The notes under the pieces were generated by a model. The model was not told the DNA's origin and searched no databases. It saw nothing but the letters and a program-made list of their open reading frames with translations. Both the position numbers and the translations under genes were made by a program. Shown here piece after piece: positions 1 through 64,000 of a stretch of DNA of 64,000 bases (position 1 is its first letter; each line of letters begins with the position of its first letter). This stretch comes from a virus. Where the stretch lies: positions 1-64,000 of the IMG/VR virus record IMGVR_UViG_3300045119_000356. The stretch is one strand, 5' to 3'.

Positions 1-2308
1 CTGCTTTGACCGCGTTGCCGATGGCGGTTCGCACGCGATCTTTGAGTTTGCCTGCGAAGTCAGCACCGAAGGCAAACTCCATCGCCTTCGTTAGCCCCGT
101 GAAAACACCAGCCCACTTGATCGCCTTGATAATCCCAGCGAGACCGATGAAGTTGACCAGCATTGCGCGCAGACCGGGGTTCGCTTCGAGGAGATCGCTC
201 GTGAACTTGGAAGCGCCAGTCAAAGCATCCACGTAGAGCGTTAGCGGCCCGCTGGCGCCCGCGAGCTGGCCGAAGAGTCTGGTTACCTGGGTCAGAGCTT
301 CGATCAGGTGCGGGCCGAAGGTTTCGCTCGTGGTTTCGAGCAATTCGGTGAACACCGGCAGGAGTTCGACGCGGACCTGATGCAAGAGCTCGGTGATGGT
401 GCCCATGCCTTGGCTACTGCCGAGCTCGAAGAAGGCTTTGACGATGTCCCTGACCAGGCGGCCTGCTTCCCACAGCGGCGCTTTGGCGTCTCGGAAGTAG
501 GCCGCGATCGAGTCGCGCCCACGAGTGGACTTCGACCATTTCTCTAGGCCTTCGGAACCCAGGTTCAGCGCGTCGAGGATCTGCCGCCCCAGAGGCGCGG
601 CCTCTTCCCCGATGACGTGCATCGTCCCGCCCAGGTTGCCGAAGATCGACGTGAGCACTTCGACCACCTGACGAGTGCGACCGAAGAACTTCGCCATGTC
701 GCCGTTTTTGCGGTTGACTTCGGTCGATTTCTCGACCCATGCTGCGAGCCCGTTCGTGTACCTGCCCATGAACTTGATAAAGGGCTGAGCGACGACCATG
801 ACGTTCTCCAGGCCCTTGAAAAGGTGCTCGGCACTGCGGCCGATCAAACCGAGCGTTTGCGCGTTTCCGCGACCGACGATTTCAAGGTCATGGCCGAACC
901 CACGCGAACCGAAGAGCTTGCCCGCGCGCTCGGAGAGCGTCCCCATCACGCGCCCGGTGACGCCGATTACTTTGTTGACGACAGGCAGGTTGCGCAGCGC
1001 TGAGGTGATCCCCTTTTCTGCGCCCGGCAGGAACCCTTTGGCCGCGGTCGCTTGCAACCCTTTGAGCTGAGGCTGGAGACCGAAGAGGAAGCGAGCGAAT
1101 TTCGCCGCCGATGGCGAGAGTTTCGCGAAGGCTTCATCGACTTTATTCGCCGTGGTCCCAGTTTCGGTCAGGGTTTCATTAGCTTCGCGCTCGGCTTCTG
1201 CAACCCCTTCGGAGGACTTCTTGACTTCGCGGTTTGCTTCGTTCAGCGAGCGGCGCGCTTCGACCACGGCGGGGTCTTTGCGCACGCCGCCGTGGTGCTC
1301 TTTCCTGTCTTCCTGCTGAGCGCGTTTGCTTTCGATCCTCGCCTCTTTAACCCGCTGATGAGATTCGCGCACACCCAGTTCAAGTTCTTCGATTTCCAGC
1401 AGCGTGCTTTTCGGATTCGCCTCCGCCTTGTTCAGCTCGACGATGGAACGGCGCAGCGCGAGCTCGGCGCCTTGCTCCCCCAAGCGCGCGTCGATAGCCG
1501 CATTGCGCATGTCCTGCAACGTTTTGATCGCGGTGCGCCGAGCTTCGTCCAAGCCGACCACCGCGGTTTTCTGCGACCGCTCAGCGCCCTCTAGCTGTTC
1601 CTCGGCCGCACGGATCTGCTGCGACGCCGAGCGCTGTTTCTTGGCCGACGATTCCGCCGTGGTCCCCGCTTTGGACTGTTCGGCGCTGAGCGCTTTCAGC
1701 GCGGTACCTATACCCATGACGCTCAGGGCCCCAGTGCCGAGAGCCTGCCCCATAGTCCCGAGCAACGCTGGGACTGCCACCAGCAGCCCACTCAACGGCG
1801 CCAAGGCAGAGACCAGCCCTACCGTGCCGGCGCTCAATGCGTTGATCCCCTGCAACGCAGCGCCTGCGCCAGCTACAAGCGCAGGCCATTTGATCAAGCT
1901 GAGCGTCTTCGAGAAAAAGCTCGTGATCCGATTGGTCTTGGCAATCCCACCTTCGAGCCCAAGGAAACTTCTCTGGGTGTCGGTGTTGCTGCGCCGGACC
2001 TTCTCGTTTTCACGGACGGTCGTTTTCGAGGTGGTATTCCAGCTCTTCAGCGCGTCCTCGCTGACGCCAACCTGCTGTGCAACGGCCGCCCAGGACTGCC
2101 CCTGAGAACGCAGGAATTTCACGTGACGCTGCTGCTCGCGGCTCAGCGTCTGCGTGCTGCGAGTTAGGTTGTCCTGCTCGCGAGACATCTCTCGCGTCTT
2201 GGACTTGCTCCGATCTACCGCCGCGTCGAAGCGCTTGAAGTTCTTATCATCGAGCCTCGCATCGAGCCTCGCGAAGACATGGCCGACATCTATGCCGCCG
2301 GCCTCCAT
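1..2308 (-). CDS. Tape measure protein (C-terminus outside window)
   Basis: Sets tail length and is threaded through the tail tube. The minus-strand frame from the ATG at 2308 stays open for about 769 codons and runs past the left edge, so the end is missing. The N-terminal ~120 residues are charged. Residues ~125-200 are a Gly/Ala-rich hydrophobic stretch, and ~210-400 are Ala/Glu/Arg-rich coiled coil. This order, the length and the position directly after the frameshifted chaperone pair are typical of the family. GGAGG precedes the start, and the ATG abuts the chaperone stop (TAG then ATG). The reading is clear; the family is inferred from architecture and context. Confidence 0.93.
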   Translation of the reverse strand, partial: MEAGGIDVGHVFARLDARLDDKNFKRFDAAVDRSKSKTREMSREQDNLTRSTQTLSREQQRHVKFLRSQGQSWAAVAQQVGVSEDALKSWNTTSKTTVRENEKVRRSNTDTQRSFLGLEGGIAKTNRITSFFSKTLSLIKWPALVAGAGAALQGINALSAGTVGLVSALAPLSGLLVAVPALLGTMGQALGTGALSVMGIGTALKALSAEQSKAGTTAESSAKKQRSASQQIRAAEEQLEGAERSQKTAVVGLDEARRTAIKTLQDMRNAAIDARLGEQGAELALRRSIVELNKAEANPKSTLLEIEELELGVRESHQRVKEARIESKRAQQEDRKEHHGGVRKDPAVVEARRSLNEANREVKKSSEGVAEAEREANETLTETGTTANKVDEAFAKLSPSAAKFARFLFGLQPQLKGLQATAAKGFLPGAEKGITSALRNLPVVNKVIGVTGRVMGTLSERAGKLFGSRGFGHDLEIVGRGNAQTLGLIGRSAEHLFKGLENVMVVAQPFIKFMGRYTNGLAAWVEKSTEVNRKNGDMAKFFGRTRQVVEVLTSIFGNLGGTMHVIGEEAAPLGRQILDALNLGSEGLEKWSKSTRGRDSIAAYFRDAKAPLWEAGRLVRDIVKAFFELGSSQGMGTITELLHQVRVELLPVFTELLETTSETFGPHLIEALTQVTRLFGQLAGASGPLTLYVDALTGASKFTSDLLEANPGLRAMLVNFIGLAGIIKAIKWAGVFTGLTKAMEFAFGADFAGKLKDRVRTAIGNAVKA

Positions 2309-3315
2309 CTAGTTCCTCCGCTGCTTGGCCTGGTTCTCCAGCCCGGCCTTCAGGTGCCTGGCACGCGCCAGCGCCGTGGACGGCGACGGGGGAGTCTCCA
2401 ACGGAGACAAATCCCCCATGCCGATCACGGCATCCGGATCCTGCCCCGAGAGGGCGAGGCGCTGGCGCATTTCAAATTCCTCGTCCTCATGGATCAGCCT
2501 GAGGTGCTCGCTGAGGGCGCCCCAGCCCGGGCCGTGGAGGACCGCTCCTCTCCCCCATCCGTAGGCGGCTCCGAATCGGTGGAGGAGTCGGGCCTCTCCG
2601 ATGTCGTCGGGGACTCTGGGGTCGAATGGGTCTCGGCCTTCTCGTCGCCCTCTGTCGTCTCCGCCGTCGCCACCTCCCGCTCGTCCTCCGGCTCCGGCTC
2701 CTCCTCGGTCGTTTCCCCGCCCAGGCCCACCAGGGAGAGAAGTGAGCGCGCCTGGTCCCCTTTTCCCGCCATCTGCTCCCGCAGAATCTCCTGCGCAGCG
2801 AGTGCAAGATCAAGGAGCTCATCGACGCCGGCCTGGAAGAGCAGGCTTTTCCTGAGGCCCTCAATGTAGGAAGTGACGGCCTCTTCGCCTTCGCCGTCCT
2901 TTTCCTCCAGAACCTTGTCGTCTGCAACCACCCAGGCCAGGAGATCCGCGATGCGGTCACCAGCGAGATCGAAGGCGGTGGGGATGATCACCGCCATCGT
3001 CTCCTCTTGGCTTGGATCGTTGGCGAGCTCGATGTAGCCGCCGCTTTCCTTCCAAGCCTCGTCTGAGACGGCAGCGGCATCGGCCGGATAACGGAACTCC
3101 AGCGTCGCCCGCGAGATTTTGTCCACGTTGTTCTCGCGGTACTCGGTGACGTAAGCGCTGACCTTCTTGGAGACCTCAGGTGCGATCTCTCCCAGCGCCG
3201 TCAGCAGCCTGCCAATCCGAAAAGCCTTGTAGCCGCGGAACTTGTCGATGACGTACTCGGTGCCGCCAGCTTTGACGGTGCGCGAGACCGCCTGAGCCTC
3301 TTGCTCCTCGCTCAT
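2309..3315 (-). CDS. Tail assembly chaperone, -1 frameshift fusion product (G-T type)
   Basis: Long form of the tail chaperone that helps the tape measure assemble with tail tube subunits. Translation starts at 3315, slips back one base at GGGAAAA (codons GGA AAA, residue K185) and continues 150 codons in the -1 frame to a TAG at 2311-2309. That makes about 335 residues. The -1 frame has no start of its own but is open throughout. It reads as a plausible protein (motifs FDPRVPDDIGEARLLHRFG and HEDEEFEMRQRLALSG), joined through a Gly-rich linker. Programmed -1 shifting immediately before the tape measure gene is a conserved siphovirus feature. Confidence 0.88.
2494..3315 (-). CDS. Tail assembly chaperone, short form (G type)
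   Basis: Zero-frame product of 273 residues, made when the ribosome does not slip. It begins MSEEQEAQAV after GGAGAGGAGAACAC. Residues 1-180 are a compact alpha/beta region, and the tail after ~195 is low-complexity Glu/Ser/Thr/Pro. The low-complexity end is what one expects from a zero frame lying over the linker of the fused form. It acts in the cytoplasm during tail assembly. The major tail protein lies 13 bases upstream. Confidence 0.88.
   Translation of the reverse strand: MSEEQEAQAVSRTVKAGGTEYVIDKFRGYKAFRIGRLLTALGEIAPEVSKKVSAYVTEYRENNVDKISRATLEFRYPADAAAVSDEAWKESGGYIELANDPSQEETMAVIIPTAFDLAGDRIADLLAWVVADDKVLEEKDGEGEEAVTSYIEGLRKSLLFQAGVDELLDLALAAQEILREQMAGKGDQARSLLSLVGLGGETTEEEPEPEDEREVATAETTEGDEKAETHSTPESPTTSERPDSSTDSEPPTDGGEERSSTARAGAPSASTSG
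2761..2767 (-). other. Slippery heptamer GGGAAAA for -1 frameshift
   Basis: On the minus strand the zero frame reads GCG GGA AAA GGG, so G-GGA-AAA fits the X-XXY-YYZ rule exactly. Both P- and A-site tRNAs can re-pair after a -1 slip. It lies where the -1 frame becomes a long open frame ending just before the tape measure. Confidence 0.87.
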
Positions 3316-3328
3316 GTGTTCTCCTCTC

Positions 3329-4354
3329 CTAGCCGGTGAACGCGGCGCTGCCGCATTCAATGCTGATTTTGCTGCCGGGTTCTGCGCCGACCTTGCGCAT
3401 CGACCCGCCCAGCGAGAGCTCTACGGCTCCGCCATCGGGACTGGGCGGTATCGCCAGGTCAGGCGCCCACTTGACGCCGGGAAATTCGACTTCCATCGTC
3501 CTGGCCGGGACCAACGCACCAGCAGCATTTTTCTTCGTGAGTTTGAATTTGTAAGAGCCCACGTTCTCCGGCACCTTCAGCGGTTTTTTGCCCGCCGTGG
3601 GTGCCGCTTCGCCGTAGATCCGCTTGTTGTACTCGCCCTGCCCGGCGGAGTCCACAAGGATCGTGCAGCCAAGGGAGATGTTCGCGTTGCCCGTCACGAG
3701 ATCAATCGCAACTACGTCATCGCCGTAGTAAGGCGACAGGCCCTCGTCCCAGGTAGCGGTGAACTGCGAGCTGCCTTTCAGCACCACGGTGTTAACCGCG
3801 AAAGTGCCGGTGCCCTCGGTCCAGAGGAAGGGATCCTCAGTCGGCTGTTCGATGGTGGGGTCAACCGTGAAGACCTCGCCTGGGTCGAGCGAGAGCACGG
3901 CCGGCGTGATCCGAACGACCTTCTGACCAGTCGAGCCTTCCATGACGAGCTGCCCGACGCGGCAGTCATTGAACTTTTCTCGCTGCACGACCGAGCCGCC
4001 AACGCGCTTCCAGAAGGTGGCCCAGAAGCCGCCGTTCGTCTGCGGCGTGAACGTGTGTTTCCAGGGGTCGGCGGCGCCGACAACTGTGTCAGCGCCGAAG
4101 AAGATCCAGCACAGCCAAGCCGTCTCGGTCGGCGTCGTCTGGAGACCGGGGTTGCCCTCGCCGGTCAGCGTGTTGACGAAGTCCGTCATATCTCCGAAGC
4201 GGTCGAGGTTGGAGAAACCCTCCGAGCCGTCCTCGCGATTCGTCGCCAGGTCACCGGCAACTTGGTTGAAGCGCCGTTTGCCTTCGGTGGCGGGCGTGCC
4301 CTTCGCCGACTGCTTGGCACCCCACAGCGCGTACAAGTTTGACTCAAGTGCCAT
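3329..4354 (-). CDS. Major tail (tube) protein
   Basis: 341 residues; expected to polymerise into the tail tube. The N-terminus MALESNLYALWGAKQSAKGTPA and a following beta-rich body with many Gly and Thr resemble phage tail tube proteins. The C-terminal part carries a SMRKVGAEPGSKISIECG strand pattern. It lies immediately upstream of the chaperone pair, the standard siphovirus order. GAAGGGAG precedes the ATG, which overlaps the upstream stop as TGATG. The family is assigned from sequence character plus synteny. Confidence 0.85.
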   Translation of the reverse strand: MALESNLYALWGAKQSAKGTPATEGKRRFNQVAGDLATNREDGSEGFSNLDRFGDMTDFVNTLTGEGNPGLQTTPTETAWLCWIFFGADTVVGAADPWKHTFTPQTNGGFWATFWKRVGGSVVQREKFNDCRVGQLVMEGSTGQKVVRITPAVLSLDPGEVFTVDPTIEQPTEDPFLWTEGTGTFAVNTVVLKGSSQFTATWDEGLSPYYGDDVVAIDLVTGNANISLGCTILVDSAGQGEYNKRIYGEAAPTAGKKPLKVPENVGSYKFKLTKKNAAGALVPARTMEVEFPGVKWAPDLAIPPSPDGGAVELSLGGSMRKVGAEPGSKISIECGSAAFTG

Positions 4355-4917
4355 CAGTCACCACTCCCTTCGATCGAGGCCTGTCCATCGCCAGCGGCAT
4401 CGCCTCCCTGGTCGGTGGACTGCTCACTTGCGGAGTCGGCTGCCTGCTGAGCATGTTCTTCTTCGACCTCACGTTGCGCAGATTCGGAGGCAAGCTCGGC
4501 CTCCTCAGTCGCGATGGCTTCGGCCAACTGTTCCTTGTCCATCGACGAGCGACCCGTGATGTCCAGCTCGCTCGCTCGTTTGCGGAGGTCGGAGAGGCTC
4601 GGACCCGAGCCGGAGATGACATCTACTTCGGCGTAGCTCGCCGGTTCGTCGCCATCCTCGACCTCAACTGATTCGAGCGCCGGGTAGTTTTTCAGCGCGT
4701 CGGCCACCTGAGCATCGCGTAGAGAGCGCGCGCCCTCGGCCTCAGTCAGGTCGCCATCGGAGTTCTTGCGCGGCTCCAGGCCGAGAACGATCTTGCCGCC
4801 GCCCTCCTCCAGTGCCTCGCCAACATCGAAGGAAATCCCGTCCACCAGCGCCACGCTGCCGCCGCTGAACTCGTCGTAGTCCGGGCGAAGCCCGAAAGCA
4901 ATCAAGTCTGTGCTCAT
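4354..4917 (-). CDS. Head-tail region protein with SAP/Rho-N-like helix pair
   Basis: 187 residues of unknown function between the tail terminator candidate and the tail tube gene. Residues ~105-135 (LSDLRKRASELDITGRSSMDKEQLAEAI) have the spacing of a SAP or Rho N-terminal helix-extended-helix. Phage proteins here often carry this motif, typically a nucleic-acid-binding fold. The C-terminal ~50 residues are Glu/Ala/Ser/Asp-rich and probably disordered. A short hairpin (CGAACC/GGTTCG) sits directly before the ATG, so the better Shine-Dalgarno is the AAGGGG inside it. Confidence 0.6.
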   Translation of the reverse strand: MSTDLIAFGLRPDYDEFSGGSVALVDGISFDVGEALEEGGGKIVLGLEPRKNSDGDLTEAEGARSLRDAQVADALKNYPALESVEVEDGDEPASYAEVDVISGSGPSLSDLRKRASELDITGRSSMDKEQLAEAIATEEAELASESAQREVEEEHAQQAADSASEQSTDQGGDAAGDGQASIEGSGD

Positions 4918-5045
4918 GCGCGAACCCCTTGGTTCGGGTGTCTCCTCCGACGCCGCAACCGGCAGCAGAAGCCGTCGAGCGCGAACATAGGCGATCTCGG
5001 CTTAGTACCCCACGTCGCCTCGAAGCAAAGATCCCGCTGTTTGCG

Positions 5046-5537
5046 CTAGAGACCGCCCTCGGCGTAGAGCTCAAAAATGTAGCTCAAGGTGAATGAGTAG
5101 CCCTCCGGCCCGTTGCCAACCGGCTGCATCGGCCTCCATTCGAGCGACTCGATAACCGAGAGACCGGCCATGTCCCAGTTGCGCTTGTCATGCAAGAGCA
5201 GGCGCAGACGCGAGTCGATCTGACCAGCTAGCTGCGGCGTCTTCGAGCGCACCCAGAAGTCGAAGGTCGAACGTCGCCTGAACTTCTCCAACGTCCCAGT
5301 CGGGATGCCGCCCGTGTAGATCAACGAGAGCACAGCAGCGGAATTGTTCTCGTTGCCGCTGCGCTCGCCAGGTGCCGGCGGGCCGTCGCGTGGGTCGATG
5401 AAGACTGGGTACAGCGTGCCTTTTGGACCGTCTGGATCTTCGTCTCCAGGTTTACGGAAGCCAGGTTCTTCACCAGCGCGACCGCTGTTCTCGGCAATAA
5501 GGAAGTCGCGAATGAACGGCTGCGCCAGAGCTTCCAC
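5046..5537 (-). CDS. Tail terminator / completion protein
   Basis: 163 residues. The position between the HK97 gp10-like protein and the tail tube gene, and the size, fit the tail terminator that caps the tube at the neck. The second half (STFDFWVRSKTPQLAGQIDSRLRLLL) resembles the alpha-beta fold region of such proteins. Translation is predicted to start at GTG 5537, seven bases after a TAGCGT -10 box, so the mRNA would be leaderless. Assignment is mainly by synteny. Confidence 0.62.
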   Translation of the reverse strand: MEALAQPFIRDFLIAENSGRAGEEPGFRKPGDEDPDGPKGTLYPVFIDPRDGPPAPGERSGNENNSAAVLSLIYTGGIPTGTLEKFRRRSTFDFWVRSKTPQLAGQIDSRLRLLLHDKRNWDMAGLSVIESLEWRPMQPVGNGPEGYSFTLSYIFELYAEGGL

Positions 5538-5544
5538 AGCGGGG

Positions 5545-5550
5545 ACGCTA
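5545..5550 (-). promoter_or_regulatory. Leaderless promoter -10 box (TAGCGT) for the 5046-5537 gene
   Basis: TAGCGT lies 7 bases before the GTG start, the spacing at which transcription would begin on the start codon itself. No Shine-Dalgarno is present. It follows the same pattern as a dozen other genes in this window. Confidence 0.6.
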
Positions 5551-5576
5551 CACGGCGCGTTAGGCGCTAGGCAAAC

Positions 5577-5605
5577 TAGAACCCAGGTACAAGATGTGCT
5601 AGGCT
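5577..5605 (+). promoter_or_regulatory. Plus-strand promoter with palindromic operator over the -35
   Basis: TAGAAC (5577-5582), a 17-base spacer and an extended -10 TGC-TAGGCT (5600-5605) face the plus-strand gene at 5641. The operator-like palindrome GAACCCAGGTAC occupies 5579-5590, over the -35. The leader then carries GAGAGGGG nine bases before the ATG. Confidence 0.68.
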
Positions 5606-5640
5606 GCCTCTACACAATCGACTGAGAGGGGCAACCTCAG

Positions 5641-5856
5641 ATGAACGATATTCCGACTTGTCATATTTGTCGTCGGCCGATCTATACGGGCGAAGCGCGC
5701 GAGGAGTTCGATGGCCAGGGCGCGGATAGCTTTTGCGACGACTCGCTGCTCTACTACGAGGAGGGCGCACCGATCCTGGCTATCCATTGGGCCTGCGGCG
5801 AGGAAGACAACGCTGCTCGCGCCGAGGCTGCTTACTTCGCAGGCTACGGAACTTAG
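5641..5856 (+). CDS. Small zinc-ribbon moron protein
   Basis: 71 residues, on the strand opposite to the structural genes around it. Cysteines in a CxxC pair (CHIC at 7-10) plus later Cys and His residues (FCDD, HWACG) suggest a zinc-binding ribbon. Function unknown. It has its own promoter with an operator palindrome, a good ribosome site and its own terminator hairpin (5893-5909). This is the layout of a moron, a gene added to a late operon and expressed independently. Confidence 0.8.
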   Translation: MNDIPTCHICRRPIYTGEAREEFDGQGADSFCDDSLLYYEEGAPILAIHWACGEEDNAARAEAAYFAGYGT

Positions 5857-5892
5857 CGGGCCAGTTGCCCAAACGAAGCCCGTCGAGCGACT

Positions 5893-5909
5893 ACGGCCCT
5901 TCGGGCCGT
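5893..5909 (+). terminator. Hairpin terminator after the plus-strand moron
   Basis: ACGGCCC-TTC-GGGCCGT is a perfect 7-bp stem followed by TTGTCGTT on the plus strand. It lies 36 bases after the stop of the 5641-5856 gene. Confidence 0.7.
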
Positions 5910-5924
5910 TTGTCGTTGAAGGCA

Positions 5925-6281
5925 TTACCCGACCGCGCGAACCCTGCCGGTTTCGACCTGCCCAGATGCCCGCAGCGTCCCCTCGCGGAGCGGTGCCTCG
6001 CGCTGCGCCTCGCCAAGGACGATCTCCGCGAAGGCGCCGATCGCATCCTCCATCGCACGGTCGATGACTTTGGCAACGCTCTCGGCTGACTGGAGCTTGC
6101 CAGTGCTCGCCAGTGCCTCGCGCATTTTCGCGGCGAGGAACTCCTGGAGTGCCGGTGCATACGTCTTCAGCGGGCCCTCCAGGTACTTGCCGTGGCCGTG
6201 CTTGTGCGTCAGGTCCGTGCGCTCATGCTGGTAAGCGGCGTAGACGGTGTTGAAGCTGACTGTCGCTCGCACCGTGACCAT
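5925..6281 (-). CDS. HK97 gp10-like head-tail protein
   Basis: 118 residues. The motif LGEAQREAPLREGTLRASGQVE near the C-terminus is the characteristic signature of the HK97 gp10 family, whose members act at the neck or in tail completion. The position between the neck proteins and the tail terminator agrees. Start ATG 6281 is seven bases after TAGCAT, so it is probably leaderless; the promoter is back to back with that of the plus-strand gene at 6319. Confidence 0.75.
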   Translation of the reverse strand: MVTVRATVSFNTVYAAYQHERTDLTHKHGHGKYLEGPLKTYAPALQEFLAAKMREALASTGKLQSAESVAKVIDRAMEDAIGAFAEIVLGEAQREAPLREGTLRASGQVETGRVRAVG

Positions 6282-6318
6282 CGACCAGATGCTACGCCCC
6301 GAGCGCTAGGCTTTCCCC
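6281..6318. promoter_or_regulatory. Divergent pair of leaderless promoters
   Basis: On the minus strand TAGCAT (6289-6294) lies 7 bases before ATG 6281. On the plus strand TAGGCT (6307-6312) lies 6 bases before ATG 6319. The 37-bp gap between the two start codons thus holds two -10 boxes and no room for leaders. Confidence 0.62.
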
Positions 6319-6546
6319 ATGAATGCCGCCGAGCGCGTCCACGCAATCCATCAGCGCCTTGAAAAGACGGAGCTTGGATCTCGCGTCGAGCTCGTCATGC
6401 TCGCGACCGACAATGTGCGCGGCGAGCTGAAGCGCTTCGACGAGTTCGCCGTGACCGTCAAGCCGGATGAAGGCGAAGAGCAAACCATCGGCTTCAGTCG
6501 CATCCGAGACGTTGCAGTCTTCACTTCTTCAAAAGGCCCCGTTTAG
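6319..6546 (+). CDS. Small plus-strand moron, possible Sm-like barrel
   Basis: 75 residues, opposite to its neighbours. After a short N-terminal helix the chain alternates in a pattern resembling Sm/LSm strands: RVELVMLATDN, GELKRFDEFAVTVK, then SRIRDVAVF. The order strand, G-x-V/L, F-D-x-F, loop, strand, I-x-x-I/V matches the Sm1/Sm2 layout. An RNA-binding role is therefore conceivable but unproven. The 3' end overlaps the convergent minor capsid gene by 26 bases. The start is leaderless. Confidence 0.68.
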   Translation: MNAAERVHAIHQRLEKTELGSRVELVMLATDNVRGELKRFDEFAVTVKPDEGEEQTIGFSRIRDVAVFTSSKGPV

Positions 6547-8146
6547 CGAAGAGCTTCTCGATCTCCTTCGCAACCGGAGCGAAGTCCTCCGGGTCGGTCC
6601 AGTAGGAGACGAATTTCTTGCCCTCTTCTTCCTCGCCATCGGTCCAGGCGCGGATCTGCGCTTTCATCTGCTCATCGCCGGATCGTTCTGCGATCCACTG
6701 CTCATAGGACCGCGCCCAGATCTCCGTCCAGTCCTTCTGGTAGGACGAGCCGTAGATGCGCATGCGCGAACCGGCCTCGGAGTTTTTGATGGCCTCGCGC
6801 CAGGCGTCGTACTCCTCGTTGCCGTATTGGCTGGCGTAACGCGATTCAGGCTTGCGCCCGAAGAAAGTCCCCTGCGGCGAATCGAAGTCACCGAGATGAA
6901 CTGAGTCGAGGTAGTGCCCGGTCTCGTGCACGGTTCCGTTGAATGACGTAGGCCCAGGTCGGCCTGCGTCTTTGCCGCTGAGATGAACCCCTCGCAGAGC
7001 TCGCCGGCTAATCAGGATCTCCGACGAGATCGACTCGGCCTTCCCGCTTTTGTTCGGTAGGAACGCGGCGCCATGGGAGCCGTATTGACCGCGGCGCAGA
7101 TTCCCCGTCTTGATCGTCGGCACGATCTTCAGCCCGGTCGGGAAGCTGTGCACCTTCTCGATGGTGCGCAGACCGTGGTCAATCTGATCGCGGAAGAGCT
7201 TTTCCGGCTTCTTCTCACCGTCTTCAACGTTGTGCACAATCGAGCGCGCCTCAGAGCCTGAGGAAGGTTTGGGTTTCGCAGCCGGCGGCGTCTCTTCAAG
7301 ATCGACCCCAAGCAGCTCGAAGTTCTCCTTGGCCGCACCGAGCACGTGCTCGCAGTTCGGATGAAACGGCGGGAACGCCGGGATCTTCTCGTAGCCCTCG
7401 GTGTTGCCCGTCAGCGAGTACGTCTTGCCCTCGTAGAGCTGGCAAAGCGGCGTCTTCGTGTTGTGGTCGGAGATCGTCACCAGATCCAGGCCGACCTGAA
7501 GCAGCCTGTCCACGGTGCCGAGCGTCATCGCCTCGCGCTGAGTCGAGCGCGCGACCATCCGTGCGTAGGTGTCGAGCTTCCACTGGCGGCCGGATTTATC
7601 GGTGAAGCCTTTGAGCCCTTCCTCGGCAAGCCGCGTGGCTATGCGTTTCGAGGTCTCGCGTCTGCTCAGCCCGGCGGCGACGCCAGTGCCGACCTCTTCC
7701 AGGCCAACGCGGCGAAAGACATCTTCCGCTGAGCGCCCAACGCCGATCAGCGATTCCTCCAGTTTGCGTTCCACGGAAGCCTGGATGGCCTGAACCGCAC
7801 CCTGGTTGGCGCCGCTGGCGAAAGCCGGCTTCAGCAGATCTTCAGTGAGATCTTCCGGCAATACGGCTTCCGCAGATGCGTCGGCCGCCGTCGCCCCAAG
7901 CTGATAAGCGCCCGCGATACTCAGCCCTGTCAGGCCCTCGGTGCGTTGGCGCAGATCGGCCAGAACCCGTTCCACCGCGGTGAGTTGCTTTTTGCGCTGG
8001 TCGGCGGATTTCAGCGAACCGCGTCGGATGGCCGAAGTGATCAGCGTCCGCAACAAGCGAGCAGCGCGCTCGTAGCTCGCGATCAGTTCTACCGTCGCAA
8101 CCTCAGGAAGGCGTTCTACGCGCCTCTCCTCGTTATCCACCGCCAC
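6521..8146 (-). CDS. Minor capsid protein fused to a zincin metallopeptidase domain
   Basis: 541 residues. Residues 1-~280 match the phage minor capsid type 2 layout: long helices, then ARSTQREAM, LDLVTISDHNTKTPLC and FHPNCEHVLG. After a Pro/Ser linker (~285-300) comes a second domain with HETGH at 407-411, a zinc metallopeptidase HExxH motif. TEIWARSYEQW at 474-483 follows, where Glu475 or Glu482 could be the third ligand. MuF-type head proteins often carry such C-terminal enzymatic or toxin domains that enter the cell with the DNA. GTG 8146 overlaps the upstream gene; GTG 8140 is an alternative start. Confidence 0.8.
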   Translation of the reverse strand: MAVDNEERRVERLPEVATVELIASYERAARLLRTLITSAIRRGSLKSADQRKKQLTAVERVLADLRQRTEGLTGLSIAGAYQLGATAADASAEAVLPEDLTEDLLKPAFASGANQGAVQAIQASVERKLEESLIGVGRSAEDVFRRVGLEEVGTGVAAGLSRRETSKRIATRLAEEGLKGFTDKSGRQWKLDTYARMVARSTQREAMTLGTVDRLLQVGLDLVTISDHNTKTPLCQLYEGKTYSLTGNTEGYEKIPAFPPFHPNCEHVLGAAKENFELLGVDLEETPPAAKPKPSSGSEARSIVHNVEDGEKKPEKLFRDQIDHGLRTIEKVHSFPTGLKIVPTIKTGNLRRGQYGSHGAAFLPNKSGKAESISSEILISRRALRGVHLSGKDAGRPGPTSFNGTVHETGHYLDSVHLGDFDSPQGTFFGRKPESRYASQYGNEEYDAWREAIKNSEAGSRMRIYGSSYQKDWTEIWARSYEQWIAERSGDEQMKAQIRAWTDGEEEEGKKFVSYWTDPEDFAPVAKEIEKLFAKRGLLKK

Positions 8147-8522
8147 CAGTTGAGACCTCTTGCAGCGTCAGCCGGATCTCGCCGGGCACCAGGGTGTTCG
8201 GTATGTCGAATTCCTCGCTGATGATGACCAGACCCTGGCGCTCTTCACCACGGTGCAAGAACGTCACGATGTCTCGGTCGTCAAAAGTAAGCGCTCGCGT
8301 CTTCCGGGCATCGACGATCAACTGCCGGCGCAAGTAGAAGGTCTCGGCAGGCCCGGAGGTGCCAGCGCCAGGGCCTGCATTTCGTTCACGGCGCTCGGTA
8401 TAGAAGCCGTCCGCGCGCCCGGCCCACTTCTCCTCGCCCGCTCCATCGGGCGAGTCCCAGTCAACGGTGCTGCCGCCAGCATTGACTTTGATCAGCGTTG
8501 CGTTCTTCTGTGGCAGCGTCAC
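8133..8522 (-). CDS. Head-tail connector / head closure protein
   Basis: 129 residues. Size, beta-rich content (RRQLIVDARKTRALTFDDRDIVTFL) and location between the adaptor candidate and the minor capsid gene suggest the head closure (stopper) protein of the neck. The GTG start overlaps the upstream stop as GTGA. No specific motif was recognised, so the role is inferred from order. Confidence 0.55.
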   Translation of the reverse strand: MTLPQKNATLIKVNAGGSTVDWDSPDGAGEEKWAGRADGFYTERRERNAGPGAGTSGPAETFYLRRQLIVDARKTRALTFDDRDIVTFLHRGEERQGLVIISEEFDIPNTLVPGEIRLTLQEVSTGGGG

Positions 8523-8929
8523 CGAACTAGCTTGCCACCGACCGCGCGATTCAGCCCGGTGTACTTCAGCTCGTCGCGCATCTTCGGCCCATAGCGACTG
8601 AGTTTTCCGACCGTGGCGAAGTCGGGCCCGTTCGCGGACTTGTACTGGTCGTGCACGAACCAGTCTTCGCCCTTTTCGATCCGGTACTCGGCCTGCGCGC
8701 AGGTTGCACGGGTCAGCGATTCGATCTGATCGGCGGTGAGCTTCTTGGGGTTTTCGCCCAGGTCACCGAAGCGCATCCCGTTGGACTCGACCGGCCACGC
8801 AGCCCCTACGTAGCGATCAACGTCGCGCGAGGCTCGCTCCAGCACTCGTTCAAGCGTCCCGGCGTCCTCGGTCTCCCAGCCCTCTACGTAGTCCTCGAAG
8901 TCTTTCGTCGTCGCGTAGGCCTCAGCCAT
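8519..8929 (-). CDS. Head-tail adaptor-like protein
   Basis: 136 residues from ATG 8929. The helical N-terminus (KDFEDYVEGWETEDAGTLER, ERASRDVDRYVG) with a later CAQAEYRIEKGED helix resembles the gp6/gp15-type connectors that dock below the portal. The start lies inside the end of the overlapping 53-codon gene (ATGGCTGA). The assignment rests on helical pattern and neighbours. Confidence 0.6.
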   Translation of the reverse strand: MAEAYATTKDFEDYVEGWETEDAGTLERVLERASRDVDRYVGAAWPVESNGMRFGDLGENPKKLTADQIESLTRATCAQAEYRIEKGEDWFVHDQYKSANGPDFATVGKLSRYGPKMRDELKYTGLNRAVGGKLVR

Positions 8930-9083
8930 GACGGCGCCCGCCCGCCTGAGCATCCTGGCGCGCACCCGCAGGTCTGCCTGGTCTCGCTGGCCGCTTCGAC
9001 CCCTGCCCTGCGCGCGGAGCCTTGCGAGCTCGGCGGTCGAGATCTACGTCCTCCCTAATCGAGCCGAGCCGACCGAGCCTCAT
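8922..9083 (-). CDS. Short basic protein wedged between neck genes
   Basis: 53 residues, unknown function. It starts MRLGRLGSIREDVDLDRR and has a Gly/Arg/Ala/Pro-rich, very basic second half ending GGRRHG. Support for it being real: the ATG overlaps the upstream stop (ATGA) and its own stop overlaps the downstream start (ATGGCTGA), so it fills the gap exactly. A nucleic-acid-contacting tail is possible but not shown. Confidence 0.55.
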   Translation of the reverse strand: MRLGRLGSIREDVDLDRRARKAPRAGQGSKRPARPGRPAGARQDAQAGGRRHG

Positions 9084-9484
9084 TCGTCCAGATCCTCCAA
9101 GATCAGCACCCGCAAATACGGTTCCTCTTCCTCGGCGGGGAACGTCTCTTTCTTGCCTGATTCCCAGGTCACCTCGAACTCGGTATTGAAGAACCCAGGT
9201 GGCCGTTGAGTGTCGCCGTCTTGCCAGTCATAGACGCAGACCCAGACTTCGATTTCTTTCGGGGTTTCCGATTTGTCTTTGGGGTCTGGGATTTTCTCCA
9301 GGCTGAAGGTCATTTCGCCTTTGAGCGCCGGCGGCGTGGGGTCACCTTCACCCTCAGCGCGCATCAGGAACCTGACTTTGCTGGCTTTGTCGAGCGGAAC
9401 GTATTTGCCCCCGCTCGTCAGAACGACCGCATAGCTCGGCGCAGTGTCGCCCTGCTTGATCGGGAACGGATCTTGCTCGGCCAT
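9080..9484 (-). CDS. BppU-N-like Ig-fold structural protein
   Basis: 134 residues. The opening DPFPIKQGDTAPSYAVVLTSGGKYVPLDKASKVRFLMRAEG follows the pattern of the BppU N-terminal family (F-x-I-x-x-GD-x-x-P, L-x-x-x-x-x-x-V-x-L, A-x-x-V-x-F). Those immunoglobulin-like domains occur in phage virion proteins. It probably decorates the virion or supports the repeat protein encoded just upstream. ATG 9484 follows an extended -10 (TGC-TAGGTT) by 8 bases, so it is probably leaderless. Confidence 0.62.
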   Translation of the reverse strand: MAEQDPFPIKQGDTAPSYAVVLTSGGKYVPLDKASKVRFLMRAEGEGDPTPPALKGEMTFSLEKIPDPKDKSETPKEIEVWVCVYDWQDGDTQRPPGFFNTEFEVTWESGKKETFPAEEEEPYLRVLILEDLDE

Positions 9485-9492
9485 CCCGCTGC

Positions 9493-9498
9493 AACCTA
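9493..9498 (-). promoter_or_regulatory. Leaderless promoter -10 (TAGGTT) for the BppU-like gene
   Basis: TGC-TAGGTT is an extended -10 with 8 bases to the ATG at 9484. Transcription would start on or next to the start codon. Confidence 0.5.
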
Positions 9499-9508
9499 GC
9501 ACGCGCCT

Positions 9509-11185
9509 CTAGAGCGCCTGCGCCCCTCGCGGCTCTTGCGGCAGGCCCACGGCCCCGGTCTCCTCCGCCCCCAAGCTGATCACAGAGTTACTCGCAACCA
9601 GCGCCAGCGCCTCCCTCACCGGAACGGCGAGCACTACCGCTCCGGTCGAGTCGGCACCCAGGCATATCGCACCTCGGATGGTCGAGCTGACAACCACAGC
9701 GCTGGTCGGGTCATCAGACAGGCAGATCGCGTCAAGCAGCGGTTCGTAGCGCGGCGTTGGCATCTTCAGCGTGATGGCTTCGTCGAGCTCGCCGGGGATC
9801 CCAAGCGGGCGGATCTTCAGGCGCACCAGCACCAGCGGCTCGTCGAGCTCGGAGGCCAACCCCAGCCCCCGCGCCTTCGAGCGCACAACCGAGAAGGCCT
9901 GGTCGAGCTCGGAAGCCAACCCCAGCGCCCGCGCCTTCTTGGCTGAGATCACCTGCGCAAGATCGACCTCAGCAGCAACGCCGAGAGCTCGCGTCTTGGA
10001 GCGCCCCAGTGCGAAGACGGCATCCAACTCAGCAGCCTGCCCCAGGACTCGCATCTTCACTCGCGTCGCCGGGAGCGCGGCATCCACCTCCGCTGCCTGC
10101 CCTAGAGCTCGCGCCTTGAACCGCCCCAGCGCCAGCCCGGCGTCGCTCTCCGCCGGCAACCCCAGAGCGCGAGTCTTCAGCCGGCCGGCGGCGAGCGGCG
10201 CATCCGTCTCGGCAGCCTGCCCCAGCGACCGCGACTTCATCCTGCCCATCGCCAGCGCTGCGTCCGTCTCGGCAGCCTGCCCCAGGGGTCGGGCCTTCGC
10301 CCTGCCCATCGCCAGCGCTGCGTCCGTCTCGGCCGGCTGACCGAGAGCTCGAATCTTCGACCTCGTCGCAGCGAAGGCCGCGTCAGTCTCGGCGGCCTGG
10401 CCGACCCCCAGTACCTTCACGCGCGTCGGCGGCAACGCTGCATCGGTCTCCGCGGCGATGCCGAGCGCATAGGTTTTCGGCCCTGACGCCGGAGCCACGC
10501 TGTAGATCGGCGGCCCCCCAGTGAAGTAGAAAGGGCAAGAGCGAGAGGTCACCGATGTGCCCGCACGCACCGACTCGTTCATCCCGGTGCCCGACAGATC
10601 CAGCACCTTCTGTTCGACGGAGGCCTGCCGTAGCTCCCACAGCCCTGACGGGCGGCGCGAGAGCATGCCCGACCGCGAGAAAGCTATGGACTCAAAGCCT
10701 TCGTTGCTGAGCAAGACGTTGTACTCAACGACCATCTCAATGTCACCGTTGAAGTTGTCGTTAGTCCCGCCTTTCCACTCCCCGATCCGAACCGTGCCGC
10801 CAGCGCCCACCGTGATGGCGTTGCCGATAGTGCCGCCGAGATTCTGGTGCGTCCAACCTGACGCCCTCTTCCAAACATGGGCCCGTGCCGCTTCGGCCGC
10901 TGGCTTGTGCACTCCGACAAAGCACCAGCCGTCTGCTTCTTTGACGGTGAGCGTAGATGTTTCCTGTTCGCCCACCCCAACCTCTTCCAGCGCAATTTTG
11001 CCTGTCGTTGCAACGAGCTGGAGCGCGATTCGAGGACCGCCACCAGATTCGCAGCGGGAGTAAATCGTGTCGTAGTCGCTATCGCTGTTACGCCTGACCC
11101 AGGCGCCGAGACTGTAAGCCCCAGTCAACTGGTTAATGACAGGGAACCGAAGCTGGTCTGTGGTCGCGGCAAACGTGCGAGCCAT
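9509..11185 (-). CDS. LamG-like domain protein with twelve 20-residue repeats
   Basis: 558 residues. Residues 1-~225 look like a concanavalin/LamG jelly roll (YSLGAWVRRNSDSDYDTIYSR, WCFVGVH, GDIEMVVEYN), a sugar-binding fold common in exposed phage proteins. Residues 239-478 are twelve tandem repeats of exactly 20 residues, consensus RALGQAAETDAALAxGRxKx. The C-terminal 80 residues hold three looser I/A-x-LGA-x-x-T-G-A-V-x-L units. Encoded among head/neck genes, it is probably a surface decoration or host-contact protein. The ATG overlaps no other gene. Confidence 0.72.
   Translation of the reverse strand: MARTFAATTDQLRFPVINQLTGAYSLGAWVRRNSDSDYDTIYSRCESGGGPRIALQLVATTGKIALEEVGVGEQETSTLTVKEADGWCFVGVHKPAAEAARAHVWKRASGWTHQNLGGTIGNAITVGAGGTVRIGEWKGGTNDNFNGDIEMVVEYNVLLSNEGFESIAFSRSGMLSRRPSGLWELRQASVEQKVLDLSGTGMNESVRAGTSVTSRSCPFYFTGGPPIYSVAPASGPKTYALGIAAETDAALPPTRVKVLGVGQAAETDAAFAATRSKIRALGQPAETDAALAMGRAKARPLGQAAETDAALAMGRMKSRSLGQAAETDAPLAAGRLKTRALGLPAESDAGLALGRFKARALGQAAEVDAALPATRVKMRVLGQAAELDAVFALGRSKTRALGVAAEVDLAQVISAKKARALGLASELDQAFSVVRSKARGLGLASELDEPLVLVRLKIRPLGIPGELDEAITLKMPTPRYEPLLDAICLSDDPTSAVVVSSTIRGAICLGADSTGAVVLAVPVREALALVASNSVISLGAEETGAVGLPQEPRGAQAL
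9752..10471 (-). repeat. Twelve in-frame 60-bp tandem repeats
   Basis: 720 bp in perfect 60-bp register encode the ALGQAAETDAAL-type units of the 9509-11185 protein. Neighbouring copies differ by substitutions only; no unit has gained or lost a codon. The middle copies are the most alike. Copy number change by recombination is likely. Confidence 0.9.
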
Positions 11186-11194
11186 GCCGAGCTC

Positions 11195-11716
11195 CTACGT
11201 TGTTGTGTAGGTCAGAGCAACGCTGAGGAGCTCAGCATCGACGGCGAGTGTGTCGCTGCCCGATGCAGCTTCGCGGAAGACCAGCAGCTCGAAGAAGTCG
11301 CCGGCCGCGATCGAGTCCAGTTTCGGTTCGATGGTCGTGGTGATCAAACGCCGCGCCTCAGCCGTGTTTACTTCGACGGTCGCCGTCACGGCTTCGGCCT
11401 CGGCATGCTCGACCGGAGTGTCTGCGTCGGTGGGAGTAATCGCCCCCAAGCGAGCCCCCCAGACCACTTTCTGCGCTTCTTTGGAGAGCGCCATCCAGAG
11501 CAGCTTGACGATCGGGATTTCTTTGAAGTCGTCGGGCATGCGCCCCTGAAACCACAGGTGCTCCTGGGTCGCCGCGTCGAACGACGCGATCAGCAGCGGC
11601 TTCTTCGGATTGGCCTCGGTTCCGGCCAGGTTGAGCAGCGCCGGGCCGGCGTTGCTCGCGGAACCGTCGCCAGGTGCTCCGGCATGCGGGCTCCATTGCA
11701 GCGTCGCAACTGCCAT
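11195..11716 (-). CDS. Structural protein of unknown function
   Basis: 173 residues, not recognised. The start (MAVATLQWSPHAGAPGDGSASNAG) and a C-terminal Thr-rich strand pattern suggest a beta-rich virion protein. It is the neighbour of the repeat protein and may share its particle location. The ATG follows the upstream TAG by 3 bases with no Shine-Dalgarno, so translation is probably coupled. Confidence 0.55.
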   Translation of the reverse strand: MAVATLQWSPHAGAPGDGSASNAGPALLNLAGTEANPKKPLLIASFDAATQEHLWFQGRMPDDFKEIPIVKLLWMALSKEAQKVVWGARLGAITPTDADTPVEHAEAEAVTATVEVNTAEARRLITTTIEPKLDSIAAGDFFELLVFREAASGSDTLAVDAELLSVALTYTTT

Positions 11717-11719
11717 CGG

Positions 11720-12196
11720 CTACGACGCTTTGGCGAAACCGAGCGCGTTGACTTCCGCTTTGAGATCGCTGCCCGAAGGCGTCTCCAGGTAGTCCAGATG
11801 CACCAGCGGGATGATGTTCGCGTCAGTCCCCGAAGTGGTGTCGGCGTCGTAGCAGACCAGCAGCTTGCCCCATTTGCCGCCAGCTTCTGCCACGGCTTTC
11901 CATTCGGGGTTCGGCATCGTCGCCGTCTGCCGGTCGTTAACGTTGTCCGGAGAGGCCGCGACCAGATCCGTGTCGGTGAAGACTTTGCGCGAGTAACCGG
12001 AGTTGGTCGCCTCGTCGCTGGCGCCTTCGAGGATCACCGCAAGCGTGGCGAGATCCTTCAGTTCGGCGTCGGTGACCAGGCCGGCCGACTTCAGCGCGAC
12101 GATGATCAGCGCTGAGTTCGTCGGTTCGTTGGCATCCACACGGTTAACGAGCTCGGCCCAGCGGCCCAGCCCAACGTTGAAGATTCCGTCAGCCAC
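11720..12196 (-). CDS. Structural protein of unknown function
   Basis: 158 residues from a GTG that overlaps the end of the upstream gene. It is a mixed alpha/beta protein (WAELVNRVDANEPTNSALIIVALK, WGKLLVCYDADTTSGTDANIIPL). The charge balance and position downstream of the capsid gene suggest a head decoration or neck component. No family was recognised. Confidence 0.55.
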   Translation of the reverse strand: MADGIFNVGLGRWAELVNRVDANEPTNSALIIVALKSAGLVTDAELKDLATLAVILEGASDEATNSGYSRKVFTDTDLVAASPDNVNDRQTATMPNPEWKAVAEAGGKWGKLLVCYDADTTSGTDANIIPLVHLDYLETPSGSDLKAEVNALGFAKAS

Positions 12197-12443
12197 TCTC
12201 GCTCATCTCCTCTGCGCCCTGCGGGTTGAGCTCGCCGTAGACGCTGCCGTCGGGACGCAGCAGCACGATGGTGTCGCCCTCGCGCCAGTGCTTGCGCGCC
12301 TCGGTGATCGCTTCGTTGCGCAGCTCGAAGGGCTCAACAGGCGGCGTGATTGCTTCAACGTCCTGGTTGATGTCGGCCGGATCTCCTTCCGATCCCTTGA
12401 TCGACCAGCGGCCGTTCTCTGTGGGGTAGACCTGGATCTCCAT
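12189..12443 (-). CDS. DUF2188-like small protein
   Basis: 84 residues from ATG 12443. The pattern VYPTENGRWSIKGSEG, then A-I-T-E-A-R-K-H, then GDTIVLLRPDGSVYGE resembles DUF2188: a strand pair, a helix with Ala-Arg, and a final strand with DG. Its role in phage heads is unknown. A strong UUCG-type hairpin (12462-12485) stands just upstream, where a Shine-Dalgarno would be expected. Confidence 0.55.
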   Translation of the reverse strand: MEIQVYPTENGRWSIKGSEGDPADINQDVEAITPPVEPFELRNEAITEARKHWREGDTIVLLRPDGSVYGELNPQGAEEMSESG

Positions 12444-12461
12444 GATCAAGGCGGCGGAAGC

Positions 12462-12485
12462 GTCCCCCGGCCGAAGCCGGGGGAC
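12462..12485 (-). terminator. UUCG-loop hairpin between head genes
   Basis: GTCCCCCGGC and GCCGGGGGAC form a perfect 10-bp stem. On the minus strand the loop is TTCG closed by C-G, an unusually stable tetraloop. There is no T-tract, so it may be an attenuator, processing site or mRNA-protecting hairpin rather than a full terminator. Confidence 0.55.
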
Positions 12486-12491
12486 TCGCTC

Positions 12492-12998
12492 CTAGGCCGA
12501 AGTGGTGACTCCGCCCTTCTCGCCCTCAACGTCGCCCTGTTCGCCCACGCGAGCGGACTGGGAGACGAGCTCGCTGCGCGGCTTGTAGTCGATGACGTTG
12601 CCCTCGTCGTCGTAGACCGGCTCGCCACCTCCCTCGACCGCGCGGCTTTCCATGTGGCCCGGACCGACGCGCTCGGAGTAGTCGCCGCGCTTCTGACCCT
12701 CTCCGAGAGCGTCCTCCGGCCCAACGGGCTCCGAACCCGAACCCTGAGCCATCGGCACCCCGCCATCGGTGCCATCGCGGGTCGTCACACCGCCCTCGGT
12801 GTGCTCCAGGTCGGCGTTTTCGGCTGCGGTCGCTACCCCAGCCTCTTCCTTGCCCTCTTCCTCGGCCACCGTTTCGGCGGGCGCCTCAGAGGTCGCCTCG
12901 GTGCTCGTGCCCGCGTCGCCATCCCCGGCAGCGTCGGACCCGGAACCTAGGCCCTGGTCCTCCTCGAAACCCTCGCGGGTCTCAGTGTCATCACGCAT
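12492..12998 (-). CDS. Acidic low-complexity protein downstream of capsid
   Basis: 168 residues from ATG 12998. Mostly Glu/Gly/Ala/Thr/Asp, likely disordered, with one more ordered part (GEPVYDDEGNVIDYKPRSELVSQ) near the end. AGGG lies 6 bases before the ATG, which overlaps the upstream stop. Function unknown; disordered acidic proteins downstream of capsid genes can be decoration or scaffold helpers, but nothing here proves that. Confidence 0.5.
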   Translation of the reverse strand: MRDDTETREGFEEDQGLGSGSDAAGDGDAGTSTEATSEAPAETVAEEEGKEEAGVATAAENADLEHTEGGVTTRDGTDGGVPMAQGSGSEPVGPEDALGEGQKRGDYSERVGPGHMESRAVEGGGEPVYDDEGNVIDYKPRSELVSQSARVGEQGDVEGEKGGVTTSA

Positions 12999-13443
12999 TC
13001 TTGCCCTCGCTTCCGTCATAGTCGCTCTCGGCTTCGCCGCACTCGATGCAGCGAACCACGATGAGCTTCTTGCCCCACTCCTCAGGAGGGAGGCTCTCTG
13101 TGGCCTTCGGTTTCTGCGCAACGAAGAACTCGACACGGACGTGCTCGTCACCGGGCAGAGCGCCTTCTTCGGGACAGCCCCGTTTATGGCGCATCTCCTC
13201 CGCGATTTCGCGGGCCTGACTCAGCCGTTCCTCACCGATCCGCTGGTCACGCTCGGTCGCACGCTCGTGCTTGCGCTCGCGGACACCTGAGCCGTTCTCA
13301 CGGCCTGCGGCATCGCCAGCCGAAGCGGCGGCCTCGTCCTTCGGCTCGTCGATCGGCTTAGCGGCGGCCTCGCTTGCGCCAGTGTCGCCGCCAGCCTCCT
13401 CGGCTAGCTCGTCGGACCCTCTTGTCTGTGTCGTGTCTTCCAT
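12991..13443 (-). CDS. Low-complexity protein with C-terminal CxxC region
   Basis: 150 residues. The first ~90 are Ala/Glu/Arg-rich and probably helical or disordered. The end carries RVEFFVAQKPKATE, GKKLIVVRCIECGEAE, with CPEEG earlier, a possible zinc-binding or disulfide site. It starts 41 bases downstream of the capsid gene with GGAG before the ATG. Not recognised. Confidence 0.5.
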   Translation of the reverse strand: MEDTTQTRGSDELAEEAGGDTGASEAAAKPIDEPKDEAAASAGDAAGRENGSGVRERKHERATERDQRIGEERLSQAREIAEEMRHKRGCPEEGALPGDEHVRVEFFVAQKPKATESLPPEEWGKKLIVVRCIECGEAESDYDGSEGKNA

Positions 13444-13484
13444 CGTTCTCCGTTTCTAGCACCGCCCAGTGAGCGGCTCCGGGT

Positions 13485-14432
13485 CTATTTGTTGAGGATC
13501 CCCCGGAGACGGGCGGCGCCGGGACCGAACACGGCGAGCCCTGCGTAGAGCTCGATGCGAGTCCGATAGGCCGGCTTGCTCTCCAGCTCGCCCAGGTCTT
13601 TGACCTGAACGCCACCGTTGGTCAAGCCGGTAACCGCCCGGTCGCCCTCGTCTTCGCCAAACCGCACGGCGTAGATCGAAGAGGCGACGCTGGAGGTGCC
13701 CTGCGTCTCGGTTTGGGGGATGATCAGGGAGCCATCGGCCTTCGTGCCGATGTCCCTGAACGGGATGCCATCGTATTCATCGATCTTGCGACCGAATTCG
13801 TCGCGGCTCGTTTCGTACTTCCCGATCCGGCGCGCGGCGCTCTTGATCCGAGCAACGATCATGCTGTTCATGTACAGCACGTCAACGCCGCCCTTGACCG
13901 CCGCGATCAGCGCGTCAAGCGCTTCAAAGAATTCGTAGCGTTCATTGTCGGTCGTGCCGACCACGGGCAGGCCGTTGGTCGCGGCATCGAGCACCTGGGT
14001 GCCGGTGAGCCGCTTCTTCAGGCCGTCGAAGGAGTTGGCATCCACGGCGGTGTCGCCGTTGATGAAGGCGTCTTGGAACTTGTACGTCGCCGCCTTGACC
14101 TTCATCCGCTGCTGGGTCGCACGCTGGTCGTTGAGGTTGGACCGCGTCTTCTGGATGAAGGCGTCAACGTCCGCCTCGCCACCCAGAATCGTCAGCTTCT
14201 CGGTTTTCTGGTTGACCGTCCCCGTGCTCTCGGAGTAGGCCGCGTTGACCGCGCGGAACTCGACGCCCGGCAGCGTTGCCTCCTCGTTGTACATGTAGGA
14301 ATTGCCTTCAACCTCCAGAAACGGAATGCGGTCGAGGATGACCGACTCCGGTTCGATGACGAAGGTTTCGATAACCCCGCGTTGCAGGTCGTCGTCGGAG
14401 AGCTTCGCAGCTTCCGCCAGTGTGATTGCCAT
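13485..14432 (-). CDS. Major capsid protein (HK97-fold type)
   Basis: 315 residues; forms the icosahedral shell. The long N-terminal part (MAITLAEAAKLSDDDLQRGVIETF), then E-loop-like VEFRAVNAAYSESTG, helix FQDAFINGDTA, and the final strand pattern PAYRTRIELYAGLAVFGPGAARLRGI match HK97-fold capsid proteins. The scaffold-like gene directly upstream and the portal beyond it agree. The Shine-Dalgarno is AACGAGGAACAACAAAC. No protease domain or cleavage region was seen. Confidence 0.87.
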   Translation of the reverse strand: MAITLAEAAKLSDDDLQRGVIETFVIEPESVILDRIPFLEVEGNSYMYNEEATLPGVEFRAVNAAYSESTGTVNQKTEKLTILGGEADVDAFIQKTRSNLNDQRATQQRMKVKAATYKFQDAFINGDTAVDANSFDGLKKRLTGTQVLDAATNGLPVVGTTDNERYEFFEALDALIAAVKGGVDVLYMNSMIVARIKSAARRIGKYETSRDEFGRKIDEYDGIPFRDIGTKADGSLIIPQTETQGTSSVASSIYAVRFGEDEGDRAVTGLTNGGVQVKDLGELESKPAYRTRIELYAGLAVFGPGAARLRGILNK

Positions 14433-14498
14433 GTTTGTTGTTCCTCGTTTCGTTATCGGTTGTCGGTAACGACCCGAGCTGTTCCGAACCTGTTCGCC

Positions 14499-15383
14499 CT
14501 ACGCCTTGGCCTTTTCGCGCTTCGTCTCATTGATCTCTAGGCCTCGACGCATCCGCTCACGCGGAGACACCTCTTCGCCGTCTTTCTTTTTGCCGTTTCC
14601 GTCGCTACCGGAACCATCGCCGTCGCCCTCGTCGTCCTCGCCGTCGCCGTCGCGGTCACCCTCGACTTTGCCCTGGCGTTTGGTTTTCTTGAGCAGGCCT
14701 GGTTCCTTTTTGGCGAGACGTTTGACGGCATCGCGCACGCGATCCTCGTCTACGTCTCCGTCCTCATCTACGGCATCTTTCAGATCGCTCGCCACTATCG
14801 ACACGACCAGATCCGGGCTGCGGAAGTCACGGCGAGATGCCTCGGCCGTGATTGCTCGTTCGAGGGAGCCGCTTTTAAGCTGCCCCTCGACCTCTTCGCG
14901 ACGATCGCGCTCTTCCTCAAACATTTTCTTGTACTGGCCGCTTTTCTCGGCCCGTTTGCGTTGCTGAGCTTTGAGCGCTTTCTCCGCCTTCTTGCGCTCT
15001 TTACGCTCCTCGCTCAGCCGACGCTTAAGGGCACGGTTTTCAGCAGCCGTGCCCTCCTCCCCATCGTCGTCGCCGTCGCCCTCGTCTCCGTCGCCATCCT
15101 CGTCGTCGCCGTCGCCATCGTCGCCGTCTCCAGAGCCGTCTCCGTCTCCATCACCGTCGCCGTCGCCATCGTCGCCATCGTCGCCGTCTCCAGAGCCGTC
15201 CCCGTCCCCGTCTCCATCACCGTCAAGCCGAAGCCCAGCGAGCTGAGCAACTTCGAGCAGCTCCGGCGGTGCCGACCTCGGCACTCCGGCGCGTTCGAGC
15301 AGGTCCTCCAGCGGCAGGGCGCGAACCCGGTCGCGGGCAAAGATCTGGCGGATGGCGGTGAGCAAACGGTTCAGGGTGGTCAT
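14499..15383 (-). CDS. Scaffolding protein with Asp-Gly repeat tract
   Basis: 294 residues between portal and capsid genes, where scaffolds sit. Residues ~54-113 are almost pure Asp/Gly (DGDGDGDGSGDGDD-type). Residues ~115-185 are a strong Lys/Glu/Arg coiled coil (ENRALKRRLSEERKERKKAEKAL), followed by an ordered region (RDFRSPDLVVSIVASDLKDAV). A second short Asp/Gly tract and a basic C-terminus follow. Coiled coil plus charged ends is typical of scaffolds; the Asp/Gly tract is not and could bind calcium. Confidence 0.72.
   Translation of the reverse strand: MTTLNRLLTAIRQIFARDRVRALPLEDLLERAGVPRSAPPELLEVAQLAGLRLDGDGDGDGDGSGDGDDGDDGDGDGDGDGDGSGDGDDGDGDDEDGDGDEGDGDDDGEEGTAAENRALKRRLSEERKERKKAEKALKAQQRKRAEKSGQYKKMFEEERDRREEVEGQLKSGSLERAITAEASRRDFRSPDLVVSIVASDLKDAVDEDGDVDEDRVRDAVKRLAKKEPGLLKKTKRQGKVEGDRDGDGEDDEGDGDGSGSDGNGKKKDGEEVSPRERMRRGLEINETKREKAKA
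15045..15224 (-). repeat. Asp-Gly coding repeat in scaffold gene
   Basis: About 180 bp of GAC/GAT and GGC/GGA codons in 6-base units with larger ~48-bp duplications (two near-identical DGDGDGDGSGDGDDGDDG blocks). It stays in frame throughout. Confidence 0.8.
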
Positions 15384-15447
15384 GCGTCTCGTGATCTCCG
15401 ATCTGAATTTACTGTCCGGCGGTTGGTTTCCCTGGGTCCGTCCCAGT

Positions 15448-15502
15448 GCCCTGCCGGTCAGGGCTCGTCCCGCGATGTTTTGTATGCCGCGTTCGCCGCG
15501 GC
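15448..15502. other. Two hairpins between portal and scaffold genes
   Basis: GCCCTG-CCGGT-CAGGGC (15448-15464) and GCCGCG-TTCGC-CGCGGC (15486-15502) lie in the 131-bp gap after the portal stop. No gene was seen in the gap. They may stop or protect transcripts between portal and scaffold. No T-tract is present. Confidence 0.45.
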
Positions 15503-15514
15503 GGCCTAGCGGGT

Positions 15515-17068
15515 CTAGGCCGGTTGACCAGCGCCATCTTCAGCGCCTTCTCCTTCTCCATCACCTTCGCCTTCTCCCGGTTTTTTCTGGCCGTTGTTAC
15601 CCGACCCAGGGAGTTGGTCGAAGATCCCAGTCAACGGACGTGAGTCTTGCATATCCCTGCGAATCCGATCTTCCTCTTCTTCAACTTGTTTCTCGGACCA
15701 GTCAGGGTGCTGCTCCTCGATAGCAACGCGACGCGAGCGGATCTGTCCTTGCACCGCCGCAGCATTGCGATCAACGATTTCGGTCTCATCCTCCGGCAGG
15801 GTCGAGCCGCGCTCCATGCTCGGAGGCGTGGTTGCGTCGGCCCACTTGACGCCGAAGCCGCCCTCATCCAGTGAAAGTTCGTCGAGCATCTGCATGATCG
15901 CGAGGATTCCCGGCAACCCAGTGCGCTTGTCGTCCCAGAACTGCCCGCGCTCATCACCGGCCGCGGTCGTCGGGATCAGCCGCACCTTCAACGCGGTGCC
16001 GGAGACGGCGAGCCCTTCCTGCGTAGAGCCGGCACCGACGAACTGCGCGACGATGCCGATTCGACCCAGGCCATCCTCGGCTAGACCTCGGCGCCATTCG
16101 AGGATCTGCTGTGCCTTGAAATCGTACTCCAGCACTCGGAGCTGCGAGCCGCCGGTTTCATCGGGCATCTCACTGTCGAGCGACTCAGCCGACCAGACTT
16201 CCTGGTCGCGCAGATTGCCTTCTTCGTCGAAGGCCGATGCCGGCGCGACCATGCGCTGCTTCAGCGTCATGCGCGCATTCTCGGCACCGATGGTCAAGCC
16301 CTCGTTCACGTCATGGAGCATGTCTTTGATCCGGAAGTAGTCGCTGACGCCGAGCGTCGGATCGACGCCTTCGGTGTTCGGAACGCGCCCCGCGAGCATC
16401 GCCGGCAAGCCGTGCGCCCACTGCTCCTCCAGGTCGGCCGTCTCCGAAAAGCGGGTCAGCGGCACCTGCTGACCGAGCGTGCTTTTAGTCCCTTCGAAGA
16501 GAATGTTCTGCACCTCGCCGCGTTCGTGGATCTCGAAGTGGCGGAAGACGGTTGCAGTCGGCTTCTGTTCGATGTCATCGGTGTCGTAGCGACTGACGAA
16601 GGCGCATGCCGCAAGCCGCGGCCCGATCCAGAGAGGAAAGACGGCGGTGCGCGAGTACCACTCGACCAGCGGCACCTCAGCTAGGTCTGGGTCGGCCTTG
16701 ATCCGCCACCAGACCTCGCCCTCGGAGGAGGAGGTCCGCACAGCCCGCTGCAACTGCGCCGGGAAGCCGTTGTCTTCAGCGATTTCATCGAGACGCTTCG
16801 CGTCGCTCTCTTTGGCCGGCGTCAACACCGGCCGGCGGCCGAAGAGCAGCGAAGCGAAGGCGTCAGAGATCTTCGGTGCCAGTGGATCGATCTGGTAGTA
16901 GCGATCCGTGTCCTTCCACAGCGGGTGGTCGAGCTTCAGCTTCGCGCGTTCGGACTCTCGAAACGCGATCCAGACGCCGATCTCTTCCCCAACCTTCTTG
17001 AACGGTCCGGTCGGCCAGATCGAAGTTCGGTCCAGACGTTCGACCAGTTTGTCGATCCAGATCCCCAT
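15515..17068 (-). CDS. Portal protein (SPP1 gp6-like)
   Basis: 517 residues; dodecameric ring at the unique capsid vertex through which DNA is packaged. Typical features are FRESERAKLKLDHPLWK near the N-terminus, the segment DPLAPKISDAFASLLFG, the wing region, and the helix-rich FWDDKRTGLPGILAIMQMLDEL. A long acidic Gly/Glu tail (GEGEGDGEGEGAED) ends it. ATG 17068 overlaps the upstream stop as TAATG. The family is judged from layout and from terminase, scaffold and capsid around it. Confidence 0.85.
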   Translation of the reverse strand: MGIWIDKLVERLDRTSIWPTGPFKKVGEEIGVWIAFRESERAKLKLDHPLWKDTDRYYQIDPLAPKISDAFASLLFGRRPVLTPAKESDAKRLDEIAEDNGFPAQLQRAVRTSSSEGEVWWRIKADPDLAEVPLVEWYSRTAVFPLWIGPRLAACAFVSRYDTDDIEQKPTATVFRHFEIHERGEVQNILFEGTKSTLGQQVPLTRFSETADLEEQWAHGLPAMLAGRVPNTEGVDPTLGVSDYFRIKDMLHDVNEGLTIGAENARMTLKQRMVAPASAFDEEGNLRDQEVWSAESLDSEMPDETGGSQLRVLEYDFKAQQILEWRRGLAEDGLGRIGIVAQFVGAGSTQEGLAVSGTALKVRLIPTTAAGDERGQFWDDKRTGLPGILAIMQMLDELSLDEGGFGVKWADATTPPSMERGSTLPEDETEIVDRNAAAVQGQIRSRRVAIEEQHPDWSEKQVEEEEDRIRRDMQDSRPLTGIFDQLPGSGNNGQKKPGEGEGDGEGEGAEDGAGQPA

Positions 17069-17196
17069 TAGCGGCTCGGCTCCAGCAACGCCCACATGCG
17101 CCAAGACAACAGCGCCAACGACTCACCGTCTTCCCCAAGACGGACGGCAAGAAAGTGGTCTACGCCCTGCCTACGGAAGGTGTAGACCCGCTCCAT
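17068..17196 (-). CDS. 42-residue protein upstream of portal
   Basis: Small gene of unknown function (MERVYTFRRQGVDHFLAVRLGEDGESLALLSWRMWALLEPSR). Its ATG overlaps the stop of a 16-codon leaderless reading frame (TGATG), and its TAA overlaps the portal ATG (TAATG). It is therefore a coupled step between promoter and portal. The short chain has a beta-hairpin-like start and a Trp-rich helix. Confidence 0.6.
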   Translation of the reverse strand: MERVYTFRRQGVDHFLAVRLGEDGESLALLSWRMWALLEPSR

Positions 17197-17246
17197 CAGC
17201 GAACTCGCCGCGACTTTGAGGTATGGCGCTGCTCACGTCCGCTCAC
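17196..17246 (-). CDS. Leaderless 16-codon leader peptide
   Basis: GTG AGC GGA CGT begins 7 bases after TAGGCT (17254-17259) and reads VSGREQRHTSKSRRVR to a TGA that overlaps the next ATG. It is probably a short coupling ORF that delivers ribosomes from a leaderless start to the downstream genes rather than a functional peptide. The first four codons are part of the duplicated 33-bp cassette. Confidence 0.45.
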   Translation of the reverse strand: MSGREQRHTSKSRRVR

Positions 17247-17267
17247 GGGCGCAAGCCTAGCGCGACT
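17235..17267 (-). repeat. 33-bp promoter cassette, copy 1
   Basis: Identical over 33 bp to 18875-18907. It holds the -10 box TAGGCT, the 7-base gap and the start GTG AGC GGA CGT. It overlaps the end of the amidase gene. Confidence 0.85.
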
Positions 17268-17871
17268 ACCGCAGCTTGCCGTAGCGCAGGGCCTTGAAGA
17301 GCCGCGCCCAGCGGATGACACTGGCAACGTTGTAGTGCGGGCCGGGATCGCTGTGGCCGCCGCCAGCGGCACCGAGATCGCTGTGGCGCACGACCCCTGA
17401 GCGCGCGACGGTGTCGCCAGAAACCTTGCCGCGGCGGATCGGGACGCCGTGCTCATGAGACCACTGGGCGATCCAGCGCGCAGCCTCGCGCCGCTCTGCG
17501 CGCGTCCATTTGCCCTGAGCTGCGAAGCCGATCTGCTCGATGCCCAAGGCGACGCGATTGAAGGCGGCTACGTGCCAAGCCGCACTGCGATCCGGCACGA
17601 AGCGCGCCGACCAGCCATCGCCATCGACCGCGACCTGCGAAGCCGCCTCAGTCGAGGCCTGCGCGAAGAAGTCGCCCAGTCCCTCCAGATCCTCGACGGA
17701 TTTGAACTTGTTCTGCCCCTCGGTGTCGTGCAGCACGAAGAGCAGCACACGCTCGATACCGCTCGCATAGCAGTTGGGCGATTGGTGCCGAACGACGACC
17801 TTCGGCTTGACGCGCGGGCGCCGCCGTGGCCGGCGATGCTTGTACGGGTTGGACTTCGTCTTGTGCGCCAT
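17266..17871 (-). CDS. N-acetylmuramoyl-L-alanine amidase (endolysin)
   Basis: 201 residues; cleaves the amide bond between MurNAc and the peptide stem. The Amidase_2/PGRP pattern is clear: LLFVLHDTEG (His48), AAWHVAAFNR (98-106), LGIEQIGFA (Glu112), ARWIAQWSHEHGVP, VVRHSDLG (His163) and GGHSDPGPHYN (His173, Asp175). The histidines are the expected zinc ligands. The N-terminal ~28 residues are very basic, with no signal peptide, so a holin is needed. Unusually it is encoded between terminase and portal, far from the membrane-protein cassette at 59-62 kb. The start overlaps the upstream stop (TGATG). Confidence 0.85.
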   Translation of the reverse strand: MAHKTKSNPYKHRRPRRRPRVKPKVVVRHQSPNCYASGIERVLLFVLHDTEGQNKFKSVEDLEGLGDFFAQASTEAASQVAVDGDGWSARFVPDRSAAWHVAAFNRVALGIEQIGFAAQGKWTRAERREAARWIAQWSHEHGVPIRRGKVSGDTVARSGVVRHSDLGAAGGGHSDPGPHYNVASVIRWARLFKALRYGKLR

Positions 17872-18119
17872 CAGGTCTCCTTCAAGATCCCGCGCACCTC
17901 GTCAGCCGATGCCGGTTTCGGTTTCACGACCTGCGCGCCCCATTTACGGCCGGCGGCGGGAGTCGTTCGATACCAGAGGAGCAAGCCCAAACCAGGCATC
18001 GCTGCACTCCCTTCCGGAGCACCGTCGCCGCGCTTCCAGTCGCACCCCAACCGCTGCCCGCGGCCGAGCATCAGTGTGAAGTGCCAGCGCCCAACGTGAA
18101 GACGAAGTCGCTTGCGCAT
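17871..18119 (-). CDS. Small basic protein before the amidase
   Basis: 82 residues starting MRKRLRLHVGRWHFTLMLGRGQRLGCDWKRGDG. The N-terminal strand pattern and the WYRTTPAAGRKWGAQVVKPKP stretch are distinctive but not recognised. It is coupled on both sides by TGATG overlaps. It could assist lysis or heads; there is no direct evidence. Confidence 0.55.
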   Translation of the reverse strand: MRKRLRLHVGRWHFTLMLGRGQRLGCDWKRGDGAPEGSAAMPGLGLLLWYRTTPAAGRKWGAQVVKPKPASADEVRGILKET

Positions 18120-18886
18120 CAGGCCTGGCCACACTCCACCGTGCTGACGCGCAACCGGTCGTGGGGTGACCACAGCCGTCGCCTGCGCTCGCGGCGGGAG
18201 CCGCGTGGGAACCCGGCCGGGCGCACGCCCGCGACCTCCTCAGCGTCTATGCGCTCGCCACCGACTTGATGCCAGCCCTCGTCAACGTGACGAAGATCCA
18301 GGAAGGAGAGGTATCCGCCTCGAGCGATCTCGAAAGGTTCGGTGACATGGCCGCCGTAGGAGAGCTTGACGCCCTTCCTGGCATGGTTGTAATCGAAGAA
18401 CTGCGGCAGGACGAAATCTGAAAGCAAGACGCCTTCTACTTCGATCCCGAACTCATCTGCCTCAACGGCGTCGCAGTTCTCTTCCGCGTAGAGCTTCCCG
18501 CTGCGCGGATCAAGCACGGTGCGGTTGATCCAGGGGTCGCCCAGCATCTCCAGCGTCTCATGGCCGATCGTGACCGAGATCTCCGCGCCCGCTTCCTGCG
18601 TCGTCTTGGCGAAGGCCTTGCCGACTGGCAGTAGCGCCGGGGTCAGGTCGTGATAACCGAGCGCGCCGGCCTGGTCGGCGTCGTCAGTAGCGACGATCCA
18701 CCATGCGTTCGGGTCGGCCTTCGAGCCGCGCGGGACGAATTCGATCTTCGCCGCGGTGCCCCAGGTCGGCCGAAACTGCACGTCGATCTGCCGCTGGAGA
18801 GCCTTCGCGATCTTGGCGCCCTCAACATCGTCCAGCAACGGCGACTCGTTGACGATCTGCAACCGAATCCGCATACGTCCGCTCAC
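18119..18886 (-). CDS. Putative zincin-like protein with HExxE motif
   Basis: 255 residues. The centre reads VTIGHETLEMLGDPWINR: an HExxE helix with a following D-P, and a later DAVEADEFGIEVEG segment. Such His-Glu helices are typical of zinc peptidase-like phage and bacterial proteins, though the second His of HExxH is replaced by Glu. The N-terminal half (KALQRQIDVQFRPTWGTAAKIEFVPRG, WWIVATDDAD) is alpha/beta. Leaderless GTG start at 18886 within the duplicated promoter cassette. Function unknown; proteolytic maturation or lysis are options. Confidence 0.6.
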   Translation of the reverse strand: MSGRMRIRLQIVNESPLLDDVEGAKIAKALQRQIDVQFRPTWGTAAKIEFVPRGSKADPNAWWIVATDDADQAGALGYHDLTPALLPVGKAFAKTTQEAGAEISVTIGHETLEMLGDPWINRTVLDPRSGKLYAEENCDAVEADEFGIEVEGVLLSDFVLPQFFDYNHARKGVKLSYGGHVTEPFEIARGGYLSFLDLRHVDEGWHQVGGERIDAEEVAGVRPAGFPRGSRRERRRRLWSPHDRLRVSTVECGQA

Positions 18887-18907
18887 GGGCGCAAGCCTAG
18901 CGCGACT
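18875..18907 (-). repeat. 33-bp promoter cassette, copy 2
   Basis: Identical to 17235-17267. The -10 TAGGCT is at 18894-18899, 7 bases before GTG 18886. Sequence on both sides differs from copy 1, so the repeat ends sharply. Confidence 0.85.
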
Positions 18908-18927
18908 GCTTTGCCCTTCGCTTGCAC
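18883..18927 (-). CDS. Leaderless 14-codon leader peptide
   Basis: GTG CAA GCG starts 7 bases after TAGGGT (18935-18940) and reads VQAKGKAVALGLRP to a TGA overlapping the GTG of the next gene (GTGA). It gives a second, upstream leaderless entry into the 18119-18886 gene. Low certainty as a product; high interest as a coupling device. Confidence 0.4.
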   Translation of the reverse strand: MQAKGKAVALGLRP

Positions 18928-18934
18928 GGCGCGC

Positions 18935-19019
18935 ACCCTAGCACCTGAGTGCTCGGCCCTATCGCCGAAGCCAGCGAGGAGTCGGTGCAGGTCCGGCGGC
19001 GGCCGAAGCACTCAGGTCG
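18935..19019 (-). promoter_or_regulatory. Operator-type promoter inside an inverted repeat
   Basis: The operator variant GCACCTGAGTGC (18941-18952) directly abuts the extended -10 TGC-TAGGGT. The sequence 18943-18958 is repeated inverted at 19001-19017 (one extra A), leaving a ~42-bp loop. The pair could be two operator half-arrays bridged by a dimeric protein, or an RNA hairpin ending the transcript of the 19030-19251 gene. Confidence 0.55.
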
Positions 19020-19029
19020 GCGCACCCTA

Positions 19030-19251
19030 CTACGGAAAGCGGCGTTTCCCGCCAGCAATCACAAGGATCTCCCTCGCGCCCAGGCGCTCGCACGATGAAC
19101 GCGACTCATCACCCCACTGGGTGGTTTCGCCGGTCTGTTTTGCGGCTGCAACCCGCGCATGTGCGGATGAGAGAGCGTCTACGACGATCACGTTGACACC
19201 CGCAACCCAGCGGCCTCGGCGCTGCAAGACGTACGTCCGCTCGTTCTCCAT
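19030..19251 (-). CDS. Small protein downstream of TerL
   Basis: 73 residues (MENERTYVLQRRGRWVAGVNVIVVDALSSAHARVAAAK...). Not recognised; a strand-strand-helix start and a basic end. It has its own leaderless promoter: TACGCT (19258-19263) lies 6 bases before the ATG, with the operator palindrome directly upstream. This small gene is therefore separately controlled inside the late region. Confidence 0.6.
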   Translation of the reverse strand: MENERTYVLQRRGRWVAGVNVIVVDALSSAHARVAAAKQTGETTQWGDESRSSCERLGAREILVIAGGKRRFP

Positions 19252-19257
19252 CGAGCA

Positions 19258-19275
19258 AGCGTAGCACCTAGGTTC
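19258..19275 (-). promoter_or_regulatory. Operator plus leaderless promoter at the terL stop
   Basis: The palindrome GCACCTAGGTTC (19264-19275) abuts the extended -10 TGC-TACGCT. The last operator base is part of the TerL stop codon. The ATG at 19251 is 6 bases beyond the -10. Confidence 0.65.
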
Positions 19276-21113
19276 TAGCGAGCGTGAGCTTTGACTGCCT
19301 CCGGCGCGTCGCCCGCGATCAGCGCGTCGGGACCGTGGTCCTCGCCCTTCTCGATTCGGCCGGTGCCATCATCTTTGAGCTCCAGCCCGCGAAGCTGGCG
19401 CAGCAGCACTTTGTTGCGCGGGCTAATCGCGATCACTCCGGTGCCGTCGCAGTATTCGTCGTCGTCTTCGGCCAGGTCGCGCAGCCGCGTCGCCATCGAC
19501 TTGGCCGAGCGCGTGAACAACGAGCGCAGGTGGTCCTTCGTGTCGTCCTTGTACTTCGCGAACGGAATCGGGGTCACGCGGATCTGCGGTTTGCCCGCCT
19601 TGCGCGTCGTGTCCCAGAGCCTCAGCAACTCCTCGTTGGAGTGCACCGTTTTGACGAAGGTGCGCCGACTCTGGATGCCGGCGGCGTCATAGCGGAAGGA
19701 TCGCATCAGCGGCGCGATGTCCTCTTCAGGACCGTGCCCGTTCGAGCAAGCCCATTCCTGCACCTGCTCAATCGACTCACAGAACTGGCGCGTTGACTCC
19801 CCGACCTCCTGCGGCGTCTCCGGCGCGACCTCGCCAGGCGGCACGTACCAGCCACCGCCCTCCAGCGGCCAGAGCACCAGCAGGTGGGTGTACTCCCCGA
19901 AGTCCCCACCGGAGAAGAGCTGCTCCGGTAGCACGAGTTCGCCGGCCAGCAACTGCTCGTCGAGCTCGCCGCCAAGCCGCTCCGCCGCGTTGATCCCCGC
20001 CGGGCTGTAGACGCGCAGCCCACCGACGACCGAGAAGGCGTCGTCTTCGGTCTCCGGGTGCTCCTTCAGGAAGTCCTCCTCGCTGAGGTACTTCTTGCGC
20101 TCGCGCCGTCGCCAATCCGCCGAGCGATTCGGATGCACGGAGTCAGCCAGGAAGATCGGCACCAGGCCGACCTCATCGTCGCCGGAGGTGGCCTGCTGCC
20201 AGAGCCGCGCGAAGGTCTGCCCATCGCCGGGCGCCTCCGCCGGCCCATTGCCGGTCGAGATCAGGCAGAGGCGCCCGCGCGTGCCAAGCGTCGCGAGCAG
20301 CGCGGTCAGCGTTTTCTCCGCGCCGCCGTTGCGAGTGAAGGCCGCCTCGTCCCAGATCACGAAGCTGGCCGTCTCCGAGCGCGCGTCGTCGGGGTTGGAG
20401 GTCAGCGAGACCATCTCGCCGCGGTCGGCTATGCCGAATTTGGAGAGCGACCCTTTCGTTTCGGGATCCTCTTCGGCGCGCAGGTAACCGGGCAGCAGCT
20501 CGTTGATCCGCCGCGCCCGCTGGAGCAGTTTCTTCGCGTCCTCGGACTTCTTGGAGAGCGCCATCACCTTCGCCACCGGAGTCGCCGGGTCGAAGGCGAG
20601 CATGTGGAAGGCCTGATGTAGCGCCAGCCAGGTGAGACCGAGCTGCCGCGCCTTCAGCACGATCACCCGCAGCGCCTCGACCATCTCGCGAAGCGCCTCG
20701 GCCTGCGCCGACCAGAGATCGAACGGGATCGGCGGGCCCTCCTCAGGCTGAACGTGGCCGTAGCCGCGGATGAAATACTCGACCGCGGTCATCAGCAGCC
20801 GCGCGTCGGCGCCCTCGCCTTCCCACAGCCCGTGCTTGACCCGCCGCCGCTCGCGCTCTTGCCACGCCGCCGAGAGCGCAGGGTCTGAGGCCAGCATCAA
20901 CCGGTCGGCCATCGAGAGCCTGCGAATCGCCGCCGGCCAGAACGGGCGCGAGGCAACGTCGCCCGCGACCTCGGCGTGCCAGAGACCCAGCACCTGCGCA
21001 TCTACGTCTGAGAGCTCCCGAACTTCCTCCGGATCAAGCCCAGTCGGCGTTTCGGGGTGCCAGAGCTCAGCTTCTGAGACCAGTAGGCCCGACTCGCGCT
21101 CAGCTACGGCCAT
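19275..21113 (-). CDS. terL: Terminase large subunit
   Basis: 612 residues; ATP-driven motor and nuclease that packages DNA into heads. The ATPase part shows a terminase-type Walker A KARQLGLT (154-161), Walker B FVIWDEA (251-257) and coupling motif LCLISTGNG (~282-290). The nuclease part shows GGDFGEYTHLLVL (~400) and a C-terminal DHGPDALIAG, matching the acidic metal sites of the RNase H-like fold. The N-terminal ~120 residues are a helical extension. The start overlaps the upstream stop as TGATG. No adjacent classic small subunit was seen. Confidence 0.92.
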   Translation of the reverse strand: MAVAERESGLLVSEAELWHPETPTGLDPEEVRELSDVDAQVLGLWHAEVAGDVASRPFWPAAIRRLSMADRLMLASDPALSAAWQERERRRVKHGLWEGEGADARLLMTAVEYFIRGYGHVQPEEGPPIPFDLWSAQAEALREMVEALRVIVLKARQLGLTWLALHQAFHMLAFDPATPVAKVMALSKKSEDAKKLLQRARRINELLPGYLRAEEDPETKGSLSKFGIADRGEMVSLTSNPDDARSETASFVIWDEAAFTRNGGAEKTLTALLATLGTRGRLCLISTGNGPAEAPGDGQTFARLWQQATSGDDEVGLVPIFLADSVHPNRSADWRRRERKKYLSEEDFLKEHPETEDDAFSVVGGLRVYSPAGINAAERLGGELDEQLLAGELVLPEQLFSGGDFGEYTHLLVLWPLEGGGWYVPPGEVAPETPQEVGESTRQFCESIEQVQEWACSNGHGPEEDIAPLMRSFRYDAAGIQSRRTFVKTVHSNEELLRLWDTTRKAGKPQIRVTPIPFAKYKDDTKDHLRSLFTRSAKSMATRLRDLAEDDDEYCDGTGVIAISPRNKVLLRQLRGLELKDDGTGRIEKGEDHGPDALIAGDAPEAVKAHAR

Positions 21114-21421
21114 CAGACGCTGCTCCAGACGCCGCGCCGCAAGAAGCCATGCCAGCGATCGCTGTGCGGGAAGACGATGGACGGCGCCACGGTGATCGTG
21201 CCATCGGGGTGCTCGGTCACCTGGTGGTTATCCCTAAGCGTGCAGATGTTGCCGCTCGGAGACTTGACGTACCAGCACCAGAACTTGCCGCTGCTCGTCA
21301 CCCGCAGATAGGCGCCCGGCGGTGCAATGTTCTGCCGAACGCCGTCGCGCAGCTCCTCCCAGGCATCCCATCCTGGGCCTGGCTCGCCCATCACCGCGTC
21401 AGGCAACCGCGTGCCCTGCAT
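21113..21421 (-). CDS. DUF6527-like small protein
   Basis: 102 residues. The C-terminal pattern HPDGTITVAPSIVFPHSDRWHGFLRRGVWSS resembles DUF6527 proteins (T-x-x-PSI, then H-F/W-H-x-F-L-x-x-G-x-W). It precedes terL in the same transcript with overlapping codons. GAGGG lies 8 bases before ATG 21421; ATG 21391 is an alternative. Role unknown; a packaging helper is possible by position only. Confidence 0.5.
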   Translation of the reverse strand: MQGTRLPDAVMGEPGPGWDAWEELRDGVRQNIAPPGAYLRVTSSGKFWCWYVKSPSGNICTLRDNHQVTEHPDGTITVAPSIVFPHSDRWHGFLRRGVWSSV

Positions 21422-21555
21422 CAGGGCACCCTCAACCGCAGGCGCCGCAACAGCTCATCGCTGGAGTTGGGGTCGCGACCAGCCCGCTTTGAGCGCCGTC
21501 GCCAACGCCGATCTCGGCGCCGAGCCTTCATCTCCCTGCGACTCCGGGTGTCCAC
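21421..21555 (-). CDS. Arg-rich 44-residue protein, first late gene
   Basis: Leaderless GTG start 6 bases after TAGGAT, reading to a TGA that overlaps the next ATG. The product is extremely basic (RREMKARRRDRRWRRRSKRAGRD), then a helix SSDELLRRLRLRVP. It opens the operon that contains terL and could touch DNA near the packaging or origin region. Internal ATG 21531 is an alternative start with GCAGGGAG before it. Confidence 0.55.
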   Translation of the reverse strand: MDTRSRREMKARRRDRRWRRRSKRAGRDPNSSDELLRRLRLRVP

Positions 21556-21561
21556 GCTCCG

Positions 21562-21567
21562 ATCCTA
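21562..21567 (-). promoter_or_regulatory. Leaderless late promoter -10 (TAGGAT)
   Basis: TAGGAT lies 6 bases before the GTG at 21555. It is the first promoter after the non-coding control region and would drive the basic protein, the DUF6527-like gene and terL. Confidence 0.55.
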
Positions 21568-21599
21568 GCCTCCCGTCTCGCGCGTCCGCAGAGGCGTAC

Positions 21600-21790
21600 G
21601 GGCGGGCGGCCACACGGGGCACCCCCGCGCTCCGTCTCGGTGTGGATAACTTGGATAACTGTCGCCTATCCGCTTCAAAGCCCTGCAAGCTACGCAAGAG
21701 CTACCCCCTTGGATAGCGGATAACGCCTCCTTACGCGGGCGCGCGGGGGCGCGGGCGCGTAGGACGGCTATCCGCGGTGGGGTACGCTGA
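21600..21790. other. Candidate replication origin with DnaA-box cluster
   Basis: Non-coding. The perfect DnaA box TGTGGATAA lies at 21641-21649. Further GGATAAC/GGATAG or TATCC motifs lie at 21653, 21666, 21711, 21717 and 21769. Very GC-rich palindromic tracts (GGGCGCGCGGGGGCGCGGGCGCG, 21738-21759) flank them. A similar region lies at 59050-59182. No AT-rich unwinding stretch is obvious, which is the main weakness. Confidence 0.5.
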
Positions 21791-21904
21791 GCACGCCTGG
21801 AGGCACCGCGGAGCATGGTCGAGGGCCGCGGCGTAGCCACTCCGGGCGGCGGTGACGGCGCGCTCGCACTTACCGGGGCTGAGCGCGACGGCCGCCTGGG
21901 CGAA

Positions 21905-21951
21905 CGCCCTCCGTCTTCAGGTGCGACGAGCGCAACCAGTGACGGAGGGCG
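21905..21951. other. Long hairpin in control region
   Basis: CGCCCTCCGTC and GACGGAGGGCG form a perfect 11-bp stem. The 25-base loop can pair again (GGTGCG with CGCAACC, one bulge). It lies downstream of the promoter at 22073-22078 and upstream of the DnaA-box cluster. No gene was seen between 21556 and 22408. Confidence 0.55.
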
Positions 21952-22072
21952 AAGCGCATCGCTTCTAGGTAACCCGCCCCCTCACGAGCGATCGGCTAGG
22001 GACGGCGCGCCTAGCGAGGCTCAGACCTCACGCCAAACGACAAGGCAACCTGAGTCCCACTAGGTCGGTAGA

Positions 22073-22090
22073 AGCCTAGCACCTAGGTAC
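22073..22090 (-). promoter_or_regulatory. Operator-abutting promoter, copy 2 of control region
   Basis: Operator GCACCTAGGTAC (22079-22090) followed directly on the minus strand by the extended -10 TGC-TAGGCT (22073-22078). The transcript would enter the hairpin at 21905-21951 and the candidate origin without a recognisable gene. Confidence 0.62.
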
Positions 22091-22107
22091 AACAGAGCGC
22101 GGGCGGC

Positions 22108-22267
22108 CCGCAGAGGTCCGGGCTTGCAAGTCCTCGCCTCTGCGGTCGTCAGTTGCCTTCCCGCATGACCCCGCCTTTAGGTTCGACGATTCGGCGGGGA
22201 ACCTTACACCGGTCCCTCTCCATTTGGTCGTCGATGCCTCGGCGACGTAAGATCGGGCTCAGCGTTA
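22108..22267 (-). ncRNA. Candidate structured small RNA
   Basis: About 160 nt between two operator-promoters with no credible reading frame. Transcription from the -10 at 22274-22279 would produce an RNA with a GTCG/CGAC hairpin near 22235, a CCCCGCC/GGCGGGG stem (22169-22175 with 22193-22199) and a final CCGCAGAGG/CCTCTGCGG stem (22108-22116 with 22137-22145). The last stem has an inner CTTGCAAG pairing and could be the 3' end. No tRNA fold fits. Product and function unknown. Confidence 0.45.
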
Positions 22268-22273
22268 AGTCTC

Positions 22274-22291
22274 AGTGTAGCACCTAGGTAC
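22274..22291 (-). promoter_or_regulatory. Operator-abutting promoter, copy 1 of control region
   Basis: Operator GCACCTAGGTAC (22280-22291) directly precedes the extended -10 TGC-TACACT (22274-22279) on the minus strand. It is the same arrangement as at 22073 and 19258. Confidence 0.65.
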
Positions 22292-22297
22292 AAAGAC

Positions 22298-22335
22298 GGC
22301 CCGCCGCGCGAGGCAGGGGTGTCGCGCGGCGGGCC
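22298..22335 (-). terminator. 14-bp hairpin terminator ending the early region
   Basis: GGCCCGCCGCGCGA and TCGCGCGGCGGGCC are a perfect 14-bp stem with a 10-base loop. It stands after the last early gene (stop at 22409) and before the control-region promoters. No T-tract follows. Confidence 0.7.
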
Positions 22336-22408
22336 TGGGTGTGCCGCGCTCGGGAAATGGCGTCGGCCACTGTGGCGCTCGCAGCCTACATCGCGAGCAC
22401 CGTGCTGG

Positions 22409-22687
22409 CTACTCCTGCGAGCCGCCGGCGCTCTCGGCCTCGCCGCCGGCCTGCGAGGCCTCGGACTGCTCGCCCTCGCCGTTGTCGCCGGTCGCGGTCT
22501 CGTCGGTGACCTGATCCATGACCTGGCCGACCGAGACCTGCGTCTCGTCGGGCACGGTGATCGTCAGCTCCTGGCTGGCGCCGACTTCAGCCGTCTCGCA
22601 GATCACCGTCTCCTCGCCCTCGCTGATGCCAGCCAGGAGCTCGACCTTCGAGACGCCGCCCTCGTTGCACACCTTGATCTCTAACAC
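22409..22687 (-). CDS. Small acidic protein, last early gene
   Basis: 92 residues from GTG 22687 with AAGGAGAA before it. The N-terminal half is an ordered beta pattern (MLEIKVCNEGGVSKVELLAGISEGEETVICETAEVGASQELTITVPDETQVSV). The end is Gly/Glu/Ser-rich and disordered. Not recognised. It has an operator 49 bases upstream. Confidence 0.6.
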   Translation of the reverse strand: MLEIKVCNEGGVSKVELLAGISEGEETVICETAEVGASQELTITVPDETQVSVGQVMDQVTDETATGDNGEGEQSEASQAGGEAESAGGSQE

Positions 22688-22720
22688 GTGCTTCTCCTTC
22701 GTTCGTTGGGGGAATTCCCG

Positions 22721-22747
22721 CAGGGGAATCTACCAGTACCTAGGTGC
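22721..22747 (-). promoter_or_regulatory. Operator and probable promoter of the 22409-22687 gene
   Basis: The operator GTACCTAGGTGC (22736-22747) is followed on the minus strand by TGG-TAGATT, a reasonable extended -10. The leader then has an ATTCCC/GGGAAT hairpin and the common CGAAGGAGAA ribosome site. The 22748-22871 interval holds no gene that I can see. Confidence 0.5.
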
Positions 22748-22871
22748 AAGCGCGGCGCCGCGACCGTGTCCGGCCGAGCACCGCGGCGGTTGCCAAAGGA
22801 GCGAGGGATAACCCCTCCGAAATTGGCTCTTACGGGCACCGCCTGCACCCGATGCAAAAGCAACTGCGCGA

Positions 22872-23252
22872 TCAGTGTACCTGGGTTCCGGGCAGCTCGT
22901 CGGCCTTGTCCTGATTGCAAGATTTGCACAGCGTCTGAAGGTTTTCGTCGTCGTTGCTGCCGCCCTTGGAGAGCGGCACGATGTGGTCGATGGTCAGGTT
23001 GTCTTTGCGCCCGCACCACATGCAGCGCCGGCCGTCGCGTTTGTAGATCCGCTCGCGCTTGCTTGACGAGATTGTGCCTCTTCGCTTGCGTTTAGCTCGT
23101 TCGATTTCCTTCCGTCGCTGGTGCCGAGTTGGCTTGCGAGCCACGAGCTCCCAGCCGGTCTCGCTGTAGCCGACTGCGCAGACCTCGCAGACAAACGGCG
23201 GGTTCTTGCCCAGGAAGACCGAGCCGCAGCGCGTGTGCTTCCAGGCAGCCAA
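22872..23252 (-). CDS. HNH endonuclease
   Basis: 126 residues. Classic HNH core: YKRDGRRCMWCGRKDNLTIDHIVPLSKGGSNDDENLQTLCKSCNQDK, with CxxC pairs for zinc, the catalytic DHIVP histidine and the N-x-x-x-L-C-x-x-C-N end. A separate N-terminal CxxC (FVCEVCAVGY) and a basic linker precede it. It may be a homing nuclease or assist packaging as HNH proteins near terminases do, though here it is 1.8 kb away. The start is TTG 23252. An operator variant (22877-22888) overlaps its last codons. Confidence 0.85.
   Translation of the reverse strand: MAAWKHTRCGSVFLGKNPPFVCEVCAVGYSETGWELVARKPTRHQRRKEIERAKRKRRGTISSSKRERIYKRDGRRCMWCGRKDNLTIDHIVPLSKGGSNDDENLQTLCKSCNQDKADELPGTQVH
22877..22888. promoter_or_regulatory. 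Operator-like palindrome at HNH gene end
   Basis: GTACCTGGGTTC matches the operator consensus in 10 of 12 positions. It covers the last codons of the HNH gene with no good -10 near it, so it may act as a stoperator-like site or be fortuitous. Confidence 0.4.
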
Positions 23253-23255
23253 GTG

Positions 23256-23345
23256 CTAGAGACGCGCGAACGAGATGACAACCCAGACCCAAAGCACAAC
23301 GATCAGCACCTGCAAACCATGTCCGACTACCTGTGGGACGGTCAC
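23256..23345 (-). CDS. 29-residue membrane protein
   Basis: VTVPQVVGHGLQVLIVVLWVWVVISFARL: one transmembrane helix with hardly any flanking sequence. The GTG overlaps the DUF4326 stop (GTGA), and the stop lies 3 bases before the HNH start. Function unknown; it could be a membrane effector or superinfection factor. Confidence 0.6.
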   Translation of the reverse strand: MTVPQVVGHGLQVLIVVLWVWVVISFARL

Positions 23346-23734
23346 GCCGCGTAGTCCCTGATCAGCCGCTCCAGCTTGCTCGGCTCCATGTCGGCCAGTT
23401 CGGCGTAGGTGTCGCCATGACAAGGCAGCGGTGCGCAATGGCAGGCGAGGCGCTTGCCACGGATCGAGTCCAGCCATGCGCGCAGCTCGGGGCCCTCGGC
23501 CGAGCTCAGCCGCTGGAGGAACTCGATGCGATGCGCCTCGACCGCCGCGGCGCGATCGGGGACGAGCTCCAGGGTCTGAAAGAGCGTCGAGCTCTGCATC
23601 CCCGGAATGCGATAGCCGGCACGAGAAGCGTGCGTCGTGAAGCGATTGCCCCAGCGCGTCGAGCGGTCGATCACCACCACATCGGCGTCGGCAACGCTGA
23701 CTTCTCCGCGGCGAACTACGGTCGTCTGGTTCAC
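23342..23734 (-). CDS. DUF4326 family protein
   Basis: 130 residues. Hallmark motifs: VVVIDRSTRWGNRF near the start and GKRLACHCAPLPCHGDTYAELADM towards the end, the Cys/His signature of DUF4326. Family members are common in phages and their activity is unknown; the conserved Cys/His set suggests a metal site. Start GTG with GGAGCAGGAC before it. It forms a short operon with the membrane peptide and the HNH gene. Confidence 0.82.
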   Translation of the reverse strand: MNQTTVVRRGEVSVADADVVVIDRSTRWGNRFTTHASRAGYRIPGMQSSTLFQTLELVPDRAAAVEAHRIEFLQRLSSAEGPELRAWLDSIRGKRLACHCAPLPCHGDTYAELADMEPSKLERLIRDYAA

Positions 23735-23840
23735 GTCCTGCTCCTGTCTGATCGTCGTCGCTCGCGTTCGAGCTCCAGGTTCCCCTGTAAAAGGCGGAGT
23801 AACGCCGAGGGCCTGCGTCGCAGCGCGACGGCGATCGCCT

Positions 23841-24014
23841 TCACGCCTCGAACCCTTCCCGTTGCAACTGCTCGCGCATCTTGCTGCGGTAGTAGTTCCG
23901 AACGCCCTCGCCAGTCTGCTCCCAGGTGCGAACCTGCTCGGGATGCTCGCCTTCCTTGCGGCGCTTTTCGTAGTGGAAACGTGCTTCTGACTCGACTTCG
24001 GTTCTACATCTCAA
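23841..24014 (-). CDS. Small charged protein
   Basis: 57 residues if started at TTG 24014 (LRCRTEVESEARFHYEKRRKEGEHPEQVRTWEQTGEGVRNYYRSKMREQLQREGFEA). Strongly helical, no recognised family. The start codon is uncertain because the upstream stop overlaps it. The following 106 bp to the DUF4326 gene hold no clear gene. Confidence 0.5.
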   Translation of the reverse strand: MRCRTEVESEARFHYEKRRKEGEHPEQVRTWEQTGEGVRNYYRSKMREQLQREGFEA

Positions 24015-24162
24015 GCTGCTCAGACTCCATCGCACCATCGGCCTCGCTCGGCATTTGCAGGGTGTTGCGCCAATCCTCCAGCGGCCCCCAAGCACAGACA
24101 GGGCAGGTGTTCGAGTCGGTGACGATCACGGATTCCTGGCACTTGGGGCAGATCACAGCCAC
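24004..24162 (-). CDS. Small zinc-ribbon protein
   Basis: 52 residues: VAVICPKCQESVIVTDSNTCPVCAWGPLEDWRN. Two CxxC knuckles 12 residues apart make a zinc ribbon. GTG start within the end of the C2H2-finger gene. Possibly an adaptor or nucleic-acid-binding module; target unknown. Confidence 0.65.
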   Translation of the reverse strand: MAVICPKCQESVIVTDSNTCPVCAWGPLEDWRNTLQMPSEADGAMESEQLEM

Positions 24163-24392
24163 GGCCTCGGGTCGAAGTCCTCGGGCGGCAGATCTTCGCG
24201 CCCGTGCGAGGAGTGGACGTGCTGCCACATCGCGCGTGGATCGCGGCGGCGGATCTTGCAGCCGGGCTCGACGCAACAGTAGGCACCGCTCGGCGTCTGC
24301 TCGTAGACCCGTTCAATGGTCGGGATCGAATCGCAGCCAGTCTTCTTCTCCCAGGCCAGCGAGATCGCCTCGACGGAATCAGTCGCCTTCAT
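24153..24392 (-). CDS. C2H2 zinc-finger protein
   Basis: 79 residues. CVEPGCKIRRRDPRAMWQHVHSSH matches C-x4-C-x12-H-x4-H, a canonical C2H2 finger, rare but known in phages. An N-terminal helix (DSVEAISLAWEKKTGCDSIPTIERVYEQ) precedes it. Start ATG 24392 overlaps the upstream stop (ATGA). Likely nucleic-acid binding; no partner known. Confidence 0.65.
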   Translation of the reverse strand: MKATDSVEAISLAWEKKTGCDSIPTIERVYEQTPSGAYCCVEPGCKIRRRDPRAMWQHVHSSHGREDLPPEDFDPRPWL

Positions 24393-24682
24393 CGCCCTGC
24401 CTTCAGGTGCTCGTTGAGCCACTCACCGAGCACGGCCTCGTTTGCCAGGGCCGCGGTCCCCGGATAGCCCTCGGCGTCGAACACCCTGATTTCAAGGCCA
24501 TCGAGGTGCACGCCGGCCGCCAGGTGAACCGCAACGTCGCCCAGCTCGCGCGTCGAGAGCTCGCGCCCGGCAACGACGACGCGCCAAGGCGCGCGGCAGC
24601 GGCCATTCGTCGTCGTCGCTCCCTTTCGCCGGCTGCGGATCAGAACACCCGCCGCGCCAAATTTGTGCTCCGTCTGACTCAC
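24389..24682 (-). CDS. Unknown protein, first gene of a small operon
   Basis: 97 residues from GTG 24682 with GGCGAAGGAGGAGCA before it. Centre: APWRVVVAGRELSTRELGDVAVHLAAGVHLDGLEIRVFDAEGYPG, an alpha/beta pattern. Not recognised. It leads the operon with the C2H2 finger, zinc ribbon and helical proteins, under a well-formed operator promoter. Confidence 0.6.
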   Translation of the reverse strand: MSQTEHKFGAAGVLIRSRRKGATTTNGRCRAPWRVVVAGRELSTRELGDVAVHLAAGVHLDGLEIRVFDAEGYPGTAALANEAVLGEWLNEHLKAGR

Positions 24683-24709
24683 TGCTCCTCCTTCGCCGTT
24701 GACCGCTGA

Positions 24710-24738
24710 AGCGTAGCAGGTATAGAACCGCGGTACTA
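24710..24738 (-). promoter_or_regulatory. Promoter with operator over -35 (24.7 kb)
   Basis: TAGTAC -35, 17-base spacer and extended -10 TGC-TACGCT (24710-24715). The operator form GTACCGCGGTTC occupies 24725-24736 and overlaps the stop of the upstream gene. The leader ends GTCAACGGCGAAGGAGG. Confidence 0.7.
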
Positions 24739-24927
24739 GGCTCGCCGCTCTCGCCGCTTCTCTCGGCGCCATCGACGCCGTTGCCGGCGGGCCCAGCGCA
24801 TCCGCGCCCGCCCGACTCGCTCGTGGCAGTCGGGCTCATAGAGGCAATGAAGCGTCAGCGAGGTCGGGTAAGGATCGTCGCCGCGCTTCGGATAGCTGAG
24901 GTGCATGTGCACGGTCGTCCGACTCAT
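24736..24927 (-). CDS. Small Arg-rich protein with Cys pair
   Basis: 63 residues: MSRTTVHMHLSYPKRGDD, LHCLYEPDCHER, then a nearly all-Arg/Trp helix (ARRQRRRWRREKRRERRA). The basic tail suggests nucleic-acid or membrane contact. Start overlaps the upstream stop (ATGA). It ends the eleven-gene operon that begins at 27696. Confidence 0.58.
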   Translation of the reverse strand: MSRTTVHMHLSYPKRGDDPYPTSLTLHCLYEPDCHERVGRARMRWARRQRRRWRREKRRERRA

Positions 24928-25085
24928 CGCACTCCCTGCCGAAGTCGAAGATAGAAGAGCAAGGTCAGCCAGTGCGAGCGTGTCGCCTCCCATTCGCCAG
25001 GCCCGCCAAGACTCTCGGCAAGCTCAGGCCGCTCAACGTCAAACTTCAGGTGCTCCATGAACATTGTCCGCAGCGCGCTATCCAT
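24924..25085 (-). CDS. Small helical protein (MDSALR type)
   Basis: 53 residues, MDSALRTMFMEHLKFDVERPELAESLGGPGEWEATRSHWLTLLFYLRLRQGVR. The first ~20 residues resemble those of the 31197-31352 product. Coupled by TGATG upstream and ATGA downstream. Function unknown. Confidence 0.58.
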   Translation of the reverse strand: MDSALRTMFMEHLKFDVERPELAESLGGPGEWEATRSHWLTLLFYLRLRQGVR

Positions 25086-25474
25086 CAGGTCGCCCTCGCA
25101 GTCGTGCCGACCATCCGCCACTTCTTGTGGTCGCGGAGCTCGGCGGCGGTGCGCGTGATCGGCCGCACGCCGCCGAGCGTCCTGCCTTCTTCGTCGATCG
25201 TCACGCCGCGAACGTCATCGCCCATCGGCACCAGGCACCAGCGATCCTCCGGCCACCCAAACTCCGGCAAGGCGAGTTCAAAGCGATCCACTTCCCAGCG
25301 CCGCCCTGACTTCGTGCAGGCCTGGTAGACGGCGCCGACGAATGGCGGCTCAGGGCCTCGGATCGCACCGCTCACTTCGCGGCCCTCTTCGTCGGCGTCC
25401 GCTTGCCGAGCTTGCCCACGCAACGGGTCAGGCTTGTTCCGCTCTCGTTCCAAGGCGTCACCGAAGGCGCTCAC
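25085..25474 (-). CDS. Unknown protein
   Basis: 129 residues from a GTG overlapping the winged-helix stop (GTGA). Ordered part: PPFVGAVYQACTKSGRRWEVDRFELALPEFGWPEDRWCLVPMGDDVRGVTIDEEGRTLGGVRPITRTAAEL. Beta-rich with an acidic linker in front. No family recognised. Confidence 0.58.
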   Translation of the reverse strand: MSAFGDALERERNKPDPLRGQARQADADEEGREVSGAIRGPEPPFVGAVYQACTKSGRRWEVDRFELALPEFGWPEDRWCLVPMGDDVRGVTIDEEGRTLGGVRPITRTAAELRDHKKWRMVGTTARAT

Positions 25475-25800
25475 GTCGCCGTCTCCAGCGCCGCCTCGCC
25501 GGCCGGCGTCAGCCACCAGCGGTTCTGAATGAAGACGCCGCCGCCATCGTTGGCGACGAGTCCGCGCTTGCGCAGGGCCCCCAGCGTGTTCGAGGCGCCC
25601 CTGGCCGCGTTGAAATTCGAGTGGCGCTTGTTGACGGCGAGCTCTGCCTTGATCAGCGCGTCTCCGAGCTTCCAGGCGTAGGTCGTTCGGTCCGGCACGC
25701 GCCAGCCTGCTGCCTCAGGATCCGGTGCGGTGTCGGAGTTCTCGGCCAGCCATCGCAGCGTGAAGATCTGTCGCTCGTTCAATGTCTTCCCCGCGCTCAT
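25471..25800 (-). CDS. Winged-helix-like protein
   Basis: 109 residues. Helices NERQIFTLRWLAENSD and TLGALRKRGLVANDGGG followed by a strand pair RWWLTPAGEAAL match the MarR/PadR-like C-terminal pattern (L-x-x-RGLV...W-x-LT-x-x-G). Likely DNA-binding regulator. One candidate for the protein that reads the operator palindromes, but no evidence ties it to them. Confidence 0.58.
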   Translation of the reverse strand: MSAGKTLNERQIFTLRWLAENSDTAPDPEAAGWRVPDRTTYAWKLGDALIKAELAVNKRHSNFNAARGASNTLGALRKRGLVANDGGGVFIQNRWWLTPAGEAALETAT

Positions 25801-26162
25801 AGCTGCATTTCGCTCCAGCGTGCATCGATCCAGCGGCCGTCGATCAGCTCCCAGCCCGGCGGCGGGCGATGCTCGTAGACCACCGCCGAGCAGCCCTCGA
25901 CCGTGCAGCGGCGCTCGAACTGCGGCGGGTCGTCACCGGGGCCGAGCGAGGACACGTTGCGCCAGCGCCACGGTCCCCAGACGTGCGCGTGCCGGCCGTG
26001 CCGCCAGGCCCTGACGATCGGCGGCAACACGACCAGTACGGTGTTCGCGACGACGATGGCGACGATGGCCACCTCGGTGTGCGTACCGGTGGCAATCTGG
26101 CCGAGCGCCACAAAATCGATGACCCCCAAGGTCGCGAGCAAGACGGTCACGGTTCGCTCCAT
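25797..26162 (-). CDS. Two-TM membrane protein with Cys-containing tail
   Basis: 121 residues. Hydrophobic segments at ~5-25 (TVLLATLGVIDFVALGQIA) and ~30-50 (VAIVAIVVANTVLVVLPPIV). A Trp/His/Arg-rich stretch follows, then a small Cys-bearing domain (FERRCTVEGCSAVVYEHRPPPGWELIDGRWI). It is probably an inner-membrane protein with a cytoplasmic zinc-type tail. Role unknown. Confidence 0.62.
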   Translation of the reverse strand: MERTVTVLLATLGVIDFVALGQIATGTHTEVAIVAIVVANTVLVVLPPIVRAWRHGRHAHVWGPWRWRNVSSLGPGDDPPQFERRCTVEGCSAVVYEHRPPPGWELIDGRWIDARWSEMQL

Positions 26163-26425
26163 CCGTAGGGCTCGGCAGTCGTTCGCTCCGGATCCGCGTG
26201 CGGCACCAGCACCGGCTCGCGCTTGACTCGCAGCGCTTCACCGGCCATCTCCCTCGGCGCGGAGTGGCCTTCGCACCAGCTCTCGGCGGTGCCGGTGGTT
26301 CCACAGGCCGGACAGCGGAAGACGACCAGCACGAACATCTCGCCGACCACTTTGCCGCCGTAGGCATAGATCTGGCGCTCGCTGTCGGTATCGACCTCAA
26401 CGACAACATTCAATTTTGTGCTCAT
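26147..26425 (-). CDS. Small zinc-binding protein
   Basis: 92 residues. Beta-strand start (MSTKLNVVVEVDTDSERQIYAYGGKVVGEMFVLVVF) then RCPACGTTGTAESWCEGH, a likely zinc knuckle (CxxC...C...H). Overlaps the membrane protein by 16 bases. Function unknown. Confidence 0.6.
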   Translation of the reverse strand: MSTKLNVVVEVDTDSERQIYAYGGKVVGEMFVLVVFRCPACGTTGTAESWCEGHSAPREMAGEALRVKREPVLVPHADPERTTAEPYGWSEP

Positions 26426-26670
26426 AGCTTCCCCTCCATCGGCTCCGGCAGCCGGTCGTCTATTGCCTCGCGGATGACTTCCAGCACGCGGCTGCCCAAC
26501 CCGTAGCTGCGCTCAGGGCGCGGAGCGGGCAGCGTGCCGCCCATCACCCTCCAGGCGATGTAGTCCTGCGCGTAGATCCGCTCCGCCGATCCGACCGGGA
26601 TCGCTAAGACGAACTCGACCCCTTCGGCCGTGTACTCGCGGAGTGCTTCGACCAGCACGTCCTCGGTCAT
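26422..26670 (-). CDS. Unknown small protein
   Basis: 82 residues (VEALREYTAEGVEFVLAIPVGSAERIYAQDYIAWRVMGG...). Alpha/beta with no recognised motif. Coupled by ATGA overlaps on both sides, third gene from the end of the zinc/membrane cluster. Confidence 0.55.
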   Translation of the reverse strand: MTEDVLVEALREYTAEGVEFVLAIPVGSAERIYAQDYIAWRVMGGTLPAPRPERSYGLGSRVLEVIREAIDDRLPEPMEGKL

Positions 26671-26864
26671 GATGTCCTCTCGATAAGTTCCTGCCTAGAG
26701 ATGTTGTGCCAGCCCCATGTCTTGCCTTCGTCGCAACTCACCCGCACGCGGTAGCCCGGCCGCTCAGGAAAGGCATAGACCGAATCGACCAGCACCGCCT
26801 TGACGCGCCGGCCTTGCCGCGCGAGAACGACCTGCGCAACCGCGAAGAGAATGTTCTCGCTCAT
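26667..26864 (-). CDS. Unknown small protein
   Basis: 65 residues: MSENILFAVAQVVLARQGRRVKAVLVDSVYAFPERPGYRVRVSCDEGKTWGWHNISRQELIERTS. Beta-rich, resembles a small SH3-like or barrel fold by strand pattern only. Overlaps both neighbours by 4 bases. Confidence 0.55.
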   Translation of the reverse strand: MSENILFAVAQVVLARQGRRVKAVLVDSVYAFPERPGYRVRVSCDEGKTWGWHNISRQELIERTS

Positions 26865-27454
26865 CGCTTCTCCCAGATCCCAAGGTAGTCATGGATCCCA
26901 TCCCACTGCGGAATCGTCACCTCGCGCGTCTCGGTGAAGCGCTCCGCCAGCAACTCATGGAAACGCTCCTCAGCGGTGCAGCCTCCCTCGCCCTCTCCGA
27001 TGTAAGCAACGCGCTCGCCTCCCCAACCCAAGGCCTCCGCTGCCCATGCTTCGCCGTAGCTCGGCCAGCACAGCAGCAACGTCCGGTCTGGGTGATCGGC
27101 CGCCGCCCAGTGGTTGCGGCACAGCACCTCGGTCCAGATTTTCTGCTCATGCTCAGCGTCAGGCTCGCTCTCGTTCCAGCGCATCGCGTCATAGGCGACG
27201 ATGTCCACGCCGCGCTCTCGCAGCAAGTGCGCCCAGTAACCGCCACCAGCACCGATCTCAACCAGCGGAGCGAGTTCGGCCAAGGCGTCGAGCGCCGCAT
27301 CGTTGGGAACTGCCCAGGCGAACTCGCGCACCAGCTTGCGGCGCAAGCGCCAGGCATCCAGCGTCAATTCCCCCTCGTCCAAGGCGCGCTTGAGGTACTC
27401 GTTCTCGCCTACGAAGACAGGATGCACGTCGCCCGGTGAAAGCACCTCGGCCAT
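26861..27454 (-). CDS. SAM-dependent methyltransferase-like protein
   Basis: 197 residues. LAELAPLVEIGAGGGYWAHLLRERGVDIVAYDAM is a class I methyltransferase motif I/II (E-I-G-A-G-x-G, then D at the end of strand 2). DHPDRTLLLCWPSYGE stands at the motif IV position. Substrate unknown: protein, nucleic acid or small molecule. The N-terminal 60 residues are helical. Overlaps the upstream gene by TGATG. Confidence 0.7.
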   Translation of the reverse strand: MAEVLSPGDVHPVFVGENEYLKRALDEGELTLDAWRLRRKLVREFAWAVPNDAALDALAELAPLVEIGAGGGYWAHLLRERGVDIVAYDAMRWNESEPDAEHEQKIWTEVLCRNHWAAADHPDRTLLLCWPSYGEAWAAEALGWGGERVAYIGEGEGGCTAEERFHELLAERFTETREVTIPQWDGIHDYLGIWEKR

Positions 27455-27696
27455 CAGCTCTGCCAGTCCTCGGCCGTGTCGCGGCCTTCGGCTTCGTCAT
27501 CGCGCGGGTCGTCGGCCAGGTCCTTCCAAGGCCCGCCGTCCTCGCGTTCTTGCACGACGACCAGAATGTTGCCGCGCTTGCGGGCTTCCTCGGCGGCCTG
27601 AACGTGCCAGTCGAGATCCTCGCCGGGAAGTCCTCGCCAAGCAACACCGCGCCCACCGCTGAACGGCCGGACACCGATAACGCGGTACTGAGTCAA
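27454..27696 (-). CDS. Small unknown protein, operon leader
   Basis: 80 residues from TTG 27696 after GGAGAAGAGG. Pattern QYRVIGVRPFSGGRGVAWRGLPGEDLDWHVQAAEEARKRGNILVVVQERE (strand, helix, strand) with an acidic tail. First gene of an operon of eleven coupled genes that runs to 24736. Not recognised. Confidence 0.58.
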   Translation of the reverse strand: MTQYRVIGVRPFSGGRGVAWRGLPGEDLDWHVQAAEEARKRGNILVVVQEREDGGPWKDLADDPRDDEAEGRDTAEDWQS

Positions 27697-27706
27697 CCTC
27701 TTCTCC

Positions 27707-27733
27707 TATCTAATCGCCCTTGTACCTAGGTAC
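27707..27733 (-). promoter_or_regulatory. Operator at 27.7 kb with weak -10
   Basis: Perfect GTACCTAGGTAC at 27722-27733 on the -35 side of TAGATA (27707-27712). The -10 is very close to the start codon and overlaps the ribosome site, so the exact promoter is unsure. The operator itself is exact. Confidence 0.5.
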
Positions 27734-27737
27734 AGTA

Positions 27738-28835
27738 TCAGCTTGCGGCCATCCGTTCGATCGCCTTTGCGAGGCTGCGCTCGTTGGCGTAGCTGGTCCG
27801 CGCCAGCAATTGGCGAGCGATGGCGGTCGCGCCGAGTCCCTCCCCCCTGAGCCGCAGCGCCTCTGCCTCGACCTCCGGCTTGAGCCGCCGACGCGGGCGC
27901 GGCGGCTTGATCTCATCGACCCGGTTCTGGCGAATGCGGCAGCCGCGGCAGAGCTCGGCATGGACCGCCTTGCGCTTGCCGCAGCGCGGACAGACCAACA
28001 GCCGGTAGAGCTCGCGCAAGCCAGGTACACCAGTGCGTCGAGGAGCACCGCGGCGCTGGCCGAAGATCCGAGCTCGGTGCAGAGCGTTTGCCACGGTCCC
28101 GCGGCTGACCTCCGCGGCGCCACCGTTGACCAGCATCGCGACTTCCTCGCGCGTCATGCCGTGCTGCTGCGCAACGGCGGCGAGCGGGTCGGCGCGGTGC
28201 ACCTGGGTGCGCAGGTACTCAGCGAAGGGCCCGGCCGGCAGCATCTGACCGCGGTTGCGCGGTTTTGCGGGCGAGTGGCCTGGGCGCCAGCGCCGACGCA
28301 CTCCCCAGCGGTCGAAGCGGCGCACGAGCTGCCCGCAGTTCCCACACTCGCAGGGTTCGTGAGGCATGCCCTTCGCTGGCTTGCCGCAGCGCTCGCAGCA
28401 GCCCGAATTGTCGGGGTAGACCGCGCGGTCACAAGCAGGGCACCACCGCTGCGGTCGCGTCCCAGGTGGCTCGGTCTGGGACTCACACCACGGGCAGAGC
28501 AGGTCGGTGCCGCAGGCGACGAGCTCGCGGCAGCGCCCGCAGAAACGGTCGTGAACGTCCACGTGCGGGGCGGTGAGCCAGGGGAAAACCACCCAGGCCG
28601 GAATGCCGGCGCGAGTAAGAGCGTCATCGACCGTCGCTGCCGGCACCGAGAACACCGGCCGGCCATCACCATCGAGCTCGTGCTCCCAGCAGTAGACGGT
28701 GCGGTCGCTGACGCCGAGCCGAGCGCCGAGCACACCACGGTCGTGCCCCAGGTCGCTCAGCCGTTGGAGTTCGAGCTGCGCCCAGCAGGCCAGTGGCACC
28801 GAAGGAACGCGGTGCGGGTCGGGCGCCCGACCCAT
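27738..28835 (-). CDS. HTH protein with multiple zinc ribbons
   Basis: 365 residues. Near the N-terminus RGVLGARLGVSDRTVYCWEHELDGDG is a helix-turn-helix of the kind that binds promoter DNA. Then come about five CxxC pairs (CGRC, CPWC, CPAC, CERC, CGNC), a second helical region (REEVAMLVNGGAAEVSRGTVANAL), a further ribbon (CPRC...CRGC) and a final HTH-like segment (GEGLGATAIARQLLARTSYANERSLAKAIERM). Several DNA- or RNA-binding modules in one chain make it a strong candidate for a transcriptional regulator. GGAGGAG precedes the ATG. Confidence 0.68.
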   Translation of the reverse strand: MGRAPDPHRVPSVPLACWAQLELQRLSDLGHDRGVLGARLGVSDRTVYCWEHELDGDGRPVFSVPAATVDDALTRAGIPAWVVFPWLTAPHVDVHDRFCGRCRELVACGTDLLCPWCESQTEPPGTRPQRWCPACDRAVYPDNSGCCERCGKPAKGMPHEPCECGNCGQLVRRFDRWGVRRRWRPGHSPAKPRNRGQMLPAGPFAEYLRTQVHRADPLAAVAQQHGMTREEVAMLVNGGAAEVSRGTVANALHRARIFGQRRGAPRRTGVPGLRELYRLLVCPRCGKRKAVHAELCRGCRIRQNRVDEIKPPRPRRRLKPEVEAEALRLRGEGLGATAIARQLLARTSYANERSLAKAIERMAAS

Positions 28836-28838
28836 CGC

Positions 28839-29042
28839 CTACTCCTCCATCGCGTCGGCGTGCGCCTTGCGGTGATGGATGATCACGTCTTTGCGTCGCC
28901 GGCCGGAGCAGACGATTCCGTGCGCGTCGAACACCCAGGTCTGTTCGGTGCCACCGAGCTCGTTCTTGCGGCGCACCAGTTTCGGCAGGCTGCGGCTCGG
29001 CGCCGGGTTGCTGACGGTGACTGCGGATCGTTTTTTGCTCAC
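28839..29042 (-). CDS. Small basic protein
   Basis: 67 residues (KRSAVTVSNPAPSRSLPKLVRRKNELGGTEQTWVFDAHGIVCSGRRRKDVIIHHRKAHADAMEE). It has a possible Cys/His metal site in the second half. Coupled upstream by GTGA. Unknown. Confidence 0.55.
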   Translation of the reverse strand: MSKKRSAVTVSNPAPSRSLPKLVRRKNELGGTEQTWVFDAHGIVCSGRRRKDVIIHHRKAHADAMEE

Positions 29043-29626
29043 GGTGTCTCCTCGGTTGCCAGGGTGTCGAGCCAGTCGCCTTTGCCATCGAGCTCGAAGC
29101 CCGCATATTCGAGGCGCTGCCCGATGATCTCGGGATGCTCCTTCTCCAGGTGCGCGCGCTGAGCGACGGCGTCATCAGCGAAGAGCCGCAGCTCGCAGCC
29201 TGGGCACTTCGCTTTCGGCGCGATCTCCAGTGCGAGCCGGCGGCACTCTGCATCTTCAAAGAGCACATGGACGGTGTCCTCATCTCGCCCTGCGAGCTGC
29301 ACCTCGCGCAAGAAGGCCGAGCCCATCGCTTCGGCGGCGCTGGCCGTCATCAGCGTGCCGCGCAGGTTGAGGTGCAAAGGCTTTGGGTCATCTCCGACTC
29401 TCGAAACTTTGTAGACCTGCGCAGCTTCAACGATGCTTCGGCAAAACTCAGTGTTCTTTTGGTCTGCCTCCTTATCGGCGGCTTGAAGTTCTTTGAGCTC
29501 TGACTCAGTTATCGGCTGGTCGCCGGGCGAAATATCTCGGATGCTTACTCCGTAGGGCAGGCAATCGTGTTCGTGGAGGATCTTCCAGACCCGCTCGATA
29601 CGATCAGATTCAGATTGGTCAGCCAC
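29039..29626 (-). CDS. C2H2-like zinc-finger protein
   Basis: 195 residues from GTG 29626 (AGGAGG before it). CPGCELRLFADDAVAQRAHLEKEH fits C-x2-C-x14-H-x4-H near the C-terminus. The first ~130 residues are alpha/beta (RIERVWKILHEHDC, EDTVHVLFEDAECRRLAL). Possibly DNA-binding. It follows the 36-residue leaderless protein with overlapping codons. Confidence 0.6.
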   Translation of the reverse strand: MADQSESDRIERVWKILHEHDCLPYGVSIRDISPGDQPITESELKELQAADKEADQKNTEFCRSIVEAAQVYKVSRVGDDPKPLHLNLRGTLMTASAAEAMGSAFLREVQLAGRDEDTVHVLFEDAECRRLALEIAPKAKCPGCELRLFADDAVAQRAHLEKEHPEIIGQRLEYAGFELDGKGDWLDTLATEETP

Positions 29627-29729
29627 CCTCGGCCTCCTTGCGGCGCTGAGTCTCGGCTTTCTTGTGGACGTACCACCAGCCGTGGTTGCGCTCGTCATCG
29701 ACTCGCCATGTCCGTGCTCCTTCGCCCAT
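29619..29729 (-). CDS. Leaderless 36-residue protein
   Basis: ATG 29729 lies 7 bases after the -10 TACTCT. The peptide MGEGARTWRVDDERNHGWWYVH then a Lys/Glu/Arg helix ends at a TGA overlapping the next start. It carries AAGGAGG inside its own end for the downstream gene. A real small protein or a coupling leader; the Trp-rich centre favours the former. Confidence 0.55.
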   Translation of the reverse strand: MGEGARTWRVDDERNHGWWYVHKKAETQRRKEAEGG

Positions 29730-29736
29730 GCCGGGG

Positions 29737-29766
29737 AGAGTATCACGACCTAGTACCTAGGTGCTA
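29737..29766 (-). promoter_or_regulatory. Promoter with operator over -35 (29.7 kb)
   Basis: TAGCAC -35, 18-base spacer and extended -10 TGA-TACTCT (29737-29742). Operator GTACCTAGGTGC occupies 29753-29764. Uniquely among the -35 class, the start codon follows the -10 by only 7 bases (leaderless). Confidence 0.7.
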
Positions 29767-29776
29767 TGCTGCGCGA

Positions 29777-29829
29777 GCGCGCCGTCTCGCACCGCCGCAC
29801 CTGGCGCCTCCCGCAGCGAGACGGCGCGC
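29777..29829 (-). terminator. 14-bp hairpin before the 29.7-kb promoter
   Basis: GCGCGCCGTCTCGC (29777-29790) and GCGAGACGGCGCGC (29816-29829) pair perfectly over 14 bp. It ends the transcript of the 29831-30523 gene just upstream of a new promoter. Confidence 0.68.
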
Positions 29830-29830
29830 T

Positions 29831-30523
29831 TCAGTTATCGCCGGCCATGACCGGCGGCGAAGGCAGACCGTGTTTCTCAGCAACTGCCTTGGCTGCCTGC
29901 CCGATGCCGAGCAGGTACTCCTCCAGCTCGTTGCGAGGCATGCTCTCGACCCGATGACGATGGTCGTGCTCGATCGCGCCGCCTTCGTGGCCCCCGACAT
30001 TCGTCGTTGAGAGGCCGCGGGAGAGACGCTCAAAGACGCCAACCTGTGCGTAGACCCGCGCCGCCTTCGTCGCCTCTTTGATCAGGTCGAGGTCGCCAAC
30101 GTCTTTGAACGGGTCACCATCGGGGTCGGCTTCCATGCGCTTTTGCCAGCGCCTGATGATCTCCCGCGCCGGCATCAGCAGGACTTTCTGGAGCTCAGAG
30201 GCCTCTTTGGCATGGCGCTGCCCCATCTCGGTGCGACCACGCAGGTCGGCCTCGCGCTTGACGCGGTCCTTCTCGCGATCCCAGGCAGCGACGCGAGCGA
30301 CCCAGGAGTTGTCCGACGACCAGCGCGAGACGATGGCGAAGCCCTTGCCGATTTCCTTGCAAACGGCGCGCAGGGACCGCGGCGGCTCCTGGTCGCGGTA
30401 GGCCGAGAAAGCAGCGAAAGCCTCTTCGGATTCCTTGGGCTGGCGCTCCCACAGATCGACCGCTTCACCGATCTCCTCGGCCGTAGGACCGCTGTGGCCG
30501 CCCTGGCGTTTTCCGTCGCTCAC
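29831..30523 (-). CDS. Terminase small subunit-like protein
   Basis: 230 residues from a leaderless GTG. The N-terminal part (FAAFSAYRDQEPPRSLRAVCKEIGKGFAIVSRWSSDNSWVARVAAWDREKDRVKREADL) is the HTH-then-long-helix pattern of phBC6A51-like small terminase proteins: R-S-L-x-x-V, S-x-x-W-x-x-R-x-x-A-W-D. The middle is a long helical oligomerisation region and the end is basic/His-rich. If correct, it sits ~9 kb from terL. It might instead be a related regulator. Confidence 0.62.
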   Translation of the reverse strand: MSDGKRQGGHSGPTAEEIGEAVDLWERQPKESEEAFAAFSAYRDQEPPRSLRAVCKEIGKGFAIVSRWSSDNSWVARVAAWDREKDRVKREADLRGRTEMGQRHAKEASELQKVLLMPAREIIRRWQKRMEADPDGDPFKDVGDLDLIKEATKAARVYAQVGVFERLSRGLSTTNVGGHEGGAIEHDHRHRVESMPRNELEEYLLGIGQAAKAVAEKHGLPSPPVMAGDN

Positions 30524-30530
30524 CTGGGGG

Positions 30531-30536
30531 AGTTTA
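30531..30536 (-). promoter_or_regulatory. Leaderless promoter -10 inside upstream stop
   Basis: TAAACT lies 7 bases before GTG 30523. Its first three bases are the stop codon of the 30534-30911 gene. Confidence 0.5.
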
Positions 30537-30911
30537 GAACCTCTGCTCGTGCTCGACCAGGCCGCGCCATTCCCGCTGGAAGTTCCGCGCGTGGTCGCGC
30601 TGGGTCTCGCGCACCGTGAAGCGATGGCCGATCTCACAGACGCAGGTCAGCTTGCCGATGGCTAAAGGCTCGGTGTTCGCCACCAGCGCCTCCCCTCGCT
30701 CGACCGCCTCCTTCAGCCCCTCAGGCCAGGGTTCGCCCTTGTACTGAGTCTCGACGTGGTCTATCGGCGCCCAGCAGCCCTTGACCGCGCAGCAGTTCGA
30801 CCAGCCTTCCTCGGGCTCGACCAAACCGCGCACCGCCGGTTCCTGGTTGGACGGCCGCCGAAAGGCGTCGAGGAATTCGCGGCCGACGCGCAGCGCCTCG
30901 CGCGGGTCCAT
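30534..30911 (-). CDS. Unknown protein with Cys pairs
   Basis: 125 residues from ATG 30911. Contains WSNCCAVKGCWAPIDHVETQ and KLTCVCEIGHRFTVRETQRDHARNFQREWRGL, i.e. two Cys clusters with His, a possible zinc site. Starts with an overlap to the 49-residue membrane protein (TGATG). Not recognised. Confidence 0.58.
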   Translation of the reverse strand: MDPREALRVGREFLDAFRRPSNQEPAVRGLVEPEEGWSNCCAVKGCWAPIDHVETQYKGEPWPEGLKEAVERGEALVANTEPLAIGKLTCVCEIGHRFTVRETQRDHARNFQREWRGLVEHEQRF

Positions 30912-31060
30912 CACGATGTCTCGGTGTGCCAAGCCCAGAGCTTGGCACGCAACCACACCGCGCCGGCCCAGGCGATGACGGCGAGGCCGATCACCCAGCC
31001 CGGCTGGCGATGCACGGAAGCCAGTAGAACAATCAGGCTCGCCAGCCGGGCCAAGCTCAT
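30911..31060 (-). CDS. 49-residue membrane protein
   Basis: MSLARLASLIVLLASVHRQPGWVIGLAVIAWAGAVWLRAKLWAWHTETS: two short hydrophobic helices separated by HRQPG. Coupled upstream (ATGA) and downstream (TGATG). Candidate membrane effector; function unknown. Confidence 0.62.
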   Translation of the reverse strand: MSLARLASLIVLLASVHRQPGWVIGLAVIAWAGAVWLRAKLWAWHTETS

Positions 31061-31197
31061 TTAAGGTCGCCCAGTTCTCGCCACCTACGCTGCCAAAACT
31101 CTTCGGTGAGCATGCCGCGCATCAGCTTCAGCGGCTCCGGGTGCTTTTCGAGGAGCCGCCGGGTGGCTTCGAGCTCGCGCATCGCATCGGAGGCCAT
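31057..31197 (-). CDS. Small helical protein
   Basis: 46 residues (MASDAMRELEATRRLLEKHPEPLKLMRGMLTEEFWQRRWRELGDLK). GAGGGGGACGG precedes the ATG. Entirely helical by pattern. Unknown. Confidence 0.55.
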   Translation of the reverse strand: MASDAMRELEATRRLLEKHPEPLKLMRGMLTEEFWQRRWRELGDLK

Positions 31198-31352
31198 CAG
31201 CGCCGTCCCCCTCTCCAGCCAACTCGACATCCATGCCACCATGCGGCTCCAGCGCCAGCGGGTCGTAGCCCTCTACCCGCTTCGTAGTCGCTCCAGCGAG
31301 CGAGGTCATGGGAGAGAAGGCGCAGAAAATGTCGTCTCAGTGCGGAGTCCAT
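31197..31352 (-). CDS. Small protein (MDSALR type)
   Basis: 51 residues from ATG 31352 after GAGGAGGAGATCTG. Begins MDSALRRHFLRLLSHDLARW, similar to the 24924-25085 product; the second half is Gly/Arg/Trp-rich. TGATG overlaps on both ends support the frame, although a competing frame from ATG 31309 exists. Confidence 0.45.
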   Translation of the reverse strand: MDSALRRHFLRLLSHDLARWSDYEAGRGLRPAGAGAAWWHGCRVGWRGGRR

Positions 31353-31615
31353 CAGATCTCCTCCTCTGCTTCCTTGGCCGATGTCCTCAGCGACTCGGCA
31401 AGGAACTCGTGCCCGTGGTTTGTAGGGATGCCGGAACCGACGATGAGAGGGTTGCCCTCACCATCGCGCCATGCGACGTTGACGACGATGATCGGCTCGC
31501 CGTGCTCGAACTCAACCGCTCTCGCGAGGCCCGCTTTGGCGCCTTCGAGCGCAGAGGCCGCGATCATCTCCAGGCCCTTGTAGCCCTCCAGGGGAGCGCC
31601 GGCTTCATCGGCCAT
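31352..31615 (-). CDS. Unknown small protein
   Basis: 87 residues: helix (GYKGLEMIAASALEGAKAGLARAVEF), strand (EPIIVVNVAWRDGEG), then a Gly-rich turn and helix. Looks like a compact alpha/beta domain. Coupled by TAATG upstream. No family recognised. Confidence 0.58.
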   Translation of the reverse strand: MADEAGAPLEGYKGLEMIAASALEGAKAGLARAVEFEHGEPIIVVNVAWRDGEGNPLIVGSGIPTNHGHEFLAESLRTSAKEAEEEI

Positions 31616-31962
31616 TAGCGGCTCACCTCCGCGAGCCTGGCGGAGATCCCACAGAGCGCCGCCGCGACGGCCTCTTCGCGGAGCTCGGCCGCGCGCTCCA
31701 GCATTTTTTCGCGCTTGCCCTCCGGGTAGACGGCACCGCGAGCCGGATCCTCGACGCGAGCGGACTGGCGAAGCCCTTCGGCTTCAGCCAACCGCTCCTG
31801 CGCCATACTCTCGTAGCCAGTCGCCACCTGATCCGGTGTTTGCACTGGTTGCTCCTTGACATGCCTAGGGCAGGTCGCCTGATGAGCTGTGGGCTCGCCA
31901 TCCTCATCGGGAATGCTTTTAGCTCCGCATTCAGGGCAAGTTGTCAACTCCGGATAACTCAT
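31615..31962 (-). CDS. Zinc-knuckle and coiled-coil protein
   Basis: 115 residues from ATG 31962. TTCPECGAKSIPDEDGEPTAHQATCPRH is a CxxC...H...CxxH zinc site. A long Ala/Glu/Arg helix follows. Starts just after the secreted-protein gene. Unknown role, similar in build to several small zinc proteins here. Confidence 0.62.
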   Translation of the reverse strand: MSYPELTTCPECGAKSIPDEDGEPTAHQATCPRHVKEQPVQTPDQVATGYESMAQERLAEAEGLRQSARVEDPARGAVYPEGKREKMLERAAELREEAVAAALCGISARLAEVSR

Positions 31963-31966
31963 CGAC

Positions 31967-32656
31967 TCAGGTGACCTGCTCGGCGGTAACGAAGGTCTGG
32001 GCAAGCTGGGCCTGATCGGGCCCGACCGTGCAGGGGAACGTTTCTCCGGTGCCGAGCGCTCGCGCGTAGACCGCTATCGAGTGAGGTCCGGCGGGCAGGC
32101 CGCCGAAGTCAACCGAGATCGTGACGTTGCCGTTGACAGTGCCGTTCGGTACGTACAGAACGCCGGCACCAGGCGCTGCGGGTTGACCATCGACACGGAT
32201 CTGGAATTGGCAAGGAACGAACCCCGCCGATGCCGAGCCTGTCCAGGTGACTTCGAGCACCGATGACGGGTCGATCTTCGTGTACGTTTCGACCGGGTCG
32301 ACCACGGCGAAGTCGCTGCCGACCATCGCCTGCGATGCCCCGCCCTCGACCCCTTGCTGAGGGTCGGGCAGTTCGAGGTCGCTCGGTTCGACCTGGTTGG
32401 TCCCGATGTCGCCGCTGTGGACTTCGCCTTCACCGATGTCAGCCGAGGCCACGGCTCCGTTGCGCACGTCCGTGCTGCGCACTTCGTTGTTGTGAATGTC
32501 CTGCGTCCTGATCGACCCGTTGCGGATCTGCTTGGAACCGACCAGCACGGTGCCTGCGTAGGCACCGCCGATGCCGCTGAGCGCAGCGACCAAAGCAAAC
32601 GCAGCGAGCATCACCGCAGCGTTGATACGAGTCCTCCCTCGACGGTCCAGATTCAT
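31967..32656 (-). CDS. Secreted protein with host-like NGS/DI repeats
   Basis: 229 residues. A basic start (MNLDRRGRTR) and a hydrophobic segment (INAAVMLAAFALVAALSGIGGAYA) form a signal peptide or anchor. Residues ~40-90 are ~10-residue units (RNGSIRTQDI, NNEVRSTDV, RNGAVASADI, EGEVHSGDI). Such units are widespread in exported proteins of Solirubrobacterales and other actinobacteria. The C-terminal ~120 residues are a beta-sandwich-like domain with two Cys. Probably exported to the host surface; an operator lies directly upstream. Confidence 0.78.
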   Translation of the reverse strand: MNLDRRGRTRINAAVMLAAFALVAALSGIGGAYAGTVLVGSKQIRNGSIRTQDIHNNEVRSTDVRNGAVASADIGEGEVHSGDIGTNQVEPSDLELPDPQQGVEGGASQAMVGSDFAVVDPVETYTKIDPSSVLEVTWTGSASAGFVPCQFQIRVDGQPAAPGAGVLYVPNGTVNGNVTISVDFGGLPAGPHSIAVYARALGTGETFPCTVGPDQAQLAQTFVTAEQVT

Positions 32657-32683
32657 GCTGTTCTCCTTCGTTGAGTTGCCCTT

Positions 32684-32695
32684 GTACCCAGGTAC
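32684..32695 (-). promoter_or_regulatory. Operator before the secreted-protein gene
   Basis: GTACCCAGGTAC, a full-strength match, 28 bases before the ATG. No convincing -10 lies at the usual distance, so the site may work as a stoperator or repress an unrecognised promoter. Confidence 0.5.
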
Positions 32696-32707
32696 AGTAA
32701 CAGACGC

Positions 32708-32872
32708 TCAGACGGCTATGGGAACCGCTCGCCGCCCCTTGCAGAAGTTGCAGCGCACGAAGGTGTCGTCGGGCAGCCGGTAGCCGCGAGGATCTCCCAG
32801 GCACTCTGGGCAGCGCATCCACGCGACGCCTTCGGCCACCTGCTCGGCCGAGACCTGGAAGGCGGCGTCCAT
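32708..32872 (-). CDS. Small zinc-ribbon protein
   Basis: 54 residues: VAWMRCPECLGDPRGYRLPDDTFVRCNFCKGRRAVPIAV. Two CxxC knuckles with ~18 residues between them, as in DnaJ-like or RNA polymerase-type ribbons. Start ATG 32872 with GAGG just before. Function unknown. Confidence 0.62.
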   Translation of the reverse strand: MDAAFQVSAEQVAEGVAWMRCPECLGDPRGYRLPDDTFVRCNFCKGRRAVPIAV

Positions 32873-32910
32873 GACCTCGCCGCTGCCGCCGCGAACCTCT
32901 CCGACCAGGA

Positions 32911-33006
32911 TCAACCGACGAGCCCGGCGCCAACCAGGAAGAGACCGAGCTCGACGCTGAGATAGAAGAGGCAGCAGCAGAGGATGACGAACCAGAAGGT
33001 GCTCAT
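32911..33006 (-). CDS. 31-residue membrane protein
   Basis: MSTFWFVILCCCLFYLSVELGLFLVGAGLVG: one long hydrophobic helix with a Cys triplet. ATGA overlap with the ASCH gene stop supports it. Unknown; similar in type to the membrane peptides at 23256 and 61363. Confidence 0.6.
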   Translation of the reverse strand: MSTFWFVILCCCLFYLSVELGLFLVGAGLVG

Positions 33007-33464
33007 GCCGCCCACTCCAGCGCGCGCTCAGACAACGGCTCCGAGAGATTCCAAACTTTCTGATAGCCCCTTGTCGGCAACGGCCGGCGCAAGCGACGCA
33101 CGTTTCGCAGTTCCCACATGAAGCGCCCCGCGCGGAAGTCCCCGAAGGCTGCCTCTGACTCTGAGCAGCTAGATAGCGCCGAGCCATCACATCTAAGGAT
33201 CAAGGTGAGATCGACAATCGCGATAACCGCGCCGAAGGGGAGGGTGTCGGGGTCGTCGAATCCACTCTCCGCGAGTGCTGCATCAAAAGGCGCTTGAGCA
33301 CATAGCTGATGTAGTTCGGTCACCTCGACCATCGTTTGAGGCCTACGCGCTGCATGAATCGCTAGCTCGCCTCGGTGTGGAGTTGCCCATCCCCGCGTCT
33401 CAAAGCGCTTGACGCCGAGCGCGATCAGGGAAGCGTAAGGCTGGTAAACCGTCAGGGCCTTCAC
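33003..33464 (-). CDS. ASCH domain protein
   Basis: 153 residues from a GTG overlapping the upstream stop. KALTVYQPYASLIALGVKRFETRGWATPHRGELAIHAARR is the signature start of ASCH domains, beta-barrel proteins related to PUA. PFGAVIAIVDL and WELRNVRRL complete the fold. Some ASCH proteins bind RNA or act as amidohydrolases on modified nucleosides. The role here is unknown. Confidence 0.8.
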   Translation of the reverse strand: MKALTVYQPYASLIALGVKRFETRGWATPHRGELAIHAARRPQTMVEVTELHQLCAQAPFDAALAESGFDDPDTLPFGAVIAIVDLTLILRCDGSALSSCSESEAAFGDFRAGRFMWELRNVRRLRRPLPTRGYQKVWNLSEPLSERALEWAA

Positions 33465-33724
33465 TTGACCGCTCCGCATTTCCCGCAGATCGCCTCCGCC
33501 ACCATTCGGTGGCCCCTGGCGGTGGGAACTGCCACCACCTCCGTCGCCGTGCGCGCTTTACAGAAGTCGCACCGCTTTGCCTCAGGGGTAGCGCAGTGAG
33601 GGCACGCCGGTACGTGGTGACCGTCAGGAACTCCTCGACATTTGCAGTCGGGCAGACCCGGGTTCGGTCGTCGGTTGAAATATGCGTCGGTACCGGCGAG
33701 CACCGCGGCGGTGTCTCCGCTCAT
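33461..33724 (-). CDS. Cys-rich zinc protein
   Basis: 87 residues with CKC, CPHC, CDFC and CGKC pairs (PDCKCRG, PACPHCATPEAKRCDFC, AICGKCGAVK) and several His. Probably two zinc ribbons. Coupled on both sides. Function unknown. Confidence 0.62.
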   Translation of the reverse strand: MSGDTAAVLAGTDAYFNRRPNPGLPDCKCRGVPDGHHVPACPHCATPEAKRCDFCKARTATEVVAVPTARGHRMVAEAICGKCGAVK

Positions 33725-33957
33725 TGTTCAAACCCCTCTTCCCCTATGACCGGCAAGCGCCAGCGCGGGTTACCTTTCTTGTTGCCCTTCTCGCATTTGA
33801 CGACGAGGCCTTTTTTGCCAAGACGGCCCATCGCGCACAGCGCGCTGATCGGCCCAACTCGCACCTCGCGCGCGATGTCATCGGTGTTGGCCTCGCCGCC
33901 CAGAGCTTCGAGCGCTGCGAGGCACTCGTCACCCAGGTGTGTCTGCGTCTTTGTCAT
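33721..33957 (-). CDS. Winged-helix DNA-binding protein
   Basis: 78 residues: HLGDECLAALEALGGEANTDDIAREVRVGPISALCAMGRLGKKGLVVKCEKGNKKGNPRWRLP. Helix-turn-helix (TDDIAREVRVGPISALCAMGRL) with a wing. Likely a small regulator. Starts within the end of the basic protein gene (28-base overlap). Confidence 0.65.
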   Translation of the reverse strand: MTKTQTHLGDECLAALEALGGEANTDDIAREVRVGPISALCAMGRLGKKGLVVKCEKGNKKGNPRWRLPVIGEEGFEQ

Positions 33958-34204
33958 CGAACTTCGCCTTCCTGGCAGCTTTCGCCAGCTTCCTCGCTGC
34001 GAGGCGCTGCGCCTCTTCCTCGCGCTGACGCGATCGCTTGCGCTCCTCGCGCGTCGCACCGCCGGCCTCATGAGCAAGGAACCGCCTGACCCTGTCCGCG
34101 TCGCTCTCAAGATCCCGGCGCGGCCGTTGCCGGGCAGGGTCGCCGGAGCGGGAGGAGCTCTTCTTCCTCCCGCGTCCGGCGTTCGATCCCCGGCCCTTGG
34201 GCAC
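33929..34204 (-). CDS. Very basic helical protein
   Basis: 91 residues from GTG 34204. Arg/Lys/Ser-rich N-terminus (KGRGSNAGRGRKKSSSRSGD) then a charged helix (RVRRFLAHEAGGATREERKRSRQREEEAQRLAARKLAKAARKAK). Likely nucleic-acid binding by charge; no family. Confidence 0.55.
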   Translation of the reverse strand: MPKGRGSNAGRGRKKSSSRSGDPARQRPRRDLESDADRVRRFLAHEAGGATREERKRSRQREEEAQRLAARKLAKAARKAKFDDKDADTPG

Positions 34205-34208
34205 TGCC

Positions 34209-34313
34209 CTAGAGGCCCCTGAATTTGATCACCGTGTAGGTGGTCGTTTTGCGCTCTTTTTTGGGTTTCCCCCCGGACGATGGTGCTTGCGTCTCTGCTT
34301 TCTCCTCAGCCAA
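34209..34313 (-). CDS. 34-residue basic protein
   Basis: TTG start within the end of the mIHF-like gene. MAEEKAETQAPSSGGKPKKERKTTTYTVIKFRGL. Short linker-like chain with a beta end. Supported mainly by codon overlap and by filling the gap between two genes. Confidence 0.45.
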   Translation of the reverse strand: MAEEKAETQAPSSGGKPKKERKTTTYTVIKFRGL

Positions 34314-34677
34314 GGTGGCCGTCTCCTTCGTTGTCGTGATTCGGGTTAACCCTCTCGACCTCCTCAGCGAGGATCTCTCGCTCGCGTGGGGTTAGGTCTC
34401 GAAGCCTGGTTTGACCGATGCTTTTGTCTCGGTACAGCGACCGATTTCTAGTCACTTCGGTCAGAAACTTGCCGGTGCGAGTGGCGGCCCAGCGTCGCTG
34501 CGATTCGAGGATCGCGGTGACGCGCATCGGCGCGAAGCGGGGGTCTTCAGGGCAGCGGAATACCTCTACGGCGGAGATCTCGCCGGCAGTGATCAGGCGC
34601 TTGCCTTCGGCCATGCGCAGCCGAATGTGGTTCGCCTGCTCCATCGCGTCCATCCACTGAGGTTGTTCGGCGGTCAT
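34306..34677 (-). CDS. mIHF-like DNA-binding protein
   Basis: 123 residues from ATG 34677. The helix RLRMAEGKRLITAGEISAVEVF, then MRVTAILESQ and SIGQTRLRDLTPREREILAEEV, align by pattern with actinobacterial integration host factor (mIHF): K-S-G-x-I-S-L-x-E-V, V-x-A-L-L-E-S, I-x-x-x-R-R-V-R-G-L-G-x-x-Q-R. The usual LPGVGKVRA turn is replaced by RRWAATRTGKFLTEV, so DNA contact may differ. Could act in replication, packaging or DNA organisation. Confidence 0.6.
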   Translation of the reverse strand: MTAEQPQWMDAMEQANHIRLRMAEGKRLITAGEISAVEVFRCPEDPRFAPMRVTAILESQRRWAATRTGKFLTEVTRNRSLYRDKSIGQTRLRDLTPREREILAEEVERVNPNHDNEGDGHLG

Positions 34678-35153
34678 GGCCGGCAATACGTCCCTCTGCC
34701 TTCGCGCTCGGCACCTCGAAGCAGGGCGCCGCGACGAACGAGACCCTCCAAGATCTCCTTGGCGTGACGGCCCAAGGAAGGCTCACGCACAAGTACCTCT
34801 GCCACCGTGGTCTCACCGTCGAGCGCGTCAATGGCACGGCGCTCGCTGTTCGTCTTGGCGCCATCCTCATCTTCGGGCAACTCGGAGCCCGGCATCCTGT
34901 AAATCTTGCCGCCACCGCGCTCTCGGCTGTACTCGGCGCTTACTGAGCGACGCCGAACGAGACTGGTCAGGATCGGCGGAACAGCGCTCTCAGGGACACC
35001 CAGCTTTTTCGCAACGACCCTGCGGAGATCGGTGCCCTTGATCCCGTTGTGCGCTTCGACCTCTTGCAAGATCGCAGCCTTGATACTCGATGCGCGATCA
35101 GCGTCTTGGCCTTGCTGGCGCTGGAGACGCGCGTCTTCGGTAACCGGAGTCAC
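34674..35153 (-). CDS. Protein with two winged-helix-like domains
   Basis: 159 residues from GTG 35153 (GTGA overlap). First domain: IKAAILQEVEAHNGIKGTDLRRVVAKKLGVPESAVPPILTSLVRRRSVSAEYSRERGGGKIYRM, a winged helix with a basic wing. Second: RRAIDALDGETTVAEVLVREPSLGRHAKEILEGLVRRGALLRG. Duplicate wHTH units suggest DNA binding, perhaps regulation or replication. Confidence 0.62.
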   Translation of the reverse strand: MTPVTEDARLQRQQGQDADRASSIKAAILQEVEAHNGIKGTDLRRVVAKKLGVPESAVPPILTSLVRRRSVSAEYSRERGGGKIYRMPGSELPEDEDGAKTNSERRAIDALDGETTVAEVLVREPSLGRHAKEILEGLVRRGALLRGAEREGRGTYCRP

Positions 35154-35386
35154 TTCCTTCTTCCAATCATTACCTCTGCCGATTTGATTGGCTGGACTCG
35201 CAACCCTCGACACGAACATTCTGAGCAGCTACCGCTGGTTGCATGGTGCCTTGCCTCGACGTGTCCACACGAGCACCGCTTACAGCCATGAAGGCGCTCA
35301 TGGGCCTCTTCGTGGGCTTCCGTCTCGCTGAAGAAGGGGCCCATGACTTCTCCGTTGGCGAGACGCAGCTTGACCTTGGCCTTCAC
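35150..35386 (-). CDS. Small Cys/His-rich protein
   Basis: 78 residues. Beta start (KAKVKLRLANGEVMGPFFSETEAHEEAHERLHGCKRCSCGHVEARHHATSGSCSECSCRG). Six Cys and several His suggest a two-site zinc module. GTG start after GGGGGAGCA. Unknown. Confidence 0.6.
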   Translation of the reverse strand: MKAKVKLRLANGEVMGPFFSETEAHEEAHERLHGCKRCSCGHVEARHHATSGSCSECSCRGLRVQPIKSAEVMIGRRK

Positions 35387-35532
35387 TGCTCCCCCGTACT
35401 CCTTTTCCCCATGCCAACCTTACGCTGCTTGAGCTTCCCGCAGCCAGGAGTTTCGCAGCGCTTACGTTGGACTACATCGAAGCCTGCTTGTAAGTCTTTC
35501 CATTCCCCGTATCTATGGATATGTAGCTTCAT
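35383..35532 (-). CDS. 49-residue basic protein, lower GC
   Basis: MKLHIHRYGEWKDLQAGFDVVQRKRCETPGCGKLKQRKVGMGKRSTGEQ, after AGGAGAGTTCC. Cys pair CETPGC. Codon use (AGA, CTA, TTA, ATA-type choices) is more AT-rich than neighbours, hinting at a different origin. Coupled to the next gene by GTGA. Confidence 0.58.
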   Translation of the reverse strand: MKLHIHRYGEWKDLQAGFDVVQRKRCETPGCGKLKQRKVGMGKRSTGEQ

Positions 35533-35541
35533 GGAACTCTC

Positions 35542-36006
35542 CTAACCGTTACCGTTGCGGCGCGGGTGTTTGTCGCGACCCTGGATCACTTCTCGAAGTG
35601 CAATCTCGAAGATCTTCGGAATTTCCTCCGGCTCTATGTCCTCGGCTTCCTGCATCCGTTTTGAGAGCGCGTCGAAGAACTTCGAGGCTGCTTCGCCGGT
35701 CTCCTTGACGGTGACCAGGGCGCGCAGATCGCCGTCCTCTGGCGGATTTCCCACGAGCATGTTGACCGGAGGGTGGTTCGCACCCCAAAGCCTCAGCGTG
35801 ATCGGTGCACCGTTCGCGAGGGCCTTGCGCTCCCCATCGGTGGGTTCCCAGATCGACTCGAAGCCAGGTCGCTGATCGCCTGTCTCCTCGTCTGCGAAAA
35901 ACATTCGCTCGACGCAGAGATCCCCTCGTCGTTGATCGTCCGGCAGCCCTTCCTCCTCAGGAAGCACGAGCCTGACATTCGAGTCCTTCGTCTCTACTGG
36001 TTTCAC
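35542..36006 (-). CDS. Unknown protein, operator-controlled
   Basis: 154 residues from GTG 36006 after GAGGAGAAGAA. Ordered middle: FFADEETGDQRPGFESIWEPTDGERKALANGAPITLRLWGANHPPVNMLVG and helix SKFFDALSKRMQEAEDIEPEEIPKIFEIALREVIQG. Not recognised. First gene of the operon that continues to 31967 or beyond, under the promoter at 36042-36068. Confidence 0.6.
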   Translation of the reverse strand: MKPVETKDSNVRLVLPEEEGLPDDQRRGDLCVERMFFADEETGDQRPGFESIWEPTDGERKALANGAPITLRLWGANHPPVNMLVGNPPEDGDLRALVTVKETGEAASKFFDALSKRMQEAEDIEPEEIPKIFEIALREVIQGRDKHPRRNGNG

Positions 36007-36041
36007 TTCTTCTCCTCTCACATCGCCCTGGTGCGCCAGTC

Positions 36042-36068
36042 AGGCTACCAGTTTTTTACCTAGGTACT
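36042..36068 (-). promoter_or_regulatory. Promoter with operator at the VRR-NUC stop
   Basis: Operator TTACCTAGGTAC (36056-36067) over a TAGTAC -35, 16-base spacer and -10 TGG-TAGCCT (36042-36047). The -35 begins in the stop codon of the upstream gene. Confidence 0.6.
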
Positions 36069-36366
36069 AACCGCCATCGAGCCGGCGATCTATCTCGTCC
36101 ATCGCTGCCTCAACCTCGTCAACGTCGAAGGAGACAATCGCCACGCCGCCGGCCTCGCGGATCTGGCGCAGCTCGTGCTCTTGGATCGGCGTCGTCCGGC
36201 CTCCGGGTTTCTTCGTCTCGGAGGCAATGAAAAAACCCCTGTAGCAGATCAATCGGTCAGGGACGCCTTGGCGCGTGGCCGCCGAGCCATGCGTCTTGAA
36301 ACTCCAGCCGCCGCGGCGACGCACGACTTTCTGAATCCGGGTGTCGATTGCCTTCTCAGAGGCCAT
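36067..36366 (-). CDS. VRR-NUC domain nuclease
   Basis: 99 residues. IDTRIQKVVRRRGGWSFKTHGSAATRQGVPDRLICYRGFFIASETKKPGGRTTPIQEHELRQIREAGGVAIVSFDVDEV is a complete VRR-NUC domain: G-x-P-D catalytic pair, E-x-K, and the closing Q-x-x-x-L-x-x-I-x-x-A-G-G-x-A-x-V. These PD-(D/E)XK enzymes can act as Holliday junction or replication-structure nucleases. Start ATG 36366; a structured gap lies upstream. Confidence 0.85.
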   Translation of the reverse strand: MASEKAIDTRIQKVVRRRGGWSFKTHGSAATRQGVPDRLICYRGFFIASETKKPGGRTTPIQEHELRQIREAGGVAIVSFDVDEVEAAMDEIDRRLDGG

Positions 36367-36385
36367 GTCGAACCCCAGGCATAAC

Positions 36386-36466
36386 GGCACGGGCCCCCGC
36401 GGGATACAAGGGCGAAGCGGAGGCCCGTGCCAACACCAGCACGCGGAGAGGAGAAGTCTCTGCGTG
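36386..36466. other. Structured gap with two hairpins before VRR-NUC gene
   Basis: GGCACGGGC (36386-36394) pairs with GCCCGTGCC (36423-36431). CACGCGGAGA (36440-36449) pairs with TCTCTGCGTG (36457-36466), 9 of 10. The 160-bp gap after the helicase stop holds no gene. A TATGCT -10-like box lies just upstream on the minus strand. May be a leader RNA or terminator pair. Confidence 0.5.
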
Positions 36467-36525
36467 CGCCGAGCATAGGGCGCCGTTCCTCTGAGGAGCT
36501 CGGATCGCTCCATAAAATCCCGGTA

Positions 36526-38223
36526 TCACCGTGCGCTTACCTCCGGCACCGGCAGGCTGACGGCCTCGCCGCCGGCCGGATCGCACAGCGTCAGCTTCTC
36601 CCGCGCCCTGGTGAAGGCGACGTAGAAGAGGCGGTAACTCGGTGCCCGTGTAGATGGTCGCTCCCAGGTAGAGGACCACCCCTTGTGACTCAGATCGGGG
36701 AAGACGTAGACCGAATCTGCCTGTCCGCCCTTTACGCTGTGGATGGTTCCGGTGACGATCCTCGGACTCTCGCGCAGCGCCGCACCGCCCCTGCTCCGGT
36801 AAACCTCGATCGGGTAGCGGCTGGCTTTCTGCGCATCGGTGAGGAGGTTGTTCTCCCACCACTCGATTGTCACCTCTGGGCTCTCCGCGACCTCGAAGAG
36901 ATGGTCGAAGAGCTCTTCAGAAGCGAGCTGCTCGGCCAACGTCGCAGGGTTGACCAGCCTCGGCTCCTCGCCTTCTTTTTCCGCCTCAGCCGCAGCGCGC
37001 GCCTTCGAGACGATGAAGTCCTTGGCGCCGCGGTTGAAGTTGCCTTTCGCTTTGACTTTCTCACCCCAGGCGCGGACATCAGGCCAGGTGTACCAGCGCG
37101 ACTCATCGCCCCAAGTCGCAGGATCGGGCCGCAGAAGAGAGAGCAGCCGCCGAGCCCCGCGAAGCGGGTTCCACCCACCGTGGGTGACCCGGAACGGATT
37201 CCAGAAAGGCACGCCGCCGCGCTTCAAGACGGCGATGGTCGGCTCCAGCATGTAACCGCAGGAAGCCAGGATCATCACGCTGCGCCCTTGCTCAACGTCT
37301 TCGAGGACTCTGCGCACCATCCCCTCGGGTTCCCGCCAGGTCGAAGAGCAGCGATTCACCTCGCCCTGGGCATAGCCCTGCGAAGGGTCGTTGGGATCGA
37401 CGAGCCGCGGTTTGTAGTCAACTGGCGGCCGGTCCTCGACCTGCTGAATCCAGTTGACCGCGTAATCGTGGACGGCCGCCGGCACCCTGTAGCTCTGCGC
37501 CAAGACGCGCTGACTGGCGAGATCGCCGGAGAGCATCTCCTGAGGGTCAGTGCCTCGCCAGGCGTACAGGCACTGATCGGGGTCTCCAACGACCACGATC
37601 TGTTCGCAGCTCTTCGACCATTTCCGCGCGAGCGCGAACTCCAGCGCCGAGAGATCCTGCGCCTCGTCGAGCATCATGATCTGCGGCATCGTCATCGGGA
37701 TATCGACCTCTTCGAGGGCGCGCTCAATCAGATCTGTGAAGTCGAGCCGGTTGGCTTTCAGCTTCCAGGCATCCCAGGCCTCAGCGAAGCGCAGCACCTT
37801 CGGCGGCCAGAGCTCGCGCGGTGCTTGGCGAGCTCGCAGGGTGCCCATCGTCGCAAGCAGAAGTTCGCCCTGACTGGAGTCTCGCTGCTCCGGTGCGTAG
37901 TCGAGGTTGACCTGAGCGGAGTTGCCCATTTTCCACACCAGGCCCTCACGCTCCGCGAAGTCGTTCCAAGCAGCGAGACCGTCCGGAGTCTCGGCCAGCT
38001 CGGGCTTGTCCAGGACGCGATAGGCGTGCGCGTGCAAGGTGCCGACGCAGCGCCGCGGGATCGGCGTGTCTCGGCCGGCGATCTCCTGGGCAGCGGCACG
38101 AGTCAGCGAAGCGATCATCACGGCGTCGGGCCCGACCTTCTCAGCAGCTCGGGTCGCCTGTCCTGCAAGGTAGGTCGTCTTGCCGGTGCCCGGTGGGCCG
38201 ATAACTAGATGCTCAACGCTCAT
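36526..38223 (-). CDS. UvrD/Rep-type superfamily 1 helicase
   Basis: 565 residues; unwinds DNA with ATP. Walker A GPPGTGKT at 9-16, motif Ia ASLTRAAAQEI, motif II IMMLDEAQDLS, motif III VVGDPDQCLYAWRGTD, motif V-like VTGTIHSVKGGQADSVYVFPDLSHKG and motif VI YRLFYVAFTRAREKL are all visible and in order. Shorter than UvrD (~720), with a reduced 2B region. Start overlaps the methyltransferase stop (ATGA). Part of the replication cluster with primase and methyltransferase. Confidence 0.9.
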   Translation of the reverse strand: MSVEHLVIGPPGTGKTTYLAGQATRAAEKVGPDAVMIASLTRAAAQEIAGRDTPIPRRCVGTLHAHAYRVLDKPELAETPDGLAAWNDFAEREGLVWKMGNSAQVNLDYAPEQRDSSQGELLLATMGTLRARQAPRELWPPKVLRFAEAWDAWKLKANRLDFTDLIERALEEVDIPMTMPQIMMLDEAQDLSALEFALARKWSKSCEQIVVVGDPDQCLYAWRGTDPQEMLSGDLASQRVLAQSYRVPAAVHDYAVNWIQQVEDRPPVDYKPRLVDPNDPSQGYAQGEVNRCSSTWREPEGMVRRVLEDVEQGRSVMILASCGYMLEPTIAVLKRGGVPFWNPFRVTHGGWNPLRGARRLLSLLRPDPATWGDESRWYTWPDVRAWGEKVKAKGNFNRGAKDFIVSKARAAAEAEKEGEEPRLVNPATLAEQLASEELFDHLFEVAESPEVTIEWWENNLLTDAQKASRYPIEVYRSRGGAALRESPRIVTGTIHSVKGGQADSVYVFPDLSHKGWSSTWERPSTRAPSYRLFYVAFTRAREKLTLCDPAGGEAVSLPVPEVSAR

Positions 38224-39923
38224 ACGATGTCATCCAAGAGGCTGGACTGCATCTCTAGGCCTAGTTGCCCAGAATCCTCGTGTTTCGATTTCATCCTCTG
38301 ACTTTTGTTTAGAGATTTCAGAACCATCGCTACGTCCTCTCCTTCGTGTTTTGCCCAAAACGCGATACGAGCCTGGGCGATCGCGATGTACTCGACCTCC
38401 CTCTCGATGCCGATGAAGTCAAAGCCCTCCAGGGCAGCCGCACAGCCGGTCGTGCCGCTGCCGAGGAGCGGATCGAGGATCAAGCCGCCCGGCGGGGTCA
38501 CGAGCCGGCAGAGCCAGCGCATGAGGTTGATCGGCTTGACGGTCGGATGAGGGTTTGCAGCCATGGGGTTCCGCTCGTTCCCGCTGCCGGTGAGCATTGA
38601 GCCGTCGTGCGTGCCCTGTAGGCCACCCCCGCGTTTCTCCTCAAACCCCTCCAGCCCCGCATTCCTCTCAGCTCGTGAAGTCTTTGCGCAGTAGAAGAAG
38701 CGGGAGGCTCCGCCTTGGTCGGAATAGGTGACGGCCTTGTCGGTCCCATTGGCGCCGTGATAGCCAAGGCTCGGGGTCGACTTGTCGTAGTCGCCCGAGC
38801 TTCGCCGGTCGCCGCTCTGCGCATCCAGCTCTGCCGCTGCCTCCTCGCTGAGGACGACGTTGGCGGGCCAGCGACCCGCGGGCGAGCCGTTCGTTCCTGG
38901 CGACGGCTCCCAACCGTCGTCGTTAATTAGGCCGAAGTCATCATCGGTGCGCTTGCGCTCGGTGGCCTCCGTCCCAATTCGGCAAGCGGCTACGTTGATC
39001 CCCCCGGTCCCGTGCTCCAACACGTTCTCTGCGACAGTGCCGATGAGGGGCTTGCGGGCTACGACGATCGGCTCGTGCGCGGGCTTGAGGGCGGTGCCCC
39101 AGCCCTCCCATTGGGCGGCCTCGGCAGTCTTTGCGGCGGTGATATCGCGGCTGCCGTCGCCGATGATTGCGACGCTCCCATTGCCGGTGCCTATGCCGGT
39201 TGTTCGCTCAGCGACCTTTTCGCGCTCGGCCTCAGCAATGATGCCGCCCCACTTACTATCCATGCTCAGCAAATCGCGAAGGGCTGGCCACCATTTCGCA
39301 TCGGGCCACTGGTACTTCTGCCAGTTGGCAACTGCGCCGGTTCGTTTGCCGACCACCTTCTCCGCTACGTCGAAGGTGTTCGTGTAGCCAGCGGCGTCAA
39401 TGGCAGCTCGCAGCTCAGCCGCAAACTCGGCGTGACGGCCGACACCGGGGCGCTTATCAATCGCCTTCGATACGTCGAGGGACTTGGGGAAGCCTGATCC
39501 GTAGAGCCAGAGCAGGGAGTCACGGATCTCAAAGCCAGCGTCCTCGACTCCGGCAGCGAGGCGGTGGTAGGTCCTGGTGCCGCACGAGGCGAGTAGGTGA
39601 CCACCGGGCTTGAGGACCCGGAACGCTTCACAAGCCCATGCCTCACACCAGCCTTGGTAGCGACGGTTGGCGGTGGCGAGCGGCACCCGATCGCGGGCAT
39701 GGCCTGCGCCGCTCTCAGGCCGGGGTTGCGAGCGTCGGCGCTTGCCGCCCTGTACCTCAACCTCCTCATCGGGGCCAATCGGCGCGAACACACCCGGCTG
39801 ATCCCACTCGTGCCCCATGAAGCCGATCCCGTAGGGGGGGTCGCAAACCACAGCATCGACGCTGGCCTCCTCCATCTCGGCCATGCGCTCGATGCAGTCG
39901 CCTTGAAGAATTTCGTAGCTCAT
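38220..39923 (-). CDS. Beta-class DNA methyltransferase
   Basis: 567 residues. ILQGDCIERMAEM and VDAVVCDPPYGIGF (DPPY at 28-31) give the catalytic motif IV. Motif I, LILDPLLGSGTTGCAAALEGFDFIGIERE, lies near the C-terminus, the beta-class order for N6-adenine or N4-cytosine enzymes. A ~60-residue insert (HAEFAAELRAAIDAAGYTNTFDVAEKVVGKRTGAVANWQKYQWPDAKWWPALRDLL) looks HTH-like and may set target specificity. Likely protects phage DNA; no cognate nuclease is adjacent. Confidence 0.88.
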   Translation of the reverse strand: MSYEILQGDCIERMAEMEEASVDAVVCDPPYGIGFMGHEWDQPGVFAPIGPDEEVEVQGGKRRRSQPRPESGAGHARDRVPLATANRRYQGWCEAWACEAFRVLKPGGHLLASCGTRTYHRLAAGVEDAGFEIRDSLLWLYGSGFPKSLDVSKAIDKRPGVGRHAEFAAELRAAIDAAGYTNTFDVAEKVVGKRTGAVANWQKYQWPDAKWWPALRDLLSMDSKWGGIIAEAEREKVAERTTGIGTGNGSVAIIGDGSRDITAAKTAEAAQWEGWGTALKPAHEPIVVARKPLIGTVAENVLEHGTGGINVAACRIGTEATERKRTDDDFGLINDDGWEPSPGTNGSPAGRWPANVVLSEEAAAELDAQSGDRRSSGDYDKSTPSLGYHGANGTDKAVTYSDQGGASRFFYCAKTSRAERNAGLEGFEEKRGGGLQGTHDGSMLTGSGNERNPMAANPHPTVKPINLMRWLCRLVTPPGGLILDPLLGSGTTGCAAALEGFDFIGIEREVEYIAIAQARIAFWAKHEGEDVAMVLKSLNKSQRMKSKHEDSGQLGLEMQSSLLDDIV

Positions 39924-41581
39924 CCAAGTTCCTCTTTCATGATCCGCCAGTACGAAGCCGTAGATCGCTTCCCATCTTTGGTTTCATAATGAATCGTCTG
40001 CTGCTCGAAGCCGGCTCGGCGCAGCAGCGGCGCCAGGTCAGCCTGAGCGATGCGCTCCCTCATCGCCATCTTCACGTAGCGCGCAAGCGGGCCGGCCTTG
40101 ACGTGGATGAAGCCCTCCTCGTCGAACGGCTCACCCTCGCGCGCTGCCTCCTCGCGAGACGCCCCAAGCCGGTCGTCGGTATAGCGCTTGACCCACTCGC
40201 GCGTCTTGTCCTCGACCTCCTCACGGATCTGGGCGATCCGCAGCAACGCGGTCAACGCCGAGATCCAGCGCAGATCCTCTTTGATCGGGTTCATGACGAA
40301 GCCGGTGGAAGGCCCGATTCGTTCGTCGAGCCGGCGCGTTTGGCGCAGGTTGTTGTAGGGCCCAACGTTGATCTCTTTGCCGTCAGCGAGAACAAAGACG
40401 AAGCGCGCGTCTTCGGGCTCGGTGCCGTACTGCACGAGCTCCTTGATTACCGGAGCGCCCTCTCGGCCGCCGCCGATGATCTCGTTGAAGAGCGAGATCG
40501 CCCGACCCGGATCTGGCACGCCGTTTGGCGACTCCGCCATTTCAGCCATCTCGCTGATCGCTGCGTCCTGGTGTTCGCTGCGCTCGTCGATCTTCTTGTT
40601 CTGGTGCGCCTTGGCGATAGTGCGCTCCAGGTAGTCCTGCCGCACTGCCTTCTCATCGTGCTCGCCTACGTAGCGTTTGCGGTGCTCGGTGATCAGCTCG
40701 GCAACCTCGTCATCGCTCCAGCCCGCATTGACCGCCATTGAGGAAAGAGCGAGGTCGTACTCAGACATCGACCAGCCCTTCGTCTCTCGCTCCCGGCGCG
40801 AGTGCTCCCAGGTATGGCGAAACGATTCGCTGTGCTCCTTCAGCGCTTCAAACTTCTGAAGCGGCAGCCGTCGCTCGGGGGAGATCTGCACCTTGCCAGC
40901 GGGCTCGTGCGGAGGCACCGCCGCCATCGCTCGGGTCGCGAGATCCTCGACCGGATAGCGCGGCCCATCGTCCTCCAGCACTCTGACCGGGGCCGTGGTC
41001 CCCTCCGGTCCCTTGTTGTTGAGGGTGCCGGGCAGGCGCATCAGTCGTGCCAGATCGTGAGTGCTATCCAGCCCGAAGCCCTTGTCGAGCGCGGCGTTTC
41101 GCAGGAGGCGTTGCCAGCCCTGCGCCATCCGACCTGCCTGCCCCCGCTCGTCGTCGGTGCGCAGCATCCACGGCTCCTCCAGCAGCCACCAGGCCTGCAC
41201 TCCGTACCCGGAGTGGACGACCAGCGTCGGCGTCAAGATCGCGTTCGCGACTTCGAGTGCCTCATCGACGTTCTGGGCGAGCAGCTTCCCCGGCGGATCG
41301 TCGGGCCCGCCGGCAACGTCGATGTCTGCCCACACGCCTGGGACCGCGGCGGCGTGTTTGGCCTTCGGGCGCTTTGCCCGCGGAGCTCCGCTGCCGGCGA
41401 GCGCGGCGTGGACGTAGACATCTGGTTGTCCTGCGAAGCGCTCAGCCTCAGAGGCGTCGCCCAGGTAGTCGGTGCGCTTCGTTGCCTTCGTCCACAGCGC
41501 GATCCGCGCGTCGGGTGAGGGCGCGTCTCCGAAGAGGTCTCTGAGGAACCCCGCTGCTTCGCTCTTGTTGCTTTCTCCCAC
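39920..41581 (-). CDS. AEP-type primase (RepB-like)
   Basis: 553 residues from GTG 41581. The N-terminal half fits archaeo-eukaryotic primases: GVWADIDVAGG (D-x-D metal site), TLVVHSGYGVQAWWLLEEPW, and DSTHDLARLMRLPGTLNNKG, the hallmark of RepB/prim-pol phage primases. A PriCT-like helical part follows (MSEYDLALSSMAVNAGWSDDEVAELI...). Next is a domain ending in a wHTH-like RIAQADLAPLLRRAGFEQQTI. No helicase P-loop inside, so separate helicases must serve. Preceded by a terminator. Confidence 0.82.
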   Translation of the reverse strand: MGESNKSEAAGFLRDLFGDAPSPDARIALWTKATKRTDYLGDASEAERFAGQPDVYVHAALAGSGAPRAKRPKAKHAAAVPGVWADIDVAGGPDDPPGKLLAQNVDEALEVANAILTPTLVVHSGYGVQAWWLLEEPWMLRTDDERGQAGRMAQGWQRLLRNAALDKGFGLDSTHDLARLMRLPGTLNNKGPEGTTAPVRVLEDDGPRYPVEDLATRAMAAVPPHEPAGKVQISPERRLPLQKFEALKEHSESFRHTWEHSRRERETKGWSMSEYDLALSSMAVNAGWSDDEVAELITEHRKRYVGEHDEKAVRQDYLERTIAKAHQNKKIDERSEHQDAAISEMAEMAESPNGVPDPGRAISLFNEIIGGGREGAPVIKELVQYGTEPEDARFVFVLADGKEINVGPYNNLRQTRRLDERIGPSTGFVMNPIKEDLRWISALTALLRIAQIREEVEDKTREWVKRYTDDRLGASREEAAREGEPFDEEGFIHVKAGPLARYVKMAMRERIAQADLAPLLRRAGFEQQTIHYETKDGKRSTASYWRIMKEELG

Positions 41582-41608
41582 GGCGTCGCCGGATGGGCTT
41601 CAACGAAA

Positions 41609-41642
41609 GGAGAGCCCCCGGCGGGGACGCCAGGGGCTCTCC
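41609..41642 (-). terminator. Rho-independent-type terminator
   Basis: GGAGAGCCCC and GGGGCTCTCC form a perfect 10-bp stem with a 14-base loop. On the minus strand it is followed by TTTCGTT. It separates the 41668-42426 gene from the primase gene. Confidence 0.72.
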
Positions 41643-41667
41643 GAGATACTTCGCTGGCCCCGCCTTG

Positions 41668-42426
41668 TCAGCTTGCGTCCACCACCTCCGCCTGGGACTC
41701 AACTCGGACCGCTTCAAAGTGCGGGCGCAGGGCCTCGGAGTAGCTCGCCATGATCTCGGCGGTCTCGTCGTCGAGATCCTCTCCCATCCTGAAGGTCGCC
41801 GCGCTGAAGTCGGGGACGCTTTTACCGGAACGCTTCTCTAGCCCGACAACCGTGGTGATTCGCCGGTAATCCTTGGAGTAGTCGGCCAGCATCAGGAAAT
41901 AAGCGCTGGCAGCTTTCAGGGAGGTCGGCGGCAAGGTCACCACCAGCGGCAGCATCCGGTCGGGAACGATCAGGAAGAGCTGCCTCGTCAGCTTGCAGGC
42001 CTGGCCGCGGCCAGAGCCGGTGTCCGAAGAACCCCACTCGCTGAAGGCGCAGGTCTCGCAGAGCAATCTGTTCGTCGCCTCGTCGAGAGTTGCCGGAATC
42101 TCGATCTCGTTGTCACCCTTGACGGCGTGCTTAGCGTCAGAGGCCGAGCAATCAGGCGGCTCGTTGTCGCCCTCGTAGGGCTCAGACCAGTAAGAGCGGC
42201 TGCTCTTGTACATCACAACGACGCCTTGGAGCTCTTTCGTTGCCTCGGAGCCAGAGAGCGTGGGGACTTCCCATTGCAACCCGCCGCCGGCAGGAATGCG
42301 CACGCGGGGGAGACTGAACTCGTTTACGTCTTGACCATCCAGCGTCTCGCGGAGCAGGTCGATTCCCTGCTGGCCGCGTTTGACGATGGAGTAGTCCTTG
42401 GTGGGGACAAGGGCGGTTCCGGTCAT
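41668..42426 (-). CDS. Conserved phage replication-region protein with CxxC
   Basis: 252 residues. The layout (LPRVRIPAGGGLQWEVPTL, LQGVVVMYKSSRSYWSEPYEG, PPDCSASDAKHAVKG, CETCAFSEWGSSDTGSGRGQACKLTRQLFLI, LPPTSLKAASAYFLML) has features I associate with a widespread phage family of unknown function near ssDNA-handling genes. Cys residues 97, 122, 125 and 143 may hold zinc. Perhaps ssDNA binding or recombination; not proven. Confidence 0.6.
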   Translation of the reverse strand: MTGTALVPTKDYSIVKRGQQGIDLLRETLDGQDVNEFSLPRVRIPAGGGLQWEVPTLSGSEATKELQGVVVMYKSSRSYWSEPYEGDNEPPDCSASDAKHAVKGDNEIEIPATLDEATNRLLCETCAFSEWGSSDTGSGRGQACKLTRQLFLIVPDRMLPLVVTLPPTSLKAASAYFLMLADYSKDYRRITTVVGLEKRSGKSVPDFSAATFRMGEDLDDETAEIMASYSEALRPHFEAVRVESQAEVVDAS

Positions 42427-42446
42427 TGCTTTGAACTTCCTTCCTG

Positions 42447-42923
42447 TTAGTCAGAGACTGGCGCCAGTTGCTCCGGCGCCTCTTGCTCTTTGGCTTTCTT
42501 CGCTTTCACGACGATCTTGTATTTGGGCTCGAAGAGGAGCACTCCCTCCAGCTCGGGAGGTAGGTCGCGGTCCCAGTGCTCTTCTTTCGCGAGCGATGAA
42601 ACGCTCTTGGAGTTGTAACCCTCGGTTACGTACTCGCCGTAGCCCGCCGCCTTCAATGCTCCGCAGATCACAGCCTTGCGCGTGGCCTTGCCCTCGTCGC
42701 CATCTCCCTCAGGCAAGACGATTTTCACGAAGCCCTCCCTGCGCATGGAAAGCACCGCGTTCGTGAGCGGCACGCCTTTGACCGACTCCGCCGCCCATTG
42801 CTCCAGAACCTCGTCTTCGAGTTTCTCCAGCTCGCCGTTGATCTCCTTCGCCCGTTCAGCGATCTGGCGCTTCTCGAACGTCAACGCAGCGATCTTCCGC
42901 TCCTTCTCGAACCGATCTGCCAC
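42447..42923 (-). CDS. Coiled-coil protein of replication region
   Basis: 158 residues from GTG 42923 after GGAGAGGAGAAGCA. Residues 1-50 form a coiled coil (EKERKIAALTFEKRQIAERAKEINGELEKLEDEVLEQW). A compact domain follows (FVKIVLPEGDGDEGKATRKAVICGALKAAGYGEYVTEGYNSKSVSSLAKEEHWDRDLPPELEGVLLFEPKYKIVVKAKK). Not recognised; the build resembles phage proteins paired with the 41668-type family. The start lies 18 bases after a long perfect stem. Confidence 0.6.
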   Translation of the reverse strand: MADRFEKERKIAALTFEKRQIAERAKEINGELEKLEDEVLEQWAAESVKGVPLTNAVLSMRREGFVKIVLPEGDGDEGKATRKAVICGALKAAGYGEYVTEGYNSKSVSSLAKEEHWDRDLPPELEGVLLFEPKYKIVVKAKKAKEQEAPEQLAPVSD

Positions 42924-42941
42924 TGCTTCTCCTCTCCGGGT

Positions 42942-43060
42942 GGACGCTGGCGAGGGGCCGAGCAAGCAGCCACCTTGTCCCCAAGTTGACCTCGCTGCGC
43001 GCCCTCGGCCTCTTCCGGCGAAGGAGTCCGACCTTCGGGGTCGGCCCCTCGCCAGCGTCC
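42942..43060. other. 119-nt element closed by a perfect 20-bp inverted repeat
   Basis: GGACGCTGGCGAGGGGCCGA (42942-42961) is exactly repeated inverted at 43041-43060. The 79-bp interior can form more hairpins (CCGACC-TTCGG-GGTCGG at 43028-43044, and an AACTTG/CAAGGT pair near 42975). On the minus strand it is the leader directly before the ribosome site of the 42447-42923 gene. No gene fits inside. It could be a cis-acting RNA, a small RNA or a MITE-like insert; no clear target duplication was seen. Confidence 0.7.
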
Positions 43061-43105
43061 TGGCCTAGTGCTTGTGGGCACCCTACACCAGGACGCCCTA
43101 GATTT

Positions 43106-43117
43106 GTACCTAGGTTT
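43106..43117. promoter_or_regulatory. Operator variant at 43.1 kb
   Basis: GTACCTAGGTTT (10 of 12 to consensus), overlapping the stop of the 43116-43466 gene. A poor TAGGGT lies 26 bases downstream on the minus strand, so its promoter is unclear. Confidence 0.5.
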
Positions 43118-43466
43118 AGGACTCTTCCGCTTCGTCTCCCGTCTCCTCGTTTTCCTGCGCGCCCTCGACCGCTTCTTCGGCCTTCTGGCGCTGCTCGTCT
43201 TCTTCGACCTGTTTCTGCTCGGCCGCCTGCACCGCGGCGCCGACCTGGCTTTCAGCGAGTTTCGCCGCGCACTCGGGTTTGCTCGCGTGGACGAGCTGCT
43301 GCTCGCCGCCGGGCGAAGAGCCAGTCACCGAGAACTCAATCCAGCCGTCCGGCAACGGCGCCATAGCCGTGTGCTGCACGCTTGGCGTGTCCGGAGTTCC
43401 CTCCAGATCAACGGTGTCCTCGCAGTCAGGCGCGTCGCAGGTGTAGCGGGTAACCAGCTTTCTCAT
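43116..43466 (-). CDS. Zinc-site and coiled-coil protein
   Basis: 116 residues: RYTCDAPDCEDTVDLEGTP, DGWIEFSVTGSS, VHASKPECAAKLAESQ, then a Glu/Gln/Ala coiled coil to the end. The Cys-x-x-x-x-Cys...Cys set suggests metal binding. AAGGAGAGGCCG precedes the ATG. Role unknown. Confidence 0.58.
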   Translation of the reverse strand: MRKLVTRYTCDAPDCEDTVDLEGTPDTPSVQHTAMAPLPDGWIEFSVTGSSPGGEQQLVHASKPECAAKLAESQVGAAVQAAEQKQVEEDEQRQKAEEAVEGAQENEETGDEAEES

Positions 43467-43485
43467 CGGCCTCTCCTTCGTGGTC

Positions 43486-43797
43486 TCAAATCAGTCCCCA
43501 GACACCCAGGATGACCCAAAGCACAACGCGCAGGGCGCCGACGATGATGGCGATGATCAAGAGCAAGGAGACGAATGCTTTCAGCCCTGCCCATAGTTTT
43601 AGCCCCGTCAGCCGGCGGCGGAGCTTCGGACTGACCGGGTCGGGCTGGCCGGTGACGACTTCGAGCACATCGCGCAGAGATTCCTCCAGCTTCGCCAGTA
43701 CCTCTGGCTCGACCTTCGCCTGGTCGGCAACGTCGAGCGTGACGACCCAGGAGATCGCGCCGGTCTCCTTCTCCTCGTGGACAACAATGCCGCTCAT
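43486..43797 (-). CDS. Tail-anchored membrane protein
   Basis: 103 residues. Soluble N-terminal domain (GIVVHEEKETGAISWVVTLDVADQAKVEPEVLAKLEESLRDVLEVVTG) and one hydrophobic segment near the end (LKAFVSLLLIIAIIVGALRVVLWVILGVWGLI, perhaps two short helices). Probably faces the cytoplasm. Unknown. Confidence 0.6.
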   Translation of the reverse strand: MSGIVVHEEKETGAISWVVTLDVADQAKVEPEVLAKLEESLRDVLEVVTGQPDPVSPKLRRRLTGLKLWAGLKAFVSLLLIIAIIVGALRVVLWVILGVWGLI

Positions 43798-44036
43798 AGA
43801 ACGGCGCGCTCGACTTCCCTGACGCCGTTCGGAGCGTCCTGCGGCCCAAGGATCTCGACCTTCTTCACCTCACCGAAGCCATAGGCAACCGGCGGGCCGC
43901 TGCCGATGTCTAGGGCGATGGTCGGCTCTCCCCGCTCGTTGATCATGACTCCGACGAACTTACCCGCCGTTGCCGTCTGCTTGCTGTGAACGTCGATGCG
44001 GGTACCGGGCTTCAGGAAAATCATCTTCTCGATCAT
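43794..44036 (-). CDS. Small SH3-like barrel protein
   Basis: 80 residues from ATG 44036. KPGTRIDVHSKQTATAGKFVGVMINERGEPTIALDIGSGPPVAYGFGEVKKVEILG has the strand spacing of an SH3 or Sm barrel. Downstream neighbour of the SNF2-type helicase (ATGA overlap). Unknown. Confidence 0.58.
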   Translation of the reverse strand: MIEKMIFLKPGTRIDVHSKQTATAGKFVGVMINERGEPTIALDIGSGPPVAYGFGEVKKVEILGPQDAPNGVREVERAVL

Positions 44037-46558
44037 GCTGCGATCTCCTCTCCTTCTTCGGCGGGTGTGACTTCGAGCCGGCCGTGTTCCTTGGCCGCCG
44101 CGATGCACGCCTCGACGATGTCTTTGCGCTCTCTCAGCGCCCGAATGATGATCTCGTCCACGGTGCCCTCGGCCACCAGGAAGCCGAACCGCACGAGCTT
44201 CGTCTGACCTGGGCGGTCCTGGCGCTTTCGCACCTGAGCGTAGAGACCGAGATCAAGGATCAAGCTGTAGAAAAAGCCATAGCAAGAGCGAGTCAGGTCG
44301 ATGCCTTCCGCGCCGGCCTGGATCTGCACGCCGAGCAGATCGCAGTCGGGATTCATCGTGCCATCGGAGCTCGGGTCGTCGGGATCCTCAACCAGACCGT
44401 CCTCGCGGTGCCCGGAGATCTCCGCATAGCGCCGGCCGGTTTCGGCGGCGACTTCCTCGATTCGCCGCAGATCCTCGGTGAAGCGCGCGTAGACCACAGC
44501 GGGCTCACCAGGCGGGAGATCTTCGAGCTCGTCGCGCAGGAGCTTCTTCTTCTCCTCTCCGACCGAGACCACCTCGCGCTCCTCGTCCTCCCCGACGAAG
44601 AGATGGCCGGAGGTGACCTGCTGGAGGCGGAGCAGTCGCGCCAGCGTGTTCGCCGCGGTGACCGGCTCGCCGTCCTCTTCGCCTCCGCCGACCCAGGTGA
44701 TGAAGTCATCGGCAAGGTTCTGGTAGGCCTTGGCCGCCTCGGCGTCGAGCTCGCAGGTCACAGCCGGCATGTCGATCGCGCCGGGAAGGTCGAGCACGTC
44801 CTCGTCGCAGATGTAGGCGAGGCGCTGCCAAGCGGCATTGAATTCGTCCTCGGCCGCTTTGCTCAGGAAGCCCTCGACCTCCTTGCCTTCAAAGCCGCCC
44901 ATCTCGAAGAAGCGGCGCTGGAAGTGCGAAAAGTTCGTGCCGAAAATGCCGGGGTCGATGGTGCGGAACTGGCCGTAAACGTCCGGCTCGGAGTGCGGCA
45001 TAACCGTGCCCGTCTTGCCCAGTACCTTGCCGGCCGGCCTGACTCGCTTGCGCAACTCAGAAGCCGACTTCGACCACTTGCCGCCAGCTTTCTTGATCTT
45101 GTGCATCTCGTCGAGGCCGAGCACATCGGGCTCCAACGACATGAGAAATTCGCGCATCGCGCCTTGCCAGAACGCTTCGTAGTTGACGACCAGCGCGACC
45201 GGCCTGTCTTCTTCGTAGCCCAGCTTCAGGTTCTCTTTCATCCGCTCGACGCGCTCGGCCAGCGAGACGCCCTTGCGCCAGCCATCGCCGCGCTTCTTGC
45301 GAAAGCGCCCGTTGTCCACGATCCAGTCGCGCTCGCCCCATTTCGCGAACTCGCGCGGCCATACCTTGCGCACCTTCGACGGGCAGAGCTCGATGACGAG
45401 CTCGACATTCCAGGCTTCGTAGAGCTTGACCGAGACCAGGGACTTGCCGGTATTGCCAACGACGATCCCGTTTGCGATATAGGCGTGCGCGTCATCGTCA
45501 ACACTGAGGTCGTAAACATACGCTTCGCCAGCAGGATCAACGCTCACAACCTCATCGAGAAGCGGAATAAATAGACCCTGCCCCTCGTCGAGGCGAAGAA
45601 CGTCTACGTGCTCCTGCATGTGTTCAGAATGCGAAGTCTTTACATCGAGATTCGTGGGTGTGTTGTCGTGCTTGATTTCGTTGCGATGATGAACGGTCTC
45701 ACCTGGGTTCAGGGGACGGCCAAGCTTTTCCTCAGCGACGAGAATGTGCTCATAGACGCCCCCTGTCCCTTCGCGTGGGTGGCCAGTCCCCCGAAGACGG
45801 ATGTACCCATCCTTATCCAGGTAGCGACCGTTAGTAAGCACCTGGTCACCAGGGGCCAAGTTCTCCGCATGCACCTTCCCGTTCGGTGTAACGATCTCAT
45901 GGTCGCGAGTACAAGTCAGGCCCTTTCCTGACTTCAAGGTCAACTTGACAACTGGCTTCACACCGTTATCGAGCGCGGCGGTCAGTTTGACCAGCCCTAG
46001 TGTCCCGTCCGCTTTGAAACCTCGGACATAGGTAGGAATCGACCGATCCCAGCCCCGAAATCCATTTCCTGAGTTAACTGCTCCGCCATTGAACTTCGCG
46101 ACAACCTCATCCAGACGACGCCGACGCGAATTTCCGCCTCGGTTAACGGTGATCTCTGAGTCGCCTGTTAGGCAGCCCATGCCCATCACCAGCGCATAGC
46201 CTTCCTGCGGGAGCGCCGACCAGTAAGCCTGACGCTGCCACAGCCACCCTCCGCCCTCCGGGTTGAGCTCCGAAGGCGGAACGCCGGGAATCGGCGGGAG
46301 CTCCTCAGCGAAGCGCAGGGCCCGCGCCTCGTCGGCTTCAGCCGCGCGGGAGAAGAGCTCCAGCGAGTCGAGGTCGCAGCGCACGTCACCGAGATGCGAG
46401 CGCACAGCGAGCGCTGACTCCTGGGTCGCCGGCACGTGCCAGCGCCTGCGCTTTTTGTCCCAGCGCCGGCCGCCCAGCTTCTTGACCTCATCCTTCAGAT
46501 CGAACGGCGTCGCCAGCACCAGCCGCGAGCCCTCGCGCGTAACCGTCGAGACGCTCAT
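44033..46558 (-). CDS. SNF2-type DEAD/H helicase with intein
   Basis: 841 residues before splicing, ~600 after. The N-terminal ~60 residues (FDLKDEVKKLGGRRWDKKRRRWHVP) resemble a HARP/RecA-associated clip seen in SMARCAL1-like enzymes. The Walker A motif is split: MGMG (125-128), then the intein (129-369), then TGKS (370-373), giving GMGTGKS after splicing. Motif II is LGLDEMHKIKK. The C-terminal half carries GVQIQAGAEGIDL and the SNF2 motif VI QVRKRQDRPGQ. ATP-driven DNA remodelling in replication or repair is likely. ATG 46558 overlaps the upstream stop. Confidence 0.9.
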   Translation of the reverse strand: MSVSTVTREGSRLVLATPFDLKDEVKKLGGRRWDKKRRRWHVPATQESALAVRSHLGDVRCDLDSLELFSRAAEADEARALRFAEELPPIPGVPPSELNPEGGGWLWQRQAYWSALPQEGYALVMGMGCLTGDSEITVNRGGNSRRRRLDEVVAKFNGGAVNSGNGFRGWDRSIPTYVRGFKADGTLGLVKLTAALDNGVKPVVKLTLKSGKGLTCTRDHEIVTPNGKVHAENLAPGDQVLTNGRYLDKDGYIRLRGTGHPREGTGGVYEHILVAEEKLGRPLNPGETVHHRNEIKHDNTPTNLDVKTSHSEHMQEHVDVLRLDEGQGLFIPLLDEVVSVDPAGEAYVYDLSVDDDAHAYIANGIVVGNTGKSLVSVKLYEAWNVELVIELCPSKVRKVWPREFAKWGERDWIVDNGRFRKKRGDGWRKGVSLAERVERMKENLKLGYEEDRPVALVVNYEAFWQGAMREFLMSLEPDVLGLDEMHKIKKAGGKWSKSASELRKRVRPAGKVLGKTGTVMPHSEPDVYGQFRTIDPGIFGTNFSHFQRRFFEMGGFEGKEVEGFLSKAAEDEFNAAWQRLAYICDEDVLDLPGAIDMPAVTCELDAEAAKAYQNLADDFITWVGGGEEDGEPVTAANTLARLLRLQQVTSGHLFVGEDEEREVVSVGEEKKKLLRDELEDLPPGEPAVVYARFTEDLRRIEEVAAETGRRYAEISGHREDGLVEDPDDPSSDGTMNPDCDLLGVQIQAGAEGIDLTRSCYGFFYSLILDLGLYAQVRKRQDRPGQTKLVRFGFLVAEGTVDEIIIRALRERKDIVEACIAAAKEHGRLEVTPAEEGEEIAA
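45452..46174 (-). mobile_element. Intein with HNH homing endonuclease in Walker A
   Basis: 241 residues. Begins CLTGDSEITV (Cys1, block A). Block B is GKGLTCTRDHEIVTPNG (T-x-x-H). It ends VYDLSVDDDAHAYIANGIVVGN (blocks F and G) before extein Thr370. The penultimate residue is Gly rather than the usual His. Residues ~250-318 hold an HNH_3-type nuclease (GYIRLRG...YEHILVAEEKLGRPLNPGETVHHRNEIKHDNTPTNLDV). Codon use is visibly more AT-rich than the host gene, so it is a recent arrival. Confidence 0.88.
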
Positions 46559-46824
46559 GGACGGCGTCGCCAGTGCAGCAGGAAGGTCAAGCAAGGACGC
46601 CTGAAGGAGTGGAAGAGCCGAAGATTCCAGCCGTCGCGCCCGTTCAGCCCGGCCCATGATCGCCAGAGGTAGATGCGCTTACCTAGGCCATTCGAGCCAG
46701 GTGCCGTCCCGAAGGTAAATCCGAAGCGAACCCATCGCGACCGGCGTGCCGATGACTCAGCGCTCGACACATAGAAATCGAGGTAGGGACCGCGGCGATC
46801 CCACTCTGCCTTGGAGCTGATCAC
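46555..46824 (-). CDS. Small basic aromatic protein
   Basis: 89 residues from GTG 46824: WDRRGPYLDFYVSSAESSARRSRWVRFGFTFGTAPGSNGLGKRIYLWRSWAGLNGRDGWNLRLFHSF. Beta-rich, many Arg and Trp. Overlaps both neighbours by 4 bases. Not recognised. Confidence 0.5.
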   Translation of the reverse strand: MISSKAEWDRRGPYLDFYVSSAESSARRSRWVRFGFTFGTAPGSNGLGKRIYLWRSWAGLNGRDGWNLRLFHSFRRPCLTFLLHWRRRP

Positions 46825-47225
46825 GGCTCGACCCAGGCCTTGCGCTCAGCCCATGCGACGTAGCGGTAGCGGCCTTTGATCAGCTTGTGGAAAGCGCCGC
46901 CCGGCGAACTCGCGATGCGCAGCGCCTCGTAGGTCGCCCAAGGCACCTGCTCGTAGCCGTAGATCCGGCCTTCCTGAAATTCAACCCAGAGCCAACCGAG
47001 CTTCAAGTAGACACTCGCGCCAAGGTGAGACTCCAGCTTCTCGGTTTCGCACCAGGCGATCCGTCTCAGGTAGCTGGATTTCACCTCCTCCCAGGGCAGC
47101 TCGGAGAGCTTCTCCTCGGTCGTTTCGATGTCTTCGACCGCAGCTTCGTCGAGGTCCAGCGCGACGGCGAGCGTCGGCTTTTTGCGCTCGCCCGGAGACG
47201 CCGGTTTCTTGCTGCCGGCGCTCAC
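46821..47225 (-). CDS. KTSC domain protein
   Basis: 134 residues from GTG 47225. LGWLWVEFQEGRIYGYEQVPWATYEALRIASSPGGAFHKLIKGRYRYV is a KTSC domain (F-x-x-G-x-x-Y-x-Y-x-x-V-P, then L-x-x-A-x-S-x-G-x-F-H-x-x-I), found next to lysyl-tRNA synthetases and in phages; activity unknown. The N-terminal 60 residues are charged. Confidence 0.75.
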   Translation of the reverse strand: MSAGSKKPASPGERKKPTLAVALDLDEAAVEDIETTEEKLSELPWEEVKSSYLRRIAWCETEKLESHLGASVYLKLGWLWVEFQEGRIYGYEQVPWATYEALRIASSPGGAFHKLIKGRYRYVAWAERKAWVEP

Positions 47226-47554
47226 TCTGGATCCCTAAGCGCAGCCTCGACAGCAGCGCGTATCTCAACCTGCGGACCTTTCGCCTCTGCGCCGATATAG
47301 GTATTGACGTTGTGTAGGCCCTGCTTGTAACGAGCAGTCTCAGCGCGCGATTTCTCCAACAATGCTTCCAGTCTCTCGGTGCGCTCTGCTTCCTTGTCGA
47401 GTCGGCGCTTTTCAACAAGCGTGACCTCGTCGGCCGTCTCGCAGAACATCGAGTTGCCGTGTTTGTCGGTGAAGCGTTCGTCGCAAGTCGTTGCCCCGAC
47501 CAGCAGTTTGCCGTGAATAGCGCAGACCCGACCCTTGAACTCGTTGCGCGGCAT
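47222..47554 (-). CDS. Zinc-site and coiled-coil protein
   Basis: 110 residues from ATG 47554. RVCAIHGKLLVGATTCDERFTDKHGNSMFCETADEV has Cys and His spaced for zinc. A long coiled coil follows (EKRRLDKEAERTERLEALLEKSRAETARYKQGL). Unknown. Confidence 0.58.
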   Translation of the reverse strand: MPRNEFKGRVCAIHGKLLVGATTCDERFTDKHGNSMFCETADEVTLVEKRRLDKEAERTERLEALLEKSRAETARYKQGLHNVNTYIGAEAKGPQVEIRAAVEAALRDPE

Positions 47555-47847
47555 CAGCGATCTTCCTTCGTCATGGTGACCTCGCGGCCGGTTTCCTCGT
47601 CTGTCCACTCCCAAGCCTCAGACCGCTTGCCGTCGCCGTGGCAGGTTTTGCAGGCGGCGCCTGTGCGCGCACCTGTAAACGGGCGTCTACCCGTTCCGCC
47701 ACACCGCTCGCAGTCCTCTGCCCAGTCGTCGAGGATCGTGCGCTCGCCGCAGCCGGTCAGGTCGTCCATGCGGATCGCCGCCTCGGCCAGCGTCAGGCCT
47801 ACGTACTCATACCCAGTGCTGCCTGTCTCGACTCGATACCGCGCCAC
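47554..47847 (-). CDS. DnaJ-type zinc-finger protein
   Basis: 97 residues from GTG 47847 (GGAGG in leader). CERCGGTGRRPFTGARTGAACKTCHGDGK is a pair of CxxCxGxG repeats as in the DnaJ cysteine-rich domain. The N-terminal part YRVETGSTGYEYVGLTLAEAAIRMDDL is alpha/beta. First gene of the helicase operon. Without a J domain, it is more likely an adaptor than a chaperone. Confidence 0.68.
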   Translation of the reverse strand: MARYRVETGSTGYEYVGLTLAEAAIRMDDLTGCGERTILDDWAEDCERCGGTGRRPFTGARTGAACKTCHGDGKRSEAWEWTDEETGREVTMTKEDR

Positions 47848-47877
47848 TCCGCGCCTCCTTCGCCGTTTACAGCGCGG

Positions 47878-47907
47878 AGACTATCAGATCTCTGTACCTA
47901 GGTACTA
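47878..47907 (-). promoter_or_regulatory. Promoter with operator over -35 (47.9 kb)
   Basis: TAGTAC -35, 18-base spacer, extended -10 TGA-TAGTCT (47878-47883). Perfect operator GTACCTAGGTAC at 47894-47905. The thyX stop codon TAG is the first part of the -35. Confidence 0.72.
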
Positions 47908-48978
47908 GGCCGTCGCCCAAGAAGGCCGTCCGGCTAGCGCCCCAACCCTGTTCTCCTCGTCGGGGATCATCTTGCGGAGCTGCACCCAGCCGCGGAAGTT
48001 GCCGCAGAACTCAAGCTGGTCGGCCATGCGCAGCGCCGCATGGCCGCTGATGGCGCCGGCGCTGATGCCTGCTTCGAGCAGATCTTTCAGCTTGCCCACC
48101 GCGGCCGTCTCGTCATCGCTGAACGGCCGGGCAGCGTGTTCAAACGGCGACATGTGGCCGGCGGAAAGCAGCCCCTCTGCTCGGCTCAACGACTTCTCGA
48201 TGGGCTCCGTCTCGCCGTGCTTGTCGAAGGAGACGCGAGCGCAGCGACCGGCGCAGAGGTAGGGGAGCGCGAAAGGCTCGGAAGGTCTCTCCGCGTCGAT
48301 CTGCAAGCGGTCCTCGCCAGTGACCAGCGGAAGGTGCCACTCGCCCTCGCTGAGCAGCGTCGGTGAGGAGGCTCGCATCGCTTCGCGCATCGCGATCGCG
48401 GTGCGCTGGATTTCGGGCTCGGCACCGAAGGAGGTATCGACCTCGTTGCCGAGCGGGCTGCGCAGCGCGAAGAAGTTCTCCCACTCGGTCGAGGAGACAA
48501 TCACGGTGTGCCACATGTAGGGCTCCAAGATCCGATTGACCGTGGACTTCGAGACGTTGAGCCAGTCGGTCGGCACGTCGCCATCGCGAACGGCCTCGCC
48601 CACCATCTCAAGTACGCCGCGAAGGCTGTTTTGAGCGACGACGGTCGGGGATGTAATCAGTTCCAGCGCTCCCTTTACTGCATCGTCCCGTGCGATCAGC
48701 CAAACCTCTTCGGCGTCGATGGCCGATGAACCCTCCAGCGGCTCGTCCTGGCCCATGCCCTTGGCGCGGGTGTAGAAGTTCGCCGGAGTGAAAGCGGCGT
48801 CGAGGATGCGCGCGAGCTGAATCTCCGGCGGGATCGCCCGGCTGCTCGCGCTGTTGCGGCTGAAAAGCCGGTGCGTGTTGAACTCCGAGAGCAAGTAGCG
48901 CGGGAAAGTCACCTCGACGGTAATCAAGCGGATCCCATCCGGGGTCACCGAATCGGCCAAGACAGTTGCTTTGTGCAT
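47905..48978 (-). CDS. thyX: Flavin-dependent thymidylate synthase
   Basis: 357 residues; makes dTMP from dUMP with methylene-tetrahydrofolate, FAD and NADPH. FNTHRLFSRNSASSRAIP is the ThyX signature (H-R-x-x-S-x-N-x-x-S-S-R) in the divergent form used by many phages, with Thr for the first Arg. YLLSEFNTHR, the central VNRILEPYMWHTVIVSSTEWENFFALR, and the late RCARVSFDKHGETEPIEKSLSRAEGLLSAGHMSPFEHAARP block agree. Longer than bacterial ThyX (~220-250). Supplies thymidine for phage DNA. Start ATG follows GAGGAGTCCTAA. Confidence 0.9.
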   Translation of the reverse strand: MHKATVLADSVTPDGIRLITVEVTFPRYLLSEFNTHRLFSRNSASSRAIPPEIQLARILDAAFTPANFYTRAKGMGQDEPLEGSSAIDAEEVWLIARDDAVKGALELITSPTVVAQNSLRGVLEMVGEAVRDGDVPTDWLNVSKSTVNRILEPYMWHTVIVSSTEWENFFALRSPLGNEVDTSFGAEPEIQRTAIAMREAMRASSPTLLSEGEWHLPLVTGEDRLQIDAERPSEPFALPYLCAGRCARVSFDKHGETEPIEKSLSRAEGLLSAGHMSPFEHAARPFSDDETAAVGKLKDLLEAGISAGAISGHAALRMADQLEFCGNFRGWVQLRKMIPDEENRVGALAGRPSWATA

Positions 48979-49254
48979 TTAGGACTCCTCTGGTTGTCGA
49001 ACCTCGGCACCAGGCTGAATCAGGTCTGGTACCCTGCCGGTCTTCACTGCCTCGCGGTAGCCATCTGCCACTCCCGCAACGTAGGCCTCCCGTAGCTGCT
49101 CGGCCAACGTCGCAGCCAAATCTCCCGTCTGCGTTTTCACCATCTCCTCGACCCGCTTGTAGATGATCCGGCGCGGCTCCGCGAGGGAGAACTGCATCAG
49201 TTGCGCGTAGATCGTCGGCCCTGGCGCATCGCCTTGCTCCGTGCCCTCTGGCAT
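48979..49254 (-). CDS. Unknown helical protein upstream of thyX
   Basis: 91 residues: PTIYAQLMQFSLAEPRRIIYKRVEEMVKTQTGDLAATLAEQLREAYVAGVADGYREAVKTG. Amphipathic helices throughout. GAGAGGAGATAGCT precedes the ATG. Its stop is directly before the thyX ATG (TAAATG). Confidence 0.58.
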   Translation of the reverse strand: MPEGTEQGDAPGPTIYAQLMQFSLAEPRRIIYKRVEEMVKTQTGDLAATLAEQLREAYVAGVADGYREAVKTGRVPDLIQPGAEVRQPEES

Positions 49255-49272
49255 AGCTATCTCCTCTCGTTG

Positions 49273-49554
49273 TCAGACCGCTGCTTCGGCACCGGGCTCA
49301 AGCTCGCCGGGTACCACGCTCACCCGAACCGGAGGGGTCTGCGAGCTCAGCACGTCGAGCTCGACCACACCGCCTTCGTTTAGGATCTTCAGGTCGTCCT
49401 CGTCGGGCTGCCAGTGGCTGGTGATACACGGCCGCCCTCCGTCCGCATGCATCCTGGCGCTGAGATCGCCCACTCCGGGCAGCACGGTGACGCCGCCCTC
49501 CTCGCGTTCGCCCTTGATAACCGCCGTGTGGTCAGAGCGGTTTATGTGTTTCAC
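49273..49554 (-). CDS. Unknown beta-rich small protein
   Basis: 93 residues from GTG 49554: VIKGEREEGGVTVLPGVGDLSARMHADGGRPCITSHWQPDEDDLKILNEGGVVELDVLSSQTPPVRVSVVPGELEPG. Resembles other small phage proteins with an L-N-x-G-G-x-V-x-L-x-V pattern. Unknown. Confidence 0.57.
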   Translation of the reverse strand: MKHINRSDHTAVIKGEREEGGVTVLPGVGDLSARMHADGGRPCITSHWQPDEDDLKILNEGGVVELDVLSSQTPPVRVSVVPGELEPGAEAAV

Positions 49555-49769
49555 GTCTTCTCCTCAAAGGTCAGCGCGCGGACCTCCCAGCGGTTCTCAG
49601 CATCGTCGGGCAAGCTCTCATGGTGACCGAGAAGCGCTCCTACGTGATCCTCGCAAGCGTGAGTAACCGCCGTCTCTGTTCTGTCCGCTAGGTCGGTGAC
49701 CTCAAAATCTGCTCCGTCAATGCAGCCATATTTGGTCACCGGGTCTATGTAGCAGCACTCCAGCATCAT
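49551..49769 (-). CDS. Small Cys/His protein
   Basis: 72 residues: MLECCYIDPVTKYGCIDGADFEVTDLADRTETAVTHACEDHVGALLGHHE. Four Cys and several His in the first two thirds suggest a metal site (C-x-H type). Start after AGGAG. Unknown. Confidence 0.57.
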   Translation of the reverse strand: MMLECCYIDPVTKYGCIDGADFEVTDLADRTETAVTHACEDHVGALLGHHESLPDDAENRWEVRALTFEEKT

Positions 49770-49772
49770 CTC

Positions 49773-50252
49773 CTACCTCCTCATCCTTCCCCGGCCGCCG
49801 GGGCGCTCAGGTTGGATCGTGATTTTTTTATCGGTCAAGCGTTCGTAGATCGCCAGCGCCCGCCGCCCGGCCTCCGGGTCGAGCAGCCATTTCATCTCGA
49901 CCTCGTCGAGTTTGATCTCCTCCTTGCGGATGCCGCCGGGGACGACGAGCGCAGGGCCTACCACGGGCGCGTTGTTCAGCCCGAACCCCATGCCGGCGAG
50001 CGGGTTTTTCTCGGCCCCTTCGCGGATCCGGCTGCGCTCGATCGTCGCCGTCGCGATCAGCGCTTTCGGCGGGAGCTGTTCGGTCAGCATCAGGTAAGCG
50101 CAGTACCCGGCAGCATGGGCCAGCGCCAGCTCGCGCGCGAAGGCCACCCGCACGCCGCGAGTGAGGCCCGGCCGGGCGCGCAGCCCGTGGTCCTCGATTT
50201 CCACACGGAAGGCATTCGAGGTGCCGTGCCGGACCGTGACTAGGTCAGACAC
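49773..50252 (-). CDS. Unknown protein
   Basis: 159 residues from GTG 50252. RHGTSNAFRVEIEDHGLRARPGLTRGVRVAFARELALAHAAGYCAYLMLTEQLPPKALIATATIER, then EEIKLDEVEMKWLLDPEAGRRALAIYERLTDKKITIQ. Mixed alpha/beta with a basic Gly/Arg end. Not recognised. Confidence 0.55.
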   Translation of the reverse strand: MSDLVTVRHGTSNAFRVEIEDHGLRARPGLTRGVRVAFARELALAHAAGYCAYLMLTEQLPPKALIATATIERSRIREGAEKNPLAGMGFGLNNAPVVGPALVVPGGIRKEEIKLDEVEMKWLLDPEAGRRALAIYERLTDKKITIQPERPGGRGRMRR

Positions 50253-50457
50253 GCTCGACCATCCAGCCCTCGGAGTCTTCAACGGAGTTGCGCTTCAGTT
50301 TCTGGTACTCCGCCTGCGTCACCGACCCAACCTCGGTCGGCCACATACCGGCGCAGTACTCATTTCCCTTGAGCGGCTTCCAAGTCCTCGGCACCTTGTC
50401 GGTGTCAATGAGCAGTTTCACTCGCTTCTCAGCCACGGCGAGCCTCGACTCCGTCAT
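50245..50457 (-). CDS. Unknown small protein
   Basis: 70 residues: RLAVAEKRVKLLIDTDKVPRTWKPLKGNEYCAGMWPTEVGSVTQAEYQKLKRNSVEDSEGWMVERV. Overlaps its upstream neighbour by 29 bases. Possibly a small beta barrel. Unknown. Confidence 0.52.
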   Translation of the reverse strand: MTESRLAVAEKRVKLLIDTDKVPRTWKPLKGNEYCAGMWPTEVGSVTQAEYQKLKRNSVEDSEGWMVERV

Positions 50458-50560
50458 CGGTGTACTTCAGCAGCGCACCTTCGCGTTCCTCGTCGGAGGG
50501 GCAGCGATGGGAGAAGCCGAAGCGCTCCTCGTAGCCTTCAAAGTATTCCCTCGCGTTCAC
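50429..50560 (-). CDS. 43-residue protein
   Basis: GTG 50560 overlaps the upstream stop (GTGA). VNAREYFEGYEERFGFSHRCPSDEEREGALLKYTDDGVEARRG. Helical start and acidic centre. Unknown. Confidence 0.5.
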   Translation of the reverse strand: MNAREYFEGYEERFGFSHRCPSDEEREGALLKYTDDGVEARRG

Positions 50561-50850
50561 TGTGTGGCCCTCTCCAGCCCTGAAGACAACGCCCGTTTTA
50601 TCGAACTTACGATGGCCTTGACCTGGCTCTCCTCCTGGCTGAAAGCCTGCTTGACCGAATACAGTCGCTCGCACGAGCGTTTGCCGCTTTCGACCCAGAG
50701 GAACCAGCCCTGAACAAGATCGTCCTCCGTCTCGCAGGCGCTGACGAACGGCTCGACACCGCCCCAGAGAACACCGCGCAGCTCCTGGTCGATCGCGTCG
50801 AGCAGAGCGAGCAGGGCATCCTCCGCCGGGTTGCCGGAGACGAGCCCCAT
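50557..50850 (-). CDS. Unknown helical protein
   Basis: 97 residues: DALLALLDAIDQELRGVLWGGVEPFVSACETEDDLVQGWFLWVESGKRSCERLYSVKQAFSQEESQVKAIVSSIKRALSSG. Mostly helical. TGATG coupling upstream. Unknown. Confidence 0.55.
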   Translation of the reverse strand: MGLVSGNPAEDALLALLDAIDQELRGVLWGGVEPFVSACETEDDLVQGWFLWVESGKRSCERLYSVKQAFSQEESQVKAIVSSIKRALSSGLERATQ

Positions 50851-51065
50851 CACTCGCCGCCCTTCGCCGCGAAGCCCTCGATCGCATCGGCAGCCTCGCG
50901 CAGCGATTGGGCGGTGACCACGCCGCCGGTCGAGAGCTCGGCTTCGCCGGCCGCAGCGGAGGTGCGCGTGACCTTCAGCGTGATCAGGTCGGCGCCGCCG
51001 CCTGCGCGTATTTTGATTGTCCGCTCCGGCTCGGCCTGAACGTCTGCGACCTCGACTTGCGGCAT
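50850..51065 (-). CDS. Unknown small beta-rich protein
   Basis: 71 residues: VEVADVQAEPERTIKIRAGGGADLITLKVTRTSAAAGEAELSTGGVVTAQSLREAADAIEGF. Strands followed by a closing helix. TGATG upstream and downstream. Unknown. Confidence 0.55.
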   Translation of the reverse strand: MPQVEVADVQAEPERTIKIRAGGGADLITLKVTRTSAAAGEAELSTGGVVTAQSLREAADAIEGFAAKGGE

Positions 51066-51622
51066 CAGGCCCTCGCTTCTCTAGCAAGACGATGCTGACG
51101 CACTTTCTCGCGAAACTGACGCTCACCGCCGGTTGGATGCCGCCGGTCCTTCGCTTGGCGTTGACGAAGCCAGAGACCAATCAACGCTGCGCTTGGGTCT
51201 CTCTCTCCGTACTCCGGGCAGTCCTGCCCTTCACCAGGACCAAGGTCACGTATGGACCAATGGCAGTAGTCCCCCGCCGTGGCAACAGGGTCTGCCCACC
51301 ACCAGAAGGTGCCGGCGCATTGCATGCCCACCGCCAGGAAGAATGTGCCGCTCTCGTCTGAAATCACAATCGTCGGCTGGCAGGTTCCATAAGCGCTCTT
51401 TTGAAAGACAGGTTCTAGGTCGATAATCTTCCAGCCCTCGTTGGGAAAAATCTCGCCCAGCCTGCATCTGATCGACCCTCGCGGATTCGATAGTCGCATC
51501 ACCAGCAAGTCGTAAGCCTGCTTCAGACCTGCCCGGTAACGGTTCAGTTTCTGCTCGACCGCCTGTTGAACCTCGCGCTCACGCGCGTGCTGTGCCTCTT
51601 CAACAGTTTCCAAGGCACCCAT
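51065..51622 (-). CDS. Unknown protein with coiled-coil start
   Basis: 185 residues from ATG 51622. Coiled coil (LETVEEAQHAREREVQQAVEQKLNRYRAGLKQAYDLLVMRL) then a beta domain (PTIVISDESGTFFLAVGMQCAGTFWWWADPVATAGDYCHWSI) and a basic helix at the end. Unknown. Confidence 0.55.
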   Translation of the reverse strand: MGALETVEEAQHAREREVQQAVEQKLNRYRAGLKQAYDLLVMRLSNPRGSIRCRLGEIFPNEGWKIIDLEPVFQKSAYGTCQPTIVISDESGTFFLAVGMQCAGTFWWWADPVATAGDYCHWSIRDLGPGEGQDCPEYGERDPSAALIGLWLRQRQAKDRRHPTGGERQFREKVRQHRLAREARA

Positions 51623-51924
51623 CAGCTCTCCTCCGCGACCGGCGGGCGGGTCGGGTCGGCGGGGTGCCAGCCGACCGGGCGGAAGAGGCGGCGCAGGTTC
51701 TCGTCGGTGGTGTGGCCGAGCTCGCCCGCGCTGACCCTGGCCTGGCCGCGGCGGCGCCATTCGATCACCCAGCCACCATCGCAGTGCGGCGCAACCACGC
51801 GCACCTCGTTAGCGGCGTCCTCGCCGCCGGCCGGCAGCGTCGTGCGCCAGCGAGACGGCACGACGACCGTGCCGTCATAGCGCGCGCTGACGCGGATCGG
51901 CGGTGCGGTGAACTTCGCGGTCAC
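51622..51924 (-). CDS. Unknown small protein
   Basis: 100 residues from GTG 51924: KFTAPPIRVSARYDGTVVVPSRWRTTLPAGGEDAANEVRVVAPHCDGGWVIEWRRRGQARVSAGELGHTTDENLRRLFRPVGW. Beta-rich. Coupled by GTGA upstream. Unknown. Confidence 0.55.
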   Translation of the reverse strand: MTAKFTAPPIRVSARYDGTVVVPSRWRTTLPAGGEDAANEVRVVAPHCDGGWVIEWRRRGQARVSAGELGHTTDENLRRLFRPVGWHPADPTRPPVAEES

Positions 51925-52580
51925 TCCTCGAACGTCCTTCCTGCCAGCACCGCCTGCTCCAGCTCGGTGAGATCCCACACCGCGTGCACGGCGTAGAGGT
52001 CGCCGCCGATGTGCTTCAGCAACGCCGGGTCGCCGGGCGGCGGGCCTGGTGCAACGCGCCACTCCGCCTCCCAGAGAATGTGGAAGCCCCGCAGCGCGAG
52101 CTGATGGCCGCGCTTGCCGGCTCGCGGGCGAAGCGGCGGCGGGATATTCGGTACCAGCGCGTTCAGCGGGTAGTTGCCGCTCCAGCTACTCCGGCCCTGT
52201 TCGGTGCCATCGAGCTTCTTCAGCGTCCTGGCGGGGAAGCGAAACACGTCGCACTGGTTGAGCGGGCTGTGGTGGCGCTTGCCGGCGATGACGATGGAGC
52301 CGTCATCGCGCACACCGTTGGTCCAGGCGAAGGGCTGATCAGCCCGGCAGACCGCGAGGCGCGGCACCGTGAGGCGGCTGCGGTTCATCCTCGCTTCGGT
52401 GACGCCGCCGAGCTTGATCGCCGCACTGAGACGGATCAGCGGCGTGCCGTCTGCGAGGGCCTTGTAGCCGCGGGCGATGGCCTCATCCTCGGCGTCGTGT
52501 TTGCGGCGCACCTCGCGCCGGTATTCCTCGAAGCGCTGGCGTGCCTCCTTCGGTGACATCTCGATCGTCGGCAGCTCCAT
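51921..52580 (-). CDS. Unknown 219-residue protein
   Basis: Helical start (MSPKEARQRFEEYRREVRRKHDAEDEAIARGYKALADG) with LIRLSAAIKLGGVTEARMNRSRLTVPRLAVCRA, then a beta-rich part (IVIAGKRHHSPLNQCDVFRFPARTL) and DLYAVHAVWDLTELEQAVLAGR at the end. GGAAGGAGATCCAGC before the ATG. Not recognised. Confidence 0.58.
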   Translation of the reverse strand: MELPTIEMSPKEARQRFEEYRREVRRKHDAEDEAIARGYKALADGTPLIRLSAAIKLGGVTEARMNRSRLTVPRLAVCRADQPFAWTNGVRDDGSIVIAGKRHHSPLNQCDVFRFPARTLKKLDGTEQGRSSWSGNYPLNALVPNIPPPLRPRAGKRGHQLALRGFHILWEAEWRVAPGPPPGDPALLKHIGGDLYAVHAVWDLTELEQAVLAGRTFEE

Positions 52581-52594
52581 GCTGGATCTCCTTC

Positions 52595-52843
52595 CTAGGG
52601 ACTCGACGCCTCGGCCAAGTCGGCCAGGGCGAGCAACTCGAAAGCGTGTTTGCGCAACTCGTCGGCTTTCTCGACGCGGGCGAACTCGACTTTGGCCTGC
52701 TCATCGAGCCCGGCGGCAGCGTCTTCGTCCAGCGCCGCGCCGATCTCGGCCGCGTCGTGACAGACGTGATCGCAGATCTCCCCCGGCGCGCTCTCGCCGC
52801 GCTCCATCGGGGACTGCCCGCACCGTGAGCACTCGGGCATCAC
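52595..52843 (-). CDS. Small zinc-site protein
   Basis: 82 residues. PECSRCGQSPMERGESAPGEICDHVCHD: CxxC...CxxxC with His. Then an Ala/Glu/Leu-rich helix. Start GTG 52843 or ATG 52840. Unknown. Confidence 0.57.
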   Translation of the reverse strand: MMPECSRCGQSPMERGESAPGEICDHVCHDAAEIGAALDEDAAAGLDEQAKVEFARVEKADELRKHAFELLALADLAEASSP

Positions 52844-53049
52844 GCGCCCTCCATCGCCAGCAGCTCGCGACCGGCTGGGCTCATCCGCAGGCGGCCATCC
52901 ACATGCGGGTCGTAGAGCAGGCTGTGCGCGCAGAGGATGCTGAGCGTGCGTTTCTTCAGTTTCTCGCCGCGCTTCCAGCGCCGCAGCAGCTCGGCGCGGC
53001 GATCCTCCGGCTCGGGCTCGAAGCCGTCGAGTGCGATCTGATCGCTCAC
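52840..53049 (-). CDS. Unknown small protein
   Basis: 69 residues from GTG 53049: RRAELLRRWKRGEKLKKRTLSILCAHSLLYDPHVDGRLRMSPAGRELLAMEGA. The ending RLRMSPAGRELLAME resembles the wing-end of small wHTH proteins and mirrors the next gene. Possibly a degenerate winged helix. Confidence 0.52.
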   Translation of the reverse strand: MSDQIALDGFEPEPEDRRAELLRRWKRGEKLKKRTLSILCAHSLLYDPHVDGRLRMSPAGRELLAMEGA

Positions 53050-53300
53050 TCCGTGGCTCCCTTCAGGTATTCACGGCCTTCGAGGGTGAGGCTCCAGCGC
53101 TCGCGAGGGGAAAGCCACGAGCTGCGTTTGACCAGGCCGCGGCGCTCCAAGGCCTGCATGGCCGAGCGCACCGCTGCATCCGCCCGGCCCGCTGCCGAAT
53201 GCTCAGGGTGTCTGGAAGCGATCTCGCTCGGACCCAGAGGATCGTTGGACGCCGCCAAGATGTCCATGTACTCCCGCCAGCGCGGCTTCACGGTAGTCAT
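53046..53300 (-). CDS. Winged-helix protein
   Basis: 84 residues: WREYMDILAASNDPLGPSEIASRHPEHSAAGRADAAVRSAMQALERRGLVKRSSWLSPRERWSLTLEGREYL. Clear helix, HTH, recognition helix and wing (A-L-E-R-R-G-L-V ... W-x-L-T-x-E-G). Probably a DNA-binding regulator in the early operon; another candidate reader of the operators. Confidence 0.65.
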   Translation of the reverse strand: MTTVKPRWREYMDILAASNDPLGPSEIASRHPEHSAAGRADAAVRSAMQALERRGLVKRSSWLSPRERWSLTLEGREYLKGATE

Positions 53301-53779
53301 CGCCGAGCCTCCTGCGCGTTCTGCAAGCCCTGAATACCGAGCCGCTTTGCCAGTGCGTCTGCTCCTGCGATGAAAGCGTCGCGGTCATCGGCGGAGACGG
53401 GCTGGCCGCGCATCGTTTTCGGCGCCTCGTGCAGTTCAAGCATGATCGCCGTCACCGTTGGGCCCCATGCCTCGAAGAGCACACCCTCGAAGTGGCCGGG
53501 TTTACTGCTCGACCCGTTGTAGATGTCCTCGGTGATCTGCTCGTAGATGAAGCGGATCCTGTCGGCGGTGGGCAACCGCTCGAAGTTGTGATTCAGCCGC
53601 GCGTAATCCTCGGCGTCGCGAAGGTGGCGCACCGCTGCGTCGAGCTTGGGGAGCAACCAGTTCGTTCGATCAGGTGACTTGCCGGGGTCGAGCCGGTCGG
53701 CCTCAATCCGCGCCACCTTGAGCTCGGCTTCGGCTTTGGCGGCCTTGTCGAGTGCCTCCTCGTAGGTCTCGCAGATCAC
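53297..53779 (-). CDS. Unknown protein with coiled-coil start
   Basis: 160 residues from GTG 53779. CETYEEALDKAAKAEAELKVARIEADRLD helix, then LPTADRIRFIYEQITEDIYNGSSSKPGHFEGVLFEAWGPTVTAIMLELHEAPK and DAFIAGADALAKRLGIQGLQ. Unknown. Confidence 0.55.
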   Translation of the reverse strand: MICETYEEALDKAAKAEAELKVARIEADRLDPGKSPDRTNWLLPKLDAAVRHLRDAEDYARLNHNFERLPTADRIRFIYEQITEDIYNGSSSKPGHFEGVLFEAWGPTVTAIMLELHEAPKTMRGQPVSADDRDAFIAGADALAKRLGIQGLQNAQEARR

Positions 53780-53976
53780 CTCGCCACCGCCTTGAAGCCC
53801 ATCGCCGCGAGCGACTCGGCACTGGCTTCCCAACCGCGCGCGCCGTTGGAGAGATAGATCGTGCCGTCAGCGAAGACGGCCTCAAGCTGGAGCTGTTCGC
53901 CGCCGCCCGGCGAAGTGAAGTACTCGCCCGCCCGGAGCTCTTGCAGCCGCACCGGCTTCTTGCTCGCGACGGTCAT
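53776..53976 (-). CDS. Unknown small protein
   Basis: 66 residues: KPVRLQELRAGEYFTSPGGGEQLQLEAVFADGTIYLSNGARGWEASAESLAAMGF. Two-strand plus helix pattern. ATGA upstream, GTGA downstream. Unknown. Confidence 0.55.
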   Translation of the reverse strand: MTVASKKPVRLQELRAGEYFTSPGGGEQLQLEAVFADGTIYLSNGARGWEASAESLAAMGFKAVAR

Positions 53977-54311
53977 CGGATCTCCGCGTGTTCAAGGCGA
54001 TATTTATTCGCCTCGTAGTCCCAGCGATAAATGAGAGGGCCTCTATCGAAACGACGAATGCCAGCAAGAACGAGCGCCTTGCGAACGTGGCTTCCAGGGC
54101 TTGCCCCTTCGTAATAGCCAAGAGCTTTAGACCAACCATGCAGACCCCAGAACTTCGACTTCGGCTCATCTCGGTCGAGCTCTAGAACCCGTTGAACAAG
54201 ACGTTCGCTAGGCCCATCGTCGTGCATCGAGCAACGGCTAATCCACCGCAGCACGCCCAACGCACGAGTCGGCATTGCGTCGAACTCGATGACCTCACCT
54301 ACCGTGGTCAT
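53973..54311 (-). CDS. Unknown protein, lower GC
   Basis: 112 residues: GEVIEFDAMPTRALGVLRWISRCSMHDDGPSERLVQRVLELDRDEPKSKFWGLHGWSKALGYYEGASPGSHVRKALVLAGI. Helical. Codon use is somewhat more relaxed than in neighbours. Unknown. Confidence 0.55.
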   Translation of the reverse strand: MTTVGEVIEFDAMPTRALGVLRWISRCSMHDDGPSERLVQRVLELDRDEPKSKFWGLHGWSKALGYYEGASPGSHVRKALVLAGIRRFDRGPLIYRWDYEANKYRLEHAEIR

Positions 54312-54727
54312 ACGTACTCCGAGATGTCATGGCCTTTGAGACAGACGAACGGGCTGCTGACGCCAGGTTTGCCAGGCACCTGCTCTACACCGACGAGAGC
54401 AACTCCGCTCGAAACGCCCTCTTCGGCAAGCCAAATCGGTGTGTTCACGTACATGATGTACTCGCCGCCCTTATATCCTTCCAGCGTCTTGCCGATGGTC
54501 TCATCGGCAGCAGCGCGCAACGAGCCGACTGTCTCATGTGCGACGTATCCGCGCTCAACCATATGCGCAGGAAGATTGCCGTCATAGCCCTCGCCGCTCT
54601 CCAGCGCCAAGTCCGCGTAGGCACCGCGATAGCTGATGAAGCGACCAGGACGCTCACCGTTCGCAAAGCGCACCCCCATCTCCTGCGGCTGCTCATCGAG
54701 CGCTGCTATCAACTCGCCCAGAGTCAT
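54308..54727 (-). CDS. Unknown protein
   Basis: 139 residues: MTLGELIAALDEQPQEMGVRFANGERPGRFISYRGAYADLALESG, then VGSLRAAADETIGKTLEGYKGGEYIMYVNTPIWLAEEGVSSG. The start (T-L-G-E-L-I-x-x-L) and strand-turn pattern recall small phage proteins of the same type in other actinophages. Unknown. Confidence 0.58.
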   Translation of the reverse strand: MTLGELIAALDEQPQEMGVRFANGERPGRFISYRGAYADLALESGEGYDGNLPAHMVERGYVAHETVGSLRAAADETIGKTLEGYKGGEYIMYVNTPIWLAEEGVSSGVALVGVEQVPGKPGVSSPFVCLKGHDISEYV

Positions 54728-54996
54728 AGAGTCCGCACCAGTCTGCGCTCCGGGTCGCGAAGGCCGTTCTCGTCACGAGCCCAGCCCTCGTCATCGACCT
54801 CACCGACCAACAAACCCCTCGGTGCGTTGTAGCGCGCTACGACCTCGCTGTAAACCTCAGGCCAGGCCGCTCGCAACTTCGCCATGTTCTCAGTGTCAGC
54901 GTTCTTCATCGCCGCCATGATCAGCGCGTAGAAGTCTTCGACGTAGTCGCCCTCACGGTCGAGCTTGGCCGCGAGGTCGTAATCACGGAGACTCAC
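54724..54996 (-). CDS. Unknown helical protein
   Basis: 90 residues from GTG 54996: LRDYDLAAKLDREGDYVEDFYALIMAAMKNADTENMAKLRAAWPEVYSEVVARYNAPRGLLVGE. Helical. Unknown. Confidence 0.55.
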   Translation of the reverse strand: MSLRDYDLAAKLDREGDYVEDFYALIMAAMKNADTENMAKLRAAWPEVYSEVVARYNAPRGLLVGEVDDEGWARDENGLRDPERRLVRTL

Positions 54997-55196
54997 GACC
55001 GTCGCCCCTCCCACCAGCGTCGCAGGTGCTCGAGCAGGCCCATCGGATCATCGCTGACGACAGCGTTGATCACCCGGCGGTCATTGTCGTAGGTGGTGCG
55101 CTGAACGTGGTCACCAGCTCGAAGAGACCACCCGGGGGACGCAACGCCGTCACGCTCAACAATCAAGGTCACTGGGCTTATTAGGCGGCCTTTCAC
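54993..55196 (-). CDS. Unknown small protein
   Basis: 67 residues from GTG 55196: KGRLISPVTLIVERDGVASPGWSLRAGDHVQRTTYDNDRRVINAVVSDDPMGLLEHLRRWWEG. Beta barrel-like start, closing helix. Unknown. Confidence 0.53.
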   Translation of the reverse strand: MKGRLISPVTLIVERDGVASPGWSLRAGDHVQRTTYDNDRRVINAVVSDDPMGLLEHLRRWWEGRRS

Positions 55197-55699
55197 GCGA
55201 CGCCCGCCTTCTCCAGGTTGAGCAGGTAGCGGATCGCGGCCTCGCGAGTTGCGTCGTCGCCAGGCAGCTTGCCCCACTTCTTGAGGAACTCGCGTGCCGA
55301 CTTCGAGAGGCCGACTTTGAAAACGATGCAGCCGTGTTTCGGGCCGTAGCCATAGCGCGCATCGGTGCGCTGGCCGGCGAAGCTGGCGTAGTCCTTCGTT
55401 GCGAAGTATTCGACCTTCAGCTTCGGGCAGCCGGCGGCGAGGTCATCGACCGCGTCGCGAACCACACCGGCATTCAGTCGGTCGATCTGCCCGACAACTT
55501 CGATCAAACTCAGCGCGTCTTCGCGTGTATCGGCGTCGGTGCCAGCGGCGAGGTGTTCGCGACGAGCGACCGTCTCTGCGATCTCGTCTGCGATCCGTTT
55601 GCGCTCGCGCTCGTGGCGCTCGTCCTCCTCGCGCAGCTCGACGCGCAGATCCTCGACCTGCGCGGTCAGCCCTGTCAGCGTCTCCGTCTCAGCGGGCAC
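55193..55699 (-). CDS. Coiled-coil protein with C-terminal helical domain
   Basis: 168 residues from GTG 55699. Residues 5-55 are a coiled coil (TAQVEDLRVELREEDERHERERKRIADEIAETVARREHL). Then CPKLKVEYFATKDYASFAGQRTDARYGYGPKHGCIVFKVGLSKSAREFLKKWGKLPGDDATREAAIRYLLNLEK. Unknown function. Confidence 0.57.
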   Translation of the reverse strand: MPAETETLTGLTAQVEDLRVELREEDERHERERKRIADEIAETVARREHLAAGTDADTREDALSLIEVVGQIDRLNAGVVRDAVDDLAAGCPKLKVEYFATKDYASFAGQRTDARYGYGPKHGCIVFKVGLSKSAREFLKKWGKLPGDDATREAAIRYLLNLEKAGVA

Positions 55700-55805
55700 G
55701 GCGGCTGGCCTCCTCTCTGCGAACGCGCAGGTTGGTCTCGGCGGCCGGCGGAGTCCGGCGCTCGGGTGCGCGCATGGCGGCGGCGATCTTGCTCAGCACC
55801 TTCAC
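55689..55805 (-). CDS. 38-residue basic protein
   Basis: GTG 55805 overlaps the upstream stop (GTGA), and its TGA overlaps the next start. VKVLSKIAAAMRAPERRTPPAAETNLRVRREEASRRAR. Short and basic. The overlaps on both sides argue that it is translated. Confidence 0.5.
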   Translation of the reverse strand: MKVLSKIAAAMRAPERRTPPAAETNLRVRREEASRRAR

Positions 55806-56143
55806 GACGCCAACTCCCGCGCGAAGGCAAGCATCTTCGGGTCGAGGTGGAAGTGGATAGCCGGGCAGAAGATGACCTCTTTGCCGACGATCTCCCACGT
55901 CGCCCGGCGCACCTCACCCTGACCCGCGCGGTTCTTGGCCTCCTCGTTCATCGCGAGGCCCTCGTAGGTCATGAACAGGTCGATCCAGACCCGCTCGTGC
56001 GGCTGGAGGTTGGGCAGCGAGCGCACGACTTCGAGCGCGTCCTCCAGTGTCGCCTGCGGAGCCGACTGCGCATCGGAGTCGGTCCTCACCCTGAACTCGA
56101 CGCCGCAACCTCGTTGCAGCAGGATCGGTGCTTCATTTGCCAT
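55802..56143 (-). CDS. Unknown protein, first gene of a large operon
   Basis: 113 residues: ILLQRGCGVEFRVRTDSDAQSAPQATLEDALEVVRSLPNLQPHERVWIDLFMTYEGLAMNEEAKNRAG, then VIFCPAIHFHLDPKMLAFARELAS. Alpha/beta with Cys/His near the end. Leader ends GGCGAAGGAGAAACG. It heads the long series of coupled genes down to thyX. Confidence 0.6.
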   Translation of the reverse strand: MANEAPILLQRGCGVEFRVRTDSDAQSAPQATLEDALEVVRSLPNLQPHERVWIDLFMTYEGLAMNEEAKNRAGQGEVRRATWEIVGKEVIFCPAIHFHLDPKMLAFARELAS

Positions 56144-56177
56144 CGTTTCTCCTTCGCCTCTTGCCCTTGCGCGCCGG

Positions 56178-56207
56178 AGCGTAGCAGATCCGTGTACCCA
56201 GGTACAA
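56178..56207 (-). promoter_or_regulatory. Promoter with operator over -35 (56.2 kb)
   Basis: TTGTAC -35, 18-base spacer, extended -10 TGC-TACGCT (56178-56183). Operator GTACCCAGGTAC at 56194-56205. The clearest example of the class. Confidence 0.75.
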
Positions 56208-56579
56208 TTAGGCTTCTTCAGCGGCCTGCTTGCGGATCTGGCGGAGATCGTCGATGTCAGCTTCAGCGGTGTCCGGCGCCTCGCGGGAGAGCTTTTGACC
56301 TGAGCGCTCCTGTTCGGCCAGCAGCGGCAAGATCGGCTCCTGCCACTCGACGCCGAGCAAGGCGGCGCAGCGCTCGAAGACGCCTCGCGCCGCAGCGTCG
56401 CCCAGGACCAGCTCGACCGCTACTTCCAGTTCTGCCAGCGACCAGGAATCGGCCAGGTAGCACCACTCATTCTCGACCGGGGCGCCAGCGGCGAAGCACT
56501 GGCCGGCGGCATTCTGGATGAAGCGAACCGCGATGCCGTGAACGGTGCTCTCGGCCAGCAGCTTCTCGGTCGAACTCAA
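56208..56579 (-). CDS. Unknown acidic protein
   Basis: 123 residues from TTG 56579: LLAESTVHGIAVRFIQNAAGQCFAAGAPVENEWCYLADSWSLAELEVAVELVLGDAAARGVFERCAALLG, with a helical acidic tail. The start overlaps the end of a possible 17-codon ORF (56576-56629). Unknown. Confidence 0.57.
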   Translation of the reverse strand: MSSTEKLLAESTVHGIAVRFIQNAAGQCFAAGAPVENEWCYLADSWSLAELEVAVELVLGDAAARGVFERCAALLGVEWQEPILPLLAEQERSGQKLSREAPDTAEADIDDLRQIRKQAAEEA

Positions 56580-56629
56580 CGACGCAGCCCGCTCGCGAGA
56601 AGGGCAGGACCAGCGACGGAGGCGATCAC
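56576..56629 (-). CDS. Possible 17-codon coupling ORF
   Basis: GTG ATC GCC reads VIASVAGPALLASGLRR to a TGA overlapping the next TTG. It fills the gap between the membrane protein stop and the 56208-56579 start. It may serve only translational coupling. Confidence 0.3.
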   Translation of the reverse strand: MIASVAGPALLASGLRR

Positions 56630-56630
56630 G

Positions 56631-56789
56631 TCACTGTGCTCGCGAGCGGTGCTGCGCCGAGCCTTGCGTTGGCAAGTTCTCAGAAGGCCGCCGCCAGATC
56701 GCGCAGAGCGCGCAGAGCCCGACGAAGATCAGCCCGGCGAGGCATCCGGCGACGAGTGCGAGCTCGGGATGGTGCACAACGTCAGGCAT
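56631..56789 (-). CDS. 52-residue single-pass membrane protein
   Basis: MPDVVHHPELALVAGCLAGLIFVGLCALCAIWRRPSENLPTQGSAQHRSRAQ: one hydrophobic helix (~11-31) then a basic stop-transfer and a polar tail. The ATG lies inside the end of the HTH gene. Unknown. Confidence 0.6.
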   Translation of the reverse strand: MPDVVHHPELALVAGCLAGLIFVGLCALCAIWRRPSENLPTQGSAQHRSRAQ

Positions 56790-57063
56790 CGCCATTCCTA
56801 TCGAGCGCCGAGCCGGAGCTCGGTTTTCCGCCGCTGCGGATAACCCGACTGACGTAGCTCTGCTTGATCTCCGCTTCGTCTGCGATCTCCGTCGCGGCGG
56901 CGTATTTTGCCGCTTTGACTATCGCCTCGTTGCGTTTCTTGCGGAGCTCCTCGCCTTTGGAGTCGTTGGCCTTGACCGCTTTGGAGGTCCGCTTGACCTC
57001 GGCCAGCGCTTTGCGCTTGGCCTTCGGATCGACAGTCTCGGTTTTCCCGTTTCCCCTTGGCAC
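56782..57063 (-). CDS. Small HTH protein
   Basis: 93 residues from GTG 57063. A Lys-rich N-terminus (KAKRKALAEVKRTSKAVKANDSKGEELRKKRNEAIVKAAKYAAATEIADEAEIKQSYVSRVIRSG) includes a good helix-turn-helix (AATEIADEAEIKQSYVSRVI). Operator variant immediately upstream (57069-57080), so it may regulate itself. A prime candidate for the operator-binding protein, without proof. Confidence 0.62.
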   Translation of the reverse strand: MPRGNGKTETVDPKAKRKALAEVKRTSKAVKANDSKGEELRKKRNEAIVKAAKYAAATEIADEAEIKQSYVSRVIRSGGKPSSGSALDRNGDA

Positions 57064-57068
57064 GTCTA

Positions 57069-57080
57069 GAACCCAAGTTT
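57069..57080. promoter_or_regulatory. Operator variant next to the HTH gene
   Basis: GAACCCAAGTTT keeps the left arm and spacing of the operator but a weaker right arm. It stands 5 bases before the GTG at 57063, where bound protein would block transcription or translation. Confidence 0.35.
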
Positions 57081-57855
57081 ACAGAACCCGTGCCCAGCCA
57101 CCGGGCATGAGCTCTCGTGGATCGTCGTCGGCATTCAGGGTGAAGAGCTCGCCGGCATCCTCCCCAGCACCGAGATCCTCGGCCGACCCGCCTTCCACAG
57201 CGGTCTGCTGGAGCTCCGCTTCGATCTCTACGCGCGCCTCGGCTTCGGCCTGTTTCTGCTCAAAGACCATCGCCGGGCCGTCTTCAGCGTTGCCTTCCTC
57301 TTCGACCTCCAGCCCCATCTGCTGGCCGGGGCGCTGATGCGTGCCCTCCGGGGCCGCGGTCCCAGTCGCGCGCTTCCAGCAGTCGGGCCCGATGTTGCGC
57401 GCGATCGACTCCGGATCGGTCAGCTCGCGCCCGCACATCAGGCAGTCCTTGCCTTCGAGGATCTCCGCCAGGTGGTCGGAGGGCGCCTCGCGGCCGAGCG
57501 CAACGTCCAGCACCCGCATCGCCGCCCACAGCCGAGCGCGGTCAAACTCCTCATCCCAGGGCGGCATGATCTTGCCGGCCCAACGGCCTTCGAGATGAAG
57601 GCAGCCGATCTCCTTGCCGCCGGCACCGTCGCTGCTCGGCACGTCGAGGTAGATCCGCTCGGCACCGGAAAGATCGCAGCCGCGGAACTTGGCGCCGACG
57701 CGATGCTTGGCGCGCGCACCTACGGTGATGTGCTTGCCCGATTTCTTGCTGACCACGGTCGCGACGAGCCGCCCGGACTTCAGCGCCATGCCGAAGGGAT
57801 CCGAAGGCCAGTCGAAGGGAGCGTCGAGCTCGTAGGGAACGGGCGCGAAGGCCAT
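57079..57855 (-). CDS. DUF6011-like protein with zinc site
   Basis: 258 residues. DCLMCGRELTDPESIARNIGPDCWKRATG is the DUF6011 signature (C-x-x-C-G-x-x-L-T-D-P-x-S-x-x-x-x-I-G-P-x-C). The N-terminal ~125 residues are beta-rich (GRLVATVVSKKSGKHITVGARAKHR, ERIYLDVPSSDGAGGKEIGCLHLEG). The end is an acidic, disordered tail. Common in actinophage early regions; function unknown. Confidence 0.68.
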   Translation of the reverse strand: MAFAPVPYELDAPFDWPSDPFGMALKSGRLVATVVSKKSGKHITVGARAKHRVGAKFRGCDLSGAERIYLDVPSSDGAGGKEIGCLHLEGRWAGKIMPPWDEEFDRARLWAAMRVLDVALGREAPSDHLAEILEGKDCLMCGRELTDPESIARNIGPDCWKRATGTAAPEGTHQRPGQQMGLEVEEEGNAEDGPAMVFEQKQAEAEARVEIEAELQQTAVEGGSAEDLGAGEDAGELFTLNADDDPRELMPGGWARVL

Positions 57856-58100
57856 CAGGATCGACCTACGAAGGCAGACGGTCCCAGGTCGTTAGCGACT
57901 ATCTCTAGGACCTCCATTTCAGCGTAGTAACCGGCCTCCTGCGCTGCCCAGTAGCGACGCTCATCCTCGCGTTGTTCCTCAACTGCCTGAGCCCCCTCGC
58001 CCTCCCAGCGCTGAGCCATATCGCGCGAGATCCATTCGCACTCCTGAGGGTTGAAGCAATCGACGCCGACTACACCACCGCAGCCATTGCAGATGCTCAC
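57855..58100 (-). CDS. Small zinc-site protein
   Basis: 81 residues from GTG 58100: SICNGCGGVVGVDCFNPQECEWISRDMAQRWEGEGAQAVEEQREDERRYWAAQ. CxxC plus two further Cys, then a charged helix. Coupled on both sides. Unknown. Confidence 0.57.
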   Translation of the reverse strand: MSICNGCGGVVGVDCFNPQECEWISRDMAQRWEGEGAQAVEEQREDERRYWAAQEAGYYAEMEVLEIVANDLGPSAFVGRS

Positions 58101-58348
58101 GAGACTTCCCTCATCCCGGTGCACGGACAGGGATAGGTCGCAGTCTTGCCCGGCCCTGCGTAGCCGCGCGTCATCCCGCCGCCGTGGCAGATCGTGCAGT
58201 CGGAGTCGGCCGCCTCGCCCCAGCGCGCGTGCAGGTCTGAGATCGCCTCGCGGATCCCGTCGAAGCCGTCGCCGCCGACCGGCAGACCGAGCGCCTCGCG
58301 GCGGCGCCGCAGCCCTGCGAAGGTCCGCGGGTCAGAAACGTCAGCCAC
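58097..58348 (-). CDS. Small protein with Cys motif
   Basis: 83 residues from GTG 58348: helical start (TFAGLRRRREALGLPVGGDGFDGIREAISDLHARWGE) then DCTICHGGGMTRGYAGPGKTATYPCPCTGM, a DnaJ-like CxxCxGxG and a CxC. Probably zinc-binding. Unknown. Confidence 0.6.
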   Translation of the reverse strand: MADVSDPRTFAGLRRRREALGLPVGGDGFDGIREAISDLHARWGEAADSDCTICHGGGMTRGYAGPGKTATYPCPCTGMREVS

Positions 58349-58946
58349 CGAATACCGCGCGGTTCTGGCGTTCGGCCTCGCGCTCCGGCGTGTCCTGCTC
58401 CAGCCACTCGTCGGCCTTCACCCAGTCCATCGCGTCGGCCACCAGCACAACGTCAGCTTTCAGGGTCTCCTTCGCATGAGCAATCAACCGCCGTACGGTC
58501 AGTTCAATGTGATCAGCGGTCAAGACGATGGGATGCTTGATCAGGTACTCGACCTGTTCGTTGTGACCGAGATGCGTCTCGACAATCACAACCCGCTGCA
58601 TACAGAGGTCGGGAAAACAGGTTCCTGGCTTGCGGATCCGGTCCGAGCCCAGTGGATGACTAACCCCCTCGTCTAGCGGCGCGCCGCAGATCTGACAAAC
58701 ACTCGGCTCGGGCTCGGGCTCGCACAGCCCCAGACCCGCTTCCAACTTCTTCTGATCCGCTGCGGGGAAGAGCTCGCGAGCGGCCAGCGCTGCGTTCTCA
58801 GCCGTATAGCCCGCCTTGCAGGTCGCCGGGTCTCCGCGCATCAGATCCTTTGCGAAGCAGAGGGCGACAAGGTCGTCGCTGGCCTTCGATCCCTCCAGCC
58901 CAAGACCCGATTGAACCTTCTCTCGGTACTCCTCCGCCAGTGCCAT
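58341..58946 (-). CDS. First early gene: unknown protein with zinc site
   Basis: 201 residues from ATG 58946. MALAEEYREKVQSGLGLEGSKASDDLVALCFAKDLMRGDPATCKAGYTAENAALAARELFPA, then PSVCQICGAPLDEGVSHPLGSDRIRKPGTCFPDLCMQRVVIVETHLGH, a CxxC...C...C zinc module. Then helical HIELTVRRLIAHAKETLKADVVLVADAMDWV. First gene of the early region, under a strong operator promoter. Confidence 0.62.
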   Translation of the reverse strand: MALAEEYREKVQSGLGLEGSKASDDLVALCFAKDLMRGDPATCKAGYTAENAALAARELFPAADQKKLEAGLGLCEPEPEPSVCQICGAPLDEGVSHPLGSDRIRKPGTCFPDLCMQRVVIVETHLGHNEQVEYLIKHPIVLTADHIELTVRRLIAHAKETLKADVVLVADAMDWVKADEWLEQDTPEREAERQNRAVFGG

Positions 58947-58973
58947 GTTTCCTCCTTCGCCGTTGACTCGGCC

Positions 58974-59003
58974 AGTATAGCAAAGGCTTGTACCCAGGTA
59001 CTG
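58974..59003 (-). promoter_or_regulatory. Promoter with operator over -35, start of early region
   Basis: CAGTAC -35, 18-base spacer, extended -10 TGC-TATACT (58974-58979), the best -10 in the window. Operator GTACCCAGGTAC at 58990-59001. Leader ends GTCAACGGCGAAGGAGGAAAC. Confidence 0.77.
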
Positions 59004-59049
59004 AGAACCCCCTGACTCATGCGGCTGCGCGGGCGCGCTGGCGAGCGGC

Positions 59050-59190
59050 TGCGCGAGGCACCCCCGCGTGGTTATCCAGATTATCCAGCCAATTGGCTTG
59101 CCCGTGCGGTTGGCGGCGCCTCCTCGCGCGCGCGTACGGCCGCGCGCCCGCGCGCGTATGCGCACGCGGGCGATCTATCCAGCGCTGAGA
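59050..59190. other. Second origin-like GC-rich region with TTATCC repeats
   Basis: TTATCCA occurs twice 9 bases apart (59072-59087) and TATCCAG again at 59176. GC-rich inverted stretches (CGCGCGCGTACGGCCGCGCGC near 59128) follow. GGCACCCCCGCG just before is shared with 21618-21629 next to the other cluster. No gene lies in 58947-59292. Confidence 0.45.
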
Positions 59191-59237
59191 GAGACGCTGA
59201 GGGCGCTTCGGAGGGCTCTGCCTCCCCAGAACGCAGA

Positions 59238-59269
59238 AGAGGCCGCCCAGCGAGCGCTGGGCGGCCTCT
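59238..59269 (-). terminator. 15-bp perfect hairpin terminator of the late region
   Basis: AGAGGCCGCCCAGCG and CGCTGGGCGGCCTCT are perfectly complementary with 2 bases between. It lies 24 bases after the last lysis-cassette stop and separates late from early genes. Confidence 0.75.
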
Positions 59270-59292
59270 AGAGACTCGGTGCTGCGGCTAAG

Positions 59293-59646
59293 CTACGGGC
59301 CAGGCGCTCGCGGCGAAGCCGGGGATCCTGTGCCGGTTGTCAGCGGTGCATCGGGTGCTCTTGGCAGCCGATCTTCGAGCAGGGTCTCCAGTGCTTCGAC
59401 TTTGTCTTCGCTCAGGCCGGTTGCCTTGGCGATCTCGTGCTTACCTCGATTGTGCAGCCAGGTCGTGAGGATCGCGCCGAGCGAGAGGATGATCCCGAAG
59501 ACGTAAGCAGCCACGTCCTGCGAGGAGACATCGACGTTGAACCACTGCTTTGCCTTCAGCGCGATGAAGCCCGCGACCAGGAGCACCAGCGGGCTCACAA
59601 GGAACGCGATCCACCTGCTGATATTCGAGTTCTCGTCCGGGGTCAT
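59293..59646 (-). CDS. Holin-like membrane protein
   Basis: 117 residues from ATG 59646. Two hydrophobic helices (WIAFLVSPLVLLVAGFIALKA and VAAYVFGIILSLGAILTTWL) joined by a polar turn, with a charged C-terminal tail (GKHEIAKATGLSEDKVEALETLLED). This is the shape of small phage holins, and it ends the lysis cassette next to a lysozyme-like gene. AGGAAGAAGGACGGCAG before the ATG. Confidence 0.68.
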   Translation of the reverse strand: MTPDENSNISRWIAFLVSPLVLLVAGFIALKAKQWFNVDVSSQDVAAYVFGIILSLGAILTTWLHNRGKHEIAKATGLSEDKVEALETLLEDRLPRAPDAPLTTGTGSPASPRAPGP

Positions 59647-59674
59647 CTGCCGTCCTTCTTCCTGCGGCGGGAGC

Positions 59675-60157
59675 TCAAGGCATCCCCTTTCTGTAGGCGT
59701 TGTTGATTTCGACCCGTGCGCGACCATAGCCGCCAGAGGGATCTCCGTTGTAGTCATTGAGCCCGGTCTCGTCAGTGCCGAGCTCCTTCTGGAAGTTCGC
59801 GCCCCAGCGCAGGTTGGCCTTGGGCTTCCACAGTCCGGGGTGCTCGACCAGCTCCGGGCCCCAGGTCGCCTGCACGAAGCCGACGCCGTTGGAGGTGCCG
59901 CCGGCGCGGACGTGCGCGACCAGCCGCCGGTAGAGCGCGCGGGTCACCTTGTGCCCTGGGAACGGCCCGCCAACATCATGACCGAAGATGAACTGGAAGG
60001 CCGACTCCTGCTCGACCAGCGCCATCAGCATCCAGTCGTGGACCTTGGCGTCGTTCGCCGCGGCGCAGATCCGGTAGCAGAGGCGGAACGAGGGCCTGAA
60101 CCCGCGGCGGTGCGCGGTGCGCTGGAGTGCCCTCGCCCTGCGCGCCCGCCTCACCAT
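59675..60157 (-). CDS. Lysozyme/transglycosylase-like protein
   Basis: 160 residues from ATG 60157. After a basic start, ICAAANDAKVHDWMLMALVEQESAFQFIFGHD has the Glu-Ser of SLT/lysozyme folds, followed by GVGFVQATWGPELVEHPGLWKPKANLRWGANFQKEL and LNDYNGDPSGGYGRARVEI (N-x-Y-N-G). Probably cleaves glycan strands, complementing the amidase at 17.3-17.9 kb. Confidence 0.7.
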   Translation of the reverse strand: MVRRARRARALQRTAHRRGFRPSFRLCYRICAAANDAKVHDWMLMALVEQESAFQFIFGHDVGGPFPGHKVTRALYRRLVAHVRAGGTSNGVGFVQATWGPELVEHPGLWKPKANLRWGANFQKELGTDETGLNDYNGDPSGGYGRARVEINNAYRKGMP

Positions 60158-60255
60158 CCGAGCGCGCCTTTGTAGTAATCGCTGACGACCCACCATCGGC
60201 CATACCTCAAAATGCCCATCTCATTGCGACGACTATGCCAGCGCATTGAGAGCAT
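60151..60255 (-). CDS. 34-residue aromatic protein
   Basis: MLSMRWHSRRNEMGILRYGRWWVVSDYYKGALGW: ATG overlaps the upstream stop (TGATG), and its own stop lies within the lysozyme-like start. Trp/Tyr-rich. May be a small lysis accessory; unknown. Confidence 0.52.
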   Translation of the reverse strand: MLSMRWHSRRNEMGILRYGRWWVVSDYYKGALGW

Positions 60256-60881
60256 CAGCGGATGACCTTGTGATGCACCAGCCACATGACGAGATCCTCG
60301 GCGCTCATCCGGCAGCAGATGTGGTGCAGCTCGGAGCCAGTCGGGTAGGGCTGGAAGAAGTCGAGGCCATGCTTCGCGACCGCTCGACAGAACGCGGTCG
60401 CTTCGCCGTTGGAGGCCAGGTCGAGCCCCAGGGCCTGCGGGCCCAGCAGCTTGCCCATCGGCACACGGGGGAACGCAGGACCGCCGACATAGCCGGGGTA
60501 GCGCGGGTTTTCACCGCCGTTGCGGTACTCGTGCGTCGAGGTCAACGGCGGGTTGGCCGGGTTGAAACCGGGGTCGTTCTGATGCAGGAAGAGGTAGGTC
60601 TGCGAGCTGTGGCCGAAGCGCTCGGCAACGCCGGCCCGGCGGTCGCCGGAGATCAGCGTGAACTGGACGATCTCCAGCTTGTCGATCTTCTCCAGGGTCA
60701 GCCCCAGGACCGGCGGCACCGGCACGTGTTCGCGACCGTAGGCAACCGGGTCGTAGTGCGTTTCGAGATGGTGCCGACGATGGTGCGCCTGGTTGCGCCG
60801 CCGCTCTACCGCTGCGCGCGCGACCTGGCGGTGCTGCTTTGCGTGGGCAGGCGCGCTGTGCTGGCGCGTATGCGTTGGCAT
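60255..60881 (-). CDS. Unknown protein in lysis cassette
   Basis: 208 residues. Basic His/Arg-rich N-terminus (~40 residues), then LTLEKIDKLEIVQFTLISGDRRAGVAERFGHSSQTYLFLHQNDPGFNPANPPLTSTHEYRNGG. It ends FQPYPTGSELHHICCRMSAEDLVMWLVHH. No signal peptide. His/Cys-rich end could hold a metal; a peptidoglycan-related role is possible by context only. Confidence 0.58.
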   Translation of the reverse strand: MPTHTRQHSAPAHAKQHRQVARAAVERRRNQAHHRRHHLETHYDPVAYGREHVPVPPVLGLTLEKIDKLEIVQFTLISGDRRAGVAERFGHSSQTYLFLHQNDPGFNPANPPLTSTHEYRNGGENPRYPGYVGGPAFPRVPMGKLLGPQALGLDLASNGEATAFCRAVAKHGLDFFQPYPTGSELHHICCRMSAEDLVMWLVHHKVIR

Positions 60882-61366
60882 CAGCGAGAATCTACACCCT
60901 GAGGATGCAGCCGCAACGGAGTGATGACCACGTCTTCAGGATCCGCCCCGGTCAGGACGGCGAGCTGCAAGGCAACCTGACGACAGCGTGGCGGCTGTTC
61001 CTGCTTGGCAAGGTATTCAGTGAAGCGATCGAGCCCAAGCCGCTGCGCTGGCGTGAGCTCCGACCGCGGCGGGGTGTTCCGCAGGCTGACCGCCACGAGC
61101 GCCGCTACGCCGTCACCGACCTGATCAATCTTGCGACAGAAGTAGGCGTTGATCGAAGACTGCCCGCCAATTCGCGAGAGCCGTTCTTCTTCGAGATTGT
61201 CAAACGCCCTACCGATCTGCCAGCCGGTAATAGCAAAGCCCCCACCGAAGAGAAGGCAGACGACTGCCATGATCTTTACTGCGCGCATCGTTCTGTGGCG
61301 GAGGTTGCGCGCTTCTTTTTCGATCCGCCCTAGGCGTTCCTCGACAGTCTCTGGCTTCCGCGTCAC
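60881..61366 (-). CDS. Membrane-anchored protein in lysis cassette
   Basis: 161 residues from GTG 61366. Coiled-coil start (EERLGRIEKEARNLRHRTMRA), one TM helix (VKIMAVVCLLFGGGFAITGWQIG), then a soluble outside part with helices. Topology fits a membrane-linked lysis or spanin-like role. Unknown. Confidence 0.6.
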   Translation of the reverse strand: MTRKPETVEERLGRIEKEARNLRHRTMRAVKIMAVVCLLFGGGFAITGWQIGRAFDNLEEERLSRIGGQSSINAYFCRKIDQVGDGVAALVAVSLRNTPPRSELTPAQRLGLDRFTEYLAKQEQPPRCRQVALQLAVLTGADPEDVVITPLRLHPQGVDSR

Positions 61367-61476
61367 CGGATCACCCCGCTTGATTCGAGGGCCTGCAAGA
61401 TCAGAATGATGGTCAAAGCCAGCGCAGAGTAGACGATAAGAACCGCGCTGCGATGTCGGCAAAGCCAGAGCCTCAC
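61363..61476 (-). CDS. 37-residue membrane protein
   Basis: GTG 61476 overlaps the holin-like stop. VRLWLCRHRSAVLIVYSALALTIILILQALESSGVIR: one TM helix with a basic N-terminus. Likely part of the lysis set. Confidence 0.6.
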   Translation of the reverse strand: MRLWLCRHRSAVLIVYSALALTIILILQALESSGVIR

Positions 61477-61664
61477 TTGCCCCCTCCTACCCGGAGGCCG
61501 GTCAGAGCATCCGCCAGCAGATCCAGACCCAGCAGCGACGCGACCAAGCCCGTCAACCCGATCGGCACGTCTACGTGGAAGACGAGCTGCGCCACGAAGA
61601 GAACCACTAGGCCCGCTACCCCCAACTGGCGCCGCGTCCGTACCCATCCGTCTCCAGTCCACAC
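61473..61664 (-). CDS. Holin-like small membrane protein
   Basis: 63 residues from GTG 61664. Hydrophobic segments LGVAGLVVLFVAQLVFHV and IGLTGLVASLLGLDLLADAL make two short TM helices. First substantial gene of the lysis cassette after the tail gene. Probable holin or antiholin. Confidence 0.65.
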   Translation of the reverse strand: MWTGDGWVRTRRQLGVAGLVVLFVAQLVFHVDVPIGLTGLVASLLGLDLLADALTGLRVGGGK

Positions 61665-61711
61665 TAGTTGGTATCCCGCCCGACCAGGAGTATGGCATCT
61701 CCGGTGTTCAT
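61664..61711 (-). CDS. 15-codon coupling ORF
   Basis: MNTGDAILLVGRDTN; the ATG overlaps the tail gene stop (ATGA) and the TAG overlaps the next GTG. It fits neatly but is very short; it may only couple translation between tail and holin-like genes. Confidence 0.38.
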   Translation of the reverse strand: MNTGDAILLVGRDTN

Positions 61712-63381
61712 GTCCCCAGTCCGACCGCGACGAGTTCGACCTGCATCTTCTCCATCAGCGCGTCAACGCGGTGCGGCGTCGAGTCGAGAGTCAAGGTATT
61801 CGTGCGAGCTTCGTGGTCGTAGTTCGTGGCGATGATCCGGCGCTCCTTCCCATCGTCGAAGCGAATACGGTCGCCCGCTCGAATCTTCCAGACAGGTTCG
61901 TAGTTCCCCGCTGAGTCTTGCGCGAATCCAGTCAGAACCGCGGTACCTCGGTCCGAAACGGCGAGCTCCTCCTGCAACCACCGAGAACCAATCTGAATCG
62001 CGCCGCTCAGAGTTGTGATCGCACCGACGACGACCTTGCCCAGGCGCTGGCGCCCGTGTTCGTTCAGCGGATTGGTCGAGCTCGTGTCTTGGAGGCTGGC
62101 ATCGGAGTAATCGCACCCTCCAGTACCAGGCGGGCCGACCGTGAATGTCTTGCCCGATGGATCGGTGAACTGCACAAGAACGCCGTTGTAATACTCCTCG
62201 GCCTGCTTGCCCTCGTCCTGTAGATCGCAGCCTGAGTCGCCCTGTCTGCCAACCCACAGCCGGCCGCCGCTGGGATCGCGCCAGAAGAACTCGCGATTGT
62301 CGTAGACCCCCCAGTCGGGCACATCGTACTTCGAGGCTTGGAGAATGGCATCTTCCGGCGTCACTGCTTCGGTGTAGATCAAGTGGGGGATCGCGTATGC
62401 AGAGGGTTTGATCGAACCTTCTGTACCGAGAGTGAAGTTCAACATCGGCGCGGCTCGTTGGAGGATGTCAGCTACTACGTCGGACGCCAGCACGCCAGCT
62501 GGCTGTCCGCCTGACATTTGGATGGGCACAGAATGATCGCCAACGACGACGACTTTTCTAATCTGAAACTTGTAAACAACACCTGCTTGACCGGCGGGAG
62601 TATTCGGATAGTAAATCTCGAACATTCCGTAACGCGCCTTTTCTTTCGGCGTGAATATGACAGGGCTTTCGGCTCCGCTTGATGTATAAACATCGGCCGT
62701 TGTTTCCAGCCCAGCCCCCCAAAAATTCGCGTCCGCGTGAACCAAGAACTGCACATACCACTGGACATCGGGGGTCGTCGCAGTTGGGGCTACCGTGAAG
62801 TAGATACGTCCAATGCGAGCAGAAGGACCCGCGTCATAAAGCATTTCTGCATGCGGCAACCAAGGTGAAAGCCAATTGCCCTCGATGCTGAGATCAAGGC
62901 ACGGCAATCCAGTCGTTGGGTCCAACGAAACGCTGCCGTCGTTAGGAATGGCGTTTACTCCAAGCATAAGCACCTTACGAGCGGCAGGAACATTTGTAAA
63001 CCGGTTCAAGTCTTTGTCGAAGTAGATCTCCTGAAAAGTCGGATTATCCTTCAGGTAGGCACCCCAGCCAGCAGCCACGAGCTGCACCTCGTTGTCTCCG
63101 CTCTTAGGAATTTCGATGTCATAGCCCTCGAAGGCGCTCTCGTTGCCTGGCCCCCTGGCGAGGAATTCATCGAAGACATCGAAGTCGCCGTAGTCGATGC
63201 GCGGGTCGCGAGTGAGACCGAGCGAGGCTGAGCCGTGACCGCCGGGGATGATGGTGCCGAACGTGAATTTCTGGGCGACATTCTCTGCCTCGACCTCGTC
63301 GCCAGCGAGGCGCTTCTCCGTGCCATCCGGGCGTCTGAGGTAGAAAGCGAGACGACCGGAGTCAGGGGTCAAGTTAGACAT
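61708..63381 (-). CDS. Minor tail protein
   Basis: 557 residues. GTIIPGGHGSASLGLTRDPRIDYGDFDVFDEFLA and DVVADILQRAAPMLNFTLGTEGSIKPSAYAIPHLIYTEAVTPEDAILQASKYDVPDWGVYDNREFFWRDP follow the layout of siphovirus distal tail proteins (baseplate hub-like, gp27-type domains). It ends with a beta-rich IRAGDRIRFDDGKERRIIATNYDHEARTNTLTLDSTP. Codon use in 62.3-63.1 kb is more AT-rich than elsewhere, consistent with recombination in a host-range part. Function by synteny with tape measure across the edges. Confidence 0.72.
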   Translation of the reverse strand: MSNLTPDSGRLAFYLRRPDGTEKRLAGDEVEAENVAQKFTFGTIIPGGHGSASLGLTRDPRIDYGDFDVFDEFLARGPGNESAFEGYDIEIPKSGDNEVQLVAAGWGAYLKDNPTFQEIYFDKDLNRFTNVPAARKVLMLGVNAIPNDGSVSLDPTTGLPCLDLSIEGNWLSPWLPHAEMLYDAGPSARIGRIYFTVAPTATTPDVQWYVQFLVHADANFWGAGLETTADVYTSSGAESPVIFTPKEKARYGMFEIYYPNTPAGQAGVVYKFQIRKVVVVGDHSVPIQMSGGQPAGVLASDVVADILQRAAPMLNFTLGTEGSIKPSAYAIPHLIYTEAVTPEDAILQASKYDVPDWGVYDNREFFWRDPSGGRLWVGRQGDSGCDLQDEGKQAEEYYNGVLVQFTDPSGKTFTVGPPGTGGCDYSDASLQDTSSTNPLNEHGRQRLGKVVVGAITTLSGAIQIGSRWLQEELAVSDRGTAVLTGFAQDSAGNYEPVWKIRAGDRIRFDDGKERRIIATNYDHEARTNTLTLDSTPHRVDALMEKMQVELVAVGLGT

Positions 63382-63402
63382 AGAACGCAGAGGCGACGCG
63401 CA

Positions 63403-64000
63403 TCATTCTGGCTCAGGTACCTCGATAGTGCGAGGCGTAATCGTCAGGGTCGCTTTCAAGTCGTCAGCTTGGAGATCCCCCTCAATTTCAGGCTGACCGC
63501 GAGACGCGAGGATCGCGAATCTCACAGGTCGGCCCTCCCGGCCAGAAGGTGGAATGAGCAACCTGTCCCCCTCGTAGATACCCACATCATTGAAGGCTCC
63601 GGACCCATCCGAAGCCTCGCGCAAAACCCGATCCCACCGAACCCTGAGATCGCGCCCTGCGTATATCGCGGCGTCTTGGATAGTTTCCGTCCCGGCAAAT
63701 ACTTCAAATCCCACAAAGCTCGCGTAATTGCTTTCACTGCTCCCACTCGGCGCGGCAGCAACAGTGTTGTGAATTCCATACCCCCCCGTAGCAAGTACTC
63801 CGCCGGTAGCAAGGTCTGCATCTGGTACCCACATCAGAGACCCGAAGAGCGTTCCCCCAAGGCTCAGCAAGGCAGATCCGCTCCCATCCGAAGCACAGTG
63901 AAGAGTGACTCTGTAGACCGATGACGGATTGATATTGAGCGGAGAACTAGCGAGTTGTACCCAAGCGCCCGCCTTCTTTTTAAACACTTGGAAGTGAAAC
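63403..64000 (-). CDS. Tail protein with lectin-like domain (N-terminus outside window)
   Basis: Open frame from the right edge to a TGA at 63403; ~198 residues visible. FHFQVFKKKAGAWVQLA, VYRVTLHCASDGSGSALLSLGG and YGIHNTVAAAPSGSSESNYASFVGFEVFAG fit a concanavalin A-like/LamG sandwich. Then RDLRVRWDRVLREASDGSGAFNDVGIYEGDRLLIPPSGREGRPVRFAILASRGQPEIEGDLQADDLKATLTITPRTI is a beta domain that resembles a tail attachment region. Upstream of the hub-like protein. Confidence 0.68.
   Translation of the reverse strand, partial: FHFQVFKKKAGAWVQLASSPLNINPSSVYRVTLHCASDGSGSALLSLGGTLFGSLMWVPDADLATGGVLATGGYGIHNTVAAAPSGSSESNYASFVGFEVFAGTETIQDAAIYAGRDLRVRWDRVLREASDGSGAFNDVGIYEGDRLLIPPSGREGRPVRFAILASRGQPEIEGDLQADDLKATLTITPRTIEVPEPE

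Follow-up and report, generated by a model that had tools for sequence, protein, structure and literature searches.

A 119-nt element (42942-43060) closed by a perfect 20-bp stem lies in the putative leader of a replication sub-operon of an uncultivated phage, and is best explained, with a confidence that stays somewhat below even, as a lineage-specific, bistable, cis-acting structured leader RNA. The window analyzed comprises 64,000 nucleotides (positions 1 to 64,000) of IMG/VR record IMGVR_UViG_3300045119_000356, which totals 70,275 bases at 64% GC and carries nearly all of its genes on the minus strand. Because all genes in this region are on that strand, the printed sequence must be reverse-complemented to read the leader RNA, and 5′ and 3′ are given below in transcript sense. 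The element is real and exceeds chance expectation. The options raised for it in the initial annotation (a cis-acting RNA switch, a stable small RNA, a primase initiation site or a MITE-like insert) are partly supported.

The 5′ arm (43041-43060, minus strand) and the 3′ arm (42942-42961, minus strand) are exact, with 100% complementarity, as the initial annotation had described, and enclose a 79-nt interior (42962-43040, minus strand) that is 68% GC and itself structured. All 20 pairs are Watson-Crick with no G-U, a composition that counts against a leader RNA in being equally compatible with a DNA-level palindrome or with recent emergence. The stem is the longest perfect inverted repeat in the window for spacers of up to 300 nt (the runner-up has 15 bp), and the longest repeats in Markov-simulated windows (n = 60) spanned 11-18 bp, with 0/60 at 20 bp; this excess over chance favors a leader RNA. 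Folding of the element as plus-strand RNA gave a z-score of -6.3 (0/200 shuffles). An inner CCGACC-TTCGG-GGTCGG hairpin, also noted previously, was located at 43029-43045, where it overlaps the right arm and hence competes with the closing stem. The reported 18-nt distance to the start codon holds as well: the GTG lies at 42921-42923, and homology within the gene family begins at this codon.

That codon opens g42447 (42447-42923, minus strand), which encodes a 158-aa protein resembling Pam3 gp33 through a DUF7307 match below the Pfam cut-off. The gene sits within a helicase-primase block, in keeping with the earlier description of a replication-gene leader. Along the minus strand, the block reads SNF2-type helicase with an intein, three small genes, g42447, g41668 (phrog_23155), AEP-type primase, methyltransferase and UvrD-like helicase. 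The three small genes have no homologue among the relatives compared. g42447 is conserved beside the SNF2 helicase and g41668. The only domain matched in the primase is the RepB_primase_C helical domain (PF22448). The intein that splits the SNF2-type helicase (window 44033-46657, minus strand) contains an HNH endonuclease domain. Genes in this row are tightly packed, with 4-nt overlaps or gaps of ~20 nt; the row is broken by the 192-nt gap between g43116 and g42447 (42924-43115), an interruption that supports a leader function. Between g41668 and the primase gene, a 15-bp perfect hairpin with a 4-nt loop and a weak T-tail was observed at 41609-41642 (minus strand), in a gap whose fold has a z-score of -5.1; it is possibly an intra-operon terminator or attenuator. 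The presence of such a hairpin further down the operon, before the primase gene, also counts in favor of a regulatory leader.

The entire 192-nt gap is structured. In transcript sense, it is organized as an operator-like palindrome, P0 (CCTAGGTACAAATCTAGG, 43097-43114), a hairpin, P1 (GCGTCCTGG...CCAGGACGC, 43055-43096, minus strand), the 119-nt element, four bases, a Shine-Dalgarno region (GGAGAGGAG, 42929-42937, minus strand) and the GTG. P1 was missed in the initial annotation; its 3′ strand has six bases, GGACGC, in common with the 5′ arm of the element. The operator that the initial annotation placed directly before the element is P0, which is separated from it by 36 nt. An operator-like site at the head of the leader and a ribosome site at its foot argue for a leader; no sigma-70-like promoter consensus was found there, which argues against one.

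P0 belongs to a family of CCTAGG-centered palindromes (approximately TAGTACCTAGGTACTA) that occupy intergenic gaps, as a rule with a start codon following some 15-55 nt later. A site census of the window placed family members at 12491, 19267, 22082, 22283, 22739, 27725, 29756, 31864, 36059, 43109, 46682, 47897 and 52594. CCTAGG sites are intergenic in 12/15 cases (binomial p 1e-9), and a phage regulator probably uses these palindromes as its operators. CCTAGG is absent from the 27 kb of the relative whose terminase is 76% identical, where one TAGTACCTTGGTGC does occur at ~3043. A 987-bp stretch devoid of predicted genes (window 21422-22408), possibly a regulatory or immunity region, contains two of the CCTAGG sites along with a hairpin of 14 bp (22298-22335). 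Elsewhere in the window, the intergenic gaps 17197-17265 and 18875-19029 contain an identical 31-nt sequence.

Support for a two-state RNA comes from an alternative fold that matches the closing stem in energy. In fold A, most of the 5′ arm is taken up by a local hairpin, P2 (43017-43053, minus strand), and the 3′ arm by another, P3 (42944-43016, minus strand); together with P0 and P1, and without the closing stem, this fold has a computed energy of -101.7 kcal/mol. Fold B, with the closing stem enforced over its 16 inner pairs, reaches -100.9 kcal/mol. The closing stem cannot coexist with the local hairpins, and the energies of the two folds, computed with soft constraints, differ by -0.8 to 0 kcal/mol. 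When the upstream 55 nt and the loop were shuffled with the arms kept, the difference rose to 19±5 kcal/mol and balance was reached in 0/300 and 0/200 cases. Shuffling the upstream 55 nt alone gave balance in 0/200 and shuffling the loop alone in 4/200, indicating that the alternative fold requires both. Two exclusive folds of similar energy beyond chance, as looked for in a riboswitch or bistable leader, are therefore present. The transcribed strand shows the closest balance: with matching flanks, antisense RNA gave a difference of 5.3 (z -2.7, 4/200), and for each piece of the leader the sense fold is the more stable one. With single-stranded DNA parameters, the difference was 2.4 (z -3.8, 0/200), a result that weighs against the leader interpretation; since the alternative fold is also significant under these parameters, the balance by itself does not decide between RNA and DNA.

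How such a leader would act is constrained by its surroundings. The Shine-Dalgarno is equally accessible in both states (unpaired 0.44 vs 0.45), which speaks against a leader switch and led us to reject a translational switch based on masking of the ribosome site. A transcription attenuator was likewise rejected, as no intrinsic terminator was found in the leader or 3′ of the element. With the ribosome site equally open and no terminator, no ordinary riboswitch expression platform is visible, neither of the two devices appearing in one state only. The earlier proposal of a cis-acting RNA switch is partly supported by the significant isoenergetic alternative fold, the equal openness of the Shine-Dalgarno in both folds counting against it.

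In the model we propose, transcription would either initiate at, or close to, the operator-like site (43097-43114) or arrive from upstream by read-through, and the sub-operon under control would be g42447, g41668, primase, methyltransferase and UvrD helicase. On the nascent RNA, the local hairpins P1, P2 and P3 would form first and hide both arms; once emerged, the 3′ arm could displace P2 and P3 to yield a closed helix of 16-20 bp ending 4 nt before the Shine-Dalgarno. Neither state being favored energetically, the choice between them could be set by a ligand, a protein, a ribosome or a nuclease. With the ribosome site unmasked in either state and no intrinsic terminator, the effect most likely concerns mRNA processing or stability, or the polymerase. 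One option is that the uninterrupted helix beside the ribosome site may serve as a substrate of host RNase III for processing or stability of the polycistronic mRNA. RNase III sites call for an unbroken RNA helix of about two turns within a cleaved transcript; folding places a helix of 16-20 bp in fold B. Another option is that the leader may act on the elongating polymerase, letting it pass the hairpin ahead of the primase gene by put-like antitermination.

The element is private to one lineage. No DNA relative was found in 50,697 phage records, and protein-pattern searches with g42447, the primase and g41668 retrieved no relative. The closest relative, a 27-kb fragment (76% terminase identity) that spans the structural half only, contains nothing matching the element beyond a 17-nt chance stretch. 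The SNF2-g42447-g41668-primase block itself is widespread in IMG/VR and Acidobacteriota genomes, at 30-43% helicase identity. Among 163 distinct g42447 homologues, collected by an iterated profile search (E 1e-3) that may have admitted a few false members, the upstream gap is mostly absent through overlap and measures 189 nt at most; no stem of at least 15 bp was found in the 400 nt upstream of any of them, which argues against a leader function and implies that the element is not ancestral to the block. In the relative closest by SNF2, a 14-bp stem near g42447 was rejected as unrelated, having a 12-nt loop followed by TTGTG and appearing terminator-like. The arm has no other match among 2.9 million IMG/VR viral contigs, the two-arm pattern has none in 85k genomes, and there is no second copy in the genome. 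The covariance search suggested in the initial annotation yielded no match better than E 0.04 across 112 loci (1.14 Mb); within the window, the model found the element, its reverse complement and weak matches at E ≥0.015 only. Rfam gave no gathering-threshold match, and none at E 10 on a 331-nt stretch. Both this and the lack of a homologue of the element in the data searched count against the leader reading.

The main alternative, serious though itself unlikely, is that the element is a DNA stem-loop serving as a replication origin or primase-loading site similar to the ~100-nt stem-loop of plasmid pRN1, relocated from a place behind the primase gene to a site ahead of g42447; extruded or single-stranded, it would be bound by the AEP-type primase. 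The pRN1 stem-loop, which lies 54 bp behind the gene and has a 58-nt loop on a 21-bp stem, is required for replication and still works when moved (PMC4234260). The 20-bp stem and 79-nt loop of the element fit these dimensions, all of its pairs are Watson-Crick, and no other stem-loop of its type in the 70-kb genome reaches 15 bp. The option of a primase initiation site turned out stronger than expected, because relatives bear pRN1-like stem-loops adjoining their primase-helicase gene; the gene block is shared too. In 2.09 Mb of relatives there are 24 perfect stems that reach 14 bp and enclose 35-130 nt, vs 0 in simulated sequence, and many of them lie directly behind a primase-helicase gene. 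A stem-loop follows on the 3′ side at 12 of the 15 loci with a long (fused) primase, some of which may be near-duplicates, and in nine cases its offset is +57 to +61 nt. These structures have stems of 15-22 bp and loops of 52-85 nt and usually stand about 60 nt past the gene. The next start codon follows their end by some 20-35 nt, a start codon lying close beyond the element too. The element, however, lacks their position, iterons and helicase. It lies 1.36 kb 5′ of the primase gene rather than 3′ of it, its arms have no tandem units, its loop is strongly folded and GC-rich (relatives' loops have 38-57% GC), and no D5/SF3 or VapE helicase domain was detected in the genome with profiles PF08706 and PF05272, whereas the three long primase proteins scanned contain a D5_N helicase domain. 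In 17 further block records (731 kb), mostly with a split primase, no stem of at least 17 bp with a large loop was found; weaker 3′ stem-loops occur at split-primase loci only in L195 (+65) and L175 (+96), several others being short of 3′ sequence. GC skew does not change at the site of the element, and an equal-energy competing fold was absent from the seven origin-type stem-loops of relatives tested (z -1.6 to +1.7).

The stem-loops of relatives form a set in their own right. Fused ~855-aa AEP primase-D5 helicase loci of Acidobacteriota prophages and environmental phages have a stem-loop 57-61 nt behind the gene (91 in L058), as seen in L053:12058-12162, L054:11166-11257, L055:9220-9318, L058:11169-11264, L062:10770-10878, L134:10065-10179, L136:9189-9293, L145:7134-7234, L146:10042-10141 and L151:6558-6660; these ten have stems of 15-22 bp and loops of about 52-75 nt. 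The arms inspected are built of tandem TGACGG (TGTAGG in L058), often around an alternating GC/AC core. Across relatives, the repeated arm units are ATGACGGGTT ATGACGG in most loci, ATGTAGGGTT ATGTAGGATT in L058 and GGTGACGG in L051, and repeat copies within a locus have changed together. The fused-primase structures look like a pRN1-type origin combined with iterons, pRN1 having been reported without them. At DUF927/CHC2 primase-helicase loci of phages and prophages, stems of 14-18 bp with 42-104-nt loops stand 90-220 nt behind the gene (L014:7815-7941, L028:9459-9538, L042:8784-8917, L046:9505-9576); there the protein has a DnaG-type zinc finger and is not an AEP, and in FP_Epona (L014) its annotation reads DnaG primase - MCM-like helicase.

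The remaining explanations have lower probabilities. An improbable one is a mutational by-product, a quasi-palindrome perfected by template switching during replication and having little or no function. The element is indeed perfect and private, and the gap contains partial copies of the arm complement (GCGTCC/GGACGC three times, and the P2 and P3 strands), as repeated template switching would leave; however, for correction by template switching 79 nt is a long spacer, and three competing hairpins in balance are not usual for such a product. We give a similarly low chance to a trans-acting RNA, small (about 120-170 nt) and stable, that would be processed out of the gap or initiated inside it: the fold after the operator-like site is compact and very stable, but its 3′ end has no intrinsic terminator and runs straight into the ribosome site, and no known RNA family was matched in Rfam. 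A slim chance is also left to an origin-sized stem-loop that doubles as a two-state leader, in which transcription and primase use would exclude each other and expression would be coupled to replication, or to an origin used with a helicase-free AEP primase. The MITE-like insert suggested earlier is very improbable. A 119-nt length, perfect 20-bp terminal inverted repeats without an ORF, absence at this site from all relatives, and an operator-gene distance that would be ~54 nt without the element, near that of other CCTAGG sites, would suit such an insert. Set against this are its single copy in the genome, the absence of arm and two-arm matches in the searches above, and ends that on inspection show no obvious target duplication.

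As a single-genome orphan, the element carries limited weight. If it is a bistable leader, it would be an RNA switch in the replication operon of an uncultivated phage without a known family, and its evenly balanced states would make it a clean test object. If it is an origin hairpin, stem-loop origins of the pRN1 type would extend to phages without a D5/SF3 helicase. A finding made along the way may matter more, namely that a group of Acidobacteriota prophages and environmental phages has a pRN1-kind stem-loop following its primase-helicase gene at a near-fixed interval.

Several known systems resemble parts of this picture. The ssiA/ssiB sites of RSF1010 are 40 nt long with a ~21-nt hairpin (PMC4434180); compared by description, they are linked to the element by the RepB_primase_C domain of the window primase, but the element is three times as long. 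The pRN1 hairpin is a putative origin, and phage BIP-1 has a similar one following its primase gene (PMC4234260). With this pRN1/BPP-1 type the element has in common a ~100-nt stem-loop with a ~20-bp perfect stem, a large loop and a replication gene cluster; it differs in not lying 3′ of the replication-protein (primase) gene, in a genome where the AEP primase is without an SF3/D5 helicase, and in having a GC-rich, structured loop and an alternative fold of equal energy. Phage RNase III processing sites are known from the lambda N leader hairpin and T7 early mRNA, among others. Like them, the element would offer a long uninterrupted RNA helix between a promoter/operator region and a ribosome site on a polycistronic message, although its helix competes with local hairpins and the genome encodes no RNase III of its own. 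The put RNA of HK022, ~70 nt with two stem-loops, acts on RNA polymerase without a protein (PMC9378689). It is smaller than the element and has no long closing stem, and the two sequences were compared via Rfam alone; both are structured phage-operon leaders with consecutive hairpins and a terminator-type hairpin further downstream.
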